Assembly: GCA_944389975.1 (NCBI GenBank)
Contig: CALXOH010000020.1
Location: 1 to 64,000, forward strand
DNA: 64,000 nt
Reading direction: 5' to 3'
Origin: an uncultured Spirochaetaceae bacterium
Lineage (GTDB): Bacteria; Spirochaetota; Spirochaetia; Sphaerochaetales; Sphaerochaetaceae
The notes below the pieces were generated by a model. That model was not told where the DNA came from and ran no database searches. It saw only the letters and a list, made by a program, of their open reading frames with translations. This document shows, piece by piece, positions 1 to 64,000 of this stretch (its first letter is position 1; each line of letters opens with the position of its first letter). The position numbers were made by a program, and so were the translations under genes.

Positions 1-150
1 GCTCACATCTTCAGATTCCTTTCGAAACCTTGTATCCCAAGGTTCGTTTCTTCATGACCTTTTGTCAATGATTCAATGCAGGAAATCTTCCTTTATTGCT
101 TCCTCTTGACTTACGGGCTCAAATAAAACCTCCTATTCTCCCTTTTCGGT

Positions 151-798
151 GTGAATGCAGAACTCTTGATAGACCACGCATGGGGATACGAGAGCTGTAC
201 GATGAAAGACATCAAGGAGTATGAAAGCAAAGAGAGAAGCATCTCCTCAGGGCAGGTTCTTGAAAGACCTTACTCCTTCAGCGAGGGGTTGGTCACGGCA
301 AAGGAGATGGCTGACGACCTTGCCATTGAGTTGACGTCGAAAGGTTTCGTCACAGACCAGATCGTACTTCACGTAGGCTACGATAACAAGAACATCACCG
401 ACAGCGGGAGGGCGCTACACGTGGATGGCGTGAAGATCGACCACTACGGGCGTCCCGTTCCGAAGGGAGTGAATGGAAGGATATCGTTTCCGAATACATC
501 ATCGCCTCATGTGATCAGGAAAAGCGTCGAGAAGTTATATGAGGCAATCGTATCTGAAGAGCTTCTCGTGAGAAGGGTTACGATCACAGCATGCCACATT
601 TCAAAGTGCACAGGATACAGGCAACCGGATCTATTCGAGAATGACGATGGAGGAAAGGAAAAGGAGATGAGCGTGTTACGCGCGGCAATTTCCATAAAAG
701 AGAAGTTCGGGAAGAACGCGATACTGAAGGGAATGAACTACGAAAAGGGTGCGACAGCTATAAAACGGCACCATCAGATCGGAGGTCATAGGGCTTGA
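151..798 (+). pseudogene. 3' remnant of Y-family DNA polymerase (UmuC/DinB-like)
   Basis: This 215-residue reading frame, opening at a GTG, matches my recollection of the C-terminal half of the UmuC-like translesion polymerases carried on Firmicutes chromosomes and mobile elements. It has the little-finger region ('DHAWGYE', 'GSGQVL'-like 'SSGQVL', 'VTDQIVLHVGYD') and the typical tail 'KFGKNAILKGMNYEKGAT' followed by 'QIGGH'. The fingers and palm domains with the catalytic carboxylates, normally about 200-280 residues, are absent, and bases 1-150 do not encode them in any frame I can follow. No Shine-Dalgarno site precedes the GTG. I read it as a truncated, inactive gene. Its stop overlaps a TTG that starts the YolD-like frame, preserving the usual polymerase-YolD gene order. 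Confidence 0.75.
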
Positions 799-992
799 AA
801 TACGATGACATCATCTACATCGAAAAACCGGAAATAAAGCACGAAAGGATGCCTGAAAAGGCGCGGGCCGTGCAGTTTGCGCCGTTTGCAGCCCTCTCTG
901 GATATTCAGAAGCGATCGGGAACGTGGGAGTGCTATGCGAGGAAACGGCATCGAGATATACATTCCAGTGTACCTGGGATGGTGATGCATAG
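795..992 (+). pseudogene. Truncated YolD-like protein
   Basis: The frame starts at TTG overlapping the polymerase stop (TTGA). Its first 45 residues look like a YolD-family protein: 'MKYDDIIYIEKP', then 'RAVQFAPFAALSGYSEAI', the conserved motif of the small proteins encoded beside UmuC-like polymerases. After about residue 50 similarity stops and the frame ends at 65 residues, shorter than the roughly 100-130 I expect, which suggests a frameshift or deletion near 945. Taken with the headless polymerase upstream, both genes of the module look dead. Confidence 0.65.
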
Positions 993-1360
993 CTGTTTTT
1001 CAAAAACTCCATTTTATTTACCAAAACATTACATCAAAGTGCTTAATATCTTCACATCCTCCTGATATCTTTCCTGTTGTGAAAGGAAAGGCACAGGAAG
1101 GCAAAGCCTATCTGAAGTGCCGTACAAAGAACATCCGGAAGCGGCAATGCACAAGGTATCCGCGGCGGAGGCGCTCTTGTATCGGGAAAAGCCCATCTGA
1201 CGGTATGACAGTCGCCATCGAAGGCAGGACGTACTCAGAAACCAGAGGTGCTCCCATACAAGAATTTTAAAAACGAGTAAACCCTCCTTAGTCCCTGCTC
1301 TCTTGGCATGACGCCTCGAAGAGACGGGATTTTTTCTTCTCAAAGCCGTAGAATTGAATT
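993..1360. other. Gene-poor stretch with weak coding relics
   Basis: There is no credible intact gene here. Between about 1200 and 1262 a forward frame reads 'MTVAIEGRTYSETRGAP', which faintly resembles the 'vtvdGktYterkeAg' motif in large helicase/methylase proteins of conjugative elements; before it lies an open segment ending at a stop near 1200. This would fit decay of a mobile element that also supplied the polymerase-YolD pair, but the similarity is short and from memory. The last 15 bases hold a candidate promoter for the next gene. Confidence 0.3.
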
Positions 1361-2155
1361 ATGTTTGAAGTCATAGCGCGCAGGGTATTCACACTTCCAT
1401 ACATTTTCCTCGATTCATCTTTCATCGTCCTCTTGATGTTGCTTCTGATATGGAAGCGGAGGTTCCTGACGTTGTCTGTCGGCATCGCAATGGGATTGGT
1501 GTACTTTCTGGTCGACTACGGGATCTTCCACCTCTTGCTCGGCACGAGGCACATAGAAGGGGCAGGCATGTTCGAAACGCTTCTTTGGATGTCGCTCAGT
1601 TATGGCTTCACCAACTTCACCTGGATCTGGCTCTGGATGAGGAAGGATGAATACCTATTCGAATGGTCGCTCCTGATCACGCTCTGGTGGTTCTCATGCC
1701 CCCTGATCGCATCAGCATTCAGCCAAGGCGAAGAGCAAATTCTTATAGAGCGCACGACAGGACCGTACCACTACGCCATGGCGATCATACTTTTCACCGG
1801 CTACCTGCTTCTCGTGATCTGGAATATGAAAAAGGAAAACAAAGAGGAAAGAATCGACATCCCATGGCTTCTTGCAATCGGAATACTCGTACAATTCTCG
1901 TGGGAAGCGGGACTCCTTGTCGGAGGAATAAGAAGCCAGGGTTTCTCCCTTATGGAGAGCATCCGTACTTTGGTGACCAATTCCCTTCTTGAGACAAACC
2001 TTGGAATGCCCTACGCCTACTTTATATTCATCGCGGTCACAAGGAATGTGAACGAAGATTTCAGAAAAAGAAAGAACGCTCTTTCATTCATCGGAAGAGT
2101 GAAGGAGAACAACAGGGAAAAGGGCACGGGAATATCGTCAGATCGAGATTATTGA
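1361..2155 (+). CDS. Integral membrane protein of unknown function
   Basis: This is a 264-residue protein with about seven hydrophobic segments (roughly residues 17-33, 36-58, 72-92, 100-120, 137-155, 168-190 and 208-228) separated by short charged loops, and a basic cytoplasmic-looking tail. I do not recognise the family. Conserved-looking aromatic clusters include 'FTWIWLWM' and 'LWWFSCP'. No Shine-Dalgarno site precedes the ATG; instead TAGAAT ends six bases before it (1349-1354), predicting a leaderless transcript. It converges on the ABC ATPase gene, overlapping its end by 18 bases. A sensor or small-molecule transporter are both possible and the sequence does not decide. Confidence 0.7.
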   Translation: MFEVIARRVFTLPYIFLDSSFIVLLMLLLIWKRRFLTLSVGIAMGLVYFLVDYGIFHLLLGTRHIEGAGMFETLLWMSLSYGFTNFTWIWLWMRKDEYLFEWSLLITLWWFSCPLIASAFSQGEEQILIERTTGPYHYAMAIILFTGYLLLVIWNMKKENKEERIDIPWLLAIGILVQFSWEAGLLVGGIRSQGFSLMESIRTLVTNSLLETNLGMPYAYFIFIAVTRNVNEDFRKRKNALSFIGRVKENNREKGTGISSDRDY

Positions 2156-2692
2156 ATCGATATCAAAGAGTTCTTGATCCTCTTCCTCATGCGAAACGAC
2201 TACTATGCGGCTTGACGGGAACGTATCGAGTATGAGGCGGGAGACACTCTCCTTCATGCCTTCATCAAGGCCTCTGAGCGGTTCGTCGAGAAAAAGGACA
2301 TCAGATGGAAGAAGCAATATGCGTGCAATTGCGAGACGACGGCGCATCCCCCCGGAAAGTTCATGGCACTTCCTCATCTCCTCCCCGGCAAGGCCTACCT
2401 TGGAAAGGACATCCAACGCTCTATCTCTCTCGCTTGTAACCATCATCAGGTTCGAAAGAACGGAGATCTTCATGGAAAGCCTGTCTTCCTGAAAAAGAAC
2501 CAAAGGGGAACGGGGTTTCCCGCTGTACGTTCCTTCGTAATCGTCATCAAGAAGCGAAAGCATCCGCAAAAGCGTTGTTTTCCCGGATCCTGACGGCCCT
2601 TTGATCAAAGTGCGTCTGCCGTATACCCAGAATATTCTATCTTCAAACACGACCTTCTCTCCGAAGGCTTTCCTCTTAACCTCTAGTTTCAC
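2138..2692 (-). CDS. ABC transporter ATP-binding protein (NitT/TauT type)
   Basis: This is the nucleotide-binding subunit of the adjacent importer. Visible motifs are Walker A 'GPSGSGKTT', Q-loop 'LFQEDRL', signature 'LSGGMRRRLAIAR', Walker B 'VLFLDEP' and the switch histidine in 'VVVSHEEED'. I place the start at the GTG at 2692, which overlaps the permease stop as GTGA, instead of the longer upstream frame that reads through the permease gene. The product is then 184 residues, somewhat short for a SsuB/TauB-like ATPase (about 240); the C-terminal part after the H-loop is minimal. Translational coupling to the permease is likely. Confidence 0.88.
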   Translation of the reverse strand: MKLEVKRKAFGEKVVFEDRIFWVYGRRTLIKGPSGSGKTTLLRMLSLLDDDYEGTYSGKPRSPLVLFQEDRLSMKISVLSNLMMVTSERDRALDVLSKVGLAGEEMRKCHELSGGMRRRLAIARILLLPSDVLFLDEPLRGLDEGMKESVSRLILDTFPSSRIVVVSHEEEDQELFDIDSIISI

Positions 2693-3444
2693 TTCAAAAT
2701 CCTTCCGGAGATCGCCCCAGCAAGTACGAGAAAACACCTCTCCAAGAGAAATGAGAGCGCAATTATCATAATAGTCCATGCAAAGAGTTCGGGTGTCTCC
2801 AAGTATACTTTTGCTTCGTAGAGCCTCTCCCCGATCGATCCCGATGGCAAGGATATCACCTCGGCAGCTATTCCGCTTTTGAATGAAAGTCCCACCGAAA
2901 GCGAAAGCGCGCTTTCAAAGTACGGTATTACAGAAGGTAGGTATACATACCGTGCCTTCCTGATCGCACTCACGTGGTACGATGACGCTGCCTCCAACAA
3001 GTCATCATCGGTCTCATCAAGCCCTTTCAAGATGTTCTCATGGACTATAGGGAAGACCATCAGAAAGGAAATCACCACGGAGAGGTTCCTGCTTTCAATC
3101 CACACCAGAAGAAGAATGACTATGGAAGCAACCGGCGTTGCCCTTATGATCCTGGTGATTGAAGCTGACAACGCCCTGAAAGTCTTATTCACATAAGAAA
3201 GAAAGGAAGACAGGAAAGCGCACAAGAAGGCAAGGAGAAGGCCGGAGATGATCTTGAAAAGGGTGATGGATATCGAAATGTACGTACTTTCATCCGCCAG
3301 AAGAGGGATGAACGCACGTGCGACATCAATTGGAGTCGGGAGAAGAAGAACTTCCCCCACTACTTTCCCAAGTACAGTCCAGAGAAGAAGCCAGAAGATG
3401 ATCGAAAAGATCGTATTTGGAAGATCAGATCTGGTAGAAGTCAT
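2689..3444 (-). CDS. ABC transporter permease (NitT/TauT, SsuC-like)
   Basis: This 251-residue inner-membrane permease has about six membrane segments. It carries the cytoplasmic coupling sequence typical of the BPD_transp_1 family ('ETDDDLLEAASSYHVSAIRKARYVYLP', here split around the EAA-like 'EAASSY...A...LP' pattern). It overlaps the substrate-binding protein gene by 20 bases and the ATPase gene by 4, so the three are one operon. Members of this family import nitrate, taurine/sulfonates, thiamine precursors and related compounds; the substrate cannot be read from the permease. Confidence 0.88.
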   Translation of the reverse strand: MTSTRSDLPNTIFSIIFWLLLWTVLGKVVGEVLLLPTPIDVARAFIPLLADESTYISISITLFKIISGLLLAFLCAFLSSFLSYVNKTFRALSASITRIIRATPVASIVILLLVWIESRNLSVVISFLMVFPIVHENILKGLDETDDDLLEAASSYHVSAIRKARYVYLPSVIPYFESALSLSVGLSFKSGIAAEVISLPSGSIGERLYEAKVYLETPELFAWTIMIIALSFLLERCFLVLAGAISGRILK

Positions 3445-4366
3445 CGCCGGGGACGGCCCCTCCTATGCTCTTCGGATCGATGGAATAAAGCACCTCAAGG
3501 TACGATGAGAGCTCATCTTTCATCTCATCCCCTGAAATCATGACTATGTGTGACCCGGGTATCGCCTTCTCCCCTACAGCCGCACTTATTATTCCGTAGC
3601 GCTCCATGATCATTGCCGCTTCATTTATTTCGCTGTTCACCCTTTCAACGGAGTTTCCATACGCAGTCAGAAACGAAGGAAGAAGGTTCTCATCTTTTAA
3701 AAGCTTTTCATCGTTTGCTATCGTCACCCCAGTTATAACGGATTTCCCGGTCAGAAGCCTCCACTCCTCGTTCAGATCGACCAATAAAGATAGTGCAGGA
3801 TCTTTTTCAAGCACTGCAGACAAGAACGGCTCGGGAAGAAGCGCCACAGCCTCATCATCTTCAGCGAGTGCCAGTACACACTCCGTGTGTTCGCTCTTCC
3901 ACTCGACAAAAACATCCTTTCCGATCTCCATTCCGTTTGCTTTCAAAAGGTAGCAAAGTACGTATTCGGGAGTCGCACCCTTTCCCGCTGAGTATATCGT
4001 CTTTCCCACAAGATCTTTCAAAGAAGAGATCGTGCAGTCTTTCCCCGCGATGTAAAGCACCCCGAGAGTGTTGATGGCAACAGCGCTCACATCCCCTTTC
4101 GTACGGTTGTACAACACCGATGCAAGATTCAAGGGAACGGAAGCGAACGTAAAGTCGCCTCTAACTATCCTCGGGATCGCCATATCAGGGGATGCTTCGA
4201 TCGAGAAGTCATACTCATACCCGTCGACGCTCTTTTCCCCGGCTTTGTCCATCAGGAAAGCCATACCCATCGCAGTCGGCCCCTTTAAAAGAATGACATC
4301 GACGTTCTCAGAGAAAACAGGAAGAAGTACAAAGAATACCAAGAGAAGTGAAAGGATTTTCTTCAT
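3425..4366 (-). CDS. ABC transporter substrate-binding protein (NMT1/SsuA-like)
   Basis: The product has 313 residues starting with a clear signal peptide, 'MKKILSLLLVFFVLLPVFS', with no lipobox cysteine, so it should be a soluble periplasmic binding protein. The body has the pattern of the SsuA/NMT1 family: 'LLKGPTAMGMAFLM' at the N-terminus, an 'ASVPLNLASVLYN' strand-helix and 'LKDLVGKTIYSAGKGATPEYVL'. I chose the ATG at 4366 because the longer frame adds 28 residues ahead of the signal peptide. There is no Shine-Dalgarno site; TATAAT ends seven bases before the ATG. The ligand is unknown; the flanking purine genes are only weak circumstantial evidence. Confidence 0.87.
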   Translation of the reverse strand: MKKILSLLLVFFVLLPVFSENVDVILLKGPTAMGMAFLMDKAGEKSVDGYEYDFSIEASPDMAIPRIVRGDFTFASVPLNLASVLYNRTKGDVSAVAINTLGVLYIAGKDCTISSLKDLVGKTIYSAGKGATPEYVLCYLLKANGMEIGKDVFVEWKSEHTECVLALAEDDEAVALLPEPFLSAVLEKDPALSLLVDLNEEWRLLTGKSVITGVTIANDEKLLKDENLLPSFLTAYGNSVERVNSEINEAAMIMERYGIISAAVGEKAIPGSHIVMISGDEMKDELSSYLEVLYSIDPKSIGGAVPGDDFYQI

Positions 4367-4401
4367 ACCCGGAATTATAGTGAAGTGTCCTATGATGAGA
4401 A

Positions 4402-4427
4402 AGGCCCTGACGAAATTGCCAGGGCCT
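4402..4427 (-). terminator. Candidate terminator hairpin after purine permease
   Basis: An eight-base-pair perfect stem, AGGCCCTG/CAGGGCCT, with a ten-base loop lies 20 bases beyond the stop of the NCS2 permease gene on the minus strand. It is followed on that strand by a short T-rich run (TTTCTCATC). The run is weak, so termination efficiency is uncertain. It sits just upstream of the promoter of the binding-protein gene. Confidence 0.5.
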
Positions 4428-4446
4428 ATGGGAAGGAAGAGAGGAA

Positions 4447-5748
4447 TCACATCTGGATTCCATCCACTATGAACTTCAGCAAGAAGAGGATCGTAAGGAT
4501 CACGGTTGCAATCGATATGTCCTCGAATTCCTTCTTCGCCGCCTTGATCAATACGTACGCAATTACTCCGAACATTATTCCATCGGAGATCGAATACGCG
4601 CAGAGCATCATCAATATCGTAAGGAACGCGGGAATTCCCTCGCTCGGGTCTTCGAATTCCATGTTCTTTATCGATCCCATCATGAAGAAGCCGACCAGTA
4701 CGAGTGCCGGTGTGGTTGCCGCAGAAGGAACCGAAAGAAGAAGCGGAGAGAGGAAAAGGGATAGGAAGAAAAGGATTCCCGTGGTAAGTGCAGTCAATCC
4801 AGTCCTGCCCCCTTCGACAACTCCGGTTGAGCTTTCGACGAATGTGGTTACAGTTGATGTTCCGAGGATTGCACCTACCGTGGTGCCTACAGCGTCAGCA
4901 AAGAGAGCTTCCTTGCAGTGAGGAATCGATCCATCCTTCTGTATCATGTCCGCTTTGGTCGCACAGCCTATCAAGGTACCGACTGTATCGAACATATCCA
5001 CAAACAGGAATGTGAAGCAGACGATTATGAAATCCACGGGGTGTGCAGCAACCTCTGCAAAACTGAACTTCCAGAACGTGGGCTCCAAAGATGGCGGAAG
5101 CCAAGAACCACCGTGGAATGTCGTTATCTTCATAGGAATGCCGATGATCGTTGTGATGACTATTCCCCAAAGGAGCGCGCCCTTGACGTTGTATGCAAGC
5201 AGAATCGAAGTGATAACCAATCCGATGAGTGCAAGAAGCGCAGGGCCGGAAGTCACGTCGCCGAGCTCGACCAATGTGGCCCCATCGACTATTATCCCTG
5301 CATTCTGCAAGCCGATGAACGCTATGAAGAACCCTATTCCTACGCTTATGGCACTCTTGAGATTCCTGGGTATGCTGTTTACTATCGCTTCACGAACGTT
5401 GCAAAGGGTAAGGGCAATGAAGATGATACCCTCGATGAACACCGCAGTGATTGCAAACTGCCATGAATATCCCATTATGCCGCATACAGTGACTGCAAGA
5501 AATGCATTAAGTCCCATTCCCGGTGCCAGTGCAAACGGCAGGTTCGCAACGAAAGCCATCACGAGCGTTGCGATTCCTGCAGATATGGCAGTCGCGGAAA
5601 AAACAGCCCCTGTATCCATCTTTGCCCCTGAAAGGATCATGGGGTTTACGATAAGGATATAAGCCATTGCCAGGAATGTCGTCACGCCGGCAACTATTTC
5701 GGTCTTGACCGTAGTTCCGTGTTCTTTCAATTTGAAGATTTTCTCCAT
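4447..5748 (-). CDS. NCS2 family purine permease (adenine/guanine/hypoxanthine, AzgA/PbuG-like)
   Basis: This 433-residue proton-coupled nucleobase importer has about 12-14 membrane segments. The N-terminus 'EIVAGVTTFLAMAYILIVNP', the 'GMGLNAFLAVTVCG' helix and 'DMFDTVGTLIG' are signatures of the AzgA/PbuG branch, which takes up adenine, guanine or hypoxanthine and not uracil or xanthine. The start at 5748 is supported by AAAAGGAG placed 7 bases upstream; the longer frame adds 32 residues of non-membrane sequence. It is divergent from adenine deaminase, with which it would form an uptake-deamination pair, and the 110-base gap must hold both promoters. Confidence 0.93.
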   Translation of the reverse strand: MEKIFKLKEHGTTVKTEIVAGVTTFLAMAYILIVNPMILSGAKMDTGAVFSATAISAGIATLVMAFVANLPFALAPGMGLNAFLAVTVCGIMGYSWQFAITAVFIEGIIFIALTLCNVREAIVNSIPRNLKSAISVGIGFFIAFIGLQNAGIIVDGATLVELGDVTSGPALLALIGLVITSILLAYNVKGALLWGIVITTIIGIPMKITTFHGGSWLPPSLEPTFWKFSFAEVAAHPVDFIIVCFTFLFVDMFDTVGTLIGCATKADMIQKDGSIPHCKEALFADAVGTTVGAILGTSTVTTFVESSTGVVEGGRTGLTALTTGILFFLSLFLSPLLLSVPSAATTPALVLVGFFMMGSIKNMEFEDPSEGIPAFLTILMMLCAYSISDGIMFGVIAYVLIKAAKKEFEDISIATVILTILFLLKFIVDGIQM

Positions 5749-5858
5749 AGCAAACTCCTTTTCAATCAAATTGTACCAGCATTCCAATATTTCGTGTGTG
5801 AAAATGATTTTCCACAAAAATCCGGGAGAAAGCCTTAGAATCAATATGGAGGCTTCAG
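5749..5858. promoter_or_regulatory. Divergent promoter region, purine permease / adenine deaminase
   Basis: The 110-base gap separates two opposite purine genes, so it should carry both promoters and any shared operator. For the deaminase a TAGAAT (5836-5841) sits 17 bases before the ATG with a GGAGG Shine-Dalgarno at 5848-5852. For the permease a TACAAT lies on the minus strand near 5771-5776. I saw no purine-riboswitch-like three-way junction and the leaders are too short for one. Confidence 0.5.
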
Positions 5859-7598
5859 ATGGAAAGGAAAAAAGCTGAGGAAATCATAGACATATTGAAC
5901 GGGAAAGGGAAAGCGGATCTTGTTGTGAAAAACGCAAAAGTCGTCGATGTATACAATAAAGAAGTGTTCGAATCCCCGGTTGCCGTGAAAGACGGCTTGA
6001 TCATCGGCTTCTCATCTTCCATTGAAGCACAGGAGGAGTTCGATGCCGAAGGGAAATACCTCATTCCCGGCCTTATCGATGCGCATTGCCATATCGAAAG
6101 CTCGCACCTCACGCCGCCAGGGTACTCGGATGCGGTGGTACCGAACGGGGTCACCACGGTGATAGCCGATCCGCATGAGATAGCAAACGTATCAGGCCTT
6201 GACGGAATCGACTACATGCTTGAGGCATCAGCGGGCCTTCCATTGTCGGTCTTCATAATGTTCCCGTCGTGCGTTCCCGCAACTCCGTTTGAACACTCGG
6301 GGGCGACACTTACATCGGAAAGCGTCGGGAAATATATGGAAAACGAAAGAATAAAGGGACTCGGGGAGATGATGAATTACCCGGGTGTGGTCTCCGGGGA
6401 TGATGAAGTATTAAAGAAGCTTGAGAAGGCATGGAAAGCCGGGAAGATAATAGACGGACACGCACCCGATCTCACGGGAAGAGATCTCGACCTGTATACA
6501 TTCGCAGGGTGTATGACAGAGCACGAATGCTCAAGGCCCGAAGAACTCAGGGAGAAGGTACAAAAGGGAATGTACGTGATGCTCCGCGAAGGCACCAGCT
6601 GCAAGAACGTTCTGCCGCTGCTTCCGGGGGTGGATGAAAGAAATTCCGGACGGATATTGTTCGCAACAGACGACAGACAGCCTACCACGATACTATCCGA
6701 GGGGGCGGTCGACTACGGAGTCTCGCTTGCAATCAGAAACGGCCTTGACCCCCTATACGCCGTTTCGATGGCTACGCTGAACGCAGCAGAGTGCTACGGA
6801 CTTTCCGACAGAGGAGCGATATCCCCGGGGAAAAGGGCCGACTTCTTCCTTTCAAAGACCCTGTCGGAAGGGCTTGATGCCGACGAAGTATTCGTTTCGG
6901 GAAAACTAGTGGCAAAAGGTGGAAAGATCCTTGAAAAAGGGGGGACCGACGCATCCGATGAGAAAGTGAAAGGCTCCTTGAATATAAAAAACCTTACACT
7001 CGGCAGCTTCAGACTCCCGCTTGGTACGGGTAAAGCGAAAGTGATCGGGATAATCCCCGGTGGTGTCGTGACGGAGCTTTTGGAAGAGGATGTCGGAAGG
7101 GACTCTGACGGACTATGGCAATACGAGGAAGACAGGGACATACTCAAGCTTGCCGTAATCGAAAGGCACAAGGGAACGGGAAACATCGGAGTTGGACTCA
7201 TAAAGGGTTACGGTTTGAAGGAAGGTGCGGTTGCGACAACGATCTCCCACGATTCGCACAACGTCATCGTAGTCGGGAAAACAGATGAAGACATGCTTCT
7301 CGCAGTAAATGCGCTGGAAGATGCGGGAGGGGGGATTGCGATCGTAAGAAACGGCAAGGTGCTTTCAGTCCAGAAGCTCGAGATCGGAGGGTTGATGACC
7401 AAGAGAAGCCTTGACGAAGTTGCAAAAGAGATCAGCAAGATGACAAGAATCGCCCACGATGAACTTGGAGTGTCAGAAAAGATCGATCCGTTCATGACCC
7501 TTTCATTCATGGCCCTACCCGTGATTCCGCGCCTCAAGCTTACAGATTCGGGATTATTCGACGTTGCGAAGTTCGAATTCGTTCCGATAGAGTCGTGA
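5859..7598 (+). CDS. ade: Adenine deaminase
   Basis: The enzyme converts adenine to hypoxanthine and ammonia. The 579-residue length matches bacterial Ade of the amidohydrolase superfamily. Metal-site motifs are visible: 'GLIDAHCHIESSHL' (strand-1 HxH), 'DPHEIANV' shortly after, 'KIIDGHAPDLTGRDL', 'TEHECS' and the late catalytic 'FATDDRQP'. The C-terminal domain contains 'VATTISHDSHNVIVVG', also characteristic of Ade. With the adjacent NCS2 permease this gives a route from imported adenine to hypoxanthine. A normal Shine-Dalgarno (GGAGG) precedes the ATG. Confidence 0.96.
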   Translation: MERKKAEEIIDILNGKGKADLVVKNAKVVDVYNKEVFESPVAVKDGLIIGFSSSIEAQEEFDAEGKYLIPGLIDAHCHIESSHLTPPGYSDAVVPNGVTTVIADPHEIANVSGLDGIDYMLEASAGLPLSVFIMFPSCVPATPFEHSGATLTSESVGKYMENERIKGLGEMMNYPGVVSGDDEVLKKLEKAWKAGKIIDGHAPDLTGRDLDLYTFAGCMTEHECSRPEELREKVQKGMYVMLREGTSCKNVLPLLPGVDERNSGRILFATDDRQPTTILSEGAVDYGVSLAIRNGLDPLYAVSMATLNAAECYGLSDRGAISPGKRADFFLSKTLSEGLDADEVFVSGKLVAKGGKILEKGGTDASDEKVKGSLNIKNLTLGSFRLPLGTGKAKVIGIIPGGVVTELLEEDVGRDSDGLWQYEEDRDILKLAVIERHKGTGNIGVGLIKGYGLKEGAVATTISHDSHNVIVVGKTDEDMLLAVNALEDAGGGIAIVRNGKVLSVQKLEIGGLMTKRSLDEVAKEISKMTRIAHDELGVSEKIDPFMTLSFMALPVIPRLKLTDSGLFDVAKFEFVPIES

Positions 7599-7630
7599 AA
7601 ACATAGATTTCCCATTGAATTAACCTCAAC

Positions 7631-7704
7631 TTAACTTCTTTTAGTCACATTTGATGTAAAATTTAAGTTAAACTTTTCTTTGTCTATTGGACAGGAAAAG
7701 GAGG
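7631..7704 (+). promoter_or_regulatory. pfk-ppk promoter with inverted repeat
   Basis: TAAAAT (7657-7662) is a plausible -10 box. It lies between the arms of an inverted repeat TTAACTT (7631-7637) / AAGTTAA (7665-7671) that could bind a dimeric regulator over the promoter. AAAGGAGG at 7697-7704 is a strong ribosome-binding site for the ATG at 7709. No convincing -35 is visible at 17 bases. Confidence 0.45.
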
Positions 7705-7708
7705 CAAT

Positions 7709-8794
7709 ATGAAAATCGGTATTCTCACAAGCGGCGGGGACTGCCCGGGATTGAATGCTGTAATCAGGGGTTTTGCAAAATATGTCTACAACCAGATTCC
7801 GAAAGCTGAGATAATCGGCATCTCCGACGGATACGGCGGACTTATAAACGGGGAAGCGCATACACTCAAGGAATCCGATTTCTCCGGCATATTGAATGTC
7901 GGGGGGACAATACTCGGAACATCGAGGCAGCCGTACAAGCTGATGACACAGGAAGACCAGAACGGCCAAAGCAAGCTTGATCTGATGAAGAAGAATTACA
8001 AGAAGCTCGGACTTGATCTCTTGGTAACGCTCGGAGGGGCGGGAACGCACAAGACCGCAGCACTCCTGTCCCAGAACGGATGCAACGTCATAGGACTGCC
8101 AAAGACGATCGACAACGACATCTGGGGCACCGATGTAACGTTCGGTTTCCATACAGCCGTCGATATCGATACGGAGTGCATAGACCGCATACACACGACA
8201 GCAGCAAGCCACGGGCGCACGATGCTTGTCGAGATAATGGGAAACAAGGTCGGCTGGCTGACGCTTTATGCAGGAATTGCAGGGGGCGCGGACATAATAC
8301 TTCTTCCCGAATTCCCGTTCGATCCTGATGATGTCGTAAAAACAGTCAGAAAGAGGATCGACAACGGAAAAGCATTCAACATCATCGCAATCGCAGAGGG
8401 TGCGATCACCAAAGCCGAAAGCAAAATGAAGAAGCAGGAGAAGCTCGAGAAGAGAGGCGGGGATGTGACGCTCACTTCAGCACTTGCAAGGTACATCGAG
8501 AAAGAGGCGGGGGTAGAGACCCGTACCGTCGTACCAGGGCACCTTCAGAGGGGTGGAAATCCGAGTCCTTACGACAGGCTCCTTTCGACCGAGATGGGTT
8601 CGTTTGCGGGAAAGCTCGTAGAGGAAGGCAAGTTCGGTACTACAGTCGCGGTCGTAAACAATAAAATAACGTCCAACTATCTTATTGACATTGCGGGAAA
8701 GACGAAGTATATCCCGAAGGATCATCAGATGATTGGAGTTGCAAGAAGCATCGGAATCTCCTTTGGAGACGGGGAGAAATACGAGAAAAACTGA
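7709..8794 (+). CDS. pfkA: 6-phosphofructokinase
   Basis: The 361-residue protein has the PFK fold motifs: N-terminal 'GILTSGGDCPGLNAVIRG', 'GLPKTIDNDIWGTD' with the catalytic aspartate, and 'VEIMGNKVGWL'. It phosphorylates fructose 6-phosphate in glycolysis. Phosphoryl-donor specificity is unclear: the segment that reads GGDG in ATP enzymes and GGDD in pyrophosphate enzymes is 'LGGAGTHKTA' here, so the magnesium-binding aspartate is alanine, while 'PKTIDND' carries the lysine usual in pyrophosphate and group III enzymes. I recall close relatives with 'GGNGTHKTA', so this is a natural lineage. It is co-transcribed with polyphosphate kinase 23 bases downstream. Confidence 0.92.
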   Translation: MKIGILTSGGDCPGLNAVIRGFAKYVYNQIPKAEIIGISDGYGGLINGEAHTLKESDFSGILNVGGTILGTSRQPYKLMTQEDQNGQSKLDLMKKNYKKLGLDLLVTLGGAGTHKTAALLSQNGCNVIGLPKTIDNDIWGTDVTFGFHTAVDIDTECIDRIHTTAASHGRTMLVEIMGNKVGWLTLYAGIAGGADIILLPEFPFDPDDVVKTVRKRIDNGKAFNIIAIAEGAITKAESKMKKQEKLEKRGGDVTLTSALARYIEKEAGVETRTVVPGHLQRGGNPSPYDRLLSTEMGSFAGKLVEEGKFGTTVAVVNNKITSNYLIDIAGKTKYIPKDHQMIGVARSIGISFGDGEKYEKN

Positions 8795-8817
8795 TACAAG
8801 ACAATCTCAAGGAGTAC

Positions 8818-10878
8818 ATGGTGAAACTACGGGAAAACGCACGACAGTTCATGAACGGAGCATACATCAACAGGGAATATTCCTGGCTTGAATTCGATCG
8901 AAGGGTACTCGACCAGGCAAGAGACAAGGACAATCCCCTATTGGAAAAATGCAAATTCCTTTCGATATTCAAATCAAACCTCGACGAATTCACGATGGTG
9001 CGCCTGGGCTCCTTGCGGAACATTGAGAAATCCAATCCGAAGGACAGGGATGACAAGACTGAGATGACTGCATCCGAGCAGATCGATGGAATCCTCTCGC
9101 TGTACCCTGCCCTTTACAAAGAGGCTGATGAAGTGTTCATCAGCCTCAACAAGGAACTTTACAAGCATGGTGTTGATTTCCTGAAGCCCGATGAGATGAG
9201 CGAAAAGCAGAGGACGCAGGCGAAGCAATACTTCGACGAATTCATCCTCCCGATGGTCTCCCCTCTCGTATTGGACGCAAAACATCCACTGATAAGGTTC
9301 TGGAACCTCCGGACATACATGGTCCTTCTACTGGAGAGGGAGGGAAGCATGCTATTCGGAGTTGCATCGATGGCAAACTCCGTCGAGCGCCTCTTCATGA
9401 TCCAAGGGAAGAAGAAACACCTCGTGACTGCGGAGGACCTTTTGTTTGCATTCGGCGACGAGGCATTCCCCGGGTACAGGATCCTGGACAAAGCCCTGAT
9501 GAGAATAACGCGCAATGCCGATTTCGATGCCAACATGGAAGACGCGGACATGGAGTACAACTTCGATTTCTCGAAGTTCATCAAGACAAAGGTCGAAGAG
9601 AGGACGAACCTCGAATGCATCCGCGTGGAGATGAACAGGGAGAGCGAACAGATAAGGTCGTACATCTCGAAACAGATCGGGGTAAGGAAAGCGAACTTCT
9701 TCATAAGCAAAACCTATTTCGACTACAAATTCCTGTTCAAGATCGGAAAGTACTTCTCGGAAAAGGATGCGAGGAACCTCAAGTTCCCGGACTTCAAAGG
9801 GCATATCAGCGACAGACTCAAGAGCTCTGATCTGATAAGCGAAGTCGAGAAGAAGGATATATTCCTCTCCTATCCGTACGACAGCATAGACACGCTCATC
9901 AGGTTGCTGAACCAATGCGCGGTCGATGAGAGCGTTACGAGCATAAAGATCACGATATACCGTCTTGCAGACCACTCGAAGATCGTCGATGCGCTTATCA
10001 AAGCGGCAGAGAACGGGAAGGAAGTGATTGCCGTAATGGAACTTTGCGCGCGCTTTGATGAAGAGAACAACCTCTACTACGCCGATATGCTCAGGGAGGC
10101 CGGTTGCACCGTCTTCTACGGGATCGAGAACTACAAGGTGCACTCGAAGATCATCTCGATCGTCAGGGAGAAAGACAAGAAGGTGAAGTACATAACGCAC
10201 CTCGGAACCGGAAACTACAACGAATCGACGAGCAAGCAGTACACGGACCTTAACATCATCACTGCAAACGAGGAGATCGGGCGCGACGGCGTCGAGTTCT
10301 TCCGAAACATCGCGGTAAGGAACGTAGACTACGAATACAGGAAACTACTGATCGCCCCACACACTCTCAAAAGCGGCTTGATAAAAGAGATCGAGAAGGA
10401 AATCGCGAAAGGCCCGGAAGGGGTTATAAAAGCGAAATTCAACAGCCTCACCGACAAAGCTTTCATAGACAAGTTCATAGAAGCAAGCCAGAAAGGCGTG
10501 AAGATATCGTTGGTGGTAAGGGGCATTTGTTGCATGCTTCCGAAGGTCCCGGGCCTCACCGACAACATAAGCGTGATAAGCATCGTCGGAAGATTTTTGG
10601 AGCACTCGAGGATATACGCGTTCGGAAAGGGTGACGACCAGAGGGTGTACATCTCATCTGCCGATCTGATGACAAGAAACGTAAACAGGAGAATCGAGAT
10701 CGCAACCCCTGTGCTCGACAAGGAAGTGAAGGAAAAGGTTCTGGCCCTGCTGGACCTCATACTCTTGGACAACGTCAAAGGAAGAAGCCTGGGAAGCGAC
10801 GGCTCATACTCGAAGATCAAAGGGGGAGAGAAGAAAATCAACAGTCAGGAGATATGCCTGGCTCGTTCCCAGATCTGA
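8818..10878 (+). CDS. ppk1: Polyphosphate kinase 1
   Basis: This 686-residue Ppk1 reversibly transfers ATP gamma-phosphate to polyphosphate. The N-terminal domain opens with 'YINREYSWLEFDRRVL' and 'SNLDEFTMVRLGSL', and the two phospholipase-D-like domains follow. The autophosphorylated histidine is expected in 'YKVHSKI' (about residue 442), and 'THLGTGNYNESTSKQYTD' is a hallmark. AAGGAG precedes the ATG. Operon pairing with phosphofructokinase links glycolytic phosphate donors to polyphosphate storage. Its last 41 bases overlap the convergent vsr gene. Confidence 0.96.
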   Translation: MVKLRENARQFMNGAYINREYSWLEFDRRVLDQARDKDNPLLEKCKFLSIFKSNLDEFTMVRLGSLRNIEKSNPKDRDDKTEMTASEQIDGILSLYPALYKEADEVFISLNKELYKHGVDFLKPDEMSEKQRTQAKQYFDEFILPMVSPLVLDAKHPLIRFWNLRTYMVLLLEREGSMLFGVASMANSVERLFMIQGKKKHLVTAEDLLFAFGDEAFPGYRILDKALMRITRNADFDANMEDADMEYNFDFSKFIKTKVEERTNLECIRVEMNRESEQIRSYISKQIGVRKANFFISKTYFDYKFLFKIGKYFSEKDARNLKFPDFKGHISDRLKSSDLISEVEKKDIFLSYPYDSIDTLIRLLNQCAVDESVTSIKITIYRLADHSKIVDALIKAAENGKEVIAVMELCARFDEENNLYYADMLREAGCTVFYGIENYKVHSKIISIVREKDKKVKYITHLGTGNYNESTSKQYTDLNIITANEEIGRDGVEFFRNIAVRNVDYEYRKLLIAPHTLKSGLIKEIEKEIAKGPEGVIKAKFNSLTDKAFIDKFIEASQKGVKISLVVRGICCMLPKVPGLTDNISVISIVGRFLEHSRIYAFGKGDDQRVYISSADLMTRNVNRRIEIATPVLDKEVKEKVLALLDLILLDNVKGRSLGSDGSYSKIKGGEKKINSQEICLARSQI

Positions 10879-11323
10879 CTTCGTCATCGGGGAAGGACAC
10901 ATAGCTGTTCTTCCCTTTTCTTATCTCGTCAGCCAAGGCTTGGATCAAAGAGATAAAATCCTCTTTCCTTCCAAGTGTGCATTCCCAAATGACGATCACA
11001 CGCCATCCGGATGCAATAAGAGAGGCGATATTCCTTTCATCCCTTTCCTTGTTCTTCTCGATCTTCTCCTTCCAGAATTCGCTTTGTGGCATTACAAAGT
11101 GCCTGCACCCTTCGTGGCCGTGCCAGAAGCAGCCGTTGACGAATATGACGGCATGGTATTTCGGGAGTACTATATCGGGACGCCCGGGGTATCTTTTGTC
11201 GTTCTTACGGAACCTGAAACCCAGCGAGAAGAGGCTTTTTCTGACAAGAACCTCCCCTCTTGTATCCTTTCCATGGATTTTAGACATCACATATGAGCGC
11301 TCTTCCGGCGTAAACACATCCAT
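10838..11323 (-). CDS. vsr: Very short patch repair (Vsr) endonuclease
   Basis: Vsr nicks the strand 5' of T in T:G mismatches made by deamination of 5-methylcytosine. The 161 residues carry the family's motifs: 'MSKIHGKDTRGEVLVRK', 'PGRPDIVLPKYHAVIFVNGCFWHGH' with the catalytic aspartate and zinc-site residues, and 'SGWRVIVIWEC'. Vsr is usually encoded next to a C5 cytosine methyltransferase such as Dcm; none lies in this window. The gene has no Shine-Dalgarno site and TAGTAT ends six bases before the ATG. It overlaps ppk1 convergently. Confidence 0.95.
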   Translation of the reverse strand: MDVFTPEERSYVMSKIHGKDTRGEVLVRKSLFSLGFRFRKNDKRYPGRPDIVLPKYHAVIFVNGCFWHGHEGCRHFVMPQSEFWKEKIEKNKERDERNIASLIASGWRVIVIWECTLGRKEDFISLIQALADEIRKGKNSYVSFPDDEVRSGNEPGISPDC

Positions 11324-11353
11324 GGGGAAATACTATCCTGGAAAAGGAGAACC

Positions 11354-11376
11354 GGGAAGATTACTCCTCCCGGCCA
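11354..11376 (-). terminator. Candidate terminator of first BMP transporter operon
   Basis: On the minus strand, beyond the last permease gene, CCGGGA and TCCCGG form a six-pair stem with a ten-base loop, followed by TTCTCCTTTTCC. A nearby palindrome ATTGATT-CA-AATCAAT (11378-11393) lies between the stop codon and this hairpin. The T run is interrupted, so the call is tentative. Confidence 0.4.
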
Positions 11377-11405
11377 GATTGATTCAAATCAATTCAGGAT
11401 CACAC

Positions 11406-12350
11406 TTACGTCCTTATTTCCCTGTTGAACGGTTTTCCAAGCGATGCGGGCGCTGATTTCTGATCGCGCGACGAGAATGCAAGAACGACGATTACAAGTA
11501 TGTATGGAAGCATTACCGCAAACTCATACGGGAACGATATCCCGAGTCCCTGCACTACAGACTGGAATGTCTGGGCAAGCGAGAAAAGAAGCGCTCCGAG
11601 CATTATCTTGTACGGATTCCAGTGCCCGAAATAAACGAGGGCGACTGCTATGAATCCCCTTCCGCTTATAAGTTCGTCCGAGAACATCTTCGCCTGGCAA
11701 AGCGAGAGGTATGCCCCTGCAATCCCTGCAAGTGCACCGCCTACAAGAAGGGATTCGTAACGGGTGAGCGTCACGTTTATACCCATGCTGTCCGCAGCCC
11801 TAGGATGGGTTCCTACAGCCCTGACGCGTAGTCCCCAACTTGTCTTGAAGAGGATGAAGTTAGAAAGAAGAACGAACAAGAACGCAAGGTAGACGACTAT
11901 GTTGTGCGAGAAGAATATCTTGCCGAGGACCGGTATTTTCGAAAGAACGGGAATCGGAAACGACGGAACGCCCGGCACCGACTGGGTTCCCCCGACGAAG
12001 TATCTGAAAAGCGTCCCCGCAACCCCCACTCCGAACATCTGCATGCCTATTCCGGCAATGCCTTGGGGTGCACGGAACGTGATTACTACGAGACCGAAAA
12101 GAAGGCCGAGAAGCGCCCCGATTACGCCGGCAAGCAGGAAGCCCAGTGCATTATACACCATCGGTACAGCACCGCCGTGTCCGACCAAAAATGGCACGAG
12201 CATTCCGGAGAAGGCGCCCATCGCCATCACCCCTTCGCATCCGAGGTTGAATATCCCCGCCCTCTGATTGAACATCTCACCGAGGGATGCAAGAAGAAGG
12301 GCAACCGAGAATGGAATGCACATCGAAAGTACGTTTACAACCAAATCCAT
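11406..12350 (-). CDS. BMP-type nucleoside ABC importer, permease 2 (NupQ/YufQ-like)
   Basis: This 314-residue inner-membrane permease of the branched-chain/simple-sugar type has about nine membrane segments. Motifs 'AGIFNLGCEGVMAMGAFSG', 'GLRVRAVGTHPRAADSMGINV' and 'ISGRGFIAVALVYFGHWNP' are those of the second permease of BMP-family importers (NupQ, RnsD). AGGAGG precedes the ATG inside the end of the preceding gene, two bases away. It is last in the operon BMP-ATPase-permease-permease. Characterised relatives transport purine nucleosides; nucleosides are the likely substrate here too. Confidence 0.92.
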   Translation of the reverse strand: MDLVVNVLSMCIPFSVALLLASLGEMFNQRAGIFNLGCEGVMAMGAFSGMLVPFLVGHGGAVPMVYNALGFLLAGVIGALLGLLFGLVVITFRAPQGIAGIGMQMFGVGVAGTLFRYFVGGTQSVPGVPSFPIPVLSKIPVLGKIFFSHNIVVYLAFLFVLLSNFILFKTSWGLRVRAVGTHPRAADSMGINVTLTRYESLLVGGALAGIAGAYLSLCQAKMFSDELISGRGFIAVALVYFGHWNPYKIMLGALLFSLAQTFQSVVQGLGISFPYEFAVMLPYILVIVVLAFSSRDQKSAPASLGKPFNREIRT

Positions 12351-12351
12351 A

Positions 12352-13440
12352 TTACGCCTCCTTCCTCTTCTTGAAGCTTTGGTATTTCCTCCAAAGCCTG
12401 TCTTGGAAATACTTGTCCGAAAGGACCATCTGGCTTGTTACGATGACAAGGATGATCACGCCTTGCATCACATCGACGATATTCGCAGGAACGCCGACCT
12501 GCCGCGGGCAGAGCGTCGAGCCGTAGATCATTAGGCCGAAGAAGAACGATGCGGGAAGGATCCCGAGCGGATGCAATCCTCCGAAGAGTGCGACGACCAC
12601 CGCGGAAAACCCGTAGTTGTTCGTTATTCCCTCGATCGCGCGCCTATGCACCCCGGCAATCTCGATACCCCCGGCAAGCCCTGCGAAAGCCCCGGATATC
12701 ACCATCGATGCAACCACGAACAAAGGAACGTTTATTCCTCCGTAGCGCGCAGCCCTGGCTCCAGACCCGGATGCCCTCATCTTGTAGCCCACAGTCGTCT
12801 TCCACAAAAGGATGTAGATCAGGACTGCAAGCACTACGGCTATCACAATCCCATAATGGAGACGCCCCGAGATACGCGAAAGCCATACGTTCTCAGTAAG
12901 GCGCATCGACTGCGGAGTTCCTCCTCCGCTCATCTTCTCAGCAGGGTCCATCATCACAACCCTGAGGCAGAACGTATAGAACTGTGCCGCTATGTAGTTG
13001 AGCATGACTGTGCTTAGGAGTTCGGAGACGTTGAGCTTTGCCTTGAGGATTCCCGGGATGAACCCCCATATGCCTCCGGAGAGCGCTGCCATAAGCAATG
13101 CAAACGGAAGCAGGACCGGGCGTGGCACGTCCGGAAGCGCAAGGGCCGTTGCGGTAAAGGCAAGTATGCCCATCGCCATCTGCCCCTCCGCCCCGATGTT
13201 GATTATACCCGAGCGGTATGCAACCGATACACCTATTGCAGTTATTGCAAGCGGTATCGCCCTGATCAGGATCTCGGTAATATGGAGGCTCCTGGTCAAA
13301 GGCATTATGCATATCGTATAGAACGTCTTCAGGATGGGAGCATCGAGCACCACGAGAATAACCGAGCTGATGAAAATGACAGCAAGGATGCTTACCGCGA
13401 TTATCCCCAACTTATACGCTATCTTGAAACCTTTACTCAT
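12352..13440 (-). CDS. BMP-type nucleoside ABC importer, permease 1 (NupP/YufP-like)
   Basis: This 362-residue permease has roughly ten membrane segments. It contains 'AYRSGIINIGAEGQMAMGI', 'GSGARAARYGGINVPLFVVASM' and 'GGLHPLGILPASFFFGL', the pattern of the longer permease partner in BMP-type transporters. Its ATG lies within the last eight bases of the ATPase gene, so the two are translationally coupled. The heteromeric channel forms with the 314-residue permease downstream. Function as a nucleoside or nucleobase importer is inferred from the family and the purine-enzyme neighbourhood. Confidence 0.92.
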   Translation of the reverse strand: MSKGFKIAYKLGIIAVSILAVIFISSVILVVLDAPILKTFYTICIMPLTRSLHITEILIRAIPLAITAIGVSVAYRSGIINIGAEGQMAMGILAFTATALALPDVPRPVLLPFALLMAALSGGIWGFIPGILKAKLNVSELLSTVMLNYIAAQFYTFCLRVVMMDPAEKMSGGGTPQSMRLTENVWLSRISGRLHYGIVIAVVLAVLIYILLWKTTVGYKMRASGSGARAARYGGINVPLFVVASMVISGAFAGLAGGIEIAGVHRRAIEGITNNYGFSAVVVALFGGLHPLGILPASFFFGLMIYGSTLCPRQVGVPANIVDVMQGVIILVIVTSQMVLSDKYFQDRLWRKYQSFKKRKEA

Positions 13441-14956
13441 CTTCCTTGACTCCCGCCATCAGAATACCAAGCCGTGCACGAGTCGCGTCTTTTTTCTCAA
13501 GCACCTTCTGTATCCTTCCTTTGTAGATGACTGCAATCCTGTCCGAGAGGTTTATTATCTCGTCAAGCTCTTCGCTTATCAGGAGGATGCCGACACCTTC
13601 CTTTCTCTTCTTGAGAAGTTCCTTGTGGATGAATTCCACCGCACCTAGGTCGAGCCCCCTTGTAGGATAGACTGCAGTAATGAACTTCGCACCCCGCGAA
13701 AGCTCACGGGCAAGTATCAACTTCTGGATGTTTCCACCCGAGAGCGATCCCGATTGGGTGTTTATCCCGGCACTGCGTATGTCGAACTCTATCTGCAATC
13801 TCTCAGCGTTCTCGTTGACCTTTTCTTTCTTCAAGAAGCTCTTGTTGCTGAAAGGCTTCTGGTCGACATCCTTCAAGATGAGGTTCTCCCTTATCGCAAA
13901 CGGAGGCACGATCCCCTCGATGTTGCGCTCTTCCGGGATATACCCCATCCCCTGTTCAATGACAGAGCGGGGCTTCTTATTCCCGATCTCGCATCCGAAG
14001 AGTGCAATCTCCCCTTTCTCGATCTTCCTCAGTCCGTTTATCGCCTCGGCAAGTTCCTTCTGCCCGTTTCCGGAAACCCCGGCAAGACCTACGATTTCGC
14101 CTGAGCGTACAGAAAGATCCAAGCCGTCAAGCGCGTAGTTTCCCCTGTCTCCTCTGACGCATAGATCTTTTATCTCAAGAACGACATCGCCATGGGATGC
14201 TTCATCGTTGTTCTCAGGAAGCTTCACTTCGTGCCCCGTCATCTTCGATGCAATCTCACTCGGGGAATAATCATCGGTATTGCCGTTGAATACGACTTTG
14301 CCGTGGCGTAGTATCGTGACCTTGTTCGAAAGCGCCTTCACTTCCTGAAGCTTATGACTGATGAATATTATCGAAAGCTCATCGGTCATCTTCTTCAGAA
14401 GCACAATCAACTCATCAGTCTCCTGCGGAGTGAGGGCACTGGTTGGTTCATCGAGTATTAGAAAGCGTGCGCCCAATGAGAGTGTTTTAACAAGCTCCAC
14501 TTTCTGCTGTTCGCCGACTGAAAGCTGCCAGATATATGCATCGGGATTGACTGCAAGCCCGTACTTTTCTGAAATCTCCATGATCCTTGAACGGACCATA
14601 TTCAAATCGAGGATACCTTTTTTCCAAGCCTTCTTGTAACCAAGCGCGACGTTTTCAGTGACAGTCATGTTCGGCACCAGCATGTACTCCTGATGCACCA
14701 TGCCAAGCCCTGCGTTGAACGCATCTTCCGGTCCACGGAACCTTACTTCCTCACCGTTTATGAGTATGCGCCCCTCATCCTGCTGGTATATCCCCATCAG
14801 AATATTCATCAACGTCGTCTTTCCCGCACCGTTCTCACCAACGAGGGCCAGAACCTCCCCCTCGCCTACTTCGATCGTTATGTCATCCGATGCGAGTACC
14901 CCCGGGAACCTCTTCGTGATGTGTTCCATCCTGAGGCTTCGTATTTTATCATCCAT
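13433..14956 (-). CDS. BMP-type nucleoside ABC importer, ATP-binding protein (NupO/RbsA-like)
   Basis: This 507-residue protein has two tandem ABC domains. The N-terminal half has Walker A 'GENGAGKTTLM', signature 'LSVGEQQKVELVK' and Walker B 'FLILDEPTSAL'. The C-terminal half has a degenerate P-loop, 'GVSGNGQKEL', and signature 'LSGGNIQKLILAREL', as in RbsA/NupO, where only one site is fully active. I start it at 14956, where AGGGA precedes by seven bases, instead of at 14980. A stable hairpin separates it from the upstream BMP gene, probably setting subunit stoichiometry. Confidence 0.93.
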   Translation of the reverse strand: MDDKIRSLRMEHITKRFPGVLASDDITIEVGEGEVLALVGENGAGKTTLMNILMGIYQQDEGRILINGEEVRFRGPEDAFNAGLGMVHQEYMLVPNMTVTENVALGYKKAWKKGILDLNMVRSRIMEISEKYGLAVNPDAYIWQLSVGEQQKVELVKTLSLGARFLILDEPTSALTPQETDELIVLLKKMTDELSIIFISHKLQEVKALSNKVTILRHGKVVFNGNTDDYSPSEIASKMTGHEVKLPENNDEASHGDVVLEIKDLCVRGDRGNYALDGLDLSVRSGEIVGLAGVSGNGQKELAEAINGLRKIEKGEIALFGCEIGNKKPRSVIEQGMGYIPEERNIEGIVPPFAIRENLILKDVDQKPFSNKSFLKKEKVNENAERLQIEFDIRSAGINTQSGSLSGGNIQKLILARELSRGAKFITAVYPTRGLDLGAVEFIHKELLKKRKEGVGILLISEELDEIINLSDRIAVIYKGRIQKVLEKKDATRARLGILMAGVKEDE

Positions 14957-14978
14957 ATTTTTTCCCTGAAGATAAATC

Positions 14979-14998
14979 AAGGGGAGTCGCCTCCCCTT
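14979..14998 (-). terminator. Intercistronic hairpin between BMP and ATPase genes (first operon)
   Basis: AAGGGGAG-TCGC-CTCCCCTT is a perfect eight-pair stem with a four-base loop lying 10 bases after the BMP stop. The minus-strand flank (GATTTATC) is not a real T run. It most likely protects the 3' end of the BMP message or terminates part of the transcripts, as in other binding-protein operons. Confidence 0.6.
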
Positions 14999-15008
14999 TT
15001 CAAATCGC

Positions 15009-16034
15009 TTAGAGCGTGTTGTAATCTACTTCGGACCAGTTCGAGAGAACCCCTGCAGCACTCGTGAAGTTGCTCATCGCCTCACTTACCTTGTCCTTTA
15101 CTTCCTGGGGAACCTTGTCTGCAAGTAGTTCATTGTACTCGAAGATGAACCCTCCGTTGTTGAAGTTCATCGGAATGCATTCGCCGCCCTTCACGCCGGC
15201 ATCAAGCTTGCTGATTATGTCAATGATGACTGCAGCGTAGTTGTATGAGGAAGCAGCAATGCACTTCGCCTTGCCTTCCTCTGTCGTAAGCTGCGCAAGA
15301 TCCTGACCTACCCAGAACGCATCCGGGCTTTCAGCAGTTGCACGAAGCGCACCGATTGCCTGCTGGGAGGAACCTGTAAGCATATCCGCACCGCTCTCGA
15401 TCTGACTTGTTGCAACTTCACCTGCCTTCACGAAGTCAGAGAATGAACCCGTATGAGCAACGAGGATCTTAGCATCCGGATTGACGCTCTGTACTCCAAG
15501 CACATAACCACGGTTGTACCTTGCTGAGTCCCCTCCGTCCACAGGACCTACGAGGCCTACGATATTGTTCTTCGTAAGCATGCCGGCGATGATGCCGGAA
15601 AGATATCCGGTCTCTTCGGATTCAGGCATGTATGTGAATACGTTCTCAGGCCCGATCTCACTTGAAGTTCCGAACGCAAACGATACGTCGGGATACTCCT
15701 CTGCCAGTTCGAGAATGACGTTCTTGTACTGCGCTCCGTGCCCGATTATCAGATCATAGCCGTCTGCAACGTACTGCCTTGCGATCGATCCGGCATCAAC
15801 GACTGCCATCTTCTCGACATAGCTGTACTCGATTTTCCCCGGCAAAGCCTCCTGGGCAGCGAGTATGCCGTCATGCATCGACTGGCACCATCCCTTGTCA
15901 TCAATCGTGTTTTCGATAATGAGTGCGACCTTTACTGCATCAGACGATCCATCTCCCGTAGCTTCACTTGCACCGCCTGCAAATAGTGAAACAGCCATCA
16001 GAAGAACCAAAAGCATAGAAGAAATCCGCTTCAT
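15009..16034 (-). CDS. BMP family (PnrA-like) substrate-binding protein
   Basis: The 341 residues begin with a signal peptide 'MKRISSMLLVLLMAVSLFAGG' that lacks a lipobox cysteine, unlike the PnrA/BmpA lipoproteins of Treponema and Borrelia. Family motifs include 'VALIIENTIDDKGWCQSMHDG', 'YDLIIGHGAQY' and 'AGVKGGECIPMNF'. PnrA-type proteins bind purine nucleosides. AAGGAG precedes the ATG by seven bases. It heads a four-gene importer operon and is followed by a hairpin. A second, divergent paralogue lies at 24560-25555. Confidence 0.92.
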   Translation of the reverse strand: MKRISSMLLVLLMAVSLFAGGASEATGDGSSDAVKVALIIENTIDDKGWCQSMHDGILAAQEALPGKIEYSYVEKMAVVDAGSIARQYVADGYDLIIGHGAQYKNVILELAEEYPDVSFAFGTSSEIGPENVFTYMPESEETGYLSGIIAGMLTKNNIVGLVGPVDGGDSARYNRGYVLGVQSVNPDAKILVAHTGSFSDFVKAGEVATSQIESGADMLTGSSQQAIGALRATAESPDAFWVGQDLAQLTTEEGKAKCIAASSYNYAAVIIDIISKLDAGVKGGECIPMNFNNGGFIFEYNELLADKVPQEVKDKVSEAMSNFTSAAGVLSNWSEVDYNTL

Positions 16035-16148
16035 ACATCTACTCCTTCAGCCAAACATTACCAAAAAGATGGCTTTGTAAAAATAGAATTACATGGACTT
16101 TAAGAAAATGCAACAAAACGCAACAACCCGATTTTCCTATCTACCTGA
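16035..16148 (-). promoter_or_regulatory. Upstream region of first BMP operon with tandem 10-base repeat
   Basis: This 114-base gap should hold the operon promoter. Two head-to-tail copies of a ten-base unit, AAATGCAACA and AAACGCAACA (16106-16125), lie about 75 bases before the BMP ATG and could be a regulator site. AT-rich TAATTC/TATTTT sequences nearby are candidate -10 boxes; no clear -35 is visible. Confidence 0.4.
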
Positions 16149-16967
16149 TCATCCCATAAGAGGGAGATTACCCTCTTCAATCTTGTAATTACCTCCGATC
16201 AGAAGTGCCTTGGAATCCTTCCCGTGTCCTATTTCGCTTGTAACTGCAACAGGAACACGTACGTTGAAATCCCTCTTCAAGAGGATTTCTTCCACCTTCT
16301 CTCCATCCTTTTCCAGTTCCAGGAACGTTCCAAGCAGAATTCCCCTTACCTTCCCGAATATCCCCGCTTCATCCAATTGGGAAAAGTATGTCACGATCTT
16401 TTCCTTCTTCCCGCTCATTGCTTCCAGAAAGAGTATCTTCCCATCCGTATCAGGAAAATATTCCGTTCCCATCAGTTTCAGCAGGCACCTTACATTTCCC
16501 CCGACTATAGTGCCATCCATGTATTCGCCTTGAACGAAACGATGATGGAAAGTGAAAAGTGAATTCTCATCTGAGAAAAACTCCTTCTTCCGCTTTTCAG
16601 AGAGCGCAATGTTTCTGATTTGCATCAGAACGCTTTTCTTCCCAGTCGTCTTAAAAATCGCATTGATCACCGTAGTCAGGTCGCTGTAGCCGTAGAACAT
16701 GGCATTTGACGATGCAATTGATTCAAAGTCGAGGAACTTCAAGCATTCGTTCGCGATATCCCCGCCCGATATGTCATAAATTCTCTTTACGCTTTTATCA
16801 CGGAAGAACGAATTCACTTCATCAGCCTTTGCCTTTCCCCCGGTTTCTTCATACACGCTTCTTCCTATCGTCACATGCTCACCCTTCCTTTCCAAGAAAG
16901 GAACAAGGGAATCAAGAAAAGAAAGATCCTTCACTGGATCAGAGAGTGCAACCAATGCTACTTCCAC
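16149..16967 (-). CDS. LD-carboxypeptidase family (peptidase S66) protein
   Basis: The 272 residues fit LdcA/MccF serine peptidases, which trim murein tetrapeptides or cleave microcin-like conjugates. By comparison with Pseudomonas LdcA, the nucleophilic serine is in 'YGYSDLT', the glutamate is in 'LFLEAMSGK' and the histidine is in 'SEIGHGKDSKA'; the 'SGGDIANECLKFLD' segment corresponds to the family's RGGYG loop. All three triad residues are present. The start is a GTG with GGGGAGG five bases upstream. It is divergent from the UvrA paralogue. Cytoplasmic location is expected because there is no signal peptide. Confidence 0.85.
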   Translation of the reverse strand: MEVALVALSDPVKDLSFLDSLVPFLERKGEHVTIGRSVYEETGGKAKADEVNSFFRDKSVKRIYDISGGDIANECLKFLDFESIASSNAMFYGYSDLTTVINAIFKTTGKKSVLMQIRNIALSEKRKKEFFSDENSLFTFHHRFVQGEYMDGTIVGGNVRCLLKLMGTEYFPDTDGKILFLEAMSGKKEKIVTYFSQLDEAGIFGKVRGILLGTFLELEKDGEKVEEILLKRDFNVRVPVAVTSEIGHGKDSKALLIGGNYKIEEGNLPLMG

Positions 16968-17064
16968 ATCATCCTCCCCTTTTTATGGTAGCATGCAGAA
17001 AACAACATCGAAAGGAATGCAAAACTCATTGTTCGTCTCCTCCTTACGGATTATATTTTCCCAT

Positions 17065-19542
17065 ATGGCCGATAAAATCATCGTGCGTGGCGCGAAAGTA
17101 CACAACCTGAAGAACATAGATGTGGATATCCCGTTGGGTAAGATAGTATCGATTGCAGGAGTATCAGGATCGGGCAAATCATCGCTTGCACTGGGCATTC
17201 TCTATGCAGAAGGCTCAAGACGATACCTCGAATCACTCTCGACTTACACACGGCGGCGGATGACCCAGGCAGAGAGGGCCTGGGTTGACGAAGTCTTGTA
17301 CATCCCCGCTTCCCTTGCGCTCAGGCAAAGGCCCGGGGTACCCAACATCAGAAGTACGTTCGGAACAAGCAGCGAACTGAACAACTCACTCCGCCTCATG
17401 TTTTCCAGGCTGGCAAGCCACCGTTGCCCGAACGGACATTACCACGAACCGTCGCTGGATGTCGCTGCGGAAAAAGAACTCATATGCCCGGTATGCGGCG
17501 TTCACTTCCATCCACCGGGAGCTGAAGACCTTGCGTTCAACAGCCGTGGTGCGTGCAAATGCTGCGACGGCACGGGCACTGTGAGGAAAGTGAACAGGTC
17601 ATCGTTGATCGCTGATGAGACGCTTTCGATCGAAGAAGGCGCAGTCCTTCCATGGAAAAGCCTCATGTGGTCCCTGATGGTGGATGTCTGCAGGGCGATG
17701 GGAGTAAGAACGGACATCCCGTTCAAGGACCTTACGGAGAAAGAGAAGGAGATCGTCTACGACGGACCTGCGGAGAAGAAACACATACTCTACAGGGCAA
17801 AAAACTCATCTGATGTCGCCGAACTCGATTTCACATACTTCAGCGCTGTAAGAACCGTTGAGAACGCACTTTCGAAAGTGAAGGATGAAAGCGGAATGAA
17901 GAGGGTCGGGAGATTCCTCATCGAAGAGCCATGCCCCGAGTGCCACGGCTCGAGACTCTCAAAGGATGCACTCTACCCGAGAATCGGGGGAATGAGTCTT
18001 GCAGATGTGACTGCGATGACCCTTTCGGATGCAATCTCGTGGGTAAGGGCGATGCCGTCAACACTCCCTGATGAGATGAAAAGGATGGGAGAGAACATAG
18101 CCGAGTCGTTCCTTGACAATGCAAAAAGGCTCATTGACCTAGGACTGGGATACCTCACGCTCGACAGGGCATCATCTACGCTCTCCACGGGGGAAAGGCA
18201 GAGAGTGCAACTTGCACGTGCAGTGAGAAACAGGACCACAGGGGTGTTATACGTACTCGACGAACCCTCGATCGGACTTCATCCGGAGAACATGATCGGA
18301 TTGACAGGGGTGATGAAAGACCTGGTCGGAGACGGGAACTCGGTGATACTCGTCGACCATGACACAAAAGTCCTGGGCGCAAGCGACTATATGATCGAAA
18401 TGGGGCCGCTTGCAGGAAAGGAGGGAGGAAAAGTAATAGCGTCGGGAACGCTTGATGAGATCAAGGGAAACCCGGACTCGAAGATCGCACCATTCCTAAA
18501 AGACGATACCTGGAGGATCTACAGGAAAAGGGCAAAGTTCGAAGAACTATTCGAGAACGGGAGCATCAACTTGAAAACCGACATGATCCACACGGTCCAT
18601 CCCCTTGAAGTCGCTTTTCCCAAAGGGCGCATGACGGTCGTCACAGGCGTCTCCGGATCAGGGAAAACCACGCTCGTACTTGAAAGCCTTGCACCTGCAC
18701 TTGATGCATTTTCAAAAGGTGAGAAGCCTCCATTCCCTGTGAAGGAAATAAATGCGGAAGGAATCAAGCACGTGAAGTTGATAGATGCAAGCCCCATCGG
18801 GGTGAACATCCGTTCCACTGTCGCAACATACATAGGGGTGCACGATGAGATGAGAAAGCTTTTCTCCCGACTTTCCCTTTCAAAGGAGAAAGGCTACAAG
18901 GCTGGTGATTTCTCGTACAATACCGGGAAACTAAGATGTCCGACGTGCGATGGATGCGGAACAATAAGCCTTGACATCCAATTCCTTCCAGATGTCGAAA
19001 TCCCATGCCCTGACTGCCGCGGATCAAGATACGGCAAGGATATTTTGGATGTGAAATACGAAGGGAATGACAAGAACGCGTATTCATTGAACGAATTGAT
19101 GGACATGGATGTGAATTCAGCACTCCGAGTCCTTTCAAGGGAGAAGACGATCGCAAACAGGCTCCAAAGACTCAAGGACCTCGGACTTGGATACCTCACC
19201 CTCGGCGAAGGTACCCCCGGACTTTCGGGAGGGGAAGCACAGCGCCTGAAGCTTGCAAGCGAACTCGGACAGAACCAAAGCGATTCGGTATTCATATTCG
19301 ACGAACCGACGATAGGACTTCACCCGCTTGATGTCGAGAACCTCCTCTCAGTCTTCCAGACCCTCCTCGACCAAGGGGCCACGATAGTCGTGATCGAACA
19401 CGACCTGGATGTGATCAGGAACGCCGACTACGTGATCGACATGGGGCCGGGAGGTGGAGTTGAGGGCGGAAGGATAATCGCAACGGGAACTCCTGAGGCA
19501 ATCAAAAGGAATGCAGAAAGCATTACAGGAAAATTCCTATGA
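17065..19542 (+). CDS. UvrA paralogue (short, class III-like)
   Basis: This 825-residue ABC ATPase has the UvrA architecture but is over 100 residues shorter than UvrA. P-loops are 'GVSGSGKSSLA' and 'GVSGSGKTTLV', signatures 'LSTGERQRVQLAR' and 'LSGGEAQRLKLASE', and zinc modules include 'CPVCGVHFHP', 'CPECHG' and 'CPTCDGCGT...CPDCRG'. Shorter UvrA-like proteins lack the UvrB-binding domain and are linked to drug or oxidative-damage tolerance; I cannot tell which applies. I start at 17065 (MADKII), with TTGTTC-17-TATATT ending seven bases before the ATG and no Shine-Dalgarno; the longer frame adds 24 unlikely residues. Confidence 0.9.
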   Translation: MADKIIVRGAKVHNLKNIDVDIPLGKIVSIAGVSGSGKSSLALGILYAEGSRRYLESLSTYTRRRMTQAERAWVDEVLYIPASLALRQRPGVPNIRSTFGTSSELNNSLRLMFSRLASHRCPNGHYHEPSLDVAAEKELICPVCGVHFHPPGAEDLAFNSRGACKCCDGTGTVRKVNRSSLIADETLSIEEGAVLPWKSLMWSLMVDVCRAMGVRTDIPFKDLTEKEKEIVYDGPAEKKHILYRAKNSSDVAELDFTYFSAVRTVENALSKVKDESGMKRVGRFLIEEPCPECHGSRLSKDALYPRIGGMSLADVTAMTLSDAISWVRAMPSTLPDEMKRMGENIAESFLDNAKRLIDLGLGYLTLDRASSTLSTGERQRVQLARAVRNRTTGVLYVLDEPSIGLHPENMIGLTGVMKDLVGDGNSVILVDHDTKVLGASDYMIEMGPLAGKEGGKVIASGTLDEIKGNPDSKIAPFLKDDTWRIYRKRAKFEELFENGSINLKTDMIHTVHPLEVAFPKGRMTVVTGVSGSGKTTLVLESLAPALDAFSKGEKPPFPVKEINAEGIKHVKLIDASPIGVNIRSTVATYIGVHDEMRKLFSRLSLSKEKGYKAGDFSYNTGKLRCPTCDGCGTISLDIQFLPDVEIPCPDCRGSRYGKDILDVKYEGNDKNAYSLNELMDMDVNSALRVLSREKTIANRLQRLKDLGLGYLTLGEGTPGLSGGEAQRLKLASELGQNQSDSVFIFDEPTIGLHPLDVENLLSVFQTLLDQGATIVVIEHDLDVIRNADYVIDMGPGGGVEGGRIIATGTPEAIKRNAESITGKFL

Positions 19543-19558
19543 CAGGATTAGAATCATA

Positions 19559-19588
19559 AAAGATGGCATCATGAATGATAGCATCTTT
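19559..19588. terminator. Hairpin between UvrA paralogue and ATPase gene
   Basis: AAAGATG and CATCTTT (19559-19565 / 19582-19588) enclose a second complementary pair, CATCAT/ATGAT, giving an almost continuous stem 17 bases after the uvrA-like stop. The flank ATTGATTGT has few Ts, so it is a possible but weak terminator. Confidence 0.4.
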
Positions 19589-19629
19589 ATTGATTGTAAT
19601 TTATCAATTCCGGAATTAGAATCAGAGAC

Positions 19630-21021
19630 ATGGGTAAAAAAAGTTTCATTGGCCGAAAAAACGAAAGTGCCTATCTGAAGAATGCAATCGAAAAAAGAAA
19701 CAAGGGAATACTTGTCTATGGCCCGCGCCAAGTCGGAAAGACGGCTTTGATAATAGATGTACTGGAAAACCAGATGCAAACCAAGTACATCTATTACGAG
19801 TGTGTGAAGGGATCTTTTCAATACAATGTCGAACTCTTTGCGAAAACATGTGCCGAAGCAACCGGATTGGAATACATTGCAAGAATGAGAGACATCTTCG
19901 ACATATTCGATGTCCTCAATGAGAGTACATCTGGAAAACATATCATCGTAGTGATCGATGAATACCCATACATGCGTTCATCCCTTTCCAAGGACACTCT
20001 GGACTCATACATGCAACGCATAATCGACACATCCCGGAACCTGTCAATCATATTCTCCGGTTCATGGATGAGCGTCATGAAAGAAATGTTGGAGTATGAC
20101 AGCCCGCTTTTCAACCGCATCACGGCAACTCTTGAGGTCAGACCGTTCAATTACCTTGAATCAGCATTGTTCTATCCGAATCTTCCAACAAGGGACAAAA
20201 TCGCATTTTATTCGGTCTTCGGGGGATACCCGTTCGCACTCTCGATGCTCGATCCGAAAGAAACTTTGGAAGAGAACATCGCAAGATTATTGGTGAGAGA
20301 AGGCAGTCCGGTACGCATCACACTTGAGAACATACTCGTCAGGGAGGTACTGAAATCCGATTTCCCTGAGGAAATCCTGGTGCGAATAGGCAACGGAAAA
20401 CTCAAATACAACGAGATCAAGGACATGATGTCGGAAGATGTGTCAGGCACTCTCGACAGGATGCTCAAAAGATTGGTTGCCATGGGGATCGTGACAAAGA
20501 CAAGCCCGATAAACCGAAAGGATGACAAGAAGAAAATGTTCTATGAGATCAGTGACAATCTTCTTCGTTTCTTCAACACCTATATCAAAAAGAATAATTC
20601 ACTGATAAGGCGGGTCCCTGAAGATGTATTCGTCAAAGAACTCATCAATCCATCGCTTGATACATATATTTCACGAAGGTTCGAAAACCTTTGCAATGAA
20701 TATTTCCAACTCGTCTCCCCCATCGACGTCGTGGACATCGGAACATATTGGTACGACGACAAGAGGAAGAGGACGAACGGGGAATTCGACTCTGCCTTGA
20801 AGTTAAGGAATGGAACGTACATGGTTTTTGAAGCAAAGTATCTGAAGAACAAAATGGATATGACGCTTTATGAAAAAGAGAAAAGGAAAATCCTTGAAGT
20901 GAAAGGCCTTCAGGTTTCAGGCATGGGATTCATCTCATCCTCGGGTTTTTCCTTCGATACGAAAAACCTCCCCGACCGGTTCATAAGCGGGGAGGAGCTG
21001 TATTCCATCCAGAACCCGTAA
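19630..21021 (+). CDS. AAA ATPase with DUF234-type C-terminal nuclease-like domain
   Basis: The 463-residue protein is of the archaeal-type ATPase_2 family. The N-terminal P-loop is 'LVYGPRQVGKTALI' and Walker B is 'IIVVIDEYPYM'. A winged-helix middle follows, and the C-terminus contains 'GEFDSALKLRNGTYMVFEAKYLKN', the D...ExK pattern of a PD-(D/E)XK nuclease-like fold (DUF234). These genes are common, mobile and of unknown function. No Shine-Dalgarno is present; TTGTAA-17-TAGAAT ends seven bases before the ATG. Two related DUF4143-type genes lie at 31446 and 35953. It converges on the second BMP operon with a three-base gap. Confidence 0.88.
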   Translation: MGKKSFIGRKNESAYLKNAIEKRNKGILVYGPRQVGKTALIIDVLENQMQTKYIYYECVKGSFQYNVELFAKTCAEATGLEYIARMRDIFDIFDVLNESTSGKHIIVVIDEYPYMRSSLSKDTLDSYMQRIIDTSRNLSIIFSGSWMSVMKEMLEYDSPLFNRITATLEVRPFNYLESALFYPNLPTRDKIAFYSVFGGYPFALSMLDPKETLEENIARLLVREGSPVRITLENILVREVLKSDFPEEILVRIGNGKLKYNEIKDMMSEDVSGTLDRMLKRLVAMGIVTKTSPINRKDDKKKMFYEISDNLLRFFNTYIKKNNSLIRRVPEDVFVKELINPSLDTYISRRFENLCNEYFQLVSPIDVVDIGTYWYDDKRKRTNGEFDSALKLRNGTYMVFEAKYLKNKMDMTLYEKEKRKILEVKGLQVSGMGFISSSGFSFDTKNLPDRFISGEELYSIQNP

Positions 21022-21024
21022 GCA

Positions 21025-21960
21025 TCAGCGCTTGTCTCGTTCGTAAGGTATGCCAAGGAATGCAGGGCTCGAACTCTTTCCAGCAGAAAGCAGAAGAACG
21101 ATTACCGCAATCAGGTAAGGAAGCATCGAGAAAGCCTGCGACGGAAGCGGAATTCCCATTGTCTGAAGTGAGAACTGGAGAGATTCGGCAAACCCGATGA
21201 GCATTGCCGAGAGCAATATGAACACGGGGTTGTGCCTTCCGAGGATCACGACTACAAGTGCGATATACCCCTTTCCGGAAACTATATCCTCTTGGAAATA
21301 GCCAAGCTGGGCGAGCGTTATGTATGCACCCCCGAGGCCTCCGAATACGCCGTTGATGATGCAAGAGACATACCTCGTCGCATTCACGCCAAGCCCTGCG
21401 CTGTCTGCCGCCCGTGGGTTTTCGCCGACCGCAGTGAGCCTTACGCCCCACTCCGTCTTATAAAAGACTACGAAGAAGACGATTATCGCAAGGTACAGGA
21501 TGTATATGAGTATGTTCTGGGAGAAGAATACCGGCCCAAGCACAGGTATTTTCGACAATACAGGAAGTGTAATCGGATTGAGGCTTGCAACGCTCGGAAG
21601 TTTCGTGTTCTGTCCGAACACGAGCAAAAACAAAAAGCTGGTGAGCCCCAATGTAAAGAAATTGAGCGCAAGCCCTACTATCGTCTGGTTCGCTTTCACC
21701 TTTATGCACATGAACGCATGGATCATGGAGATCAAGATGCCTCCGAGTGCACCTGAAATTATTCCGACGAAAAGGCTTCCGGAGAAATACGCTGCGATAA
21801 AGCCGAAGAAAGCTCCGGAGAGCATTATACCCTCCTCCCCGATGTTCAATATCCCTGCTTTCTCTGCATAAGCCACACCCAATGCAGCCAGGGAAAGGGG
21901 CGCAGCCTGACGAAGGGATGAAGCCAGGAAAGATGCTATGATATCCATTAATTCAGCCAT
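21025..21960 (-). CDS. Second BMP-type ABC importer, permease 2
   Basis: This 311-residue permease with about nine membrane segments is paralogous to the gene at 11406. It has 'AGILNIGEEGIMLSGAFFG', 'GVRLTAVGENPRAADSAGLGVN' and 'VSGKGYIALVVVILGRHNP'. AAGGGGG precedes the ATG, which lies in the last eight bases of the preceding permease gene. It closes the operon amidohydrolase-BMP-ATPase-permease-permease. The match with the first system is family-level, so the two importers probably differ in substrate. Confidence 0.92.
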   Translation of the reverse strand: MAELMDIIASFLASSLRQAAPLSLAALGVAYAEKAGILNIGEEGIMLSGAFFGFIAAYFSGSLFVGIISGALGGILISMIHAFMCIKVKANQTIVGLALNFFTLGLTSFLFLLVFGQNTKLPSVASLNPITLPVLSKIPVLGPVFFSQNILIYILYLAIIVFFVVFYKTEWGVRLTAVGENPRAADSAGLGVNATRYVSCIINGVFGGLGGAYITLAQLGYFQEDIVSGKGYIALVVVILGRHNPVFILLSAMLIGFAESLQFSLQTMGIPLPSQAFSMLPYLIAVIVLLLSAGKSSSPAFLGIPYERDKR

Positions 21961-22987
21961 TGTTATCCCCCTTTGAGAGAGCTTTCACCAGTACCGGACG
22001 CAAAAGGATCAACAGAACGACTAGTCCGAGTATTATGTTCGATATCGCTGTCGGAACCCCGGATGAACGTTGCATGCCCTGGGAACCGACCTGGATTACT
22101 GCAATGATGATCGATGCAAGTATTATCCCGAATGGATTGTTGCCTCCCAGGAGGGATGCGACTATTGCAAGATATCCGTAGCCCGGGGACATCCCCTCGA
22201 GGAGGCGGTGCTGAAGACCCGCTATCTCGGAAAATCCTGCAAGACCGGCAAATCCTCCGGAAAGGAGCGATGAGAGGACCAAGCTCAACGAGACGTTTAT
22301 TCCTGCACAGCTTGCAGCCCTCCTGTTTGATCCGACTGCCCTGATTTTGAACCCTGCCCACGTACGCCATACAAACACGTACATGAAAATAGCGGAAAGA
22401 ACGGCCAGTATGAGTCCTGCGTGCAGTCTTGTGCCGGGAATGATCTTGAAAAGCCACATACCCTCGGGCATGTAGGAAGAGACCGGAAAGTAGGCGTCGG
22501 GAGCCTTCAATACGGTTTGAAGGAGAATCCCGACTATTCCTGTTGCGATGTAATTGAACATCAACGTGTTTATAACTTCGCTTATCCCGAACTTCGCTTT
22601 AAGCACGCCCGGGATCGCCGCCCATATCCCTCCGAATAAGAAAGAGAGGACAATTCCGAGGATTATCAATAAAAAGCCGGGAAGGAACGGACAATACATT
22701 CCAAGGACGGTTGCAGCCACAGCCCCCATGTAGAACTGTCCCTCGGCACCGATATTGGTAAACCCGCTGTAGAACCCCGCTGCGACGCTAAGTCCGCAAA
22801 GGGTGAGCGGTATCGCTTTTACAAACACTTCCGAAATCGAATACGCACTACCGAACGCTCCTTTGAAGAAACCCGATATGGAAGACGAAAGCGAATCGCC
22901 TGCCACCCCGATGAAGACAAGGGAAAGCAATATCGTTAGAAAGAGAACAATCAAAGATGCTGCAAGAGATGCTTCCTTTCTTTTCAC
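21953..22987 (-). CDS. Second BMP-type ABC importer, permease 1
   Basis: This 344-residue permease has the pattern 'GFYSGFTNIGAEGQFYMGAVAAT', 'GSNRRAASCAGINVSLSL' and 'GGNNPFGIILASIII', equivalent to the gene at 12352. Its start overlaps the ATPase stop by four bases (ATGA), indicating translational coupling. With the 311-residue partner it would form the membrane channel of the second purine importer. Confidence 0.92.
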   Translation of the reverse strand: MKRKEASLAASLIVLFLTILLSLVFIGVAGDSLSSSISGFFKGAFGSAYSISEVFVKAIPLTLCGLSVAAGFYSGFTNIGAEGQFYMGAVAATVLGMYCPFLPGFLLIILGIVLSFLFGGIWAAIPGVLKAKFGISEVINTLMFNYIATGIVGILLQTVLKAPDAYFPVSSYMPEGMWLFKIIPGTRLHAGLILAVLSAIFMYVFVWRTWAGFKIRAVGSNRRAASCAGINVSLSLVLSSLLSGGFAGLAGFSEIAGLQHRLLEGMSPGYGYLAIVASLLGGNNPFGIILASIIIAVIQVGSQGMQRSSGVPTAISNIILGLVVLLILLRPVLVKALSKGDNNG

Positions 22988-24492
22988 ATTACCTCCTTTC
23001 CGGCCATCATGAGGCCGATCCTTGTCATATCGACATCGCTGTTGTTCCTGACTATACCCATGATCCTTCCTGAATGGATGACTGCAACCTCGTCACTGAT
23101 TGAAAATATCTCCTCCAAGTCAGCGGAGATGAGAAGGACTGCACATCCCTTGTCCCTTTCTGAAAGGAGCAGGGAGCGCACGAATTCAGATGCACCTATA
23201 TCCAGCCCCCGGGTAGGCTGGAACGCGATCACAAGGCGTACCGAGTCGTGTATTTCGCGTGCGATGATAAGTTTCTGCTGGTTTCCTCCCGAAAGAAGTC
23301 GCACAGGGATCCCAGATGAATGCGTCTTGATCGAAAATTCGCTTATGGCATGCTCTGTGGCACTCTTCAGTGCACTCTTATCTATAAATCCATGATGAAG
23401 AAAACCCGATCGCTCTGATCGAAGAAGCATGTTCTCCTCAAGGTTCATGTCCATCACGAGGCCATCCCTATGCCTGTCATCGGATATGTACCCGATCCCC
23501 ATGTTCTTCCTCTCCTCGATCGAAAGCTGATCTATCCTGTTCCCGTCAAGATAGATGCTTCCCCCTCCAAGTTTTCTAATTCCGAGGATCACCTCCGCAA
23601 GCTGTTTCTGTCCGTTTCCGTCAACCCCCGCTATTCCGAGTATCTCTCCTTCGTTTATTTTTATGCAGAGGTTGTCGAGAACCTTCTTACCCTTCTCCTC
23701 AAGGGATACTCCATCAATGTTGAGAAGAACATTCCCGCCGGTACGTTCCTCGCGCTTGAGAGTGCTGAGATCCCTTCCGATCATGTACTGGGAAAGTTTC
23801 TCTTCATCCAAATCTCCTATGCTCTTGGAACATACGACTTTCCCGTCCCTGAGGACTGTTACTTCATTTGCGATCCTCATGACTTCGGGGATCCTGTGTG
23901 TGATGATTATTATCGCTTTCCCATCTTCCCTGAGCCTTTCAAGGACAGCAAAGAAGTCATCGGTCTCGCTCGGGGTAAGCACTGCAGTAGGCTCATCAAG
24001 TATCAACAAATCGACATCGCGGTAGAGCAGTTTCATTATCTCCACTCTTTGCTGCTCTCCGACAGACATCTCCAGGATCCTCTTCCCCGGATCCACGGGA
24101 AGGCCGTAGCGCGTACTTATCTCAGATATCTTCGAATCGAGGGATGCCCTGTCTGTAAATGGATACCCCTTCGTCTTGAGACCAAGTGTTATGTTTTCTG
24201 ATGCACTGAGCTTGTTCACAAGGGTGAAATGCTGGTGAACCATGCCTATCTTCCGATCGATTGCATCCTTCGGGGACTTGATCGCCAAAGGCTCTCCTTT
24301 CCATATGATTTCCCCCGAATCCGCCTGATACAAACCGTAAAGGATGTTCATCAACGTCGTCTTTCCTGCACCGTTTTCTCCGAGGAGGGCGTGTATCTCC
24401 CCTTCCATTACCCTCAGATAGACATCATCATTAGCTTTCTTGCCAAAAAACGACTTGTCGATATGATTCATTTCGAGAATAACTTTCTGCAT
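22984..24492 (-). CDS. Second BMP-type ABC importer, ATP-binding protein
   Basis: This 502-residue double ABC protein has Walker A 'GENGAGKTTLM', signature 'MSVGEQQRVEIMK' and Walker B 'LLILDEPTAVL' in the N-terminal half, and a degenerate 'GVDGNGQKQL' P-loop with 'LSGGNQQKLIIAREI' in the C-terminal half. Two ATGs lie in tandem; the second (24492) is six bases from AAGGA and is preferred. It follows the BMP gene after a hairpin-containing gap of about 65 bases, the same arrangement as in the first operon. Confidence 0.93.
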   Translation of the reverse strand: MQKVILEMNHIDKSFFGKKANDDVYLRVMEGEIHALLGENGAGKTTLMNILYGLYQADSGEIIWKGEPLAIKSPKDAIDRKIGMVHQHFTLVNKLSASENITLGLKTKGYPFTDRASLDSKISEISTRYGLPVDPGKRILEMSVGEQQRVEIMKLLYRDVDLLILDEPTAVLTPSETDDFFAVLERLREDGKAIIIITHRIPEVMRIANEVTVLRDGKVVCSKSIGDLDEEKLSQYMIGRDLSTLKREERTGGNVLLNIDGVSLEEKGKKVLDNLCIKINEGEILGIAGVDGNGQKQLAEVILGIRKLGGGSIYLDGNRIDQLSIEERKNMGIGYISDDRHRDGLVMDMNLEENMLLRSERSGFLHHGFIDKSALKSATEHAISEFSIKTHSSGIPVRLLSGGNQQKLIIAREIHDSVRLVIAFQPTRGLDIGASEFVRSLLLSERDKGCAVLLISADLEEIFSISDEVAVIHSGRIMGIVRNNSDVDMTRIGLMMAGKEVM

Positions 24493-24514
24493 CATTCTTC
24501 CTTGAAGTGATTAA

Positions 24515-24539
24515 AGCCTGGAGAAGGAATCCCCAGGCT
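24515..24539 (-). terminator. Intercistronic hairpin between BMP and ATPase genes (second operon)
   Basis: AGCCTGG and CCAGGCT form a perfect seven-pair stem with an eleven-base loop between the BMP stop and the ATPase start, followed on the minus strand by TTTAATC. Its position matches the hairpin of the first BMP operon although the sequence is unrelated, which suggests a conserved role in making more binding protein than ATPase. Confidence 0.6.
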
Positions 24540-24559
24540 GAATTTTGATGTAAAACGAA

Positions 24560-25555
24560 TTATTTCGTTGGAGAAGAGATCACCGGAACCACCAGCGAGC
24601 CGTCGATGATATCTTCGATCGTATCTGAGATCTTTTCCTTCAACTGAGCGGGGATCACATCCTCCAACGCATGGTATGGAGCGATCTCGACCACCTTCTT
24701 ATCCATTCCGAGGTTGTACACACCACCTGTGAACGTTCCATCCAGGATCGAGGAAACTGCAGTGATCATGACCTGATCCATATTGTAGATCGTGGAGGTG
24801 AGTACGTACTCGGGTGCGATCGAGTTCTGGTCGTACGAGTTGCCCATGCAATACACACCGCGCTCTGCACATGCGATCAACGCTCCGTTTCCTGCTTGGT
24901 TTGCAACCTGGTAGACGACATCGGCGCCGTGGTTGATCATCGTCATCGCAGCTTCGTAGCCAAGGTTTGTATCGGTGAAGGAGTTGATGTAGATCGAAAG
25001 CACCTGGATATCCGGATTGATGCTCTTTGCAGCGATCTTGAAAGCTTCGATCTCCTTGGTGATTGAAGGCTGCTCGAAGCCTCCGATGACACCAACGATC
25101 CCGCTTTCAGACATTCCAGCAGCCATCAGTCCCATGACGTACGCACCCTGTTCGCATGCCATTACGTAGCTTGCTGCATTCTCAGAGTACGAATTGGATT
25201 CGGTTGCGATGAAATACTTGTTCGGGAATTCATGGGAGACGGCAGCTGCAGGCTCCCCGTACTGATACCCGTGTCCGATTATGATGTCATACCCCTCTGC
25301 TGCGAGTTGCCTGTACGCAGCTTCGGAATCCGCTATGGACACGTTCTCCATGATCGTAGTCGAAAGACCGAACTTTTCAGCTGTCGCCTCAAGCCCTGCA
25401 ACAGCCACAGCGTTCCATCCCTGGTCGTTTGCCGGACCGGAGAGGATAAGAGCCATCGAATCGATCGAATCGCTTCCCCCGTCTGTACTGCCACCAGCAA
25501 AAGCGAAAGCAAATGTCGTCACGAGGACGAGAAGAAGTACAAGTGCCTTTTTCAT
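24560..25555 (-). CDS. Second BMP family substrate-binding protein
   Basis: This 331-residue PnrA/BmpA-family protein has signal peptide 'MKKALVLLLVLVTTFAFAFAGG' and no lipobox cysteine. 'MALILSGPANDQGWNAVAVAGL', 'YDIIIGHGYQYGE' and 'SGIVGVIGGFEQPSI' are the family pattern. The ATG at 25555 follows AGGAG by six bases; an in-frame ATG two codons earlier is too close. It is co-transcribed with the upstream deaminase, so the imported ligand is plausibly a purine base or nucleoside that the deaminase then acts on. Confidence 0.92.
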   Translation of the reverse strand: MKKALVLLLVLVTTFAFAFAGGSTDGGSDSIDSMALILSGPANDQGWNAVAVAGLEATAEKFGLSTTIMENVSIADSEAAYRQLAAEGYDIIIGHGYQYGEPAAAVSHEFPNKYFIATESNSYSENAASYVMACEQGAYVMGLMAAGMSESGIVGVIGGFEQPSITKEIEAFKIAAKSINPDIQVLSIYINSFTDTNLGYEAAMTMINHGADVVYQVANQAGNGALIACAERGVYCMGNSYDQNSIAPEYVLTSTIYNMDQVMITAVSSILDGTFTGGVYNLGMDKKVVEIAPYHALEDVIPAQLKEKISDTIEDIIDGSLVVPVISSPTK

Positions 25556-25578
25556 GTTCATCTCCTGATTATTAAGTT

Positions 25579-26976
25579 TCAAACAAGATTGTGGAAAGCT
25601 TCGCATGGAATGCGGAGGACATCGGTACAAACCTTCTCCCCCTCCATCCTCAGCTTCCTCTCATCAACTCCGAGAAGCAAACCGTCCTTGTAGACTACCT
25701 TTCCATTTATCATCGTCATGTAGACAGGGCCCGTCACACCTACTCTGGCGATCAAATTCTTCGGATCATGCTCCGTTCCCGTAAGTTCCAAAGCCTCTCC
25801 ATCGATCATGAAAAGGTCTGCGCCCTTGTCTTTCTCCAAACTTCCAAGATCGGTGCGCCCAAGCGTCTTCGCTCCATTTACGGTTGCAATCTTCAGCATG
25901 TCGTACGATGACGGAGCACCCGAACGTTCCTTACTGAAATAGCACTGGAGAACGTATGAAAGGCGTAACGCATCCAAGAGGTTCGAGCTATCGTTGGTTG
26001 CAGAGCCGTCGACACCGAGGCTTACGTTGACATTCCTTTCCAACAGTTTCTTGATCGGAAGGATCGGAAAACCTCCGAGAACTGCAGGGGCCGGACAGTG
26101 CGATACCCCGGTACCCGCTTTAGCCATCCTTTCAAACTCAGGAACGCTCAATTCCCAGCAGTGCGCATACCATACGTCAGGGCCTTGAAATCCGATCTCC
26201 TCACACCAATCGAGTGTTCTCTTGCCGTAACGTGCAAGCATCACATCGTTCTCCCCCTCTCCGAGGTGGGTGTGCATGAAAACCTTCTTGTCCCTGGCAA
26301 GCTTTACAGACTCGACGAACGTCTCCTTGTACGAATTCATCGGTTGGCATGGGGAGATGACGATTTGGGACATCGAATACGGAGACGGATCGTGATATGT
26401 ATCGATAAGCCTCTCGCAATCTGAAAGGAACTCATCAGTAGTCTCCCTCATCGCTTCGGGGATTGTACTTCCCTCTTCCCTCGGGAGGGTGTTGGCACCA
26501 CGCCCCGCATGGTATCTTATTCCGAGCATACGGGCCGCTTCCATCTGCCTGTCCACCGGGGATTTCCCGGTCTTGTCCGTATAGCAATACTGATGGTCGA
26601 ATGCAGTGGTGCACCCATGCTTGATCAGATCGGCAAACGCAGTAAGGGACGAATAATAGATCACATCGGAATCCACGCGCTGGAATATCCTGTAGATCTT
26701 GTCGAGCCACTCGGGTACCGTCATGTTCGGATAATCGATCGTCTTGAGGTTTCGAACGAATGTCTGGAAGAAATGGTGATGCGTATTCACAAGCCCCGGG
26801 TAAACGAACTTTCCACGGGCATCGATGACCTCATCCACTCCCTCTGTCGGAATTCCCTGTCCTATCTTCTCGATACGTTTTCCATCGATCAGGATGTCAG
26901 CATCGAAAAACACGTTGTCAGAGCCGTCGCACGTCACTATGGCCTTGGCGCCTTGGATCAAGATCTTCTTATCCAT
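25579..26976 (-). CDS. Amidohydrolase, 8-oxoguanine/guanine deaminase-like (TRZ/ATZ family)
   Basis: This 465-residue cytosolic zinc hydrolase has metal-site motifs 'GLVNTHHHFFQT' (HxH), 'MHTHLGEGENDV', 'WYAHCWEL' and 'SLGVDGSATNDSSN', in the order seen in chlorohydrolase-like deaminases. The loop pattern and the 'AGRGANTLP'-type segment resemble annotated 8-oxoguanine deaminases. GGGGAGG precedes the ATG. As the first gene of the BMP importer operon it would deaminate the incoming purine, releasing ammonia and a (hydroxy)xanthine-type product. Substrate choice among guanine, 8-oxoguanine and related bases is inference. Confidence 0.82.
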   Translation of the reverse strand: MDKKILIQGAKAIVTCDGSDNVFFDADILIDGKRIEKIGQGIPTEGVDEVIDARGKFVYPGLVNTHHHFFQTFVRNLKTIDYPNMTVPEWLDKIYRIFQRVDSDVIYYSSLTAFADLIKHGCTTAFDHQYCYTDKTGKSPVDRQMEAARMLGIRYHAGRGANTLPREEGSTIPEAMRETTDEFLSDCERLIDTYHDPSPYSMSQIVISPCQPMNSYKETFVESVKLARDKKVFMHTHLGEGENDVMLARYGKRTLDWCEEIGFQGPDVWYAHCWELSVPEFERMAKAGTGVSHCPAPAVLGGFPILPIKKLLERNVNVSLGVDGSATNDSSNLLDALRLSYVLQCYFSKERSGAPSSYDMLKIATVNGAKTLGRTDLGSLEKDKGADLFMIDGEALELTGTEHDPKNLIARVGVTGPVYMTMINGKVVYKDGLLLGVDERKLRMEGEKVCTDVLRIPCEAFHNLV

Positions 26977-27046
26977 GAAGCCCTCCCCGGTACGATGAGA
27001 TGATTAAACTATATTCGAAAATTGCTAAAACGCATAGTTCCTTGCC

Positions 27047-30000
27047 TCAAGAATCAGTTTTGACCCTCAAAGTACTGCCTCCAAGTCTGCTTTTCTCGAC
27101 TATTATCTGCTTTCCTATGTTCTCCTTGAGTTCTGCCACATGAGAAATTACACCGACCAGGCGCCCCTTCTCCGCAAGGTGAGAAAGTGTCGATACCGCC
27201 GAACGGAGAGAGTCCTCATCAAGCGTTCCAAAACCTTCGTCGACGAACATCGTCTCAATCTTCACCGCACCTGCACTCGCCTGTATCTCCTCGGAAAGCC
27301 CCAAGGCAAGGGCGAGGGATGCTTTGAACGTCTCACCCCCGGAAAGAGTCGACACGGGTCGCGTCTTGCATGTGAAATGATCCATCACATCGATATCAAG
27401 TCCCATCTTCCTACTCATATTGCGCACTCTTCCGCTACGTTCCATCTCATACTGGCCGTCGGTCATCGACAGCAACTTTCCGTTTGCACGCCTCAAGATC
27501 CGGTCAAGGTATCTTGTCTGGACATATGTCTCCAGAGAGATCTTGTTTCCCCCGCTGAGCGTGCCGTTTGCGATATCCGAAAGCTCTTGGAGCATTGCCC
27601 ACTTTTCCCTCAATGCACTCTCTTTTCCTTCGTTCTCCTGATATCTTTCAAGTGCATCTTTTATATTGCCGAGAGCCCTGATGCACTCTGAGTGCCTCGC
27701 ATCAAGTTCCTTTTCGCGCTCCTCAAGCGCTTTCTCCTCTTTTCTAAGCTTCCCGATATCGTACTCGGGAATTGCATCCATGTGCACTTTGATCTCCTTG
27801 ATGCTTCCCTCAAGTGCCGCTTTCTCCTTCTCCATTCTATTTAAACTCGAAGAGAGGGAATCGATCGTACTCTCCAAACGTTTATTCTCCTCTTCAAGTT
27901 CTGAACGTCTTCTTTCAGCATCCTCCCGGGTTTCGAAAGGAAGTTCCTTCAAAAGCTTCCCCATCTCCTCTTCCTTCATCCCGATTTCTTTTGAAAGTAT
28001 GCCGACCGAAGTATCCGATGCATGCTTTCTTTCCTTGAGTTCCTCTATGCTTTTCTGAAGTTCTCCGATCTTCCTTTGAAGTTCTCCTGCCCTCGCCTTT
28101 CCTTTCTTCAAAGCTGCAATCAAAGCATCTGATGAGTTTTTCTCATTCCCCAGCTTTTCGTATGCCTCTTGGAAAGCCTCAAGCTCTATTTCCAAATCCG
28201 AAGCTTTTGCGCTTGTCTCTTTTTCAAGTTTTCCATAAATAGTCTCCAAGTGCAGGATCGTAGCTTTCTGAGAACTTTCCGCAATTTCCAACTCAGATTT
28301 CTCTTTCAAGAGTAGTGAAAGCTTCTTCTCAAGTTCTTCTTCCCTCTTCAAAAGGTCATCGCGCTCAGTCGCATCCGCCTTCGCTTTTTCCAGCCGCACC
28401 CCGAGAATACCGATCACTTCATCAATACCCTTGCCCTGGAATTCCCCGGGAAGTACGCTTTTATACTTTGATTCATCCGTTCTGAGCATTTCAATCGATG
28501 CAGAGATGCGCTCTTTTCGCTTCATTTTGGATTGAAGTTCATCGGAAGCTTTCCTCTCTTCCCCGGCAGCCTTCTCAAGATCCTCCCTTGTGTACTCCTT
28601 CCCACTTGATGAAGCAGGGGAAGGGTGATGCAAAGAACCGCATACAGGGCACGGCTTACCTTCCTCAAGCTCCTTTGCAAGCGAATAGGCGCCGCTGAGG
28701 TAGTATGATGTGATGATTTCTGAATGTGCATTCCTTTTCTCATTCAAGAGCCTGAGTGCACGTTCGATCTCACTTTGTGCCAGCTTTTCTTCCTTTTGTT
28801 TTTCTTCAAGCGAAGAGAGCACTTTCTCCAATTCAAGTGCGTTTCCAAGGTGGGTTTCAAGTGACAGGACTTCAAGGTGTGCATTTTCAAGGGCCTCAGC
28901 TCTCTTCATGGCATCTTCCCTCTCCTCTTCCCCTTTTCTCCTCTCTTTCTCCTTCTCTTCGATGGATTTTACGATCAACGATAATTTTGCATTTGCCTTC
29001 TCGATACTCTTTCCCACCTCTTCGTACTCTCCGATCGACTTTCCAAGTCCATCGAATGCGGAAAGACGCTCCTTGAGCTTGTAATTGCACTCGTTTGCAC
29101 TATCAAGTTCCTCATCGATTCGGGAAAGATCCCCGTACTCTTTTTCAGCACTCTCAAGTTCAAGGGTCTCGTCATTGATTACTTCAAGAGCTGTATCGGC
29201 TTCCTTTCTCTTTTCATCAAGCGTTCTTCTCTTCTCGTCGATTGCCGCAAGGATGTTCTCAACTTCATCGTACTTTGCACGGGCCTTTCCAAGTTCCGAA
29301 AGCTCAAGAAGAAGCATGTTCTTCCGTTTTTGCATGAGAGGAATGCTTGATGCTTCAGCTTCCGCTTTACGAAGCTTTTCCAAAGTTTCCTCGTACTCAG
29401 CGTTCTTCACGGCAAGGTTTACCCTCAAGTTCTCCCTTTCTTGCCATTTGGTTATGAATGATGCGTTCTCCGCTTTCTTTCCCCTGCATGCGTTCAACTC
29501 ATCAAGAGTGAGTTCGTATGCCTTTTCGCTCTCGCTTTTGATTGCTTCCAGAAGCTCTTTCGTCTCCGGTAGGAGGATATCTGAATTCTTCAGACGCTCA
29601 AGGGGTTCGTACAACGCCGAATCCTCATCTACGCTGACGCTTCTTACGATCGTATGCTGGGCAACACCGATCGCACTATATTCCTCCTTTGCATCCTTTG
29701 CCTTTGAAGAAAGAAGGTCCTGCAACATACCATAGCGCTCTGTATTGAAGATCTTTTTGAATAACTCCCGCTTCTCATCGGTTTTCGAAACAAGGAAATT
29801 GCTGAACTTCCCTTGGGCCAGCATCACGATTTGCGCAAACTGACCTCCCGTCATGCCGACGATCTCTACGACCTTCCTATTCACCTGTTCGCTTTTTGTG
29901 TATACGTTCCCGTCGGGCATCAGAAGCTCTACAGCCGATGATTCAACGATATAACCATCCCCACGCTTCTTCGGCCGCTTTTGGGAAGGGATGCGCTTTA

Positions 30001-30277
30001 TCGTATACACCTTTCCCTTCTCGGAGAAGACAAGTTCGACCGATGTCTTGACATCATCAGATGCCCACTGACACCTCATCGCTTGGGCATCGCGCATCTC
30101 CTCCGCGGTCGTCACCCCGAAAAGAGCATACGAAAGGGCATCGAAAAGCGTCGTCTTGCCCGCTCCGGTTGCCCCGGAAACAAGGTAAAGCCCTTCGTCT
30201 CCGAAAAGAGAGAAATCTATTACAATCTTTCCTTTGAATGGACCGAATGCAACAATCGTAAGTTTCAACGGCCTCAT
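27047..30277 (-). CDS. sbcC: Exonuclease subunit SbcC
   Basis: This 1076-residue SMC-like ATPase of the SbcCD nuclease opens hairpins and processes DNA ends. The N-terminal P-loop is 'GATGAGKTTLFDALSYALFG'. Long coiled coils flank the zinc hook 'CPVCGS' at about residue 545, and the C-terminal ATPase half has 'TLSGGETFKASLALALGLSE' and Walker B 'MFVDEGFGTLDEDSL'. Its ATG overlaps the sbcD stop by four bases. The following deaminase operon on the same strand has its own start region in a 70-base gap. Confidence 0.96.
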   Translation of the reverse strand: MRPLKLTIVAFGPFKGKIVIDFSLFGDEGLYLVSGATGAGKTTLFDALSYALFGVTTAEEMRDAQAMRCQWASDDVKTSVELVFSEKGKVYTIKRIPSQKRPKKRGDGYIVESSAVELLMPDGNVYTKSEQVNRKVVEIVGMTGGQFAQIVMLAQGKFSNFLVSKTDEKRELFKKIFNTERYGMLQDLLSSKAKDAKEEYSAIGVAQHTIVRSVSVDEDSALYEPLERLKNSDILLPETKELLEAIKSESEKAYELTLDELNACRGKKAENASFITKWQERENLRVNLAVKNAEYEETLEKLRKAEAEASSIPLMQKRKNMLLLELSELGKARAKYDEVENILAAIDEKRRTLDEKRKEADTALEVINDETLELESAEKEYGDLSRIDEELDSANECNYKLKERLSAFDGLGKSIGEYEEVGKSIEKANAKLSLIVKSIEEKEKERRKGEEEREDAMKRAEALENAHLEVLSLETHLGNALELEKVLSSLEEKQKEEKLAQSEIERALRLLNEKRNAHSEIITSYYLSGAYSLAKELEEGKPCPVCGSLHHPSPASSSGKEYTREDLEKAAGEERKASDELQSKMKRKERISASIEMLRTDESKYKSVLPGEFQGKGIDEVIGILGVRLEKAKADATERDDLLKREEELEKKLSLLLKEKSELEIAESSQKATILHLETIYGKLEKETSAKASDLEIELEAFQEAYEKLGNEKNSSDALIAALKKGKARAGELQRKIGELQKSIEELKERKHASDTSVGILSKEIGMKEEEMGKLLKELPFETREDAERRRSELEEENKRLESTIDSLSSSLNRMEKEKAALEGSIKEIKVHMDAIPEYDIGKLRKEEKALEEREKELDARHSECIRALGNIKDALERYQENEGKESALREKWAMLQELSDIANGTLSGGNKISLETYVQTRYLDRILRRANGKLLSMTDGQYEMERSGRVRNMSRKMGLDIDVMDHFTCKTRPVSTLSGGETFKASLALALGLSEEIQASAGAVKIETMFVDEGFGTLDEDSLRSAVSTLSHLAEKGRLVGVISHVAELKENIGKQIIVEKSRLGGSTLRVKTDS

Positions 30278-31392
30278 ACATCTCCTCCCCAGATTTCCTT
30301 GATCGCATCTTCAAGTACATCCAACTGGCTTTTTCCAATCTTCTTTCTCGCAATCATCTCAAAGAGTTCCCCGAAATACTCTCCCGGCGTCCTTTCATTC
30401 TCATCGTCTCCGACAAATACGATGTCGGATGTAGTTCTGGTACGGGCATTGTCGTACACCATCGATAACAGGCGCGGGAACTTGCCCATGAGAGAAGGAA
30501 GGGCATCGGGGACATCCGTTTCATCTGTGAGGACGACAGCCACGTAGTCATCCGAACTTCCACCCGAAACGATCGATGAAAAACTTCCCCTCAGCACGAC
30601 TACATCATGGATGCTTTCGAGCTTTATCTCCTCCATCTCCAGTTCGCCGTCATCTAAGATCTTACCGTAAAGTGCAAATTTCTCTTTCGCATCATCGATC
30701 GAGTATTTGAGCATCGACCCCGGGTACCTGATGTTTGCACATCCAACCGGCTGACACCTATGGATATGCCCCAAAGCCACGTAATCGAAATCTGAAAAGA
30801 GCGATGAGGGGACGGGGGACTCCCCTCCGATGATCGAATCTTCACTACCTGACGATAAGGCACCAAGCACAGCCTGGTGTGCAACAAGCACGTTGATTTT
30901 GTCTTTGTCCAGTGGCGCTGAATCCAAGACAACCCTCAGCGCATCTGATGTGGATTCGATCGGGCTATCCGGGAAATAGCGTCTGACATCGCATGTGCAG
31001 ATATATGGAAGCAAGTAGATGTCTACGTTCCCGATCGAACGCTTTTCCAGTTTTCCCGAGAACTTCCCGACTATGTGAAGCCCTGATCCATCTACGATGT
31101 TGCTCAGAAACGAAAGTTTTTCCCCCGGATCGTGATTGCCTCCGATCACGAACACTTCGCTCCCCGTTGCCTGCAGCTTGACCAAGAAGTCATTCAAGAG
31201 CGCTATCGCATCCTCGGAAGGATTTGTCCTGTCGTATACATCCCCTGCGATGAGAACGGCATCGGGCTTACGCTTTCGTACGATATCCACGATCTTTTCT
31301 AGGACATACTTCTGGTCCTCATGCAAGTCGTATCCATTTAGTTTCTTTCCAATGTGGAGATCGGATATGTGAATGAAACTGAAAGTATCCAT
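30274..31392 (-). CDS. sbcD: Exonuclease subunit SbcD
   Basis: This 372-residue Mre11-like nuclease subunit has the metallophosphoesterase motifs in order: 'HISDLHIGKKL', 'IAGDVYDRTNP', 'VIGGNHDPGEKLSF', 'VAHQAV' and 'ALGHIHRCQ'. I start at 31392 (MDTFSFIHISDLH), the usual N-terminus of the family; the upstream ATG at 31410 adds six residues and also lacks a good Shine-Dalgarno. TTGTTC-18-TATTTT ends six bases before the chosen ATG, predicting a leaderless message. sbcC follows with a four-base overlap. Confidence 0.95.
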   Translation of the reverse strand: MDTFSFIHISDLHIGKKLNGYDLHEDQKYVLEKIVDIVRKRKPDAVLIAGDVYDRTNPSEDAIALLNDFLVKLQATGSEVFVIGGNHDPGEKLSFLSNIVDGSGLHIVGKFSGKLEKRSIGNVDIYLLPYICTCDVRRYFPDSPIESTSDALRVVLDSAPLDKDKINVLVAHQAVLGALSSGSEDSIIGGESPVPSSLFSDFDYVALGHIHRCQPVGCANIRYPGSMLKYSIDDAKEKFALYGKILDDGELEMEEIKLESIHDVVVLRGSFSSIVSGGSSDDYVAVVLTDETDVPDALPSLMGKFPRLLSMVYDNARTRTTSDIVFVGDDENERTPGEYFGELFEMIARKKIGKSQLDVLEDAIKEIWGGDV

Positions 31393-31445
31393 ATCAATAA
31401 AATAGGACATCTTTCAGGATATGAACAAAAAACATGCAATCCAAT

Positions 31446-32777
31446 TCAGAACAACCGGCATCCCCCTATTGCATACAGCGGGCATATCTTCACCTTGTCA
31501 ATCTCTGAGAAGTTCTCAAAAGATGTCCGGATGCCATAATTTGAAGTTCCTTTCTCCAAAAACGACCACAAGCTCTTCATTCCCCCTTGCGTTCTTGCTT
31601 TCACTTCGATTGGAATGATAGATGAACCTTTTTGGATCACGTAATCCACTTCAGCCGTACCCCGATTACTTCCGTCTATATCCCTTGTCCAGAAAAACAA
31701 TTCAGGCTTCACCCGGGCATCGAATGATTTGATCAACTCCAACCCTGCCGATAGTTCGCAGACATTCCCGATATTGAGTTTTCTGAAATCCGTTTCAATC
31801 GTGAATTCCGATACGTCAAGAGCTGATGCATTGAGATACACCCCTGTATCGACGAACAATGGTTTCATACGTTTCAAGTTTATTGAAGCAGATATAGGTA
31901 ATGTTGAGCATGAAGATGCATATACCGGGTATATCAACCCGGCATTAACAAATATTTCCAAACCCTTCGTTATCGTCTTTGAATCGAGACCGGGAATCGA
32001 GTTCTTGTTGAAAGAGATCTGTTCCCCTACCCTGGAAAGAATGAAACGGAGGATTATGCGTAATGTTTCCGCATCCACTCCGGTTTTCCCGTATTTTCCG
32101 AAATCATCGAACAAGGTATCAATGATATCCTGTTGCACCATGCGAGCCTGCAACATGCTTTTTGTCTCAGCAAAGCGGCTGACGGCCTCGGGCATTCCTC
32201 CGACGACCAAAAAAACCTTGTAAAGATACAAAAGCCTGTCATGGGCCGTATTTGACAATGGAGATGAGAAAGATGCATCTTCCAAGGTTTTCAGCAGAAT
32301 GTGCTCATCCAACGCTGTCAAAAATTCCCTGAACGACAACGGCTTCATATATAGGCTGGAAATTCTTCCGACTCCAAATGATGCAATATGCTTCAAAGCA
32401 AATTCCAACAGGGACCCGGCTCCTATGACATGAAGCCCCGGCCGCTCCTCGTAAAAATACCTTAATGCAGTTATTGCTTCTGGTGATGCCTGCAATTCAT
32501 CAAGGAACAAGAGCGTTTCGCCGTCAATTATTGGAACTCCGACAAGTTCCTCAAGTTCTGCGATTATACGTCCGATGTCAATATTCCCCGAAAAGATCCG
32601 GGCAGCAGAAGGTTGTTTCTCAAAATTTATCTCAGCAAAATACCGGAACGTAGATCCAAGCATCCTTACGGAAGAAGTCTTGCCGCACTGCCGAACCCCC
32701 CTTACAAGAATTGGTTTCCTATACTTTTCTTCCTTCCATTTCTCTAGATCTTTATCAATATTTCTTTTCACATACAT
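31446..32777 (-). CDS. AAA ATPase with DUF4143 domain
   Basis: The 443 residues carry P-loop 'ILVRGVRQCGKTSSVR' and a Walker B-like 'LLFLDELQASPEAI' in an N-terminal AAA_14 domain, then a C-terminal DUF4143 with 'EVDYVIQKGSSIIPIEVKAR', the D...ExK pattern of a PD-(D/E)XK-like fold. Function is unknown for this widespread and patchily distributed family. I start at 32777, eight bases from AAGGA; the longer frame adds twelve residues. An AT-rich gap upstream contains an aldo/keto reductase relic. Confidence 0.88.
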   Translation of the reverse strand: MYVKRNIDKDLEKWKEEKYRKPILVRGVRQCGKTSSVRMLGSTFRYFAEINFEKQPSAARIFSGNIDIGRIIAELEELVGVPIIDGETLLFLDELQASPEAITALRYFYEERPGLHVIGAGSLLEFALKHIASFGVGRISSLYMKPLSFREFLTALDEHILLKTLEDASFSSPLSNTAHDRLLYLYKVFLVVGGMPEAVSRFAETKSMLQARMVQQDIIDTLFDDFGKYGKTGVDAETLRIILRFILSRVGEQISFNKNSIPGLDSKTITKGLEIFVNAGLIYPVYASSCSTLPISASINLKRMKPLFVDTGVYLNASALDVSEFTIETDFRKLNIGNVCELSAGLELIKSFDARVKPELFFWTRDIDGSNRGTAEVDYVIQKGSSIIPIEVKARTQGGMKSLWSFLEKGTSNYGIRTSFENFSEIDKVKICPLYAIGGCRLF

Positions 32778-32936
32778 GACATCGTTCCTTCTTATCATTT
32801 GATTGTGAACCAATAATAGATCAAGATCATATATATTGCTAACTAATAATTACCTTAAAATTAGTAATTTGTAAATAAATAATTGATAAGAAACCAGTAA
32901 ATTGCAAAGAAATAATCGACTTGAATAAAAGTTACA

Positions 32937-33029
32937 ATGCACTTGAATGCGGATATGCTCATAGACACGGCAAACGCATATGTAAACGAAAAAGTAGAGG
33001 GAAGAGGCAGTAGAAATCCGGAATCATGA
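32937..33029 (+). pseudogene. Aldo/keto reductase fragment
   Basis: A 30-codon forward frame contains 'MLIDTANAYVNEKVEGRG', close to the first signature of aldo/keto reductases, in which aspartate and tyrosine of 'iDTA..Y.NE..vG.g' are catalytic. The rest of the roughly 280-residue enzyme is missing on both sides. It lies in AT-rich intergenic DNA and has no ribosome-binding site of note. I read it as a relic left by deletion; a chance match is possible but the motif fits over about 18 residues. Confidence 0.55.
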
Positions 33030-33063
33030 GAGCGGATATTTTCCTCGTACCCAAGCGTTGACC

Positions 33064-34395
33064 CTACTTCTGCTTTGCAACGTAATATATGATTCCGAAC
33101 GCATCTGCAATAACCCATCCGATCGGAATAGACCACCAGATGCCGTCGACGCCGAGTGCGGGAATGGAAGAAAGGGCATATGCCAGAACCACGCGAAGGC
33201 CGAGTGAAATGATCGTCAGCACGACAGACATCCCGGGCCTTTCTATCGCCCTGTACAGGCCATAGAGCAGAAAAAGAATTCCGATGAGCGCGTAGAACGC
33301 ACCCTCTATGCGAAGATAGCGTACCCCCTCCTCGATCACAAGGGAGGCTGATGACGGATCATCGATGAAGAGCCCGACAAGCGGGGATGCAAAAATGCAT
33401 ACCACGAGGGAAAGCACGATTCCGAAAGCTGAAGAGACTATGAAAGCTGTCTTTATACCCTTTCTGATGCGTTCTTTTTCCTTGGCGCCATGGTTTTGTG
33501 CGATGAATATCGAAAACGCATTGCCGAAATCCTGCACGGGAAGGTATGCAAATGCATCGATCTTCACTCCAGCTGCAAAAGAGGCCATGACAACAGGACC
33601 GAAGCTGTTAACCCTGCCTTGTACTGCAAGAATACCCAAATTCATGATCGATTGCTGAAGGCACGTCAGGGAAGAAAAACTTGCAATCTCATGCATAGCA
33701 TCCCTTCTAAGGCGGACCGAGCGATCAAATCCCAACAAATCGGGGAATTTCCTCCTTGCATATATCGCAATGCCTATTCCGGAGAGGTACTGTGCGATTA
33801 TGGTAGCCCAAGCAGCTCCTGAAACGCCCCAATCAAGCCCTGCGACAAACCAGATGTCAAGAGTGATATTGAGAACTGCGGAGAATGCCAGGAAAAGCAT
33901 CGGGACCAAGGAATTCCCCAGTGCACGCAAAAGGGATGCAAAGAAGTTGTATAGGAATGTAGCAACGAGCCCCAGAAAGATAACCAAAAGGTATTCCCTC
34001 ATGAGAGAAACAAGTTCCACAGGTATCTGAAGCGCCCGGATTATCCAATCAATCGATATAAATACAAGCACATTGAGAATTGCAGTCACCACGCCGAGGA
34101 TGACGAAAGATGCGATTATGCTCTCCTTCAACCCCATCTCGTCCTTCTTCCCGAAATACATCGAGAAGACAGTGCCGCTTCCCATCGCAAGCCCGAGGAT
34201 TATCGAAGTAAGGAACGTCATCAAGGAGAATGCAGATCCCACTGCCGCAAGTGCATTGGTACCGAGGAAACGACCTACTATCAGAGTGTCTGCGATATTG
34301 TAGCACTGCTGGAGAAGATCCCCGAGGATCATCGGAAAGGCAAAACGAAGCATAGTGCTCATCACAGGCCCTTTCGTAAGATCATTACCTCGCAT
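33064..34395 (-). CDS. MATE family efflux protein
   Basis: This 443-residue inner-membrane cation/drug antiporter has 12 predicted membrane segments in two MatE repeats. It has 'FAFPMILGDLLQQCYNIADTLIVGRFLG' near the N-terminus, 'WATIIAQYLSGIG' mid-protein and 'GVDGIWWSIPIGWVIAD' at the end. Two in-frame ATGs, 34401 and 34395, are possible; AGGGG is eight bases from the second, which I prefer. The promoter carries a 16-base palindrome over its start site and is divergent from an Lrp-type gene, so repression by a dimeric regulator is likely. Confidence 0.92.
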   Translation of the reverse strand: MRGNDLTKGPVMSTMLRFAFPMILGDLLQQCYNIADTLIVGRFLGTNALAAVGSAFSLMTFLTSIILGLAMGSGTVFSMYFGKKDEMGLKESIIASFVILGVVTAILNVLVFISIDWIIRALQIPVELVSLMREYLLVIFLGLVATFLYNFFASLLRALGNSLVPMLFLAFSAVLNITLDIWFVAGLDWGVSGAAWATIIAQYLSGIGIAIYARRKFPDLLGFDRSVRLRRDAMHEIASFSSLTCLQQSIMNLGILAVQGRVNSFGPVVMASFAAGVKIDAFAYLPVQDFGNAFSIFIAQNHGAKEKERIRKGIKTAFIVSSAFGIVLSLVVCIFASPLVGLFIDDPSSASLVIEEGVRYLRIEGAFYALIGILFLLYGLYRAIERPGMSVVLTIISLGLRVVLAYALSSIPALGVDGIWWSIPIGWVIADAFGIIYYVAKQK

Positions 34396-34421
34396 GCTCA
34401 TATCCCCTATTCTTCCGAATC

Positions 34422-34499
34422 GTAAGTTATAACTTACTTTTCGTAAGTATTGTATGGTCTAAAGATTCTATTGTCAATTTTTCAAGAATACTTTGTAAT
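34422..34499. promoter_or_regulatory. Overlapping divergent MATE/Lrp promoters with palindromic operator
   Basis: Minus strand (MATE): TTGACA (34472-34477), 17-base spacer, TACAAT (34449-34454). Plus strand (Lrp): TTGTCA (34471-34476), 17-base spacer, TGTAAT (34494-34499). The two -35 boxes share five bases. Downstream of the MATE -10 lies a perfect 16-base palindrome GTAAGTTATAACTTAC (34422-34437) plus a third CGTAAGT half-site at 34442-34448, covering the predicted start site. This is a typical arrangement for an operator, with the Lrp-like protein as the obvious but unproven ligand. Confidence 0.75.
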
Positions 34500-34519
34500 T
34501 ATTAGTGAAGGATAATTGC

Positions 34520-34978
34520 ATGTTTCTCGACGGACTTGATGAAATCGACCAGAAGATAGTCACCATGCTGATACAAAATGCCCGTGCGTCGTATTCAGAG
34601 CTGGGGGAAAACGCTGGTATATCACGGGTGGCGGCCAGGTCAAGGGTGCAGGCGCTGGAGGAGAAAGGCATCATCGAAGAGTATACTACGGTGATCAACC
34701 CGCAGAAAATCAGTGGAGCTGTATCGTGCTACTTCGAAATCGAGACCGAACCGGATACGCTATCGTCAGTCATAGAAAGGTTGAACGAGAATGAGATCGT
34801 CACCCAGATTTACAGGGTAACAGGGAAAAGCAAGATACATGTGCATGCAGTTGCATCATCATCAGACGAGATGGAGAACCTGATGACATCCGTAATAGAC
34901 AAGCTCCCGGGGGTGATCTCGTGCTCTACAAACATCATCCTTTCAAGGATAAAAGACATCAAAGGACTCAGACTCTGA
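34520..34978 (+). CDS. Lrp/AsnC family transcriptional regulator
   Basis: This 152-residue regulator has an N-terminal helix-turn-helix of the AsnC type: 'LDEIDQKIVTMLIQNARASYSELGENAGISRVAARSRV', with 'EKGIIEEYTTVINP' leading into the RAM/ACT-like sensor domain. The ATG at 34520 follows GAAGGA by seven bases and is preferred over the GTG at 34505. The C-terminal domain usually binds an amino acid. Divergence from the MATE pump with overlapping promoters suggests it controls that gene and itself. Confidence 0.9.
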   Translation: MFLDGLDEIDQKIVTMLIQNARASYSELGENAGISRVAARSRVQALEEKGIIEEYTTVINPQKISGAVSCYFEIETEPDTLSSVIERLNENEIVTQIYRVTGKSKIHVHAVASSSDEMENLMTSVIDKLPGVISCSTNIILSRIKDIKGLRL

Positions 34979-35160
34979 TACCGGAACCATCCCCTTTCCT
35001 GTATAACGCGGCGTCACATTCCCGTGCAGTTTGAAAAACCGGATGAAAGACGACACATCTGAATATCCAAGTTCATCCGCAAGTTCCGAGATGCCAACTC
35101 AGGATCTTCTTCCAGTCAGCAGAAACCCGAGGCCCGCAAGTTCCCCGCTTTTCTGATACT
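34979..35160 (-). pseudogene. Fragment of AraC-type HTH regulator
   Basis: On the minus strand the frame reads 'GFLLTGRRS', a stop codon (35099-35101), then 'ISELADELGYSDVSSFIRFFK' split here after K, followed by 'GNVTP'. This is the second helix-turn-helix of AraC/XylS proteins ('iseIA..lGYsd.syFsr.Fkk..G.tP'). The first helix-turn-helix and any sensor domain are not recognisable upstream, and an in-frame stop interrupts the domain. The frame then runs into the tail of the Lrp gene without a proper end. It is a dead remnant. Confidence 0.65.
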
Positions 35161-35851
35161 CTGCAAACAAACGTTTGATTTCAGGAGTGACATATGATTT
35201 CCATTCTTCTTCATCAGAAAACTTCTTTAAGCGTTCCATGTAAATTTCAAAAGTACGATAACGTGCATTATGATGTATTGTGACTTCACCCATACTGAAA
35301 ACAAATGTCTTGGCGATGACAGCCATGATGGAATCAGGATAGGAAGTGCCATTCACGAAATCCAGGAAAACGGCCATCATACCTTTCACCCCGGAAGAAA
35401 AAGGTGCTTCGTATATAATCTTGGTGTTCTTCGGACTTCCGGATATGACATAACGGCATCATCCCCGAATGCCCCGCGTCTCACCCCAGGGTTCGCCTCG
35501 ACAATCTTCTACTGCAAACCAAGGATTCTGTCCACTGACAGCAGCTCATGGTTCTGGACTGCATCCAGCAGTACATCGACGACTTCATCATAATATGACC
35601 TGACCTTCGTGACAGGAAATGGAATGCCAAGCCTCTTTGACACAGAGGAATAGATGTCCATCTCTGACAAACTGATCCCCAATGGCAAAAAGTGAATCGG
35701 CCATTGCCTCTGCATACCCATCAACCTCACCACGGATTGTACTCATGGCACCATCAAGGAAACCACGGACTTCGCCGAACTTCTTGCTAAAGGGCATGAC
35801 GATGGATGCACCAACCCGGATCGGACCAATCAGGGTATCAATGCTTATCAT
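35161..35851 (-). pseudogene. Decayed Fic family (DUF4172-type) gene
   Basis: A proper start is still visible: GGAGG ten bases before... ATG at 35851, opening 'MISIDTLIGPIRVGAS'. Reading across frames gives 'AIGDQ' then, after a shift near 35675, 'LSEMDIYSSVSKRLGIPFP' and 'YYDEVVDVLLDAVQNHELLSVDRILG', a stop at 35509, 'ANPGVRRGAFGDDAV', another shift near 35435, and 'YEAPFSSGVKGMMAVFLDFVNG'. This order matches Fic proteins with a DUF4172 N-terminus ('SaiEGe.l....vrsSiarrLGi', 'mlDAtqny..pLt.erLfgwh', 'yeaP....v...m..fldw.n'). The catalytic HPFxDGNGR motif is absent. The gene has at least three lesions and is inactive. Confidence 0.65.
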
Positions 35852-35952
35852 GCAATCCTCCACACTTATAAAAATTATTTACAGGTTTTATGCTTTCTCT
35901 TTTCACCTATCAAATATTTTGATAAGTTTAAAGATGTCAAGGAGGCCATGCT

Positions 35953-37155
35953 ATGAGAAAACCAGCAATAGAAAGACCATTTTATCTGGAGAAGCTGAAA
36001 AGCTATACTGGTAACGACATCATCCGTGTCATCACAGGAGTGAGACGTTGCGGAAAGTCATCCCTGCTACTCATCTACAAGGCATGGTTGGAAGAACAAT
36101 ATGGAGAAGGCAGTGTCATCTATCTGAGCTTCGATGGACCTGACTTCATACTAGACAAGAGTCTCAAGGCAATGAGTGAGGCTATAAAAAAAGCACTGAC
36201 CAAAACCACACGTTTCATGCTCCTTGATGAGGTGCAACTGATGGAAGGCTGGGAAAGTGTCGTTAATGCCTATTACAGTACGGGACAATACGAGATCACA
36301 ATCACCGGATCGAATGCGAAGATGCTCTCAAGCGAGCTCGCAACGCTGCTGACCGGCCGATACATGGAAATCGAGATGTTTCCCCTATCCTTCCATGAAT
36401 ACAGCCAGTTCAAATCACAGCAAGGCACCGGACAAGATAAGCTGTTCGAAGAATATGTGATGTATGGAGGATTCCCGATAACCGCTTTGCTTGATGAACC
36501 GATGCAGAAGACTGACATGCTGAAATCCATACTCGACAGCATACTCTTCAATGATGTCAGACCGAAGATAGGCAGTGATGCGAACAATGAGACACTTTCA
36601 AGACTGGTAGCTTTTCTCAACGACTCAGTTGGCTTCCCTGTCTCAAGAAACAACCTGATGCACAGGATCAAATCAGCAGGATATAAGATGTACACGGATT
36701 TAATAAGCAGATACATGGATGCATTCGGCTCCTCTTTCCTGTATTACAACGCGGAATTCCATACTGTGAAAGGCGGAGAGAGATTCGGACAGACCGATAA
36801 GTACTATCCTGTGGATACCGGTTTTATCTATCTTACGAAAGGCAATATGAGTGAAAACTACGGATCACTCCTTGAGAACGTTGTTTTTCTGGAACTGAAA
36901 AGAAGAGGTATGAAAGTCATCGTCGGCAGAAACAACGACAGATCTGAAGTGGATTTCATAGCTGCCAAAGGTGCTGAAAAGACATACATACAGGTTTCGG
37001 CAACATTGGTTGATAAGAACACCAGACGACGAGAATTCCAAGCTCTGGAAAGTATAGCTGACAATTTTCCGAAGCTTATACTCTCACTGGATAAACATGA
37101 CTTCTCACGCGACGGCATACGAAACATCTACCTTCCTGACTTCCTGATGAGTTAG
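35953..37155 (+). CDS. AAA ATPase with DUF4143 domain (third family member)
   Basis: The 400 residues have P-loop 'RVITGVRRCGKSSLLL', Walker B-like 'FMLLDEVQLMEGWESV' and sensor 'ITGSNAKMLSSEL' in the AAA_14 domain, then DUF4143. In the C-terminal nuclease-like segment 'SEVDFIAAKGAEKTYIQVS' the aspartate is kept but the usual ExK is replaced by QVS, so nuclease activity is doubtful. AAGGAGG lies eight bases before the ATG. It sits beside the Fic/AraC relics and is followed by a long inverted repeat. Confidence 0.88.
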   Translation: MRKPAIERPFYLEKLKSYTGNDIIRVITGVRRCGKSSLLLIYKAWLEEQYGEGSVIYLSFDGPDFILDKSLKAMSEAIKKALTKTTRFMLLDEVQLMEGWESVVNAYYSTGQYEITITGSNAKMLSSELATLLTGRYMEIEMFPLSFHEYSQFKSQQGTGQDKLFEEYVMYGGFPITALLDEPMQKTDMLKSILDSILFNDVRPKIGSDANNETLSRLVAFLNDSVGFPVSRNNLMHRIKSAGYKMYTDLISRYMDAFGSSFLYYNAEFHTVKGGERFGQTDKYYPVDTGFIYLTKGNMSENYGSLLENVVFLELKRRGMKVIVGRNNDRSEVDFIAAKGAEKTYIQVSATLVDKNTRRREFQALESIADNFPKLILSLDKHDFSRDGIRNIYLPDFLMS

Positions 37156-37173
37156 GAAATCAGAAAAACAACC

Positions 37174-37236
37174 CCAAATGTGCAACTATTTTTATCAACT
37201 GTATTATTTCCAAACATTATTAGTTGCACAATTTGG
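37174..37236. repeat. Long imperfect inverted repeat
   Basis: CCAAATGTGCAACTA (37174-37188) and TAGTTGCACAATTTGG (37221-37236) are complementary over 15 pairs with one bulged base, around a 32-base AT-rich loop. It lies 18 bases beyond the DUF4143 ATPase stop. It could be a factor-independent terminator without a T run, a small RNA, or the scar of an inserted element; no other copy was noticed in the window. Confidence 0.6.
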
Positions 37237-37297
37237 AGTCATATCAGTGGCTATCTGAATTTTAATTATGTATATTACAAATAATTATTTGAACATA

Positions 37298-38284
37298 TTA
37301 CTCCCACTCGATCGTACCGACCGGCTTCGGCGTCATATCATAGCAAACCCTATTGACGCCTTTGACTTCCTTCAGGATCCTATCCGTGATATGCGATAGC
37401 AATGCAAACGGGATGTCTTCGACCGTAGCAGTCATTGCATCCTTCGTATTGACGGCTCTGATGATCACCGGGTATTCGAAAGATCTCTTTCCATCGCGGA
37501 TTCCCGTGGAACGGAAATCAGGGACGATCGTGAAATACTGCCATACCTTACCTTCAAGTCCGTTCTTGGCAAACTCTTCGCGTAGGATCGCATCCGATTC
37601 GCGTACGCACTCAAGCCTGTCGCGCGTGATCGCACCAAGACATCTGACACCCAATCCCGGGCCGGGGAACGGCTGGCGGTAAACCATGCCATCAGGAAGG
37701 CCCAATGCCTTTCCAACAACCCTAACCTCATCCTTGAAGAGGAATTTAAGCGGTTCTACAAGTTCGAACTTCAAATCCTCTGGGAGTCCTCCGACGTTGT
37801 GGTGGGCCTTGACTCCGTTACTTTCAATGATATCCGGATAGATCGTGCCCTGCGCAAGGAACGATATTCCGTCGAGTTTTCTTGCCTCTTCCTCAAAAAC
37901 CCTTATGAACTCCGCTCCGATGATCTTCCTCTTCTCTTCAGGATCAACTACTCCGGCAAGCTTGTCCAGGAACCTGTCGACAGCATCAACGTATACGAGG
38001 TTTGCATTCATTTCGTTCTTGAATACCTGAACAACCTGCTCCGGCTCACCTTTTCTGAGCAACCCGTGGTTTACGTGGACACATACGAGGTTCTTGCCGA
38101 TCGCCTTTATCAAGAGGGCTGCAACGACAGATGAATCAACTCCGCCGGAAAGGGCAAGAAGAACCTTTCCATCGCCTACCTCTTTCCTTACCTTCTCAAC
38201 TTCACTATTAATGAACTTCCCTGCAAGTTCCAAAGTAGTGATTCTTTCCATATCCTGCGGCCTTACATTCTTTTCGTAATCCAT
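37298..38284 (-). CDS. guaA: GMP synthase, ATP-pyrophosphatase and dimerisation subunit only
   Basis: The enzyme activates XMP with ATP for amination to GMP. The 328 residues begin directly in the ATP-PPase domain: 'LLALSGGVDSSVVAALL' is the PP-motif and 'QPFPGPGLGVRCLGAITRD' plus C-terminal 'DMTPKPVGTIEWE' are diagnostic of GMP synthase. The class I glutamine amidotransferase domain (about 190 residues) found in the usual fused enzyme is missing, and no separate one lies in the window, so ammonia or a distant subunit must supply nitrogen. AAGGAG precedes the ATG. It completes a purine-salvage theme. Confidence 0.93.
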   Translation of the reverse strand: MDYEKNVRPQDMERITTLELAGKFINSEVEKVRKEVGDGKVLLALSGGVDSSVVAALLIKAIGKNLVCVHVNHGLLRKGEPEQVVQVFKNEMNANLVYVDAVDRFLDKLAGVVDPEEKRKIIGAEFIRVFEEEARKLDGISFLAQGTIYPDIIESNGVKAHHNVGGLPEDLKFELVEPLKFLFKDEVRVVGKALGLPDGMVYRQPFPGPGLGVRCLGAITRDRLECVRESDAILREEFAKNGLEGKVWQYFTIVPDFRSTGIRDGKRSFEYPVIIRAVNTKDAMTATVEDIPFALLSHITDRILKEVKGVNRVCYDMTPKPVGTIEWE

Positions 38285-38289
38285 AAGAA

Positions 38290-38334
38290 CTCCTTACACC
38301 ATGATTATATACACGACGGGAAGAATGCGGGCAA
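38290..38334 (-). promoter_or_regulatory. GMP synthase promoter
   Basis: TATAAT (38304-38309, minus strand) is a consensus -10 with a weak TTGCCC 19 bases upstream (38329-38334). AAGGAG (38290-38295) is the ribosome-binding site. The predicted leader is only about 15 bases, which leaves no room for a guanine riboswitch. Confidence 0.55.
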
Positions 38335-38774
38335 TTCATTTTACTTCATTCCATGGATCCAAAAATGCTTTTGCAATGCCAAATAGCGATCGAATGGAAA
38401 ATGCGTGCAGGAAACGTGATTTATTCTATTTTAGATATCTTATTCCGATAATGTTCTACAAACAAGAACAACAAGTTTGGAAGAAGATCACAGCTCTTTG
38501 ACATCGTTCATCTACAATCATCTCAAGATGAACGACGGGAAGCCGAACGCACTGAAAATCACATTCATCGATCTTTTCCCTTGATAGGCATCGCAATGCT
38601 TGGTTCGGCAGGCATGATTTTACTAAACTTATCTTTTCCATAGTTCGCCTGTTTGGATCGAATGTTGGAGAATTGACAAGAGAATGCAAATCCCGGTGTA
38701 CGTGGATCCGGGAAACCGGCATCCTATTATTGTCGATGCGGAGAAAGCGTTCTGTTGATGAGAAGTCAAGGCTT
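38335..38774. other. Gap without a recognised gene
   Basis: About 440 bases between the GMP synthase promoter and the end of cyuA. A 109-residue minus-strand frame (38456-38785) exists but has cysteine- and arginine-rich composition unlike its neighbours, no ribosome-binding site, and runs into cyuA. Short forward frames such as 'MNDGKPNALKITFIDLFP' and 'IPVYVDPGNRHPIIVDA' look protein-like but are isolated. I see no tRNA or clear hairpin. It may be eroded coding DNA. Confidence 0.35.
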
Positions 38775-40055
38775 TCACTTTTCAAGCATGATCTTCAGGA
38801 TCTCTTGATCAGTCTCCTTCATCCCTTCACGCCCTACCCTGCCGAAGCTCTCGATAGTCGTCTCGATATCTTTCCCCACGAGTCCTTCGCCGTCCTTGAA
38901 GCAGTTGCCTTCCTTCGTCATCTCATAGCTTAGTATCGCAGCCTCAAGTGCTGATGATATCTTTGCTGCACAACTTGCCTTCGCCCCGTCGCACACTATT
39001 CCGCCTACGTTCGCAAGAGAGTCCGTGATCGTCTGGCTTATCTCCTCGTCGCTCCCGCCAAGGAGAAAACATATTCCGGCTGCCGCTCCTGTTGCTGCAT
39101 TCACAGCCCCGCAGAACGCAGATAACGGCCCTATGTAACGCTTCTGATGTATCGCGATCAGATTCGACAACACAAGAGCCCTTACGAGTTCCTCGTGGCT
39201 TTTACCGTACTCTTTTGCGTACTCGATCACTGGGAGCGATACGGTAAGCCCTTGATTGCCCGACCCGGAGTTGATGATCACGGGAAGAGAACAGCCCGAC
39301 ATCCTTGCATCCGATCCGGCTGATGCCATTGCACGTGCCCTTATCCGCACATCCGATGCATCGTAATGGGTCAGGAGCGTACGCCCCACGGAAACCCCGT
39401 ACTTCCTCGAAAGCCCCTCTTTCGCTATCGCACTGTTGTATTTTATCTGCCTATCGATTACAAACGAGACATCATCGAGTTTTACGTTCTTCGCGTAATC
39501 GATGATCTTCGACACCGACAGCTCACTTCCATCCGTACTCTCTACGCTCTCATTGACTGCACACGAAGTCTTCTTATCCTTGAGCACAACGCCATTTTTC
39601 TCAAGATGGGTTATGTTCGTATGTTCTCCAGAGACTATGCACTTTGCACTCTGATCCCTTCCCCTGCCTTCTATCTCTATGTAAAGGGATGGAACTTCAG
39701 TCACAAGGCCCACCGATACAAAACCATTTGCGATCAAATCCTTTGCTTTTTCAATCTGATCCGGAGTTATCTTGGAAAGAACTTCAAGAACCAAGTCCTC
39801 CCTACCCCCGATCACACCAAGGGTTGCAGCAACTTCTATACCCTTCAACCCGCCTGAGTTCGGCACGGTCACAGCCTTCACGTTCTTTATGATGTTCCCA
39901 CTGGTTCTCACTGCGATGTGGTCGGGAATGAAGCCAAGCGTAGATCTCATCACGCTTGCTGAATATGCAATTGCAATCGGCTCGGTACATCCGAGAGCGC
40001 TCTCCAGTTCTTCTTCCAATATCCTGGTGAAAGTATCGTAATAGGATTTGCTCAT
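38775..40055 (-). CDS. cyuA: L-cysteine desulfidase family protein (UPF0597)
   Basis: The 426 residues match the CyuA/UPF0597 serine dehydratase-alpha-like family, which breaks cysteine into pyruvate, sulfide and ammonia using a [4Fe-4S] cluster. The conserved 'SALGCTEPIAIAY' near residue 20 carries the first cluster cysteine; 'INSGSGNQGL', 'FCGAVNAATGAAAGICFLLGG' and 'VCDGAKASCAAKI' follow. There is no Shine-Dalgarno site and TAATAT ends six bases before the ATG, predicting a leaderless message. It appears to be a single-gene unit. Confidence 0.88.
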   Translation of the reverse strand: MSKSYYDTFTRILEEELESALGCTEPIAIAYSASVMRSTLGFIPDHIAVRTSGNIIKNVKAVTVPNSGGLKGIEVAATLGVIGGREDLVLEVLSKITPDQIEKAKDLIANGFVSVGLVTEVPSLYIEIEGRGRDQSAKCIVSGEHTNITHLEKNGVVLKDKKTSCAVNESVESTDGSELSVSKIIDYAKNVKLDDVSFVIDRQIKYNSAIAKEGLSRKYGVSVGRTLLTHYDASDVRIRARAMASAGSDARMSGCSLPVIINSGSGNQGLTVSLPVIEYAKEYGKSHEELVRALVLSNLIAIHQKRYIGPLSAFCGAVNAATGAAAGICFLLGGSDEEISQTITDSLANVGGIVCDGAKASCAAKISSALEAAILSYEMTKEGNCFKDGEGLVGKDIETTIESFGRVGREGMKETDQEILKIMLEK

Positions 40056-40211
40056 GAAAAGATATTAACATGAGATCTGACAAAATGGGAAAGAAAGGGT
40101 ATTGAGGCATTCGATTAGATCGATTTTTATCGATAATTTTATATTCTGAAAGATTTTATTGCATGCTCTTTCCTCCTCTGTTAACCTTGGTTTTGAAGGA
40201 GGAGTAGCAAC

Positions 40212-40793
40212 ATGATGGAATTCTACGACACAAACGCATCTTTATTCATCGAATCCTGGCTTACTGCGGATATGAAAGAGGAGTACGGGACTTTCGAAAA
40301 TCTGATAAAAGAAGGTGCGAAGATACTCGACGGCGGCTGCGGAAGCGGAAGGGACAGCCTGTATTTCCTCCAGAAAGGATATGACGTTACAGCGTTCGAC
40401 CCATCCGACGAAATGATCAAATACGCAAGCCAGTTCACCGGGATAAAGATCGGAAAGGCACGCTGGGAAGAGCTTGATGATGACGGAAAATACGATGCAG
40501 TATGGGCATCGGCATCCCTCTACCACGTATCAAGAAAGGATATGAGCGATGTTTTTGACAGGATTGCAAGGGCACTGAAGAAGAATGGAATACTTTTTGC
40601 ATCCTACAGGGACCGCCCGGATGACTTCTCGGAAAACGGACGAAGCTTCACTTCTTTTGATCGAAAGACGTTCGAGAAGTTCGTAAAAGAGAACGGCAAG
40701 TTCGACATCCTCGAGATCAAGGAGAGAAAAGACTCCAGAAAAGGCAAAGAGGATGAGATGTGGCTTTTTGCCTACCTACGGAAAAAGGACTAG
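40212..40793 (+). CDS. SAM-dependent class I methyltransferase
   Basis: The 193 residues have a Rossmann-fold methyltransferase core: motif I 'ILDGGCGSGRDSLYF', motif II 'VTAFDPSDEMIKYA', and a later 'YDAVWASASLYHVS'. The substrate is not evident; similar small proteins include tellurite-resistance TehB-like and generic methyltransferase 11/25 members. AAGGAGGAG precedes two tandem ATGs (40212 and 40215). The 3' end overlaps azlD convergently by 18 bases. Confidence 0.85.
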   Translation: MMEFYDTNASLFIESWLTADMKEEYGTFENLIKEGAKILDGGCGSGRDSLYFLQKGYDVTAFDPSDEMIKYASQFTGIKIGKARWEELDDDGKYDAVWASASLYHVSRKDMSDVFDRIARALKKNGILFASYRDRPDDFSENGRSFTSFDRKTFEKFVKENGKFDILEIKERKDSRKGKEDEMWLFAYLRKKD

Positions 40794-41081
40794 CATAAGA
40801 GTCGTCAGAACAAGGCTGATGATGATCGAGATTATCATCGGCCTTCTGAAATACGATGAGAGGAACGCTGCGACAACTCCGACAAGGCCTGCATACCAAG
40901 AGGATGAGAAGTCGGTGAGCGAAAGCGGGAATATCAAGCATCCCAGAGCCGCGATAGGCAGCAACAGCATGCACTTCCGTATAGTCTTCGGAAGGGAATC
41001 AAGCGTTCGTACGAAAAGCGGCAATATGCGTGGGACAAGGGTCACCGCCGAGCATACAGCGATCATCAGATATACGTTCAT
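40776..41081 (-). CDS. azlD: Branched-chain amino acid exporter small subunit (AzlD family)
   Basis: This 101-residue protein with about four membrane segments begins 'MNVYLMIAVCSAVTLVPRILPLFV', the AzlD pattern. It partners with AzlC, whose stop codon its ATG overlaps by four bases (ATGA). AzlCD-type pairs export branched-chain amino acids or analogues. Regulation by Lrp-type proteins is common in the family, and one lies about 6 kb away, but no link is visible here. Confidence 0.88.
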   Translation of the reverse strand: MNVYLMIAVCSAVTLVPRILPLFVRTLDSLPKTIRKCMLLLPIAALGCLIFPLSLTDFSSSWYAGLVGVVAAFLSSYFRRPMIISIIISLVLTTLMLVLFP

Positions 41082-41782
41082 ACGCCGAAGACCTCCTCGT
41101 CAGTATATATAAAGCACGCAAAGGCTGTCGCAAGCAGCATCGAGAGAAGAAACGAGAACCCGGTGGGTATTCCAACAAGGAGGATGAATACCGAATTGGA
41201 AAGCCCCGAGACGAGAAGAACAAGAAGCGCTTTTGCATTGCGCCTCACCTCCCCTCCCAGAAGGGATGCGAACATCGCATATACAGTGATCACAGAAGCT
41301 TTCTGAACGACGGGAGGGAGGAAATTCCCGGCGACAAATCCTATGAAGGTACCGGAAACCCACCCTGAGTAAGCGGTGAATATCAAGCCCATCATGTATG
41401 GAAATGGCAACATCTTCCCTTTGAGGGAACTGACTGCGAAATTCTCATCGGTCACGCCGAATCCGATCAGAATGCGCTTTACTACGCTCTTTTTATCGAT
41501 GAGGTGCGGGTAAAGGCTCGCCGACATGAATATATACCGGCTGTTGATGAAGAAAACAGAAAGTGCGATCTCGAATAGAAATGATCCTGCGTTGTATAAA
41601 TTCATCATCAAGAACTGACCGCTTCCCGCGTAATTCGTGAGGCTGATCAACACTCCTTGGACAAGCGTCAATCCGCTGGTGCGCGTCAAAAGCCCGAATG
41701 CCAGTGCGGTAGTGAAATACCCGAGGAATATCGGAAAGCCATCTTTCATTCCATCTTTTGCACAAAGAGTACTCTCTTGCAT
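41078..41782 (-). CDS. azlC: Branched-chain amino acid exporter large subunit (AzlC family)
   Basis: The 234 residues have about seven membrane segments; 'GFPIFLGYFTTALAFGLL' and 'TNYAGSGQFLMM' are AzlC/YgaZ signatures, followed by 'FINSRYIFMSASLYPHL' and 'GFGVTDENFAV'. I start at 41782, where AAGGG precedes by nine bases, discarding 47 non-membrane residues of the longer frame. azlD follows with a four-base overlap. Confidence 0.9.
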   Translation of the reverse strand: MQESTLCAKDGMKDGFPIFLGYFTTALAFGLLTRTSGLTLVQGVLISLTNYAGSGQFLMMNLYNAGSFLFEIALSVFFINSRYIFMSASLYPHLIDKKSVVKRILIGFGVTDENFAVSSLKGKMLPFPYMMGLIFTAYSGWVSGTFIGFVAGNFLPPVVQKASVITVYAMFASLLGGEVRRNAKALLVLLVSGLSNSVFILLVGIPTGFSFLLSMLLATAFACFIYTDEEVFGV

Positions 41783-41926
41783 CAAAACAATCCCTTTTCC
41801 ATGGAGATTCTTCCAAAAATGAGAGTGCTTTGCAATCGAGTAAATGAGATTTTCATCAAATTCGCATTCCCCGGCAACGGCAAAGAGCACTTGGAATGCC
41901 TTTGATTTCCTTCTAACATTCATCTC

Positions 41927-43762
41927 ATGAACCTTTTGAGCGTAAGCGGACTTGGAAAGAGCATGAGGGGAAAGCCCCTCTTTTCAAACATAACATTCGG
42001 CCTCGAAGATGGTGAGAAAGTCGGAATTGTCGGAAGAAACGGATCGGGAAAGAGTACGCTTCTGAAAGTACTTGCATCCCGGACGGCACAGGACGAAGGG
42101 GAGTATGCGTACAACGGAAGGGTACGCCTCTCATACCTCGAGCAGAACGTGCACTACCAAAAGGATGCGACCATCAAAAGCTACCTTTTTGAAGAGAACT
42201 CTCCCGAAGCTGAAGTGATGAGGGAGTACGAGAAGACGAAATCCCTTGAAATGCTTGAGAGGATGAACAAGGACGACTTATGGAGGATTGAAAGGAACTA
42301 CTCGGGTCTTTTGAAGGAGTTTTCGGTGACAAAGGATCCTGATACGAGGATGGACAGCCTCTCAGGGGGAGAGGAGAAGAAGGTTGCGATTGCACGTACG
42401 CTTGCATTCGACGCGAATCTCCTGTTCCTCGACGAGCCTACGAACCACCTCGACATCAGGACCATCGAGATACTCGAGAAGAAACTGCAGGAGACAAAGA
42501 GTGCGATAATCATCGTCACGCACGACAGGCACATACTCAATACGGTTGCAAATACGATATTCGAACTGGACTCAGCATCGTTCTACCGTCACAAAGGCAC
42601 ATTCGAGTCGTACCTCGAAAACAGGGAGGAAAGGCGTAGGATGGACGAAAGGGAGAGGGAGCGGAGGGAGAACATACTGAGGCGGGAACTTGAATGGCTC
42701 AAGCGCGGGCCGAAAGCAAGGACCGGAAAGGACAAGGGAAGGAAAGAGAGGATAGAAAACCTTCTTGAGGAACAGAAAAGCTTTTCCCCGGCCAAAGGAA
42801 ATGAAACTTTCCAAAGCTCATCAAGAAGGCTTGGAAAGAAGATACTCGAACTTAAAGGCGTTTCGAAAGGTTACGGTGGAAAGAAGCTGTTTTCCCAGTT
42901 CTCGTTCTCCTTCCAGAAGGGAATGAAGATCGGACTTGTAGGCGACAACGGATCGGGTAAATCGACGCTGATGGATCTGATTGCGGGCATTGTCATCCCT
43001 GACGAAGGCGAAGTTGAACGCGGAGAGAACACGCACATCTCATATTTCGATCAGAAAGGGAGGAGACTGAAGGAAAACGAAGCGATACTCCCATTCATGA
43101 AGGAACTGGGGGAGAACGTCAGATACGGCGGGAAAGTCTACGGCATCGAACGTTTTCTGGAACTTTTCTCGTTTCCATCCTCAATGTTCTTCACCCCGAT
43201 AGGCATGCTCTCAGGTGGTGAGAGAAGACGACTGGAGCTGATCTATTCGATCGTGCAGAACCCGAACATGCTTATACTCGACGAACCGACGAACGATCTG
43301 GATCTCGAGACGATGGAGAACCTCGAGGATTACATAACGTCATTTGACGGAGTTGCGCTGATTACATCGCACGACAGAACGTTCCTGGACATCACGGTCG
43401 ACACGCTTCTTGTCATCGAAGAAGGAAAGATAACCCAATTCCCCGGATCCTACTCGCGCTGGAAGGAAAAGCGGGATGAAGAGAAAAAGAGCGCCGAAGT
43501 AAAGAAAGACGAAACAAGAAGTGAAACAGAAAGGCCCCGGAGGGAAGCAAAGAAAGGGCTGACTTTCCGCGAAGAAAGGGAGAAAAAGGAGCTTGAAGGG
43601 AAAATTTCAGAGATCGAGGGGGAAGTCAAGGAGCTTGAAGCGTATTTTTCAAGCGGAGAGTACAAGGAGATCGAGAAGAAAAGCAAGGAGTACGAAGAGA
43701 AAAAAGCACTTCTTGGAAATCTCGAGGAGCGCTACTTGGAACTACTTGAAAAAGAGATATGA
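41927..43762 (+). CDS. uup: ABC-F family ATPase, Uup-like
   Basis: This 611-residue soluble protein has two ABC domains: Walker A 'GRNGSGKSTLL' and 'GDNGSGKSTLM', signatures 'LSGGEEKKVAIAR' and 'LSGGERRRLELIY', Walker B 'LLFLDEPTNHLD' and 'MLILDEPTNDLD'. The linker sequence 'LEWLKRGPKARTGKDKGR' and a C-terminal coiled coil are typical of Uup, which acts on ribosomes or branched DNA intermediates. No Shine-Dalgarno is present; TTGGAA-17-TAACAT ends seven bases before the ATG. Confidence 0.93.
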   Translation: MNLLSVSGLGKSMRGKPLFSNITFGLEDGEKVGIVGRNGSGKSTLLKVLASRTAQDEGEYAYNGRVRLSYLEQNVHYQKDATIKSYLFEENSPEAEVMREYEKTKSLEMLERMNKDDLWRIERNYSGLLKEFSVTKDPDTRMDSLSGGEEKKVAIARTLAFDANLLFLDEPTNHLDIRTIEILEKKLQETKSAIIIVTHDRHILNTVANTIFELDSASFYRHKGTFESYLENREERRRMDERERERRENILRRELEWLKRGPKARTGKDKGRKERIENLLEEQKSFSPAKGNETFQSSSRRLGKKILELKGVSKGYGGKKLFSQFSFSFQKGMKIGLVGDNGSGKSTLMDLIAGIVIPDEGEVERGENTHISYFDQKGRRLKENEAILPFMKELGENVRYGGKVYGIERFLELFSFPSSMFFTPIGMLSGGERRRLELIYSIVQNPNMLILDEPTNDLDLETMENLEDYITSFDGVALITSHDRTFLDITVDTLLVIEEGKITQFPGSYSRWKEKRDEEKKSAEVKKDETRSETERPRREAKKGLTFREEREKKELEGKISEIEGEVKELEAYFSSGEYKEIEKKSKEYEEKKALLGNLEERYLELLEKEI

Positions 43763-44113
43763 TCAGGACTCGGAAAGCGCTTTCAACACGCACCCGTCGA
43801 CGTAAGGTATCCCCTTCTTCTCCAGGTACGATCTGATCTCGTCACCCCCCGCCCCGGGCTGGATCACAACGCCTGAAAGTACAAACGGGCACGAAGACAA
43901 GAGTTCCAACCCCCTTTTGGGATTGACTACGAGGTCGAGGATGTGAAAGCCTTCGGGCACTTTGGAAATCTCCGGGTTGCTCTTGTTCACTTCATATACA
44001 TGGTACCCGTTCTCCAACAGCGCTTTCTTGATGTGGTACGCGTACTTCTCCGGGTTCCCGGTATCCCCGGCAACTATGATGTTCTTCTCTTTGAGTGCAT
44101 CGTTTACAGTCAT
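43763..44113 (-). CDS. CoA-binding domain protein (YccU-like)
   Basis: This 116-residue Rossmann-type CoA-binding protein has 'NIIVAGDTGNPEKYAYHIKKALLENGYHVYEVNKSN' (given here in parts: NIIVAGDTGNPEK and ALLENGYHVYEVN), 'GFHILDLVVNP' and 'GVVIQPGAGGDEI'. Its precise role is unknown in any organism I recall. The start at 44113 drops 18 cysteine-rich residues of the longer frame; TGGACA-18-TATATT ends six bases before this ATG with no Shine-Dalgarno. It directly abuts uup convergently. Confidence 0.86.
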   Translation of the reverse strand: MTVNDALKEKNIIVAGDTGNPEKYAYHIKKALLENGYHVYEVNKSNPEISKVPEGFHILDLVVNPKRGLELLSSCPFVLSGVVIQPGAGGDEIRSYLEKKGIPYVDGCVLKALSES

Positions 44114-44159
44114 ATGGAAAATATAGCTACAGCACGAGGAAATTGTCCAGCAGGAACTC

Positions 44160-44783
44160 TTGTACAATCCATGGGAGATGGTATTTCATAAGAAAGGAAT
44201 GAACGAAAGAAAAAGAAGCGAAAACATATCTGGAAAAAGAAAGCTTTGGACTCTCTTCAAATCATGTTTCATCATCAGCGCATGCACGTTCGGCGGCGGA
44301 ATGGTGATCATATCGATGCTCCAGAAGAAGTTCGTGGAAGAACTCAAATGGATAAGCGAGGATGAGGTGATGGACATGGTTGCGATCGCAGAGTCATCCC
44401 CCGGGGTCATGGCCGTAAACACTTCGATAATAATCGGGTACAAGATCGCAGGAGTAAAGGGGGCACTCCTTACAGTATTGGGAACGATACTTCCGCCGAT
44501 GGTGATACTCTCCGTCATATCACTCTTCTACGTCCAGTTCAGGAGCAACAGGATTGTTGCACTGGTTTTGAAAGGCATGCAGGCGGGAGTTGCCGCAGTG
44601 ATGATAAACGTGACGATCACGATGTGTCTGAACGTACTGAAGGACAAAAGGCTCTCAAGCATGCTGATGCTCGTGGCGGCGGCTGTAGCTGCAGTAGTGT
44701 TCAAAGTCGACATAATCGTGTTGATCATCATATCCGGGATAATCGGAGGATTGTTGAACATCAGGAAGGAGGAGAGCGCATGA
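44160..44783 (+). CDS. Chromate transporter family protein, subunit 1
   Basis: A short CHR protein of up to 207 residues with about six membrane segments; 'CTFGGGMVIISMLQKKFVEE', 'DMVAIAESSPGVMAVNTSIIIGY' and 'VLGTILPPMVILS' are family motifs. It pairs with the next gene to make a heteromeric transporter equivalent to one full ChrA. The start is unsettled: TTG 44160, ATG 44178 and ATG 44199 are in frame and none has a well-spaced Shine-Dalgarno; TACAAT at 44163-44168 is a candidate -10, which would favour 44178 or 44199. Confidence 0.85.
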   Translation: MYNPWEMVFHKKGMNERKRSENISGKRKLWTLFKSCFIISACTFGGGMVIISMLQKKFVEELKWISEDEVMDMVAIAESSPGVMAVNTSIIIGYKIAGVKGALLTVLGTILPPMVILSVISLFYVQFRSNRIVALVLKGMQAGVAAVMINVTITMCLNVLKDKRLSSMLMLVAAAVAAVVFKVDIIVLIIISGIIGGLLNIRKEESA

Positions 44784-45352
44784 TTCTTCCAAGCCTTGCA
44801 AAAACATTTTTTCTGATAGGGCTGTTCAGCTTCGGCGGCGGTTACGGCTCGATGGAACTGATCAGGAGCAAAGTGGTGACTGAAAACAGCTGGATGACCA
44901 ATGCAGAGTTTACAGACATAATATCGATTGCCGAAATGACGCCTGGGCCGCTGGGGATAAACATCGCATCGTTTGTAGGAACGCGTACCGGAGGGATTCC
45001 CGGAACGCTATGTGCCACGATTTCGTACGTACTCCCCGCCGTGATCGTAGTGGGCATCCTCTCTAAAGTTTATTTCAAATACAGGAACCTCAACGGAGTG
45101 CAAGGTGTGTTGAAAGGGCTGAGGCCTGCAGTTGCGGCGATGGTTCTTGCAGCTGCGATAACGCTGACTGCGACAGCGTGGTGGGGAGGGGTTTCCAACA
45201 TCGCAAAGGAAAGCACGAACTACGTTGCGATCCCGATATCGATCGTGATGTTGATACTCCTCAGAAAGAAATTGATAGCCCCCATCCCCGCTATACTCTC
45301 AAGCGGGATCATAGGGGCCCTGTTATATTTTCTCCTGGGAGTCGAGGCGTGA
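44780..45352 (+). CDS. Chromate transporter family protein, subunit 2
   Basis: This 190-residue CHR protein has about six membrane segments. It has 'LFSFGGGYGSMELIRSKVV', 'DIISIAEMTPGPLGINIASFVG' and 'GVLKGLRPAVAAMVLAA'. The ATG overlaps the stop of subunit 1 (ATGA) and AAGGAGGAG is ideally placed. Despite the family name, physiological substrates of two-gene CHR systems are generally undetermined. It ends one base before hisIE, converging on the his operon with no terminator between. Confidence 0.88.
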   Translation: MILPSLAKTFFLIGLFSFGGGYGSMELIRSKVVTENSWMTNAEFTDIISIAEMTPGPLGINIASFVGTRTGGIPGTLCATISYVLPAVIVVGILSKVYFKYRNLNGVQGVLKGLRPAVAAMVLAAAITLTATAWWGGVSNIAKESTNYVAIPISIVMLILLRKKLIAPIPAILSSGIIGALLYFLLGVEA

Positions 45353-45353
45353 A

Positions 45354-45893
45354 TCACCTCTTGTGCCTTCCCTTCAGGACAGTTGAGACATCGTCCAGAG
45401 AAAACCCTTTCTCCACCAGAAGCACAAGGTAGTGGTACATCAGGTCGGCAGCCTCACCCAAAAACAGTTCGGGGTTGTCGTCCTTTGCTTCTATCACGAC
45501 TTCCGTGGCCTCTTCCCCTACTTTCTGAGCGATCCTGTTGATCCCTCTGGAAAAGAGCTTATTCGTGTAAGAGCCCTCCTGCGGGTGCTCCTTTCTATCG
45601 CGGATGACAGACTCAAGGTATGAAAGAAAGCCTGTTGCATCCTCTTTCCCCGGATCGTCATCCTCCATATAGAGCGTCTTTCCGATCCCGGACGGGACTA
45701 CCTTCACAAGAACGCTTTTCCCGTCGCTTGACTCGAGAGACTCCCTGATCGAAAGCTTTCCCAGGTCCGGCACCGAAAGCGCGATCACGCCCTCTTTACG
45801 GGCATCATCAAGCTCAGCCCTCTCCATCTCGAGGACACCGACAGCCTTCAATGTAATTGCATCCTGAATCAGGACAATGACATCTTTTTCCAT
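45354..45893 (-). CDS. hisIE: HisIE: phosphoribosyl-ATP pyrophosphatase with degenerate HisI domain
   Basis: The C-terminal 90 residues are a clear HisE: 'EGSYTNKLFSRGINRIAQKVGEEATEVVIEAKDD' (in parts: GSYTNKLFSRG, KVGEEATEVVIEA) and 'GEAADLMYHYLVLL'. The N-terminal 80 residues follow the HisI fold pattern ('VIVLIQDAITLKAVGVLEM') but lack the WxKGETSG loop, the DCDxD magnesium site and the cysteines of the zinc site. The phosphoribosyl-AMP cyclohydrolase step is therefore not obviously encoded here. It is the last gene of the his operon. Confidence 0.88.
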   Translation of the reverse strand: MEKDVIVLIQDAITLKAVGVLEMERAELDDARKEGVIALSVPDLGKLSIRESLESSDGKSVLVKVVPSGIGKTLYMEDDDPGKEDATGFLSYLESVIRDRKEHPQEGSYTNKLFSRGINRIAQKVGEEATEVVIEAKDDNPELFLGEAADLMYHYLVLLVEKGFSLDDVSTVLKGRHKR

Positions 45894-45904
45894 TTTCTTT
45901 CCTC

Positions 45905-46666
45905 CTATCTGACGCTGATACCTTCATCCCGAAGGTATGATTTGAGTTCCTGTATTCCGATCTCCCCGTAGTGGAATACAGAAGCGGCAAGGGCTGCGTC
46001 TGCCATTCCCTCGGTAAACACTTTTTTGAAATCCTCTTTCTTCCCCGCGCCCCCTGATGCGATCACAGGAATCGAGAGAGACGTGGAAAGAAGCTTTGTA
46101 ATTCCATTGTCAAAGCCATCTTTGGTCCCATCCTTCTCCATCGAGGTAAGAAGGATCTCTCCTGCTCCCATCTTCTCACCTTGGAGCGCCCACGAAAGTA
46201 CATCAATGCCCGTTTTCGTCCTACCTCCGTCAACCATGACTTCATAGAGCGATGGAAGCGAAGGGTTTCTCCGCGCATCGATTGCAAGAACGACGCACTG
46301 GCTTCCGAAGCGGGATGACAAGGATGCGATCAGTTCGGGAGAACGCACGGCAGATGAGTTTATCGATATCTTGTCAGCACCTGCATCGAGTATCCTCTTC
46401 ACGTCATCCTCGGTTTTTATCCCGCCTCCGACAGTGAAAGGGATTGAAAGGACCCGGGATGCCTCCCTGACGAGGGAAACCATCGTCTTACGGGCTTCCA
46501 CCGTTGCCGTTATATCCAAAAACACAAGTTCGTCAGCACCTTCGTCTGAATAACGCGATGCCATCTCGATCACCGATCCCGCGTCGCGGAGGGATGTGAA
46601 GTTCACACCCTTCACAGTCCGTCCATCCTTCACGTCAAGACATGGGATTATACGTTTTGCAAGCAT
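45905..46666 (-). CDS. hisF: Imidazole glycerol phosphate synthase, cyclase subunit
   Basis: This 253-residue (beta-alpha)8 barrel has '[19 protein letters not shown]' with the first catalytic aspartate and '[10 protein letters not shown]' with the second. '[14 protein letters not shown]' and '[14 protein letters not shown]' are the phosphate-binding loops. With HisH it converts PRFAR to imidazole glycerol phosphate and AICAR, the latter feeding purine synthesis. The start overlaps the hisA end by 19 bases. Confidence 0.97.
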
Positions 46667-47373
46667 TCAGCCTCCTTCATCTCTTTGATCGTGATTCTCC
46701 CTTCGTAGTAAGCTTTGCCGACGATCACGCCGCCCAGTCCTGCGGCAGTAAGGTCAACAAGGTCCTTGAAAGATGAAACACCCCCTGATGCGATCAGGAA
46801 AACATCGGGAACCGATGACAATATCTTCTTGTAAAGATCCGTCGAAGGTCCTGAAAGCATTCCATCCCTTGCTATATCCGTCACTGTCGCATACCTGAGT
46901 CCCGACTCGACATACCCTTTGATGAATGGAATGCCTTCGATCCTGCTCTTTTCCCTCCATCCGGATAGCGCTACATATCCTTCGCTGAGATCTGCAGAGA
47001 GTATTATGCTTCCCGGCATCTTTCTCGCCCAAGAAAGGATATCTTCCCTCTTTTCCACGGCAAGTGAGCCGATGTTCACTTTCTTTGCGCCAGCGTTCAG
47101 GAATGAGATGTAATCATCCTCGCTCCTCACTCCTCCACCTGCATCCACTGAAAGGGATGTCGATCTGGCGATTTTCTCGATCACCCGAAGGTTGCATCCT
47201 CTTTTGAACGCCCGGTCCAGATCGACTACGTGGAGGTGCTCCAACCCCCCGTCCTCGAAAGCTTTTGCAACCTCCACGGGGTCATCCGAATAGCTCTTGA
47301 CGCTCCCGATCTCCCCTTTCTCAAGACGCACGATCTTTCCGTCTATGATGTCTATTGCAGGAAATACGATCAT
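46648..47373 (-). CDS. hisA: ProFAR isomerase
   Basis: This 241-residue barrel enzyme isomerises ProFAR to PRFAR. '[19 protein letters not shown]' has the catalytic aspartate, followed by '[10 protein letters not shown]', '[12 protein letters not shown]' and '[16 protein letters not shown]' with the second aspartate. I start at 47373, where the ATG overlaps the hisH stop by four bases; the longer frame adds 35 residues running back through hisH. Confidence 0.96.
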
Positions 47374-47957
47374 AGTTCGATGAACCTCCTCAGTATCCCG
47401 AGCCCCACGCCTGCGCTCTTTTCGGGGTGGAATTGCACTCCGTAAAAGTTTTCTTTCTCCAATGCAGATGAAAAACAAAGCCCGTCGTACCTTGTACTTG
47501 CACTCGTATTCTCCGAATAGGGCACGTAATACGAATGTACGAAGTAAACGTACTCTTCATCAGAAGTCGGAGCAAAAAGCCTTCCTGATGTGTTTTCAAG
47601 TGTGTTCCACCCGACGTGCGGGATCTTGTATCCCCTGTCCTTCGGAAAGAGCTTCACCCTCTCTGGAAATATGCCAAGGCAAGGGACATCCCCCTCCTCA
47701 GAGAACGAACACATCAGTTGCATTCCGAGGCATATCCCGAGGAACGGACGCTTGAGGGATCTTATGACATCCTTCAGCCCGGATTTCTCCAAATCAGCCA
47801 TAGCACTCGACGCCTCCCCGACTCCGGGAAAGATCACGTGGCTTGCCCTTTCTATCTCATCCTTATCTGCAGTAAGGCGGGCATCCGCTCCGATTTTGAA
47901 AAGCGCGTTCATTATCGAAGTGACGTTACCCGCGCCGTATCTTATAACAGCTATCAC
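47370..47957 (-). CDS. hisH: Imidazole glycerol phosphate synthase, glutamine amidotransferase subunit
   Basis: The 195 residues form a class I glutaminase that feeds ammonia to HisF. The nucleophile is in 'FLGICLGMQLM' (about residue 77) and the His-Glu pair is in 'GVQFHPEKS'. 'VIRYGAGNVTSIMNAL' is the HisH N-terminus. The start overlaps the hisB stop by four bases. Confidence 0.96.
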   Translation of the reverse strand: MIAVIRYGAGNVTSIMNALFKIGADARLTADKDEIERASHVIFPGVGEASSAMADLEKSGLKDVIRSLKRPFLGICLGMQLMCSFSEEGDVPCLGIFPERVKLFPKDRGYKIPHVGWNTLENTSGRLFAPTSDEEYVYFVHSYYVPYSENTSASTRYDGLCFSSALEKENFYGVQFHPEKSAGVGLGILRRFIEL

Positions 47958-49096
47958 AATACCCCCTTTGTGCTTTGCACCCTGTCATCCCCGGGGATTC
48001 TCTTCACTGCCTTTCTCATGGCACGTGCAAATGCCTTGAAAAGAGCCTCGGCTGTGTGGTGGCTGTCACCACCCTTTCTTGCGCTCAAGTAAAGATTGCA
48101 CCTGGCGGCAGATGAGAACGATCGGAAGAAATGTCTCACGAGCTCGGTCGGGAAAGACCCGATGTACGGGAATGTGAACTCCACGTCGAATATGAACTCG
48201 GGACGGGAAGAGAAATCTATGGCGCAAGTTGCAACGGTGTCATCCATCATCAGCACTTCAAAGCCGTATCGCTCGATCCCTCTTTTATCCCCCAGCGCAG
48301 TAAGAACTGCACTACCCAATGCGAGCGCAACATCCTCGACAGTGTGATGGAAATCCACATCCAGATCCCCTTTCACCTCACCTTTTGCATCAAAGCGGGA
48401 ATGCCTTACAACTTGGTCAAGCATATGGTCGAAGAACGGGATTTTCGTCTCGATCCGCCCTTCCCCCGTGCCGTCGATGTCGATTGACAAGCTTATTTCG
48501 GTCTCCTTCGTGTTCCTATTTATCTCAGCACACCTATGCTTCATGCTCTCATCCGAGAGAAGGTATGATGCGATATCGAGCCACGAAGAGGTACGCAGCA
48601 CTATCGTATCCTCAAGATCCTTTGGAACCTCCCCCTCAGGCCCGTTCAAAAGGAAACCGCGGCAGTTCATGTTCCTTGCAAGTTCCATGTCGGTGAACCT
48701 GTCCCCGATTACGAATGACTTCGACATGTCGTACTCATCCGAGCGATAGCCGTCTATCATCCCTGTGGATGGTTTTCGCATCGGAGAGTTGTCCTCGGGA
48801 AGGGAGAAATCTATGTTCACGTCATCAAATATGATTCCCTCGCCGCCGAGTGTTTCGAAGATCCTCGTTGCAGGCCCTATGTAATCTTCGTACGGGAATG
48901 CGGGGGTACCCACCCCGTCCTGGTTTGATACCATCACAAACAGGTAATCGCTTCTTCTCCTTATCTCTCGCAGAGCCTCGAATACATGCGGTATGTACTC
49001 GATCTTCTCAAAACTGTCCACCTGGGTCTCCTTGACGATCACACCATCACGATCGATGAACAAAACTTTCTTCCTCTCAGTAATCTTTCCACTCAC
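47954..49096 (-). CDS. hisB: Bifunctional histidinol phosphatase / IGP dehydratase
   Basis: The 380 residues comprise an N-terminal HAD phosphatase ('LFIDRDGVIV', 'VSNQDGVGTPAF', 'SFVIGDRFTD') and a C-terminal dehydratase with its two histidine motifs, 'FHHTVEDVALALG' and 'SHHTAEALFKAF'. The HAD domain lacks the zinc-binding Cys/His loop of the enterobacterial enzyme; the equivalent 'FSLPEDNSPMRKPSTGM' resembles the version I associate with Bacteroidota HisB. The start overlaps the hisC end by 20 bases. Confidence 0.95.
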   Translation of the reverse strand: MSGKITERKKVLFIDRDGVIVKETQVDSFEKIEYIPHVFEALREIRRRSDYLFVMVSNQDGVGTPAFPYEDYIGPATRIFETLGGEGIIFDDVNIDFSLPEDNSPMRKPSTGMIDGYRSDEYDMSKSFVIGDRFTDMELARNMNCRGFLLNGPEGEVPKDLEDTIVLRTSSWLDIASYLLSDESMKHRCAEINRNTKETEISLSIDIDGTGEGRIETKIPFFDHMLDQVVRHSRFDAKGEVKGDLDVDFHHTVEDVALALGSAVLTALGDKRGIERYGFEVLMMDDTVATCAIDFSSRPEFIFDVEFTFPYIGSFPTELVRHFFRSFSSAARCNLYLSARKGGDSHHTAEALFKAFARAMRKAVKRIPGDDRVQSTKGVL

Positions 49097-50123
49097 AAAG
49101 CGCCTCCTTGAGCCTATCCATCTCAGATTCAGAACCGATCGTTATCCTGAGCGTATTCTCCAAAAGAGGCTCTGATGACCTGTTCCTGACTACTATACCT
49201 TTTGAAAGGAGATATTCATAAAGCGCTGATGCATCAAGAGTACGCACGAGTACGAAATTCGCACTTGACGGGAACACCTTTCTGACATACGGAAGCTTGG
49301 AGAGAAAAGACGAAAGGTCTTTCCTTCTTTCCCGCACCTCCCCGATCCTCTTATCGACACTCTTTTTCCCGTCGAGTGCCTTCATACCTGCAAGAAGCGA
49401 AGGATAAGAGACGTTGTAAGGTGGTTTGACCTTTGAAAAGACTTTCTGGATCTCCCCGGATGCGATCAAAATGCCGAGGCGCGCACCTGCAGCTCCATAT
49501 GCCTTTGAAAACGTACGGAGAACGCATACCCGCGGGTTTCCAGCGATCAAAGAGAATGCGCTCTCGAAATCCTCTGCAAAATCCGCGTACGCTTCATCCA
49601 CGACGGTAATCCCTTCGTTTTCGTCCGCTATTTTCTTAACTTCTGAAAGCGGATAGACCCGCCCCGTCGGATTGTTCGGGGAACATATGAATACGATCTT
49701 CGGCTTTTCCTTCTTGACCATGTCGATCACACTTTCGACATCCAAATCCAAAGAAGGAAGCAAAGGAACGTCCACAACGCCCACACCGGAAGTATTTGCA
49801 AAGACCGAATAAGTACCGTAAGTCGGACGCTCGATCATGATCTTGTCCTTTTCAGGGCGGCAGAAGATCCTGATCAGAATGTCAATGATCTCGTCAGAGC
49901 CGTTCCCGATTCCCGTCATCTGATATGGAAAGCCCATCACTTCCTCGATTTTCCGCCTCAGAAGGGACGCGGAAGGATCGGGGTATCTGTTCACACCCTC
50001 GTCAAAGCCCTCCCAGCTCTCATTCGCATCAAGGAACACATCCGCATTTCCAGAGAACTCATTCCTTGCGGAGCTGTACGGTACGAGGTTCCTGATCCAT
50101 GGGTTCATAAGTTCTTCAATCAT
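49077..50123 (-). CDS. hisC: Histidinol-phosphate aminotransferase
   Basis: This 348-residue PLP class I/II aminotransferase has 'IGNGSDEIIDILIR', 'SPNNPTGRVYPL', 'VDEAYADFAEDF' and the PLP lysine in 'RTFSKAYGAAGARLG'. It transfers the amino group from glutamate to imidazole acetol phosphate. The ATG overlaps the hisD stop by four bases. Confidence 0.96.
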   Translation of the reverse strand: MIEELMNPWIRNLVPYSSARNEFSGNADVFLDANESWEGFDEGVNRYPDPSASLLRRKIEEVMGFPYQMTGIGNGSDEIIDILIRIFCRPEKDKIMIERPTYGTYSVFANTSGVGVVDVPLLPSLDLDVESVIDMVKKEKPKIVFICSPNNPTGRVYPLSEVKKIADENEGITVVDEAYADFAEDFESAFSLIAGNPRVCVLRTFSKAYGAAGARLGILIASGEIQKVFSKVKPPYNVSYPSLLAGMKALDGKKSVDKRIGEVRERRKDLSSFLSKLPYVRKVFPSSANFVLVRTLDASALYEYLLSKGIVVRNRSSEPLLENTLRITIGSESEMDRLKEALCEWKDY

Positions 50124-51406
50124 TTTCCAACCCTCACCGAAACTGCATACGCATGCGCATCAAGCCCCTCTTTACGTGCCATCGTGGTTATCGTATCCGA
50201 AAGGCTTTCAAGACCGGCTTTTGTGATCTTCTGCACAGTCATCTTCTTTATAAACGAATCCAGGGAAACACCCGCTGAGGAACGTGCCCATCCGGATGTG
50301 GGAAGGGTATGGTTCGTGCCCGATGCATAATCCCCGGCGGACTCCGGAGTGTAACGTCCGAGGAACACGGAACCTGCGTTCTCAACCTTTTCAAGTACCG
50401 TTTCGGGGTCCTTCGTGGAGATTATGAGGTGCTCCGGAGCATATTCGTTTATGATGTGAGCCATCTCTTCCTCGGAAGAGACGAAGAACGCATGGGAGTG
50501 TGAAAGCGACGGAAGGATATACTCGTGCCTGCCGATCCTCCCCAGCTCCTCTTCGATTGCACTCTCGACTTCAGCGTGTATCGCTTCCGCTTTCCTCTTG
50601 TCTTCCGCCATTATCAAGAGGATCACCTGGCTGTCTTTCCCGTGCTCCGCCTGGGACAAGAGGTCGGCTGCCGCAAAGGATACATCGGAGGTGGAGTCGA
50701 TCGCAACCAATACCTCCGAAGGCCCTGCAAGCATGTCGATTGCACATGTCGTGGAGACAAGCTTCTTCGCTTCAGTCACGAACCTGTTCCCCGGTCCGAA
50801 TATCTTGTCGCACTTCGGAACGCTTCTTGTACCGTACGCAAGGGCTGCTATCGCATGTGCGCCCCCGGCTTTCAATACTTTCGTCACCCCTGAAATCTTT
50901 GCTGCGTACAAAATCTCAGGCGCGACCTTCCCGCCCTTTGCGGGAGTGGCGAGTATTATCTCCCTGCACCCCGCGATCGAAGCGGGGATTGCAAGCATCA
51001 GCACCGTCGAAAAGAGTGGCGCGCTTCCCCCGGGAACGTATAGGCCGACTTTGTTTATGGGAACGTTTTTCCTCCAGCAGACAACCCCTTCCGTTACCTC
51101 TACCTTTCCTTCGTCGATCATCTGGGCCGAGTGGAAACGCGTTATATTTTCCTTCGCCTCCCCAAGTGCACGCTTCAACTCTGGAGAGACAAGCTTCGAA
51201 GCCTCTTCGAACTCCTCTTCCGTGGCATATAGCGACTCCAGATCGCTTCCATCGAAAACACGGGCATATTCCTTTACCGCATCATCCCCACACTCTCTGA
51301 CAGCGGAAAGTATTTCGCTTACCCGTAAGGAGAGTGATGCATCCTCATCCATCGGGCGAGTCAGGTATTTCACATCAAAATCATCAAGTCTTATATACAT
51401 TCTCAC
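50120..51406 (-). CDS. hisD: Histidinol dehydrogenase
   Basis: The 428-residue enzyme performs the last two oxidations of histidine synthesis. 'VGLYVPGGSAPLFSTVLM', 'DMLAGPSEVLVAID', 'LLSQAEHGKDSQ' and 'NHTLPTSGWARSSAGVSLDSF' are the expected NAD, metal and substrate motifs, with the two catalytic histidines in the late 'EHL...' and 'NHTLPT' regions. The start overlaps hisG by four bases. Confidence 0.97.
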   Translation of the reverse strand: MRMYIRLDDFDVKYLTRPMDEDASLSLRVSEILSAVRECGDDAVKEYARVFDGSDLESLYATEEEFEEASKLVSPELKRALGEAKENITRFHSAQMIDEGKVEVTEGVVCWRKNVPINKVGLYVPGGSAPLFSTVLMLAIPASIAGCREIILATPAKGGKVAPEILYAAKISGVTKVLKAGGAHAIAALAYGTRSVPKCDKIFGPGNRFVTEAKKLVSTTCAIDMLAGPSEVLVAIDSTSDVSFAAADLLSQAEHGKDSQVILLIMAEDKRKAEAIHAEVESAIEEELGRIGRHEYILPSLSHSHAFFVSSEEEMAHIINEYAPEHLIISTKDPETVLEKVENAGSVFLGRYTPESAGDYASGTNHTLPTSGWARSSAGVSLDSFIKKMTVQKITKAGLESLSDTITTMARKEGLDAHAYAVSVRVGK

Positions 51407-52263
51407 TCCGTCATCTTTTCGATGTTCATCACCAGGATTCCCTCGGCTCCGAGTGCCTTCAACTTTTCAAATACGCCCCAGAACCTCTCTTCGTCGACCA
51501 CAGTCTGCACTGATACCCACGAAGAATCCAGAAGCGGGGTTACAGTCGGACTCTTCATGCTTCCGATGATCGAAGAGACTTCGGACAGCTTCTCCTTCGG
51601 AAGGTTGAAAAGTATGTATTTCTTCTTACGGGCAAGCATGACCGCATCGATCCTTTCCAAAAGCCTTCCAAGGATCTTCCTCTTTTCCCCAGGCATGTTC
51701 TTTGATGCGACCATCACTGCAGATGAGGAGTATATGCACTCGGCTTCCTCCAGCCCGTTCATCTTCAGCGTAGTACCCGTGGATACCAGATCTGCAATCG
51801 CATCGGCAATCCCTACATCGACAGTTATCTCAACCGATCCGGATACGACTACAAGCTCGGCGTTCACCCCGCGCTCCGAGAGTATCTTTGAAAGTATGTT
51901 CGGATAGGAAGTTGCAATCCTTTTCCCTTCAAGCGACTCAAGCCCCTTGTACTCGAAGCCTTTTGGGACTGCAATCGAAAGGCGGCACGATGCGAACTTC
52001 AGATTCCTGACCACGTCAAGCTCGATCTGACTCTCATCAAGTTCGTTCCTTCCCACGATCCCGATGTCGGCAACCCCGTCGTACACGTACTGGGGTATGT
52101 CGTCATCCCTGACGAAAAGGAAATCCAAGGGAAATGACGGTGAGGATGCTTTCAACACCCTCGAATCCTGATAGAAGTCGATTCCACAGGATCTGATCAT
52201 CTCAAGGCTCTTCTCCGAAAGCCTTCCGCTCTTCTGGACGGCAATGCCGAGACGGTTTTCCAT
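51403..52263 (-). CDS. hisG: ATP phosphoribosyltransferase, long form
   Basis: This first committed enzyme of histidine synthesis has 286 residues. It has 'LGIAVQKSGRLSEKS' at the N-terminus, 'DIGIVGRNELDE', and the PRPP loop around 'DLVSTGTTLKMNGL'. The final 80 residues form the HisG_C regulatory domain that binds histidine, so no HisZ is needed. AGGAGGAG precedes the ATG by six bases. It lies immediately behind the attenuator terminator. Confidence 0.96.
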   Translation of the reverse strand: MENRLGIAVQKSGRLSEKSLEMIRSCGIDFYQDSRVLKASSPSFPLDFLFVRDDDIPQYVYDGVADIGIVGRNELDESQIELDVVRNLKFASCRLSIAVPKGFEYKGLESLEGKRIATSYPNILSKILSERGVNAELVVVSGSVEITVDVGIADAIADLVSTGTTLKMNGLEEAECIYSSSAVMVASKNMPGEKRKILGRLLERIDAVMLARKKKYILFNLPKEKLSEVSSIIGSMKSPTVTPLLDSSWVSVQTVVDEERFWGVFEKLKALGAEGILVMNIEKMTE

Positions 52264-52286
52264 ACTCTCCTCCTGAGCTTGGGTTA

Positions 52287-52316
52287 TAAAAAAAGACCTC
52301 CGCCAATCGGAGGCCC
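52287..52316 (-). terminator. his attenuator terminator
   Basis: On the minus strand GCCTCCG-ATTGG-CGGAGGT forms a stem of six GC-rich pairs plus a G-U pair, followed immediately by seven Ts. It lies between the leader peptide and hisG, 24 bases before the hisG ATG, and is a canonical intrinsic terminator. A second hairpin upstream, ATCATG-ATAAGC-CATGAT (52336-52352), lies just past the His codons and overlaps the leader stop; its 3' arm can alternatively pair with the His codon run. Confidence 0.85.
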
Positions 52317-52345
52317 AATATCAATAAAGAACCCATCATGGCTTA

Positions 52346-52390
52346 TCATGATTCAGATAGGCAATGATGATGTCCGTTCATTCTTTCCAT
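52346..52390 (-). CDS. hisL: his leader peptide
   Basis: A 14-codon frame between the his promoter and the attenuator encodes MERMNGHHHCLSES with three consecutive histidine codons (CAT CAT CAT). Its stop lies within the first hairpin. This is the arrangement of classical his attenuation: ribosome stalling at His codons when charged tRNA-His is scarce would favour read-through. The ATG is six bases after the TAATGT -10, so the leader would be read from an almost leaderless transcript end. An internal ATG (52381) is an alternative start. Confidence 0.8.
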   Translation of the reverse strand: MERMNGHHHCLSES

Positions 52391-52396
52391 ATGCCA

Positions 52397-52454
52397 ACAT
52401 TAACGCAAGAGGTATGCAAAGTCAATTGTTTCAAATCCCCTTATCTGATAATGT
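52397..52454. promoter_or_regulatory. Mirror-image divergent promoters, his operon / ACT-UPF0210
   Basis: Minus strand: TTGACT (52420-52425), 17-base spacer, TAATGT (52397-52402), then six bases, then the leader ATG. Plus strand: TTGTTT (52426-52431), 17-base spacer, TAATGT (52449-52454), then six bases, then the ACT gene ATG. The -35 boxes abut without overlap, and the spacers, the -10 sequence and the distance to ATG are identical on both sides. Both transcripts are predicted to begin at or next to the start codon. Confidence 0.8.
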
Positions 52455-52460
52455 CAGTTT

Positions 52461-52733
52461 ATGCATAAGTCAATAATCACCGTAGTAGGCAAAGACCAGG
52501 TCGGAATAATAGCGAAGGTATGCACGTACCTTGCAGAGAACGACATCAACATCCTCGACATATCCCAGACGATAGTCGGAGGGTACTTCAACATGATGAT
52601 GATCGCAGACACGAACGGTTCAAAGAAAGAGTATGCGAAACTCTCCAAGGAACTGGAGGAACTGGGACGGGGAATCGGCGTAGTGATCAAGCTCCAAAGG
52701 GAAGAGATCTTCCAGTCAATGCAAAGGATCTGA
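52461..52733 (+). CDS. ACT domain protein (UPF0237 family)
   Basis: This 90-residue single ACT domain, '[33 protein letters not shown]' (first half shown as [16 protein letters not shown] and [14 protein letters not shown]), is GcvR-like. ACT domains bind amino acids and regulate enzymes; this family almost always sits directly before a UPF0210 gene, as here (two-base gap). There is no Shine-Dalgarno; the ATG is six bases past the -10. Divergence from the his operon suggests, without proving, a link to amino-acid status. Confidence 0.9.
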
Positions 52734-52735
52734 AT

Positions 52736-54100
52736 ATGATAAGCATCGGAGAAGTTATAGAGACCAACAGCATGATCGAGAAGGAGAACCTCGATGTGCG
52801 GACGATCACTCTCGGCATCAGCCTCCTCGATTCGATCTCTGACGATCTTGAAAAAACGTGCCGGAACATCTACCAGAAGATCACGAAGACTGCGGAGAAC
52901 CTGATCAAAATCGGAGAAGAGATCGAAACGGAATACGCAATCCCCATAATCAACAAACGTATCTCAGTAACCCCGATAGCAATAGTCGCAAGCCCGTCAG
53001 CCCGCTCGATCGATGACTATGTAAAGATTGCAAAGACACTTGACGATGCCGCAAAAGCGGTGGGAGTGAACTTCCTCGGGGGTTTCAGCGCACTGCCCGC
53101 GAAAGGGACTACGAGAAGCGAAAAACTCTTGATGGAATCGCTTCCATACGCGCTCTCCGAAAGCGACAACGTATGCGCATCGATAAACCTCGCATCAACA
53201 AAAACCGGGATAAACATGGATGCAGTCGCCCTGATGGGAAAGATCATAAAGGAGACGGCATACCAGACGAGGGACAAGGAGAGCATAGGATGTGCAAAGC
53301 TTGTCGTGTTTGCAAACGCACCCGATGACAACCCGTTCATGGCCGGTGCATTCCACGGGGTTACGGAAGCAGACAGCGTGATCAACGTAGGGGTAAGCGG
53401 CCCCGGAGTCATCAAGAAAGCGCTTGAAAGCGCACGAGACGCGGACTTCCGAACCCTTTGTGAAGTGATAAAAAAGACTGCATTCAAGATCACTAGAGTC
53501 GGACAACTTGTGGCACGTGAGGCATCCGAGAAGCTCGGTATACCATTCGGTATCGTCGACCTCTCCCTTGCCCCCACTCCCGCGATAGGCGACAGCATTG
53601 CAGAGATAGTGGAGGAGATGGGACTGGAAAAGGTTGGCGCCCCTGGCACGACGTGCGCAATCGCACTTTTGAACGACAACGTCAAGAAAGGCGGCATAAT
53701 GGCATCTTCCTCGGTTGGCGGATTAAGCGGCGCATTCATACCGGTCAGTGAAGACCACGGGATGATTGATGCAGTCGAGAAAGGCGCGCTATCGATCGAA
53801 AAACTTGAAGCGATGACATCGGTGTGCTCCGTCGGACTCGATATGATCGCAATTCCGGGTGACACAAGTGCCGAGACGATATCCGGGATAATTGCAGACG
53901 AGATGGCCATAGGGGTCGTAAATCAGAAGACGACTGCGGCAAGACTCATTCCCGCATATGGAAAGAAGGAAGGGGAAAGCGTCGAATTCGGAGGACTATT
54001 GGGAAGCGCTCCTGTGATGAGCGTAAGCAAGTACTCCTCATCAGCATTCATCAACCGCGGGGGAAGAATCCCCGCGCCTATCCACAGTTTCAAGAATTGA
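52736..54100 (+). CDS. UPF0210 (DUF711, PFL-like) family protein
   Basis: The 454-residue protein belongs to the DUF711/UPF0210 group related in fold to pyruvate formate-lyase but lacking its radical machinery as far as I know. '[12 protein letters not shown]', '[15 protein letters not shown]', '[11 protein letters not shown]' and '[13 protein letters not shown]' are typical. I start at 52736, two bases after the ACT stop; the longer frame runs through the ACT gene. Function is unknown; it is probably regulated by the ACT partner. Confidence 0.9.
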
Positions 54101-54103
54101 AGA

Positions 54104-54138
54104 GCACATCGGGGGCTGGACAACAGCCCCCGATGCTC
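54104..54138. terminator. Strong hairpin after UPF0210 gene
   Basis: CATCGGGGGCTG (54107-54118), loop GACAA, CAGCCCCCGATG (54124-54135): twelve perfect pairs, nine of them G-C, just after the UPF0210 stop, extendable by a bulged GAGC/GCTC. The 3' flank (CTCCAACTCTCG) has no T run, so it may act as a 3'-end stabiliser or a transcript-boundary structure. Confidence 0.65.
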
Positions 54139-54167
54139 CAACTCTCGTGAAGCATAGCCATGTGAAA

Positions 54168-54192
54168 CAAAAAAACCGGCATCACTGCCGGT
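54168..54192 (-). terminator. Intrinsic terminator of tRNA-fMet unit
   Basis: On the minus strand ACCGGC-AGTGAT-GCCGGT is followed by seven Ts broken only at the end. It lies about 95 bases beyond the tRNA 3' end. Between them are an eight-pair hairpin (ACAGACAA 54210-54217 / TTGTCTGT 54236-54243) and no gene. Confidence 0.75.
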
Positions 54193-54288
54193 GCATAACG
54201 GGAATCATTACAGACAACTTTAATAAATGGGAATCTTGTCTGTTTGTAGGCTTCAATAAATAAATCCAGAGGAGGAAGCCATAAAAAA

Positions 54289-54361
54289 TAGCAGGGGTAG
54301 GACTCGAACCTACGGCCTCCGGGTTATGAGCCCGACGAGCTGCCAACTGCTCTACCCTGCG
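54289..54361 (-). tRNA. tRNA-Met (CAT), initiator type
   Basis: The minus strand folds as a 73-base cloverleaf: acceptor CGCAGGG/CCCTGC, D arm GAGC..GCTC, anticodon stem ending in GGG before CTCATAA and CCC after it, and T arm GTAGG-TTCGAGT-CCTAC. Three consecutive G-C pairs in the anticodon stem and a non-Watson-Crick 1:72 position (C1 opposite U72) are initiator hallmarks; the usual bacterial 72 is A. The 3' CCA is not encoded (TTTTTT follows). Confidence 0.93.
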
Positions 54362-54375
54362 TCGTCTACTAGGTG

Positions 54376-54405
54376 AGTATAGTAATTTATTTCATTACAT
54401 GTCAA
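54376..54405 (-). promoter_or_regulatory. tRNA-fMet promoter
   Basis: TTGACA (54400-54405) and TATACT (54376-54381) with an 18-base spacer lie on the minus strand 14 bases before the tRNA 5' end. This is near-consensus and lacks the GC-rich discriminator of stringently controlled promoters. Confidence 0.7.
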
Positions 54406-54433
54406 TACTAAAAATACACAAATCTAAAATATT

Positions 54434-54856
54434 TCACTCCTCATCGAAAAGCCACTCTGAAATATCCTCATCCGCCATCGATCCGAGGTACGGGCCCAAG
54501 TCCTCCCTCTCCCCGTTTCCGTAAAGGATGATGTGTGCCTGGAGCGTGTACCCCTTCACCCCGTGTTCCTTCTGCAGTGTGCGTAACGGTATCCCGGATG
54601 CACTAGAGATGAGACGCAAGTCCACCTCCTCGATGCTTGCAGTGTGTATAACCTTGCCGCCGCGTAGAAGCGAAGATGAATACAAGATCCGCACCATCGC
54701 ATCATCGCCGAGCGTCTCTGGCATCTTTTGCTCCAGCACCTCCAGATCGGGAAAACCGGGAAGAGCGCTTACTCCCCTCACCCCGCTCTTCGGATCCGGA
54801 AGCGTCGGATAATCCCTCAGACCCAATTCAGTTGCATTCTCAAAATCTATTATCAT
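54434..54856 (-). CDS. Hypothetical protein in lipase/YihY operon
   Basis: This 140-residue soluble acidic protein is not one I recognise. It has no signal peptide or membrane segment. A helical 'GIPLRTLQKEHGVKGYTLQAHIILYG' region (parts: PLRTLQKEHGVKG, TLQAHIILYG) is preceded by 'EVDLRLISSAS', and the C-terminus is rich in acidic residues ('ADEDISEWLFDEE'). The ATG overlaps the yihY stop by four bases, so it is translated with it. Its tie to the YihY-type membrane protein is the only functional hint. Confidence 0.8.
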   Translation of the reverse strand: MIIDFENATELGLRDYPTLPDPKSGVRGVSALPGFPDLEVLEQKMPETLGDDAMVRILYSSSLLRGGKVIHTASIEEVDLRLISSASGIPLRTLQKEHGVKGYTLQAHIILYGNGEREDLGPYLGSMADEDISEWLFDEE

Positions 54857-56121
54857 AGCCTCTCCAAGATGTTCTCGATCGATACGTTCTCAAGTCCCTT
54901 TATCCCCTTCTCTTCCAATTCGAGTGCTACAGCCTCACCCATCGTCCAGACACCGTGCTCCTCGCTCTTGTCATTTCCATAGAGGAGGTGGACGACATCC
55001 ATGAGGAATATCTGGTCAAGAGGTTTTGCAGGCACGAACGAAGTGCGCTGCGTATTCGTAGCAAGGATCAGACCGCCGTCCTCAAAGCAGTTGATATACC
55101 CGAAGAGCCTGTTGTTCGGAATGGCGAGCTTACGTGTAAGTTCCCTCTCTCCGATCGCACCTTCACCCCGCTTGTACTTGTCCGTGATGAGCAACAGAAG
55201 GTTTATTCCCTCCGTCAGTTGGTTCATCGGAGACTCGGGACGTCCTTTCGTCTGCCCCGTTTCAGGTCTGAACTGATGCACGTACGCGATCTCTGCAGAG
55301 ACCATCAGTATGTACCACACGATGTAAAGGTAGAGGAGAAAGAGAAAAAGAGATGCAAGGGAACCGTAGAAAAGCGAATAGCTTACCGACTTCGTCATTA
55401 TCGCATTGAATATCGCAGTCGCAATGTATATGCTCACGCACCCGGTGCTTGCCCCTAGGGATGCACTGCTTTTGCGTATCTTCGCATTCGGAACGAAAAA
55501 CAGGAGTAGAAAGATCAAAAACCAGACGACAGCGAATGTGAAAGCAGTATGCAATACCGGATTTCCCCGCTCACTCTCCCCTTCGCTTGCAATGAATGCA
55601 AGGATCGACGAGATACGGGATGTCAGACTCATCATGATGACCAGCAGGAATGCAGATACCACGAGCACCGTCAGGAACGTCATCAACCTCTTGAGGGTTC
55701 CAACCTGCGGACGGGTACGGAATATCTGGTTGAAAAGAATGTATATCTTGTTGATGAGGAATATGCTCGTGAAGAGGAAAGAGACCAATCCTGCAAGCCC
55801 CAGGCTTATCGCATTCGTTCCAAGGTTCGAAAAGAGCTCGAGAAGATTGAGCGCATTCTCCTCTCCGAATATCGAGATCAGGAAATCCTCCAGAAGGGCC
55901 ATGAACGAACCCAGCACGCCGAAGATCGACAAGAACGCGAACAGGAAGGTGAAGCCCGGGATTATCGCGACAAGCGTGGAGTACACCATGCCCGATGCCA
56001 TCAGACTGACGTTGTCACGCGAAAGGCGTACAAACGAAGTGAGGATGATATGAAAATAACCGATCCACCACTGTTTGAAACGCGCGAAAAACGAATCAGC
56101 CTTTCCTATCAAATCATTCAT
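54853..56121 (-). CDS. YihY/BrkB family membrane protein
   Basis: The 422 residues comprise a YihY (RNase BN-misnamed) membrane domain with about six segments up to residue 275: 'LMASGMVYSTLVAIIPGFTFLFAF', 'FTSIFLINKIYILFNQIF' and 'YGSLASLFLFLLYLYIVWY' (each cut to family-relevant parts). A cytoplasmic winged-helix-like tail with 'RKLAIPNNRLFGYINCFEDGG' follows (first 20 residues only are relevant). Such tails are common in longer family members. The start at 56121 overlaps the lipase end by eight bases with AAGGGGTGG upstream. Confidence 0.87.
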   Translation of the reverse strand: MNDLIGKADSFFARFKQWWIGYFHIILTSFVRLSRDNVSLMASGMVYSTLVAIIPGFTFLFAFLSIFGVLGSFMALLEDFLISIFGEENALNLLELFSNLGTNAISLGLAGLVSFLFTSIFLINKIYILFNQIFRTRPQVGTLKRLMTFLTVLVVSAFLLVIMMSLTSRISSILAFIASEGESERGNPVLHTAFTFAVVWFLIFLLLFFVPNAKIRKSSASLGASTGCVSIYIATAIFNAIMTKSVSYSLFYGSLASLFLFLLYLYIVWYILMVSAEIAYVHQFRPETGQTKGRPESPMNQLTEGINLLLLITDKYKRGEGAIGERELTRKLAIPNNRLFGYINCFEDGGLILATNTQRTSFVPAKPLDQIFLMDVVHLLYGNDKSEEHGVWTMGEAVALELEEKGIKGLENVSIENILERL

Positions 56122-57019
56122 CCACCACCCCTTCAAGAAATGAAAGTATGTCCGAATAGACCTCTTCCTTTCCTATCTCGTTCAATATTTCGTGCCGTGC
56201 TCCATGATAGAGCTTGCTCGAAACTTTATCCATATGCTTCGAATAAAGAGATACGAACTTTCCGAACCCCCTGCCCTTTCCACCGACCGGGTCCTCCGAT
56301 CCGGATAGGAAAAGAATCGGCATGTCGCACCTCGTACCATCGATCACCCTTTTCGAGTTCGCCGTGGCGGAGAGCGTTATCAAATCGTTGTAGAATGACG
56401 ACGTGCAAACAAAACCGCACTCAGGATCCTCTTCGTACTTTCTCCTGACTTCCTCATCCCTGCTTATCCACGAGCTTTTCCCCTCGTCAAAGCCTTTGAT
56501 GTACGAAGAGAATGCAAGCTTGTCCATAAGAGTGTCCACGTGGTCATCTCCGAATAAAAGCGCATCGAAGGATGAGACGAGGTGGCCGAAGAAGCCCAAG
56601 AGCCCCCGTTTCCCCCCGCTTCCGATCACAACGGCGGCATCGAATAGTTCCGGCCGCTTTGAGAGTGCAATGCGCGTTATGAACGAACCCATCGAATGCC
56701 CGATCACGATGTGTTTGACGCCCGGGAACATCCTCTTCATCTCTTCGTCGAAGAAGATCGAGTCATCGACTACCAGTTTCGAACCATTCTTCTTTGCAAA
56801 ATACCCATATTTTCCGTTTGCATTGAGGCCATGCCCCCTGTGGTCCTGGATCCAGACCACATAGCCATGGCAGGCAAGAAACGATGCAAACTCATCGTAC
56901 CTCTCACCATGCTCTGCCATTCCATGGTTTATGTGTACGCTTCCCCTTACGTTCCCACTATCCCAGATGCGGTATTTCATCGCACGTCCATCGGGAAGTA
57001 CAATTTCATCTATCCTCAT
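56114..57019 (-). CDS. Alpha/beta hydrolase (monoacylglycerol lipase/lysophospholipase-like)
   Basis: The 301 residues carry the Hydrolase_4 pattern: 'VHINHGMAEHGERYDEFASF' resembles the oxyanion HGM loop, 'DHRGHGLN' follows, the nucleophile is in 'VIGHSMGSF', the acid is in 'LSGSEDPVG' and the histidine is in 'GARHEILNE'. It probably releases fatty acids from monoglycerides or lysophospholipids. No Shine-Dalgarno; TAACAT ends six bases before the ATG. It heads the operon with yihY and the unknown gene. Confidence 0.9.
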   Translation of the reverse strand: MRIDEIVLPDGRAMKYRIWDSGNVRGSVHINHGMAEHGERYDEFASFLACHGYVVWIQDHRGHGLNANGKYGYFAKKNGSKLVVDDSIFFDEEMKRMFPGVKHIVIGHSMGSFITRIALSKRPELFDAAVVIGSGGKRGLLGFFGHLVSSFDALLFGDDHVDTLMDKLAFSSYIKGFDEGKSSWISRDEEVRRKYEEDPECGFVCTSSFYNDLITLSATANSKRVIDGTRCDMPILFLSGSEDPVGGKGRGFGKFVSLYSKHMDKVSSKLYHGARHEILNEIGKEEVYSDILSFLEGVVDE

Positions 57020-57045
57020 ATGATAATGTTAGCAAGGAGAATGGG

Positions 57046-57558
57046 ATGGGAAAAGGTAAGATGCTTGTATTTTCCGATGTGCATGGGGACTCCGATGGCT
57101 TGAAAACGCTTTTGTCATGGGGAAAAGGTGAAATGTACGACATCGCGCTGAACCTCGGAGACCTGGAACCGGATGCGGAAATGGAGACCCTTTCATACAA
57201 CATCGTATCGGTGAAGGGCAACATGGATAGATACCACTATTTCACGCTCATGCCTGATCCGCCCGGGAAAAGAAAACTGACCTTCGATGGGAAAACCGTG
57301 TTTTTGATACACGACGGGAGAGCATTCCCATACGACGCACCGTTTCTAAAGCCCGGCGACATATACATCTCGGGGCACACGCACGTTCCGGAACTTTCCA
57401 AGACCGAATCGGGAATATTCAAACTCAACCCCGGGTCGCTATCAAGACCAAGAAGCAAAAAGTACGGAAAGACATTCATCTCCATAGAGGATGGGAAAGC
57501 TCTGCTTCTCTCATTTCCCGCTTTTTCCATTCTTGAGGAACTTCCTCTCGAGCCTTGA
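57046..57558 (+). CDS. yfcE: YfcE-type phosphodiesterase
   Basis: This 170-residue MJ0936/YfcE-like metallophosphoesterase has the binuclear metal motifs 'VFSDVHGD', 'LNLGDLEP' and 'SVKGNMDR' (GN[HM]D-type), 'FLIHDGR' and 'YISGHTHVPEL'. The C-terminus 'LNPGSLSRPRS' is typical. AAGGAG is six bases before the ATG at 57046. It is divergent from the lipase and overlaps the AOR-like gene convergently by 48 bases. Confidence 0.92.
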   Translation: MGKGKMLVFSDVHGDSDGLKTLLSWGKGEMYDIALNLGDLEPDAEMETLSYNIVSVKGNMDRYHYFTLMPDPPGKRKLTFDGKTVFLIHDGRAFPYDAPFLKPGDIYISGHTHVPELSKTESGIFKLNPGSLSRPRSKKYGKTFISIEDGKALLLSFPAFSILEELPLEP

Positions 57559-59043
57559 GCGTACCCTTTTGTACTCTCCACGGAGTGCAGGAAGCGATAC
57601 CCGTTCGTACGAAGGCGGGGTCGGGGAGAACGAGAAGAATGTCGGGATCTCGTTCTCTTCGTCTTCAAAGAGCGAAAGAAGGTGGATGCCCCTCTTTTTG
57701 AATTCCTTACCGTTCCTTCCATAAAAAGAGATATGGGAGAGCGCGAACTCAAGAAGTGAAGGCACTTTGTAGAAGAAGGAAGGGATCCGGGAGAGGAAAA
57801 GAACATACGAGACCATCAGAGGAAGCCCCTTTTCCACCAAAGCATACCCGTACACCCTCTCATAGAGCGCCAAAAGAGCGACTGAACGGGCATTCCTGAC
57901 CGGTGCCTTCAGAAAAAGAGAGTAGTAAGGCCTCATAGTCTCACCAAGGGAAGAAAAGAGAGCTTGCTCCTTGTTACCCCTTATGTCCACGTCCGGCTGT
58001 ATCCCGCCTATCAAATACATTCCATGCGGGAATTCCCTCTTTCTCTCAAAAAGTTCATTGATGGATGAGAAAGCTTCATCGAACCCTTTGACGCCAAGGG
58101 CCGAGAGGGCTGCACCCGTATCACGTACAGAAAGTCCGGTTTCGAACGCAATCGCCTTCAGCCTCATCACTTTCTCGGGATCGAATATGTCAAGAAGGGC
58201 TCCGAAAGAGAGTACCGCATCGAGGTCGGGAAGAAGCATTCCGTCCTTGCTTACCATCCTGCACGGCAGTGGGCATGAGAAGCACGAAGAGAAATACGCG
58301 CCGTACTTCTCCTGCAAAAGCGAACTGGAAAGAAATACCGTACGCGGATCTGACGAGTGCATGAACGACGGGGATGGAAGGGAAAACGATGAATTGATGT
58401 AGTCAACAATGCACGACGAGCCTACCTTCCTCAGCCTTTTTGATATCGCATTGCCAAGTAAGAGCGATACGTATTTTCGATCGACCTTCCTCTCGCTTTT
58501 GATCTCCTTCGCTTTGAATACGATGCCTTTGAGGTTCTTCTCTCCGAACGCTTTCCCAAACCCGGCATATCCGATCTCGTTCTTCTCAAGGTATAGCGCG
58601 CTCTGATCGATCTTCCGGTCCGCCGCCCTTCCTGTGGACAAGACCAGATCCCCTTTTTCCGAATAGAGGGAAGAAAACTCCTCGGAGCTGAGCTCCCCTT
58701 CTGCGATATCCACGATTCTCACGCCGCCATCGGAAAACTCGATGTAACACCGCCTCCCGCTTATTCCCTTGATCTGCAGGAGAGCCACCCCGTAGAGCCT
58801 CAGGTAGTGCCCGAGCATCCCCGAGGAGAAGCCGAAGAAAGGCTTTTTTCTGTACACGCTTGGAAAGAGGAATGCAAAGGATGCTCCGCCATGGAAGGAG
58901 AGCGCTTCAGATGGAGTATATGCAAAGACAACAGGATCGCCCGGTGAGTCGGAAAACCCTGCCACAAGCTCGACGGGACTTGCTTCGTCCACTACGTTTT
59001 CCGTTATCTCCCGTTTTTCCAAATCGACAGAAAGAACAAGCAT
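57511..59043 (-). CDS. Divergent aldehyde ferredoxin oxidoreductase family protein
   Basis: The 510 residues begin 'MLVLSVDLEKREITENV', the AOR N-terminal strand, and have 'YGVALLQIKGISGRRCYIEF' and 'IGYAGFGKAFGEKNLKGIVFK' (parts: KAFGEKNLKGIVF) in the AFOR_N domain. A cluster-like 'CFSCPLPC' lies at about residue 260, but the fourth cysteine normally found near the C-terminus ('D..g.C.f') is missing and the protein is about 100 residues short. Tungstopterin enzyme activity is doubtful. The start at 59043 has TATAAT six bases upstream and no Shine-Dalgarno. Confidence 0.78.
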   Translation of the reverse strand: MLVLSVDLEKREITENVVDEASPVELVAGFSDSPGDPVVFAYTPSEALSFHGGASFAFLFPSVYRKKPFFGFSSGMLGHYLRLYGVALLQIKGISGRRCYIEFSDGGVRIVDIAEGELSSEEFSSLYSEKGDLVLSTGRAADRKIDQSALYLEKNEIGYAGFGKAFGEKNLKGIVFKAKEIKSERKVDRKYVSLLLGNAISKRLRKVGSSCIVDYINSSFSLPSPSFMHSSDPRTVFLSSSLLQEKYGAYFSSCFSCPLPCRMVSKDGMLLPDLDAVLSFGALLDIFDPEKVMRLKAIAFETGLSVRDTGAALSALGVKGFDEAFSSINELFERKREFPHGMYLIGGIQPDVDIRGNKEQALFSSLGETMRPYYSLFLKAPVRNARSVALLALYERVYGYALVEKGLPLMVSYVLFLSRIPSFFYKVPSLLEFALSHISFYGRNGKEFKKRGIHLLSLFEDEENEIPTFFSFSPTPPSYERVSLPALRGEYKRVRSRLERKFLKNGKSGK

Positions 59044-59132
59044 GAATCCATTATAGGAAAACGAAAAGAGATGGGGCAAGCGTATCGAAGGAAAGTCATG
59101 TATCATAAGAAGAGTGCAAATGGAGGCGATGG

Positions 59133-60788
59133 ATGGAAAATACGACTATAAAGATGCAGGGAAAGGGGATGAGGGTACCGCTCTACTCGAAGGTTTCAGA
59201 TCTTTTTCCAACGGAAAAGAACAAAGGGTATGAAGGGAATCCTGTAGTCGGAGTTCTCTTGAACGGGGTGCTTTCCCCGCTTTCGGAAAGGATCGAGGGA
59301 GAGAGCACTGTCGAGGAAGTGCGGCTCTTCTCCACTTTGGGAAGAAGGGTGTACAGACGTACGCTCACGCTCCTCCTGTTCTACGCATCATCCATAGTAT
59401 ATCCGGCACGTGCACTACGGATTGCACACAGTCTTGGCGACGGATACTACTTCCAGTACGAGGACGGGGAGAGCCTTGACGTGGGGAAACTGGAGAAGGT
59501 GATGAGACATGCAGTCTCCGAATCGATGAAGATCGAAAGCATATACCTCACGCACGAAAAAGCGCTCGATTACCTCTCGAAAAGCAACTCGAAGGAAACG
59601 ATCGAACTATTGATGACGCTCAATGACGAGAACTACAGGTTCCTCAAGATCGGGTCGTACATGCAGCTCTACACCGAGCCTGTGCTTGAAGACGTCTCAT
59701 TACTGACGCTATGGGAACTCAGAAGCTACTCATCAGGGATGCTTCTGCGCTATCCACAGTCCCGTTCGATAAAAACCATAAACAAGTTCGCCGACAATCC
59801 CCTTCTCTTCTCGGTTTTCGAAGAGACCAGGAGGGACGAAAAGAGGATCGGGATAAACAGCCTCGGCGCGCTCAACCACAAACAGAGCGAAGGAGAGATC
59901 GAGGAAGCAGTGCTGATGATGGAGACGCTGCAAAGGAAGAAGATAATGGAGATCGCGGAAAAAGCGATCAAAAAAGAGGAGGTGAAGGTCATATTCATAG
60001 CAGGTCCGTCATCCTCAGGAAAAACGACGTTTTCCCTGAAACTCTCCGAGAATCTGAAGGTCCTGGGGAAAAAGCCCGTGAAGATAAGCATAGACGACTA
60101 CTACAAACCCAGATGCGAAGTACCCAGGGATGAAAACGGGGATTACGATTTCGAAGCGCTCGATGCACTGGAGCTTGATCTATTCAGAAGCCAGATTGAT
60201 GCGCTGACCCGTGGAAACGGGGTGCACATCCCCTCATTCTCGTTCAAGAGCCAGAAAAGAACGTTCCAAGAGAAAGAGACTGTGATGGACGAAGACACCG
60301 TTTTGGTCATAGAGGGAATACACGGCCTCAATCCGAAGCTAATTCCCTCCCTTGACGGGAAATACATATTCAGAATCTACATATCTGCGCTCACGAGCTT
60401 GAATCTCGATTCCTCGACGAGGATATCTACGACGGACAACAGGATCATCCGGAGGATGGTGAGGGACAACAGGACCCGTGGCATAGGGGCATTGGAGACC
60501 ATCTCGAGGTGGCCGAGCGTTGAAAGGGGTGAAAAGGACAACATCTTCCCGTACCAGAACAACGCGGATGTGATGATGAACAGCGCACTTGACTACGAAC
60601 TGGGTGTTCTTGCGCCGATGGCGATGCCTCTTCTAAGAAGCGTCGACAAGAAGGAAGAGGAGGCATATGCAGTTGCCCGTAGACTACTTGCATTCCTCTC
60701 GTTCTTTTATCCGATAAACGGAATACACGTCCCCTCGGATTCCCTATTGAGGGAATTCATAGGCGGTTCGATATACCAAGCTATCTGA
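59133..60788 (+). CDS. Nucleoside kinase (uridine kinase domain with N-terminal TGS/tRNA-synthetase-like region)
   Basis: The 551-residue protein has an N-terminal half resembling the TGS and second additional domain of threonyl-tRNA synthetase: 'VVGVLLNGVLSPLSERIEG', 'YRRTLTLLLFYAS' and 'YLTHEKALDYLS'. The second half is a uridine-kinase P-loop domain with 'VIFIAGPSSSGKTTFSLKLS', 'ISIDDYYKPR' and 'VLVIEGIHGLNP'. This architecture is common in spirochaetes and Firmicutes; the nucleoside substrate is not settled. GGAGG precedes the ATG. It ends overlapping the HTH gene by eight bases. Confidence 0.9.
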   Translation: MENTTIKMQGKGMRVPLYSKVSDLFPTEKNKGYEGNPVVGVLLNGVLSPLSERIEGESTVEEVRLFSTLGRRVYRRTLTLLLFYASSIVYPARALRIAHSLGDGYYFQYEDGESLDVGKLEKVMRHAVSESMKIESIYLTHEKALDYLSKSNSKETIELLMTLNDENYRFLKIGSYMQLYTEPVLEDVSLLTLWELRSYSSGMLLRYPQSRSIKTINKFADNPLLFSVFEETRRDEKRIGINSLGALNHKQSEGEIEEAVLMMETLQRKKIMEIAEKAIKKEEVKVIFIAGPSSSGKTTFSLKLSENLKVLGKKPVKISIDDYYKPRCEVPRDENGDYDFEALDALELDLFRSQIDALTRGNGVHIPSFSFKSQKRTFQEKETVMDEDTVLVIEGIHGLNPKLIPSLDGKYIFRIYISALTSLNLDSSTRISTTDNRIIRRMVRDNRTRGIGALETISRWPSVERGEKDNIFPYQNNADVMMNSALDYELGVLAPMAMPLLRSVDKKEEEAYAVARRLLAFLSFFYPINGIHVPSDSLLREFIGGSIYQAI

Positions 60789-61098
60789 AATGCTCTTCGA
60801 GTATTCCTTCGTCGATGAGTATGTCGGGATTTCTTGCAAGGAGGTTCATCAGGCGGAGTGCAGGCCCCGATGGCGTATTCGCCCCGCTCTCCCAGGCCTC
60901 TACTGTCTTGGGAGAGACTGAGAGTACTGATGCAAAAACTGCAGTTGAGAGAAAAAGGGATGTACGGAGACGATGAACATCTCCAGAATCCATCGCTTTG
61001 ACTTCGCGGACACTGAGGAATTTGTTGTCTTTCCTCAGCCTCCCCTTCTTCTTCGGATATAATGCGTCCCTTACCGCTTCCTTGTATATCGATACCAT
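60781..61098 (-). CDS. HTH regulator, HigA/MqsA-antitoxin-like
   Basis: The 105-residue protein carries an XRE-type helix-turn-helix: 'VHRLRTSLFLSTAVFASVLS' followed by 'VSPKTVEAWESGANTPSGPALRLMNLL' (key words TVEAWESG and PSGPALRL), the pattern of HigA/NadS antitoxins. No toxin-like partner is adjacent; it is the last gene after nifS-nifU, its ATG sharing one base with the nifU stop (TGATG). It may regulate the Fe-S cluster or be an orphaned antitoxin. Confidence 0.8.
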   Translation of the reverse strand: MVSIYKEAVRDALYPKKKGRLRKDNKFLSVREVKAMDSGDVHRLRTSLFLSTAVFASVLSVSPKTVEAWESGANTPSGPALRLMNLLARNPDILIDEGILEEHFR

Positions 61099-61709
61099 CA
61101 ACCTTTACCGTGGATGTGAAGCATCTCGGAGAGAGTCTCCTTGATCCTCTCCCTGCACTTGCCGCAGCCCGTGCCACATCCGGTGAGAGCAACCAGATCC
61201 TCAAACGTCTTCGCTTTGTCATCCTTGACGAGGTTCTCGATCATCTGGTCAGTCACACCCTTGCATTCACAGATTATCTTTGCACTCTGCTTCTTGTACG
61301 GGTTATCCAGTCCATTCTTCTCCAAATAGTCGTCGATGGCGGCCCTGAGCGCCTTGTCGCCCAGTACGGAACAATGGAATTTGTGTTCGGGAAGCCCTCC
61401 GAGCTTGTCAGTTATATCGCTTGGTGAGATCTTATACGCCTCCTCGAGGCTCATTCCCTTGACCATCTCGCTCATCATGCTTGTACTGGCGATCGCACTT
61501 GCACACCCGTATGTAAGCCACCTGATATCAGCAACCTTCCCGTCGGATACCTTTATGCCCACCCTCATCTGATCGCCGCAGGCGAGGGAACCGACTTCAC
61601 CGACCCCGTCTGCCTTGAAATCCTCGTCCTCTTTCCAAAGGTTCCTCGGATTCATGAAGTGATCCTTTACGGTATCCGTATATACCCATTTTGCCATGAA
61701 GCTTTCCAT
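61098..61709 (-). CDS. nifU: NifU-like Fe-S scaffold with BFD domain
   Basis: The 203 residues contain an IscU-type scaffold with three cysteines ('GSLACGDQMRVGI', 'LTYGCASAIASTSMMSEM', 'HKFHCSVLG'), then a BFD-like [2Fe-2S] domain 'IICECKGVTDQMIE' ... 'GCGTGCGKCRERI'. The C-terminal NifU (Nfu) domain of the three-domain protein is missing. It is four bases downstream of nifS. The ATG at 61709 has AGGAGG ten bases upstream; a second in-frame ATG (61697) is possible. Confidence 0.93.
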   Translation of the reverse strand: MESFMAKWVYTDTVKDHFMNPRNLWKEDEDFKADGVGEVGSLACGDQMRVGIKVSDGKVADIRWLTYGCASAIASTSMMSEMVKGMSLEEAYKISPSDITDKLGGLPEHKFHCSVLGDKALRAAIDDYLEKNGLDNPYKKQSAKIICECKGVTDQMIENLVKDDKAKTFEDLVALTGCGTGCGKCRERIKETLSEMLHIHGKG

Positions 61710-61713
61710 ATTC

Positions 61714-62886
61714 TCAAATCCTCCTCGTGCTCATCGCCCTTATCCTGCTGATGATCGGCGGAAGCTTTTCAAGCACGTATTTTACGTCATCTTCGTCATT
61801 ATAGCGCCCGAGGGAGAACCTGATCGAGCCATGGGCAAGCTCCACATCCAATCCGGATGCAAGAAGAACGTAACTCGGCTCGAGCGATCCGGATGCACAT
61901 GCACTTCCCGTGGAGACCTCTATACCCTCCAAGTCGAGGTATAGGAGTATCGACTCTCCCTCTGCCCCGGGGAACGAGACGTTGAGCGTTCCCGGAAGTT
62001 CCTTCTCATACTCGTCACTGCCGTTGAAGACGACGTCAGGGATACTTTCTGCAATCCCTTCCTTGAGCATCGTCCTCAAACCCCAGAGGTATTTCCTCTC
62101 ATCATCAACGCTCTTTCTTGCAAGCTCCGCAGCCTTTCCAAGTCCTGCGATCGCCTGGGTATTGTACGTGCCTGCCCTGAGTCCTTCCTCCTGGTGTCCG
62201 CCATGGAGAAACGGCATGCGGGGAACGCCCGTTCTGATGTAGATGGCACCCACCCCTTTCGGTCCGTAGAACTTGTGCGCAGAAAGCGTAAGGTAATCGA
62301 CATCGAGGTCATTCACGTCGACGGGGATCTTTCCTATCGCCTGGGTTGCATCCGCGTGAACGTACGATCCATACCTCCGCGCGATCGCTGAAGCTTCCTT
62401 CACCGGTTCTATCGCACCCGATTCGTTGTTGCCGACCATCACGGAAAGGAGCGCTACATCATCACCCATCATCTTTTCAAGCGCATCAAGATCAAGGCGT
62501 CCCGAACTGTCCACGGGAACAGTCTCCACCTTGTACCCTTTCCCGATCATGTATTTCGCACTCTCTATCGACGCAGGATGCTCGACGGAAGACAGGAGGA
62601 TCCTGTTTCTTTTGCCGCCTTCGTCGATCAGATCGCGGAATGTATTGAATACTGTGTTGTTTCCTTCGGTCGCACCCGAGTTGAAGAATATCTCGTCCGG
62701 CTTTGCACCCAGAAGAACTGCAACCTCCCCCCGCGCCCACTCGATCGCTTCCCTGGCGTTACGCCCCAGAGAGTGCATGCTCGATCCGTTCCCGTAGAGA
62801 TCTTCAGTCTCTTTCAGTATTTGTTTGACTTCATCTGCCATCCTCGTGGTGGCGTTGTTATCCATATATACGATTCTAGATTCCAT
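61714..62886 (-). CDS. nifS: Cysteine desulfurase (NifS/IscS family)
   Basis: This 390-residue PLP enzyme provides sulfur for Fe-S assembly. 'VYMDNNATTRMADEV', 'FNSGATEGNN', the PLP lysine in 'LSAHKFYGPKGVG' and the persulfide cysteine in 'STGSACASGS' are all present, with the short group I active-site loop. GAGG precedes the ATG by seven bases. It is followed by its scaffold gene. Confidence 0.96.
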   Translation of the reverse strand: MESRIVYMDNNATTRMADEVKQILKETEDLYGNGSSMHSLGRNAREAIEWARGEVAVLLGAKPDEIFFNSGATEGNNTVFNTFRDLIDEGGKRNRILLSSVEHPASIESAKYMIGKGYKVETVPVDSSGRLDLDALEKMMGDDVALLSVMVGNNESGAIEPVKEASAIARRYGSYVHADATQAIGKIPVDVNDLDVDYLTLSAHKFYGPKGVGAIYIRTGVPRMPFLHGGHQEEGLRAGTYNTQAIAGLGKAAELARKSVDDERKYLWGLRTMLKEGIAESIPDVVFNGSDEYEKELPGTLNVSFPGAEGESILLYLDLEGIEVSTGSACASGSLEPSYVLLASGLDVELAHGSIRFSLGRYNDEDDVKYVLEKLPPIISRIRAMSTRRI

Positions 62887-62912
62887 AGAAAAACCTCAAT
62901 GTACCCAACAGA

Positions 62913-62941
62913 AAGTTAGCCTTGTTGAATCAATTCGTCAA
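62913..62941 (-). promoter_or_regulatory. nifSU promoter
   Basis: TTGACG (62936-62941), a 17-base spacer and TAACTT (62913-62918) on the minus strand give a plausible promoter starting within the end of the UPF0260 gene, about 27 bases before the nifS ATG. It would let nifSU be transcribed independently of surE. Confidence 0.6.
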
Positions 62942-63240
62942 CTGAACGCACTTCCATCCTCGATCACCATCTCCAGTTCGCACCTGAACCTGATGTGATG
63001 CCTCTTCGCCCAAAGCACGTAAGCGCACGTAGGGGGAAGATATCGGGAGAAGGACGCACGGAAGATATTCACCTTCCTACACCTTTTGTTCTTCTTGAAG
63101 CGTTCGTTGTAACACGAGCAAGTGTTGTCGGATGAAAGGTACGTGCACCTCGTGGATAGGATTATGAGAAAGCCGTCCTTCACGACCTTCTCCATGCAGC
63201 ATAGCCCGCATCGGGAACAAATATCCTCCCACCACTTCAC
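62938..63240 (-). CDS. UPF0260 (YcgN/YkgJ-like) cysteine-cluster protein
   Basis: This 100-residue protein has the metal-cluster pattern 'CSRCGLCC', 'TRCTYLSSDNTCSCYNERFK' and 'CRKV', ending with 'YLPPTCAYVLWA', which matches YcgN (UPF0260). Eight or more cysteines suggest an Fe-S or zinc centre; function is unknown. Its start overlaps the surE stop by four bases. Proximity to nifSU fits an iron-sulfur role. Confidence 0.85.
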   Translation of the reverse strand: MKWWEDICSRCGLCCMEKVVKDGFLIILSTRCTYLSSDNTCSCYNERFKKNKRCRKVNIFRASFSRYLPPTCAYVLWAKRHHIRFRCELEMVIEDGSAFS

Positions 63241-63971
63241 TTCATCGCCTTCCTGAGTTTCTCATACGCGTCATCCGATGTCCTTGGTAGAATCGGAACG
63301 AGAGAGACTGATGCATAAGACAAATCAACCGCCTCGGTGTCGTTCATCACACATCCGTAGTGTTCCACCATTCTGTCAAGTCCGACGAGCTTGAGGTACT
63401 CCTTCTCCCCATCCTTACGGATTTCAACTTTGTCTATGTACTCCACTTTGCCCGGTATCGTCACAACTCCCTTCCCGTTGAACGAGAGGGGAACGTTTAT
63501 GTTCAAAAAGTGTTCGTCATCGAGTACGGATAGGAATGAATCGATGTTTTCGCACAAATAACGCGCTGCCTCCTCATACCCGTCGAGTTCGGAAGAGATC
63601 GCGATTCCCTTGACTCCAGAGACGACAGCCTCACGGGCAGCCCCGCACGTTCCGGAGTAGATTATATCAAGGGCGATGTTGTAGCCGCGGTTTATCCCGG
63701 AGACGACCAGATCGGGCTTTTCCGGAAGAAAGTACGTCGACCTGATGGCATGCACGACTGCATCTGCAGGGGTTCCGGATATCGAATACCTCCCGTTGCC
63801 GTGCTTGCATACCTCAAGTTCCCTGCCGAGGGAGAAAGAATGGCTGAAACCGCTTCGTTCCCCGGAAGGAGCGACTATGAACACATCATCGCCGCGTTTT
63901 TCGAATATCCTGGCAAGAGCTTCAAGCCCGGGCTTTCCATACCCGTCGTCGTTGACCAACAAAACCTTCAT
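63237..63971 (-). CDS. surE: 5'-nucleotidase SurE
   Basis: The 244-residue nucleoside monophosphatase/exopolyphosphatase has metal ligands in 'VLLVNDDGYG', 'PSGERSGFSHS' and 'SGINRGYNIALDIIYSGT', plus 'ISGTPADAVVHA'. It recycles nucleotides and can trim short polyphosphate, which relates it to ppk1 and the purine genes. No Shine-Dalgarno; TAGATT ends six bases before the ATG, and the -35 would lie beyond the window edge. Confidence 0.95.
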   Translation of the reverse strand: MKVLLVNDDGYGKPGLEALARIFEKRGDDVFIVAPSGERSGFSHSFSLGRELEVCKHGNGRYSISGTPADAVVHAIRSTYFLPEKPDLVVSGINRGYNIALDIIYSGTCGAAREAVVSGVKGIAISSELDGYEEAARYLCENIDSFLSVLDDEHFLNINVPLSFNGKGVVTIPGKVEYIDKVEIRKDGEKEYLKLVGLDRMVEHYGCVMNDTEAVDLSYASVSLVPILPRTSDDAYEKLRKAMK

Positions 63972-64000
63972 AGAAAGAATCTACCACATAGCCAAACGAA

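Follow-up and report, generated by a model that had tools for sequence, protein, structure and literature searches.

The window is a 64,000-nucleotide stretch of DNA (contig CALXOH010000020.1, positions 1 to 64,000) from an uncultured gut Spirochaetaceae bacterium with a genome of 1.95 Mb. Its minus strand carries a his operon of eight compact genes at 52263-45354, in the order hisG-hisD-hisC-hisNB-hisH-hisA-hisF-hisIE, with hisG first; the gene names other than hisG were assigned from the translations. The nearest relatives of the HisG protein are found in uncultured Spirochaetaceae/Spirochaetales MAGs. A gap of 197 bp separates hisG from a divergent ACT-domain gene (52461-52733), which is followed by a second gene (52737-54100) that resembles the DUF711/UPF0210 family. 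The preliminary description had placed a his promoter, a 14-codon frame with three consecutive His codons and a terminator with seven T before hisG, and all of these elements were located on the minus strand:

52420-52425, minus strand: -35 element TTGACT, of which TTGAC is conserved among the relatives' loci
52397-52402, minus strand: -10 element TAATGT (TAnnnT in most relatives), ending 6 nt upstream of the leader ATG
52346-52390, minus strand: leader peptide frame MERMNGHHHCLSES, 14 codons from ATG 52390 to TGA 52346, a conserved frame
52356-52382, minus strand: region 1, which holds the His codons and is the 5' side of the 1:2 stem (folding, half-swap test)
52323-52347, minus strand: region 2, with core GCCATGATGGGTTC at 52342-52329, partner of region 1 or region 3 (folding, half-swap tests)
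52302-52316, minus strand: region 3, the terminator 5' arm and loop, antiterminator partner of region 2 (pairing energy)
52288-52316, minus strand: intrinsic terminator 3:4, stem 52316-52294 and seven T at 52294-52288 (folding, compensatory changes)
52264-52274, minus strand: hisG Shine-Dalgarno sequence AGGAGGA (AGGAGG before ATG 52263)
51403-52263, minus strand: hisG, long form, 286 aa (PF01634, E 1.7e-50)
45354-51406, minus strand: hisD, hisC, the hisNB fusion, hisH, hisA, hisF and hisIE (translations)

The spacer between TTGACT and TAATGT is 17 nt, the His codons CAT CAT CAT lie at 52372-52364, and the leader ATG is 127 nt from hisG. The neighboring gene points away from the operon, starting at 52461; no upstream gene can therefore use the terminator, and the his promoter is the sole source of RNA reaching it.

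Orthologous leaders were retrieved from upstream DNA anchored on hisG, because a covariance model built on close relatives (R1) proved too sequence-specific as a measure of spread (15 of 393 genomes of the phylum). Leader starts were set by promoter spacing; taking the most upstream ATG was rejected, as it gave over-long peptides. The absence of a His codon run from orthologous leaders would have spoken against an attenuator, as the preliminary description had pointed out. The run was, however, present upstream of hisG in 39 of the 41 congeners with the long form of the gene (window included), in each of the 18 other family members with this form, and in five genomes of the same class whose HisG is 53-63% identical. 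These amount to 62 spirochaete loci, including 23 of 23 non-congeners at a HisG identity of at least 53%. The run comprises 2 to 6 codons in the relatives and sometimes reads HxHH. No His leader was found at distant HisG loci (L134 at 45% identity; L170-L177 at 32-36%, where hisG lies behind another gene) or before short-form hisG (L135-L140). It was also absent from the congeners L107 and L109, where hisG lies behind two related membrane-protein genes that resemble the HdeD/DUF308 type; in these two genomes the leader is lost. L107 and L109 share the sequence CTAGAGATTAGAATCCT ahead of the hisG start. Elsewhere in the genome, a covariance search gave no significant further copy of this element (next E 3.05).

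Folding showed that regions 1 and 2, the latter being the post-stop segment with core GCCATGATGGG, pair over ~22 bp in the window. This stem (52382-52323) is the main first hairpin, and the small hairpin at the stop codon that had been described earlier exists as a minor alternative to it. RNAalifold on a MAFFT alignment captured only the core of the 1:2 stem, and half-swapping tests were therefore added. Native 1:2 halves paired at -18.4 kcal/mol, compared with -14.3 kcal/mol when halves were swapped between species, and the terminator arms 3:4 at -14.6 compared with -9.6 kcal/mol; none of 5000 permutations reached the native value in either case. Among 25 close relatives, 8 of 14 pairs had changed on both sides, a count reached by none of 500 shuffles and by none of the slid registers, which all scored lower; the relatedness of the sequences inflates such shuffle tests. 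The covariation signal lies mostly in the terminator because the His-codon core hardly varies. The analysis of relatives' leaders that had been proposed as a check thus yielded compensatory changes that back both the 1:2 and the 3:4 pairing.

Region 2 has a second partner. Its pairing with region 3 was calculated at -13.4 kcal/mol, compared with -8.1 ± 2.5 kcal/mol for shuffled region 2, and the 2:3 comparison likewise gave -14.7 versus -8.9 for shuffled sequence. The region 2 core is almost invariant among close relatives, and exchanging the 2:3 halves had no effect among them because both regions are nearly invariant. Across clades, native 2:3 pairings did beat swapped ones (0 of 5000 permutations), and the two sides had changed together, for example as GCCATGATGGG/CCTCCCATTTGGC, CCAGACGAGGTGG/CGTCCTTTCTGG and GAAGTGCGA/CCGCATTTC. 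A region 2 with two partners is a hallmark of attenuators.

Ribosome positions were then simulated on RNA whose terminator 3' arm was still incomplete, stalling being represented by a ribosome that holds the first or the last His codon in its A site and masks 12 nt ahead; the footprint lengths are assumptions. Under these settings, the mean number of region 3 nucleotides paired upstream was 12.5 with a stalled ribosome, 7.4 with a ribosome at the stop codon and 4.7 with no ribosome. In 42 of 48 leaders, the stalled state surpassed the ribosome-free state by 3 nt or more; it surpassed the state with a ribosome at the stop codon in 35 of 48, although the latter contrast was below 3 nt in 13 of 48. 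The window leader gave 9.1 nt (first His codon), 6.5 nt (last His codon), 5.8 nt (at the stop) and 0.4 nt (no ribosome), and its gap between stalling and stop was modest. With a median of 2 nt between the stop codon and region 2, a terminating ribosome would cover region 2. When a ribosome occupied the His codons, folding favored 2:3, while folding without a ribosome favored 1:2 together with the terminator. In these computations, the antiterminator was exclusive of the terminator and was freed by stalling at the His codons.

With a probability of about 0.93, we consider the leader to be a classical ribosome-mediated attenuator (1:2 / 2:3 / 3:4) of his operon transcription. The anatomy, the conservation of the His runs, the covariation of 1:2 and 3:4, the cross-clade co-changes in 2:3 and the alternative-fold energetics bear on this reading directly, and they uphold the earlier proposal of a classical-style his attenuator. 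We infer the transcription start, the translation of the leader, the stalling and the response of readthrough to histidine supply. RNA polymerase would start at, or adjoining, the first base of the leader ATG, and translation would initiate on the 5'-terminal AUG without a Shine-Dalgarno sequence. When charged His-tRNA is scarce, the ribosome would stall on CAT CAT CAT and cover region 1, so that region 2 (GCCATGATGGG) would pair with region 3, the terminator would be blocked and the eight his genes would be transcribed. With ample charged His-tRNA, the ribosome would reach the stop codon beside region 2 and cover or release this region; with region 2 masked or paired with region 1, the terminator would form and transcription would end after ~100 nt.

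The start of the transcript is the part of this scheme for which an alternative deserves the most weight. The leader had been suspected to begin almost at the 5' end of the RNA, and a near-zero 5' UTR, though unproven, is supported by promoter spacing and by little Shine-Dalgarno pairing. In 56 of 62 loci, the leader ATG follows the first T of TTGAC at a distance of 35-37 nt, which for a sigma-70 type promoter places the A of the ATG at about +1; by chance, TTGAC would be expected at three specified positions ahead of an ATG at a rate of 0.0024. The 20 nt upstream of the leader ATG paired with the anti-Shine-Dalgarno sequence at an average of -1.7 kcal/mol, with 6 of 56 loci at -4 or better, as opposed to -10.3 kcal/mol and 56 of 56 before hisG. 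The leader frame thus probably begins at +1. The same promoter-ATG layout was matched nine times in this genome, compared with 0 times for a reversed-pattern control, and some of the matches precede long genes, which suggests that the genome makes use of leaderless genes. Four genes outside the his operon of this genome (L180, L181, L182 and L185) show the arrangement TTGAC-N18/19-TAnnnT-N6-ATG and are candidates for leaderless mRNAs.

The attenuator could also be real but not leaderless, with another promoter starting transcription further upstream and the leader being translated without a Shine-Dalgarno sequence or by some other route. The -10 boxes are indeed far from consensus, that of the window being weak, and six loci deviate from the common spacing. 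Four of them (L121, L159, L160 and L163) have a longer TTGAC-ATG distance, hence a longer 5' UTR, together with a clear AGGAG/AAGGAG; the remaining two, L169 (40 nt) and L133 (61 nt), have no such motif. However, the constant spacing in the other 56 loci, the presence of a Shine-Dalgarno sequence at loci with clearly longer spacing (4 of the 6 exceptions) and the leaderless layout shared by other genes in the genome make an upstream start rather unlikely. L121, L159, L160 and L163, which belong to one family lineage, appear from their sequences to be a switch between leaderless and led initiation on the same His leader. We favor, as likely, a family-wide his attenuator whose sensor peptide would be initiated on a 5'-terminal AUG, with some lineages being Shine-Dalgarno-led and the regulatory logic unchanged.

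Control of the leader RNA by a T-box, a histidine-binding riboswitch or a protein, with the His frame incidental, would have precedent in Firmicutes, where T-boxes and the HisR repressor govern his genes (PMC9413887). The window leader, however, matched no Rfam family at gathering score, and a T-box covariance-model match was likewise absent; at a relaxed threshold only chance-level matches appeared. The leader is only 127 nt long and its pairing part in 1:2 is the His codons themselves, which makes such a regulator very improbable. A chance His-rich frame and terminator before hisG without regulatory link, or a plain constitutive partial terminator, can be dismissed: short HHH frames do arise by chance (although MERMNGHHHCLSES is the only HHH-containing frame of 8-25 codons on the window's minus strand, one other locus lies on the plus strand), but 62 orthologous leaders, compensatory changes and fixed promoter spacing refute this explanation in practice.

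The his leader peptide of Escherichia coli contains seven His codons. His attenuators are known in Proteobacteria (RF00514, His_leader), and the enterobacterial leader shares with the attenuator described here the His run in a short peptide, the alternative 1:2 / 2:3 / 3:4 pairings and the T-rich terminator before hisG. It differs from the present leader, which has 3 His codons (2-6 in relatives), a transcript of ~100 nt, no Shine-Dalgarno sequence and an AUG predicted at ~+1. RF00514 did not match the leader even at E up to 10. The leader belongs to a known functional class, the his attenuators, but lies outside the RF00514 sequence family. Candidate his attenuators of Firmicutes have been described in the Bacillus cereus group, Peptostreptococcaceae and Erysipelotrichales (PMC9413887); they also have three to five consecutive His codons, and the predictions include an attenuator, an antiterminator and a terminator upstream of the his genes, but they belong to another phylum, and a leaderless start is not among the features described in the accessible part of that report. 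A hisS/hisZ leader has been predicted in bacilli (PMC2965389). The leaderless trpL attenuator of Sinorhizobium meliloti (PMC7298713) resembles the present leader in that its terminated RNA starts with the ATG of a 14-codon leader peptide, although it senses Trp rather than His and belongs to Alphaproteobacteria. Leaderless attenuator peptides without 5' UTR also precede amino-acid genes in Streptomyces lividans (LeuL, TrpL, IlvL and others; PMC8079986), but this set contains no his leader.

The window HisG is 50-54% identical to HisG of Bacteroidota but shares only ~27-36% identity with the HisG of most other spirochaetes; in five congeners, the HisG is of the short form. It is possible that the his operon moved together with its leader by gene transfer. 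A structured 5' element without Rfam match has been reported before hisG in Flavobacterium (PMC9723704), and a His-rich short frame precedes hisG in 58 of 66 Bacteroidota loci (L016-L081). These leaders share the His-rich frame with the window leader, but their promoters are of the Bacteroidota type and their leader sequences are unrelated. The leader ATG of several Chitinophagaceae-type loci lies only 7-8 nt past a TAnnTTTG box, which suggests that these his leaders are leaderless too. The impression that no his attenuator had been described for the lineage was borne out, as we found no published one in spirochaetes in the literature searched; the 2010 attenuation survey (PubMed 20198868) may still hold a prediction.

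The spirochaete leader extends ribosome-mediated his attenuation to this phylum, with Bacteroidota loci carrying His leaders too, and represents an RNA family absent from Rfam. The switch is open to testing, since its conservation extends to many species, cultured Sphaerochaeta probably among them. The arrangement points to leaderless initiation as a means of fast, tight coupling in such switches. If the sensor peptide is indeed initiated on a 5'-terminal AUG, the leaderless and Shine-Dalgarno-led lineages would allow a comparison, set up by nature, of the ways in which leaderless initiation serves transcription-translation coupling.
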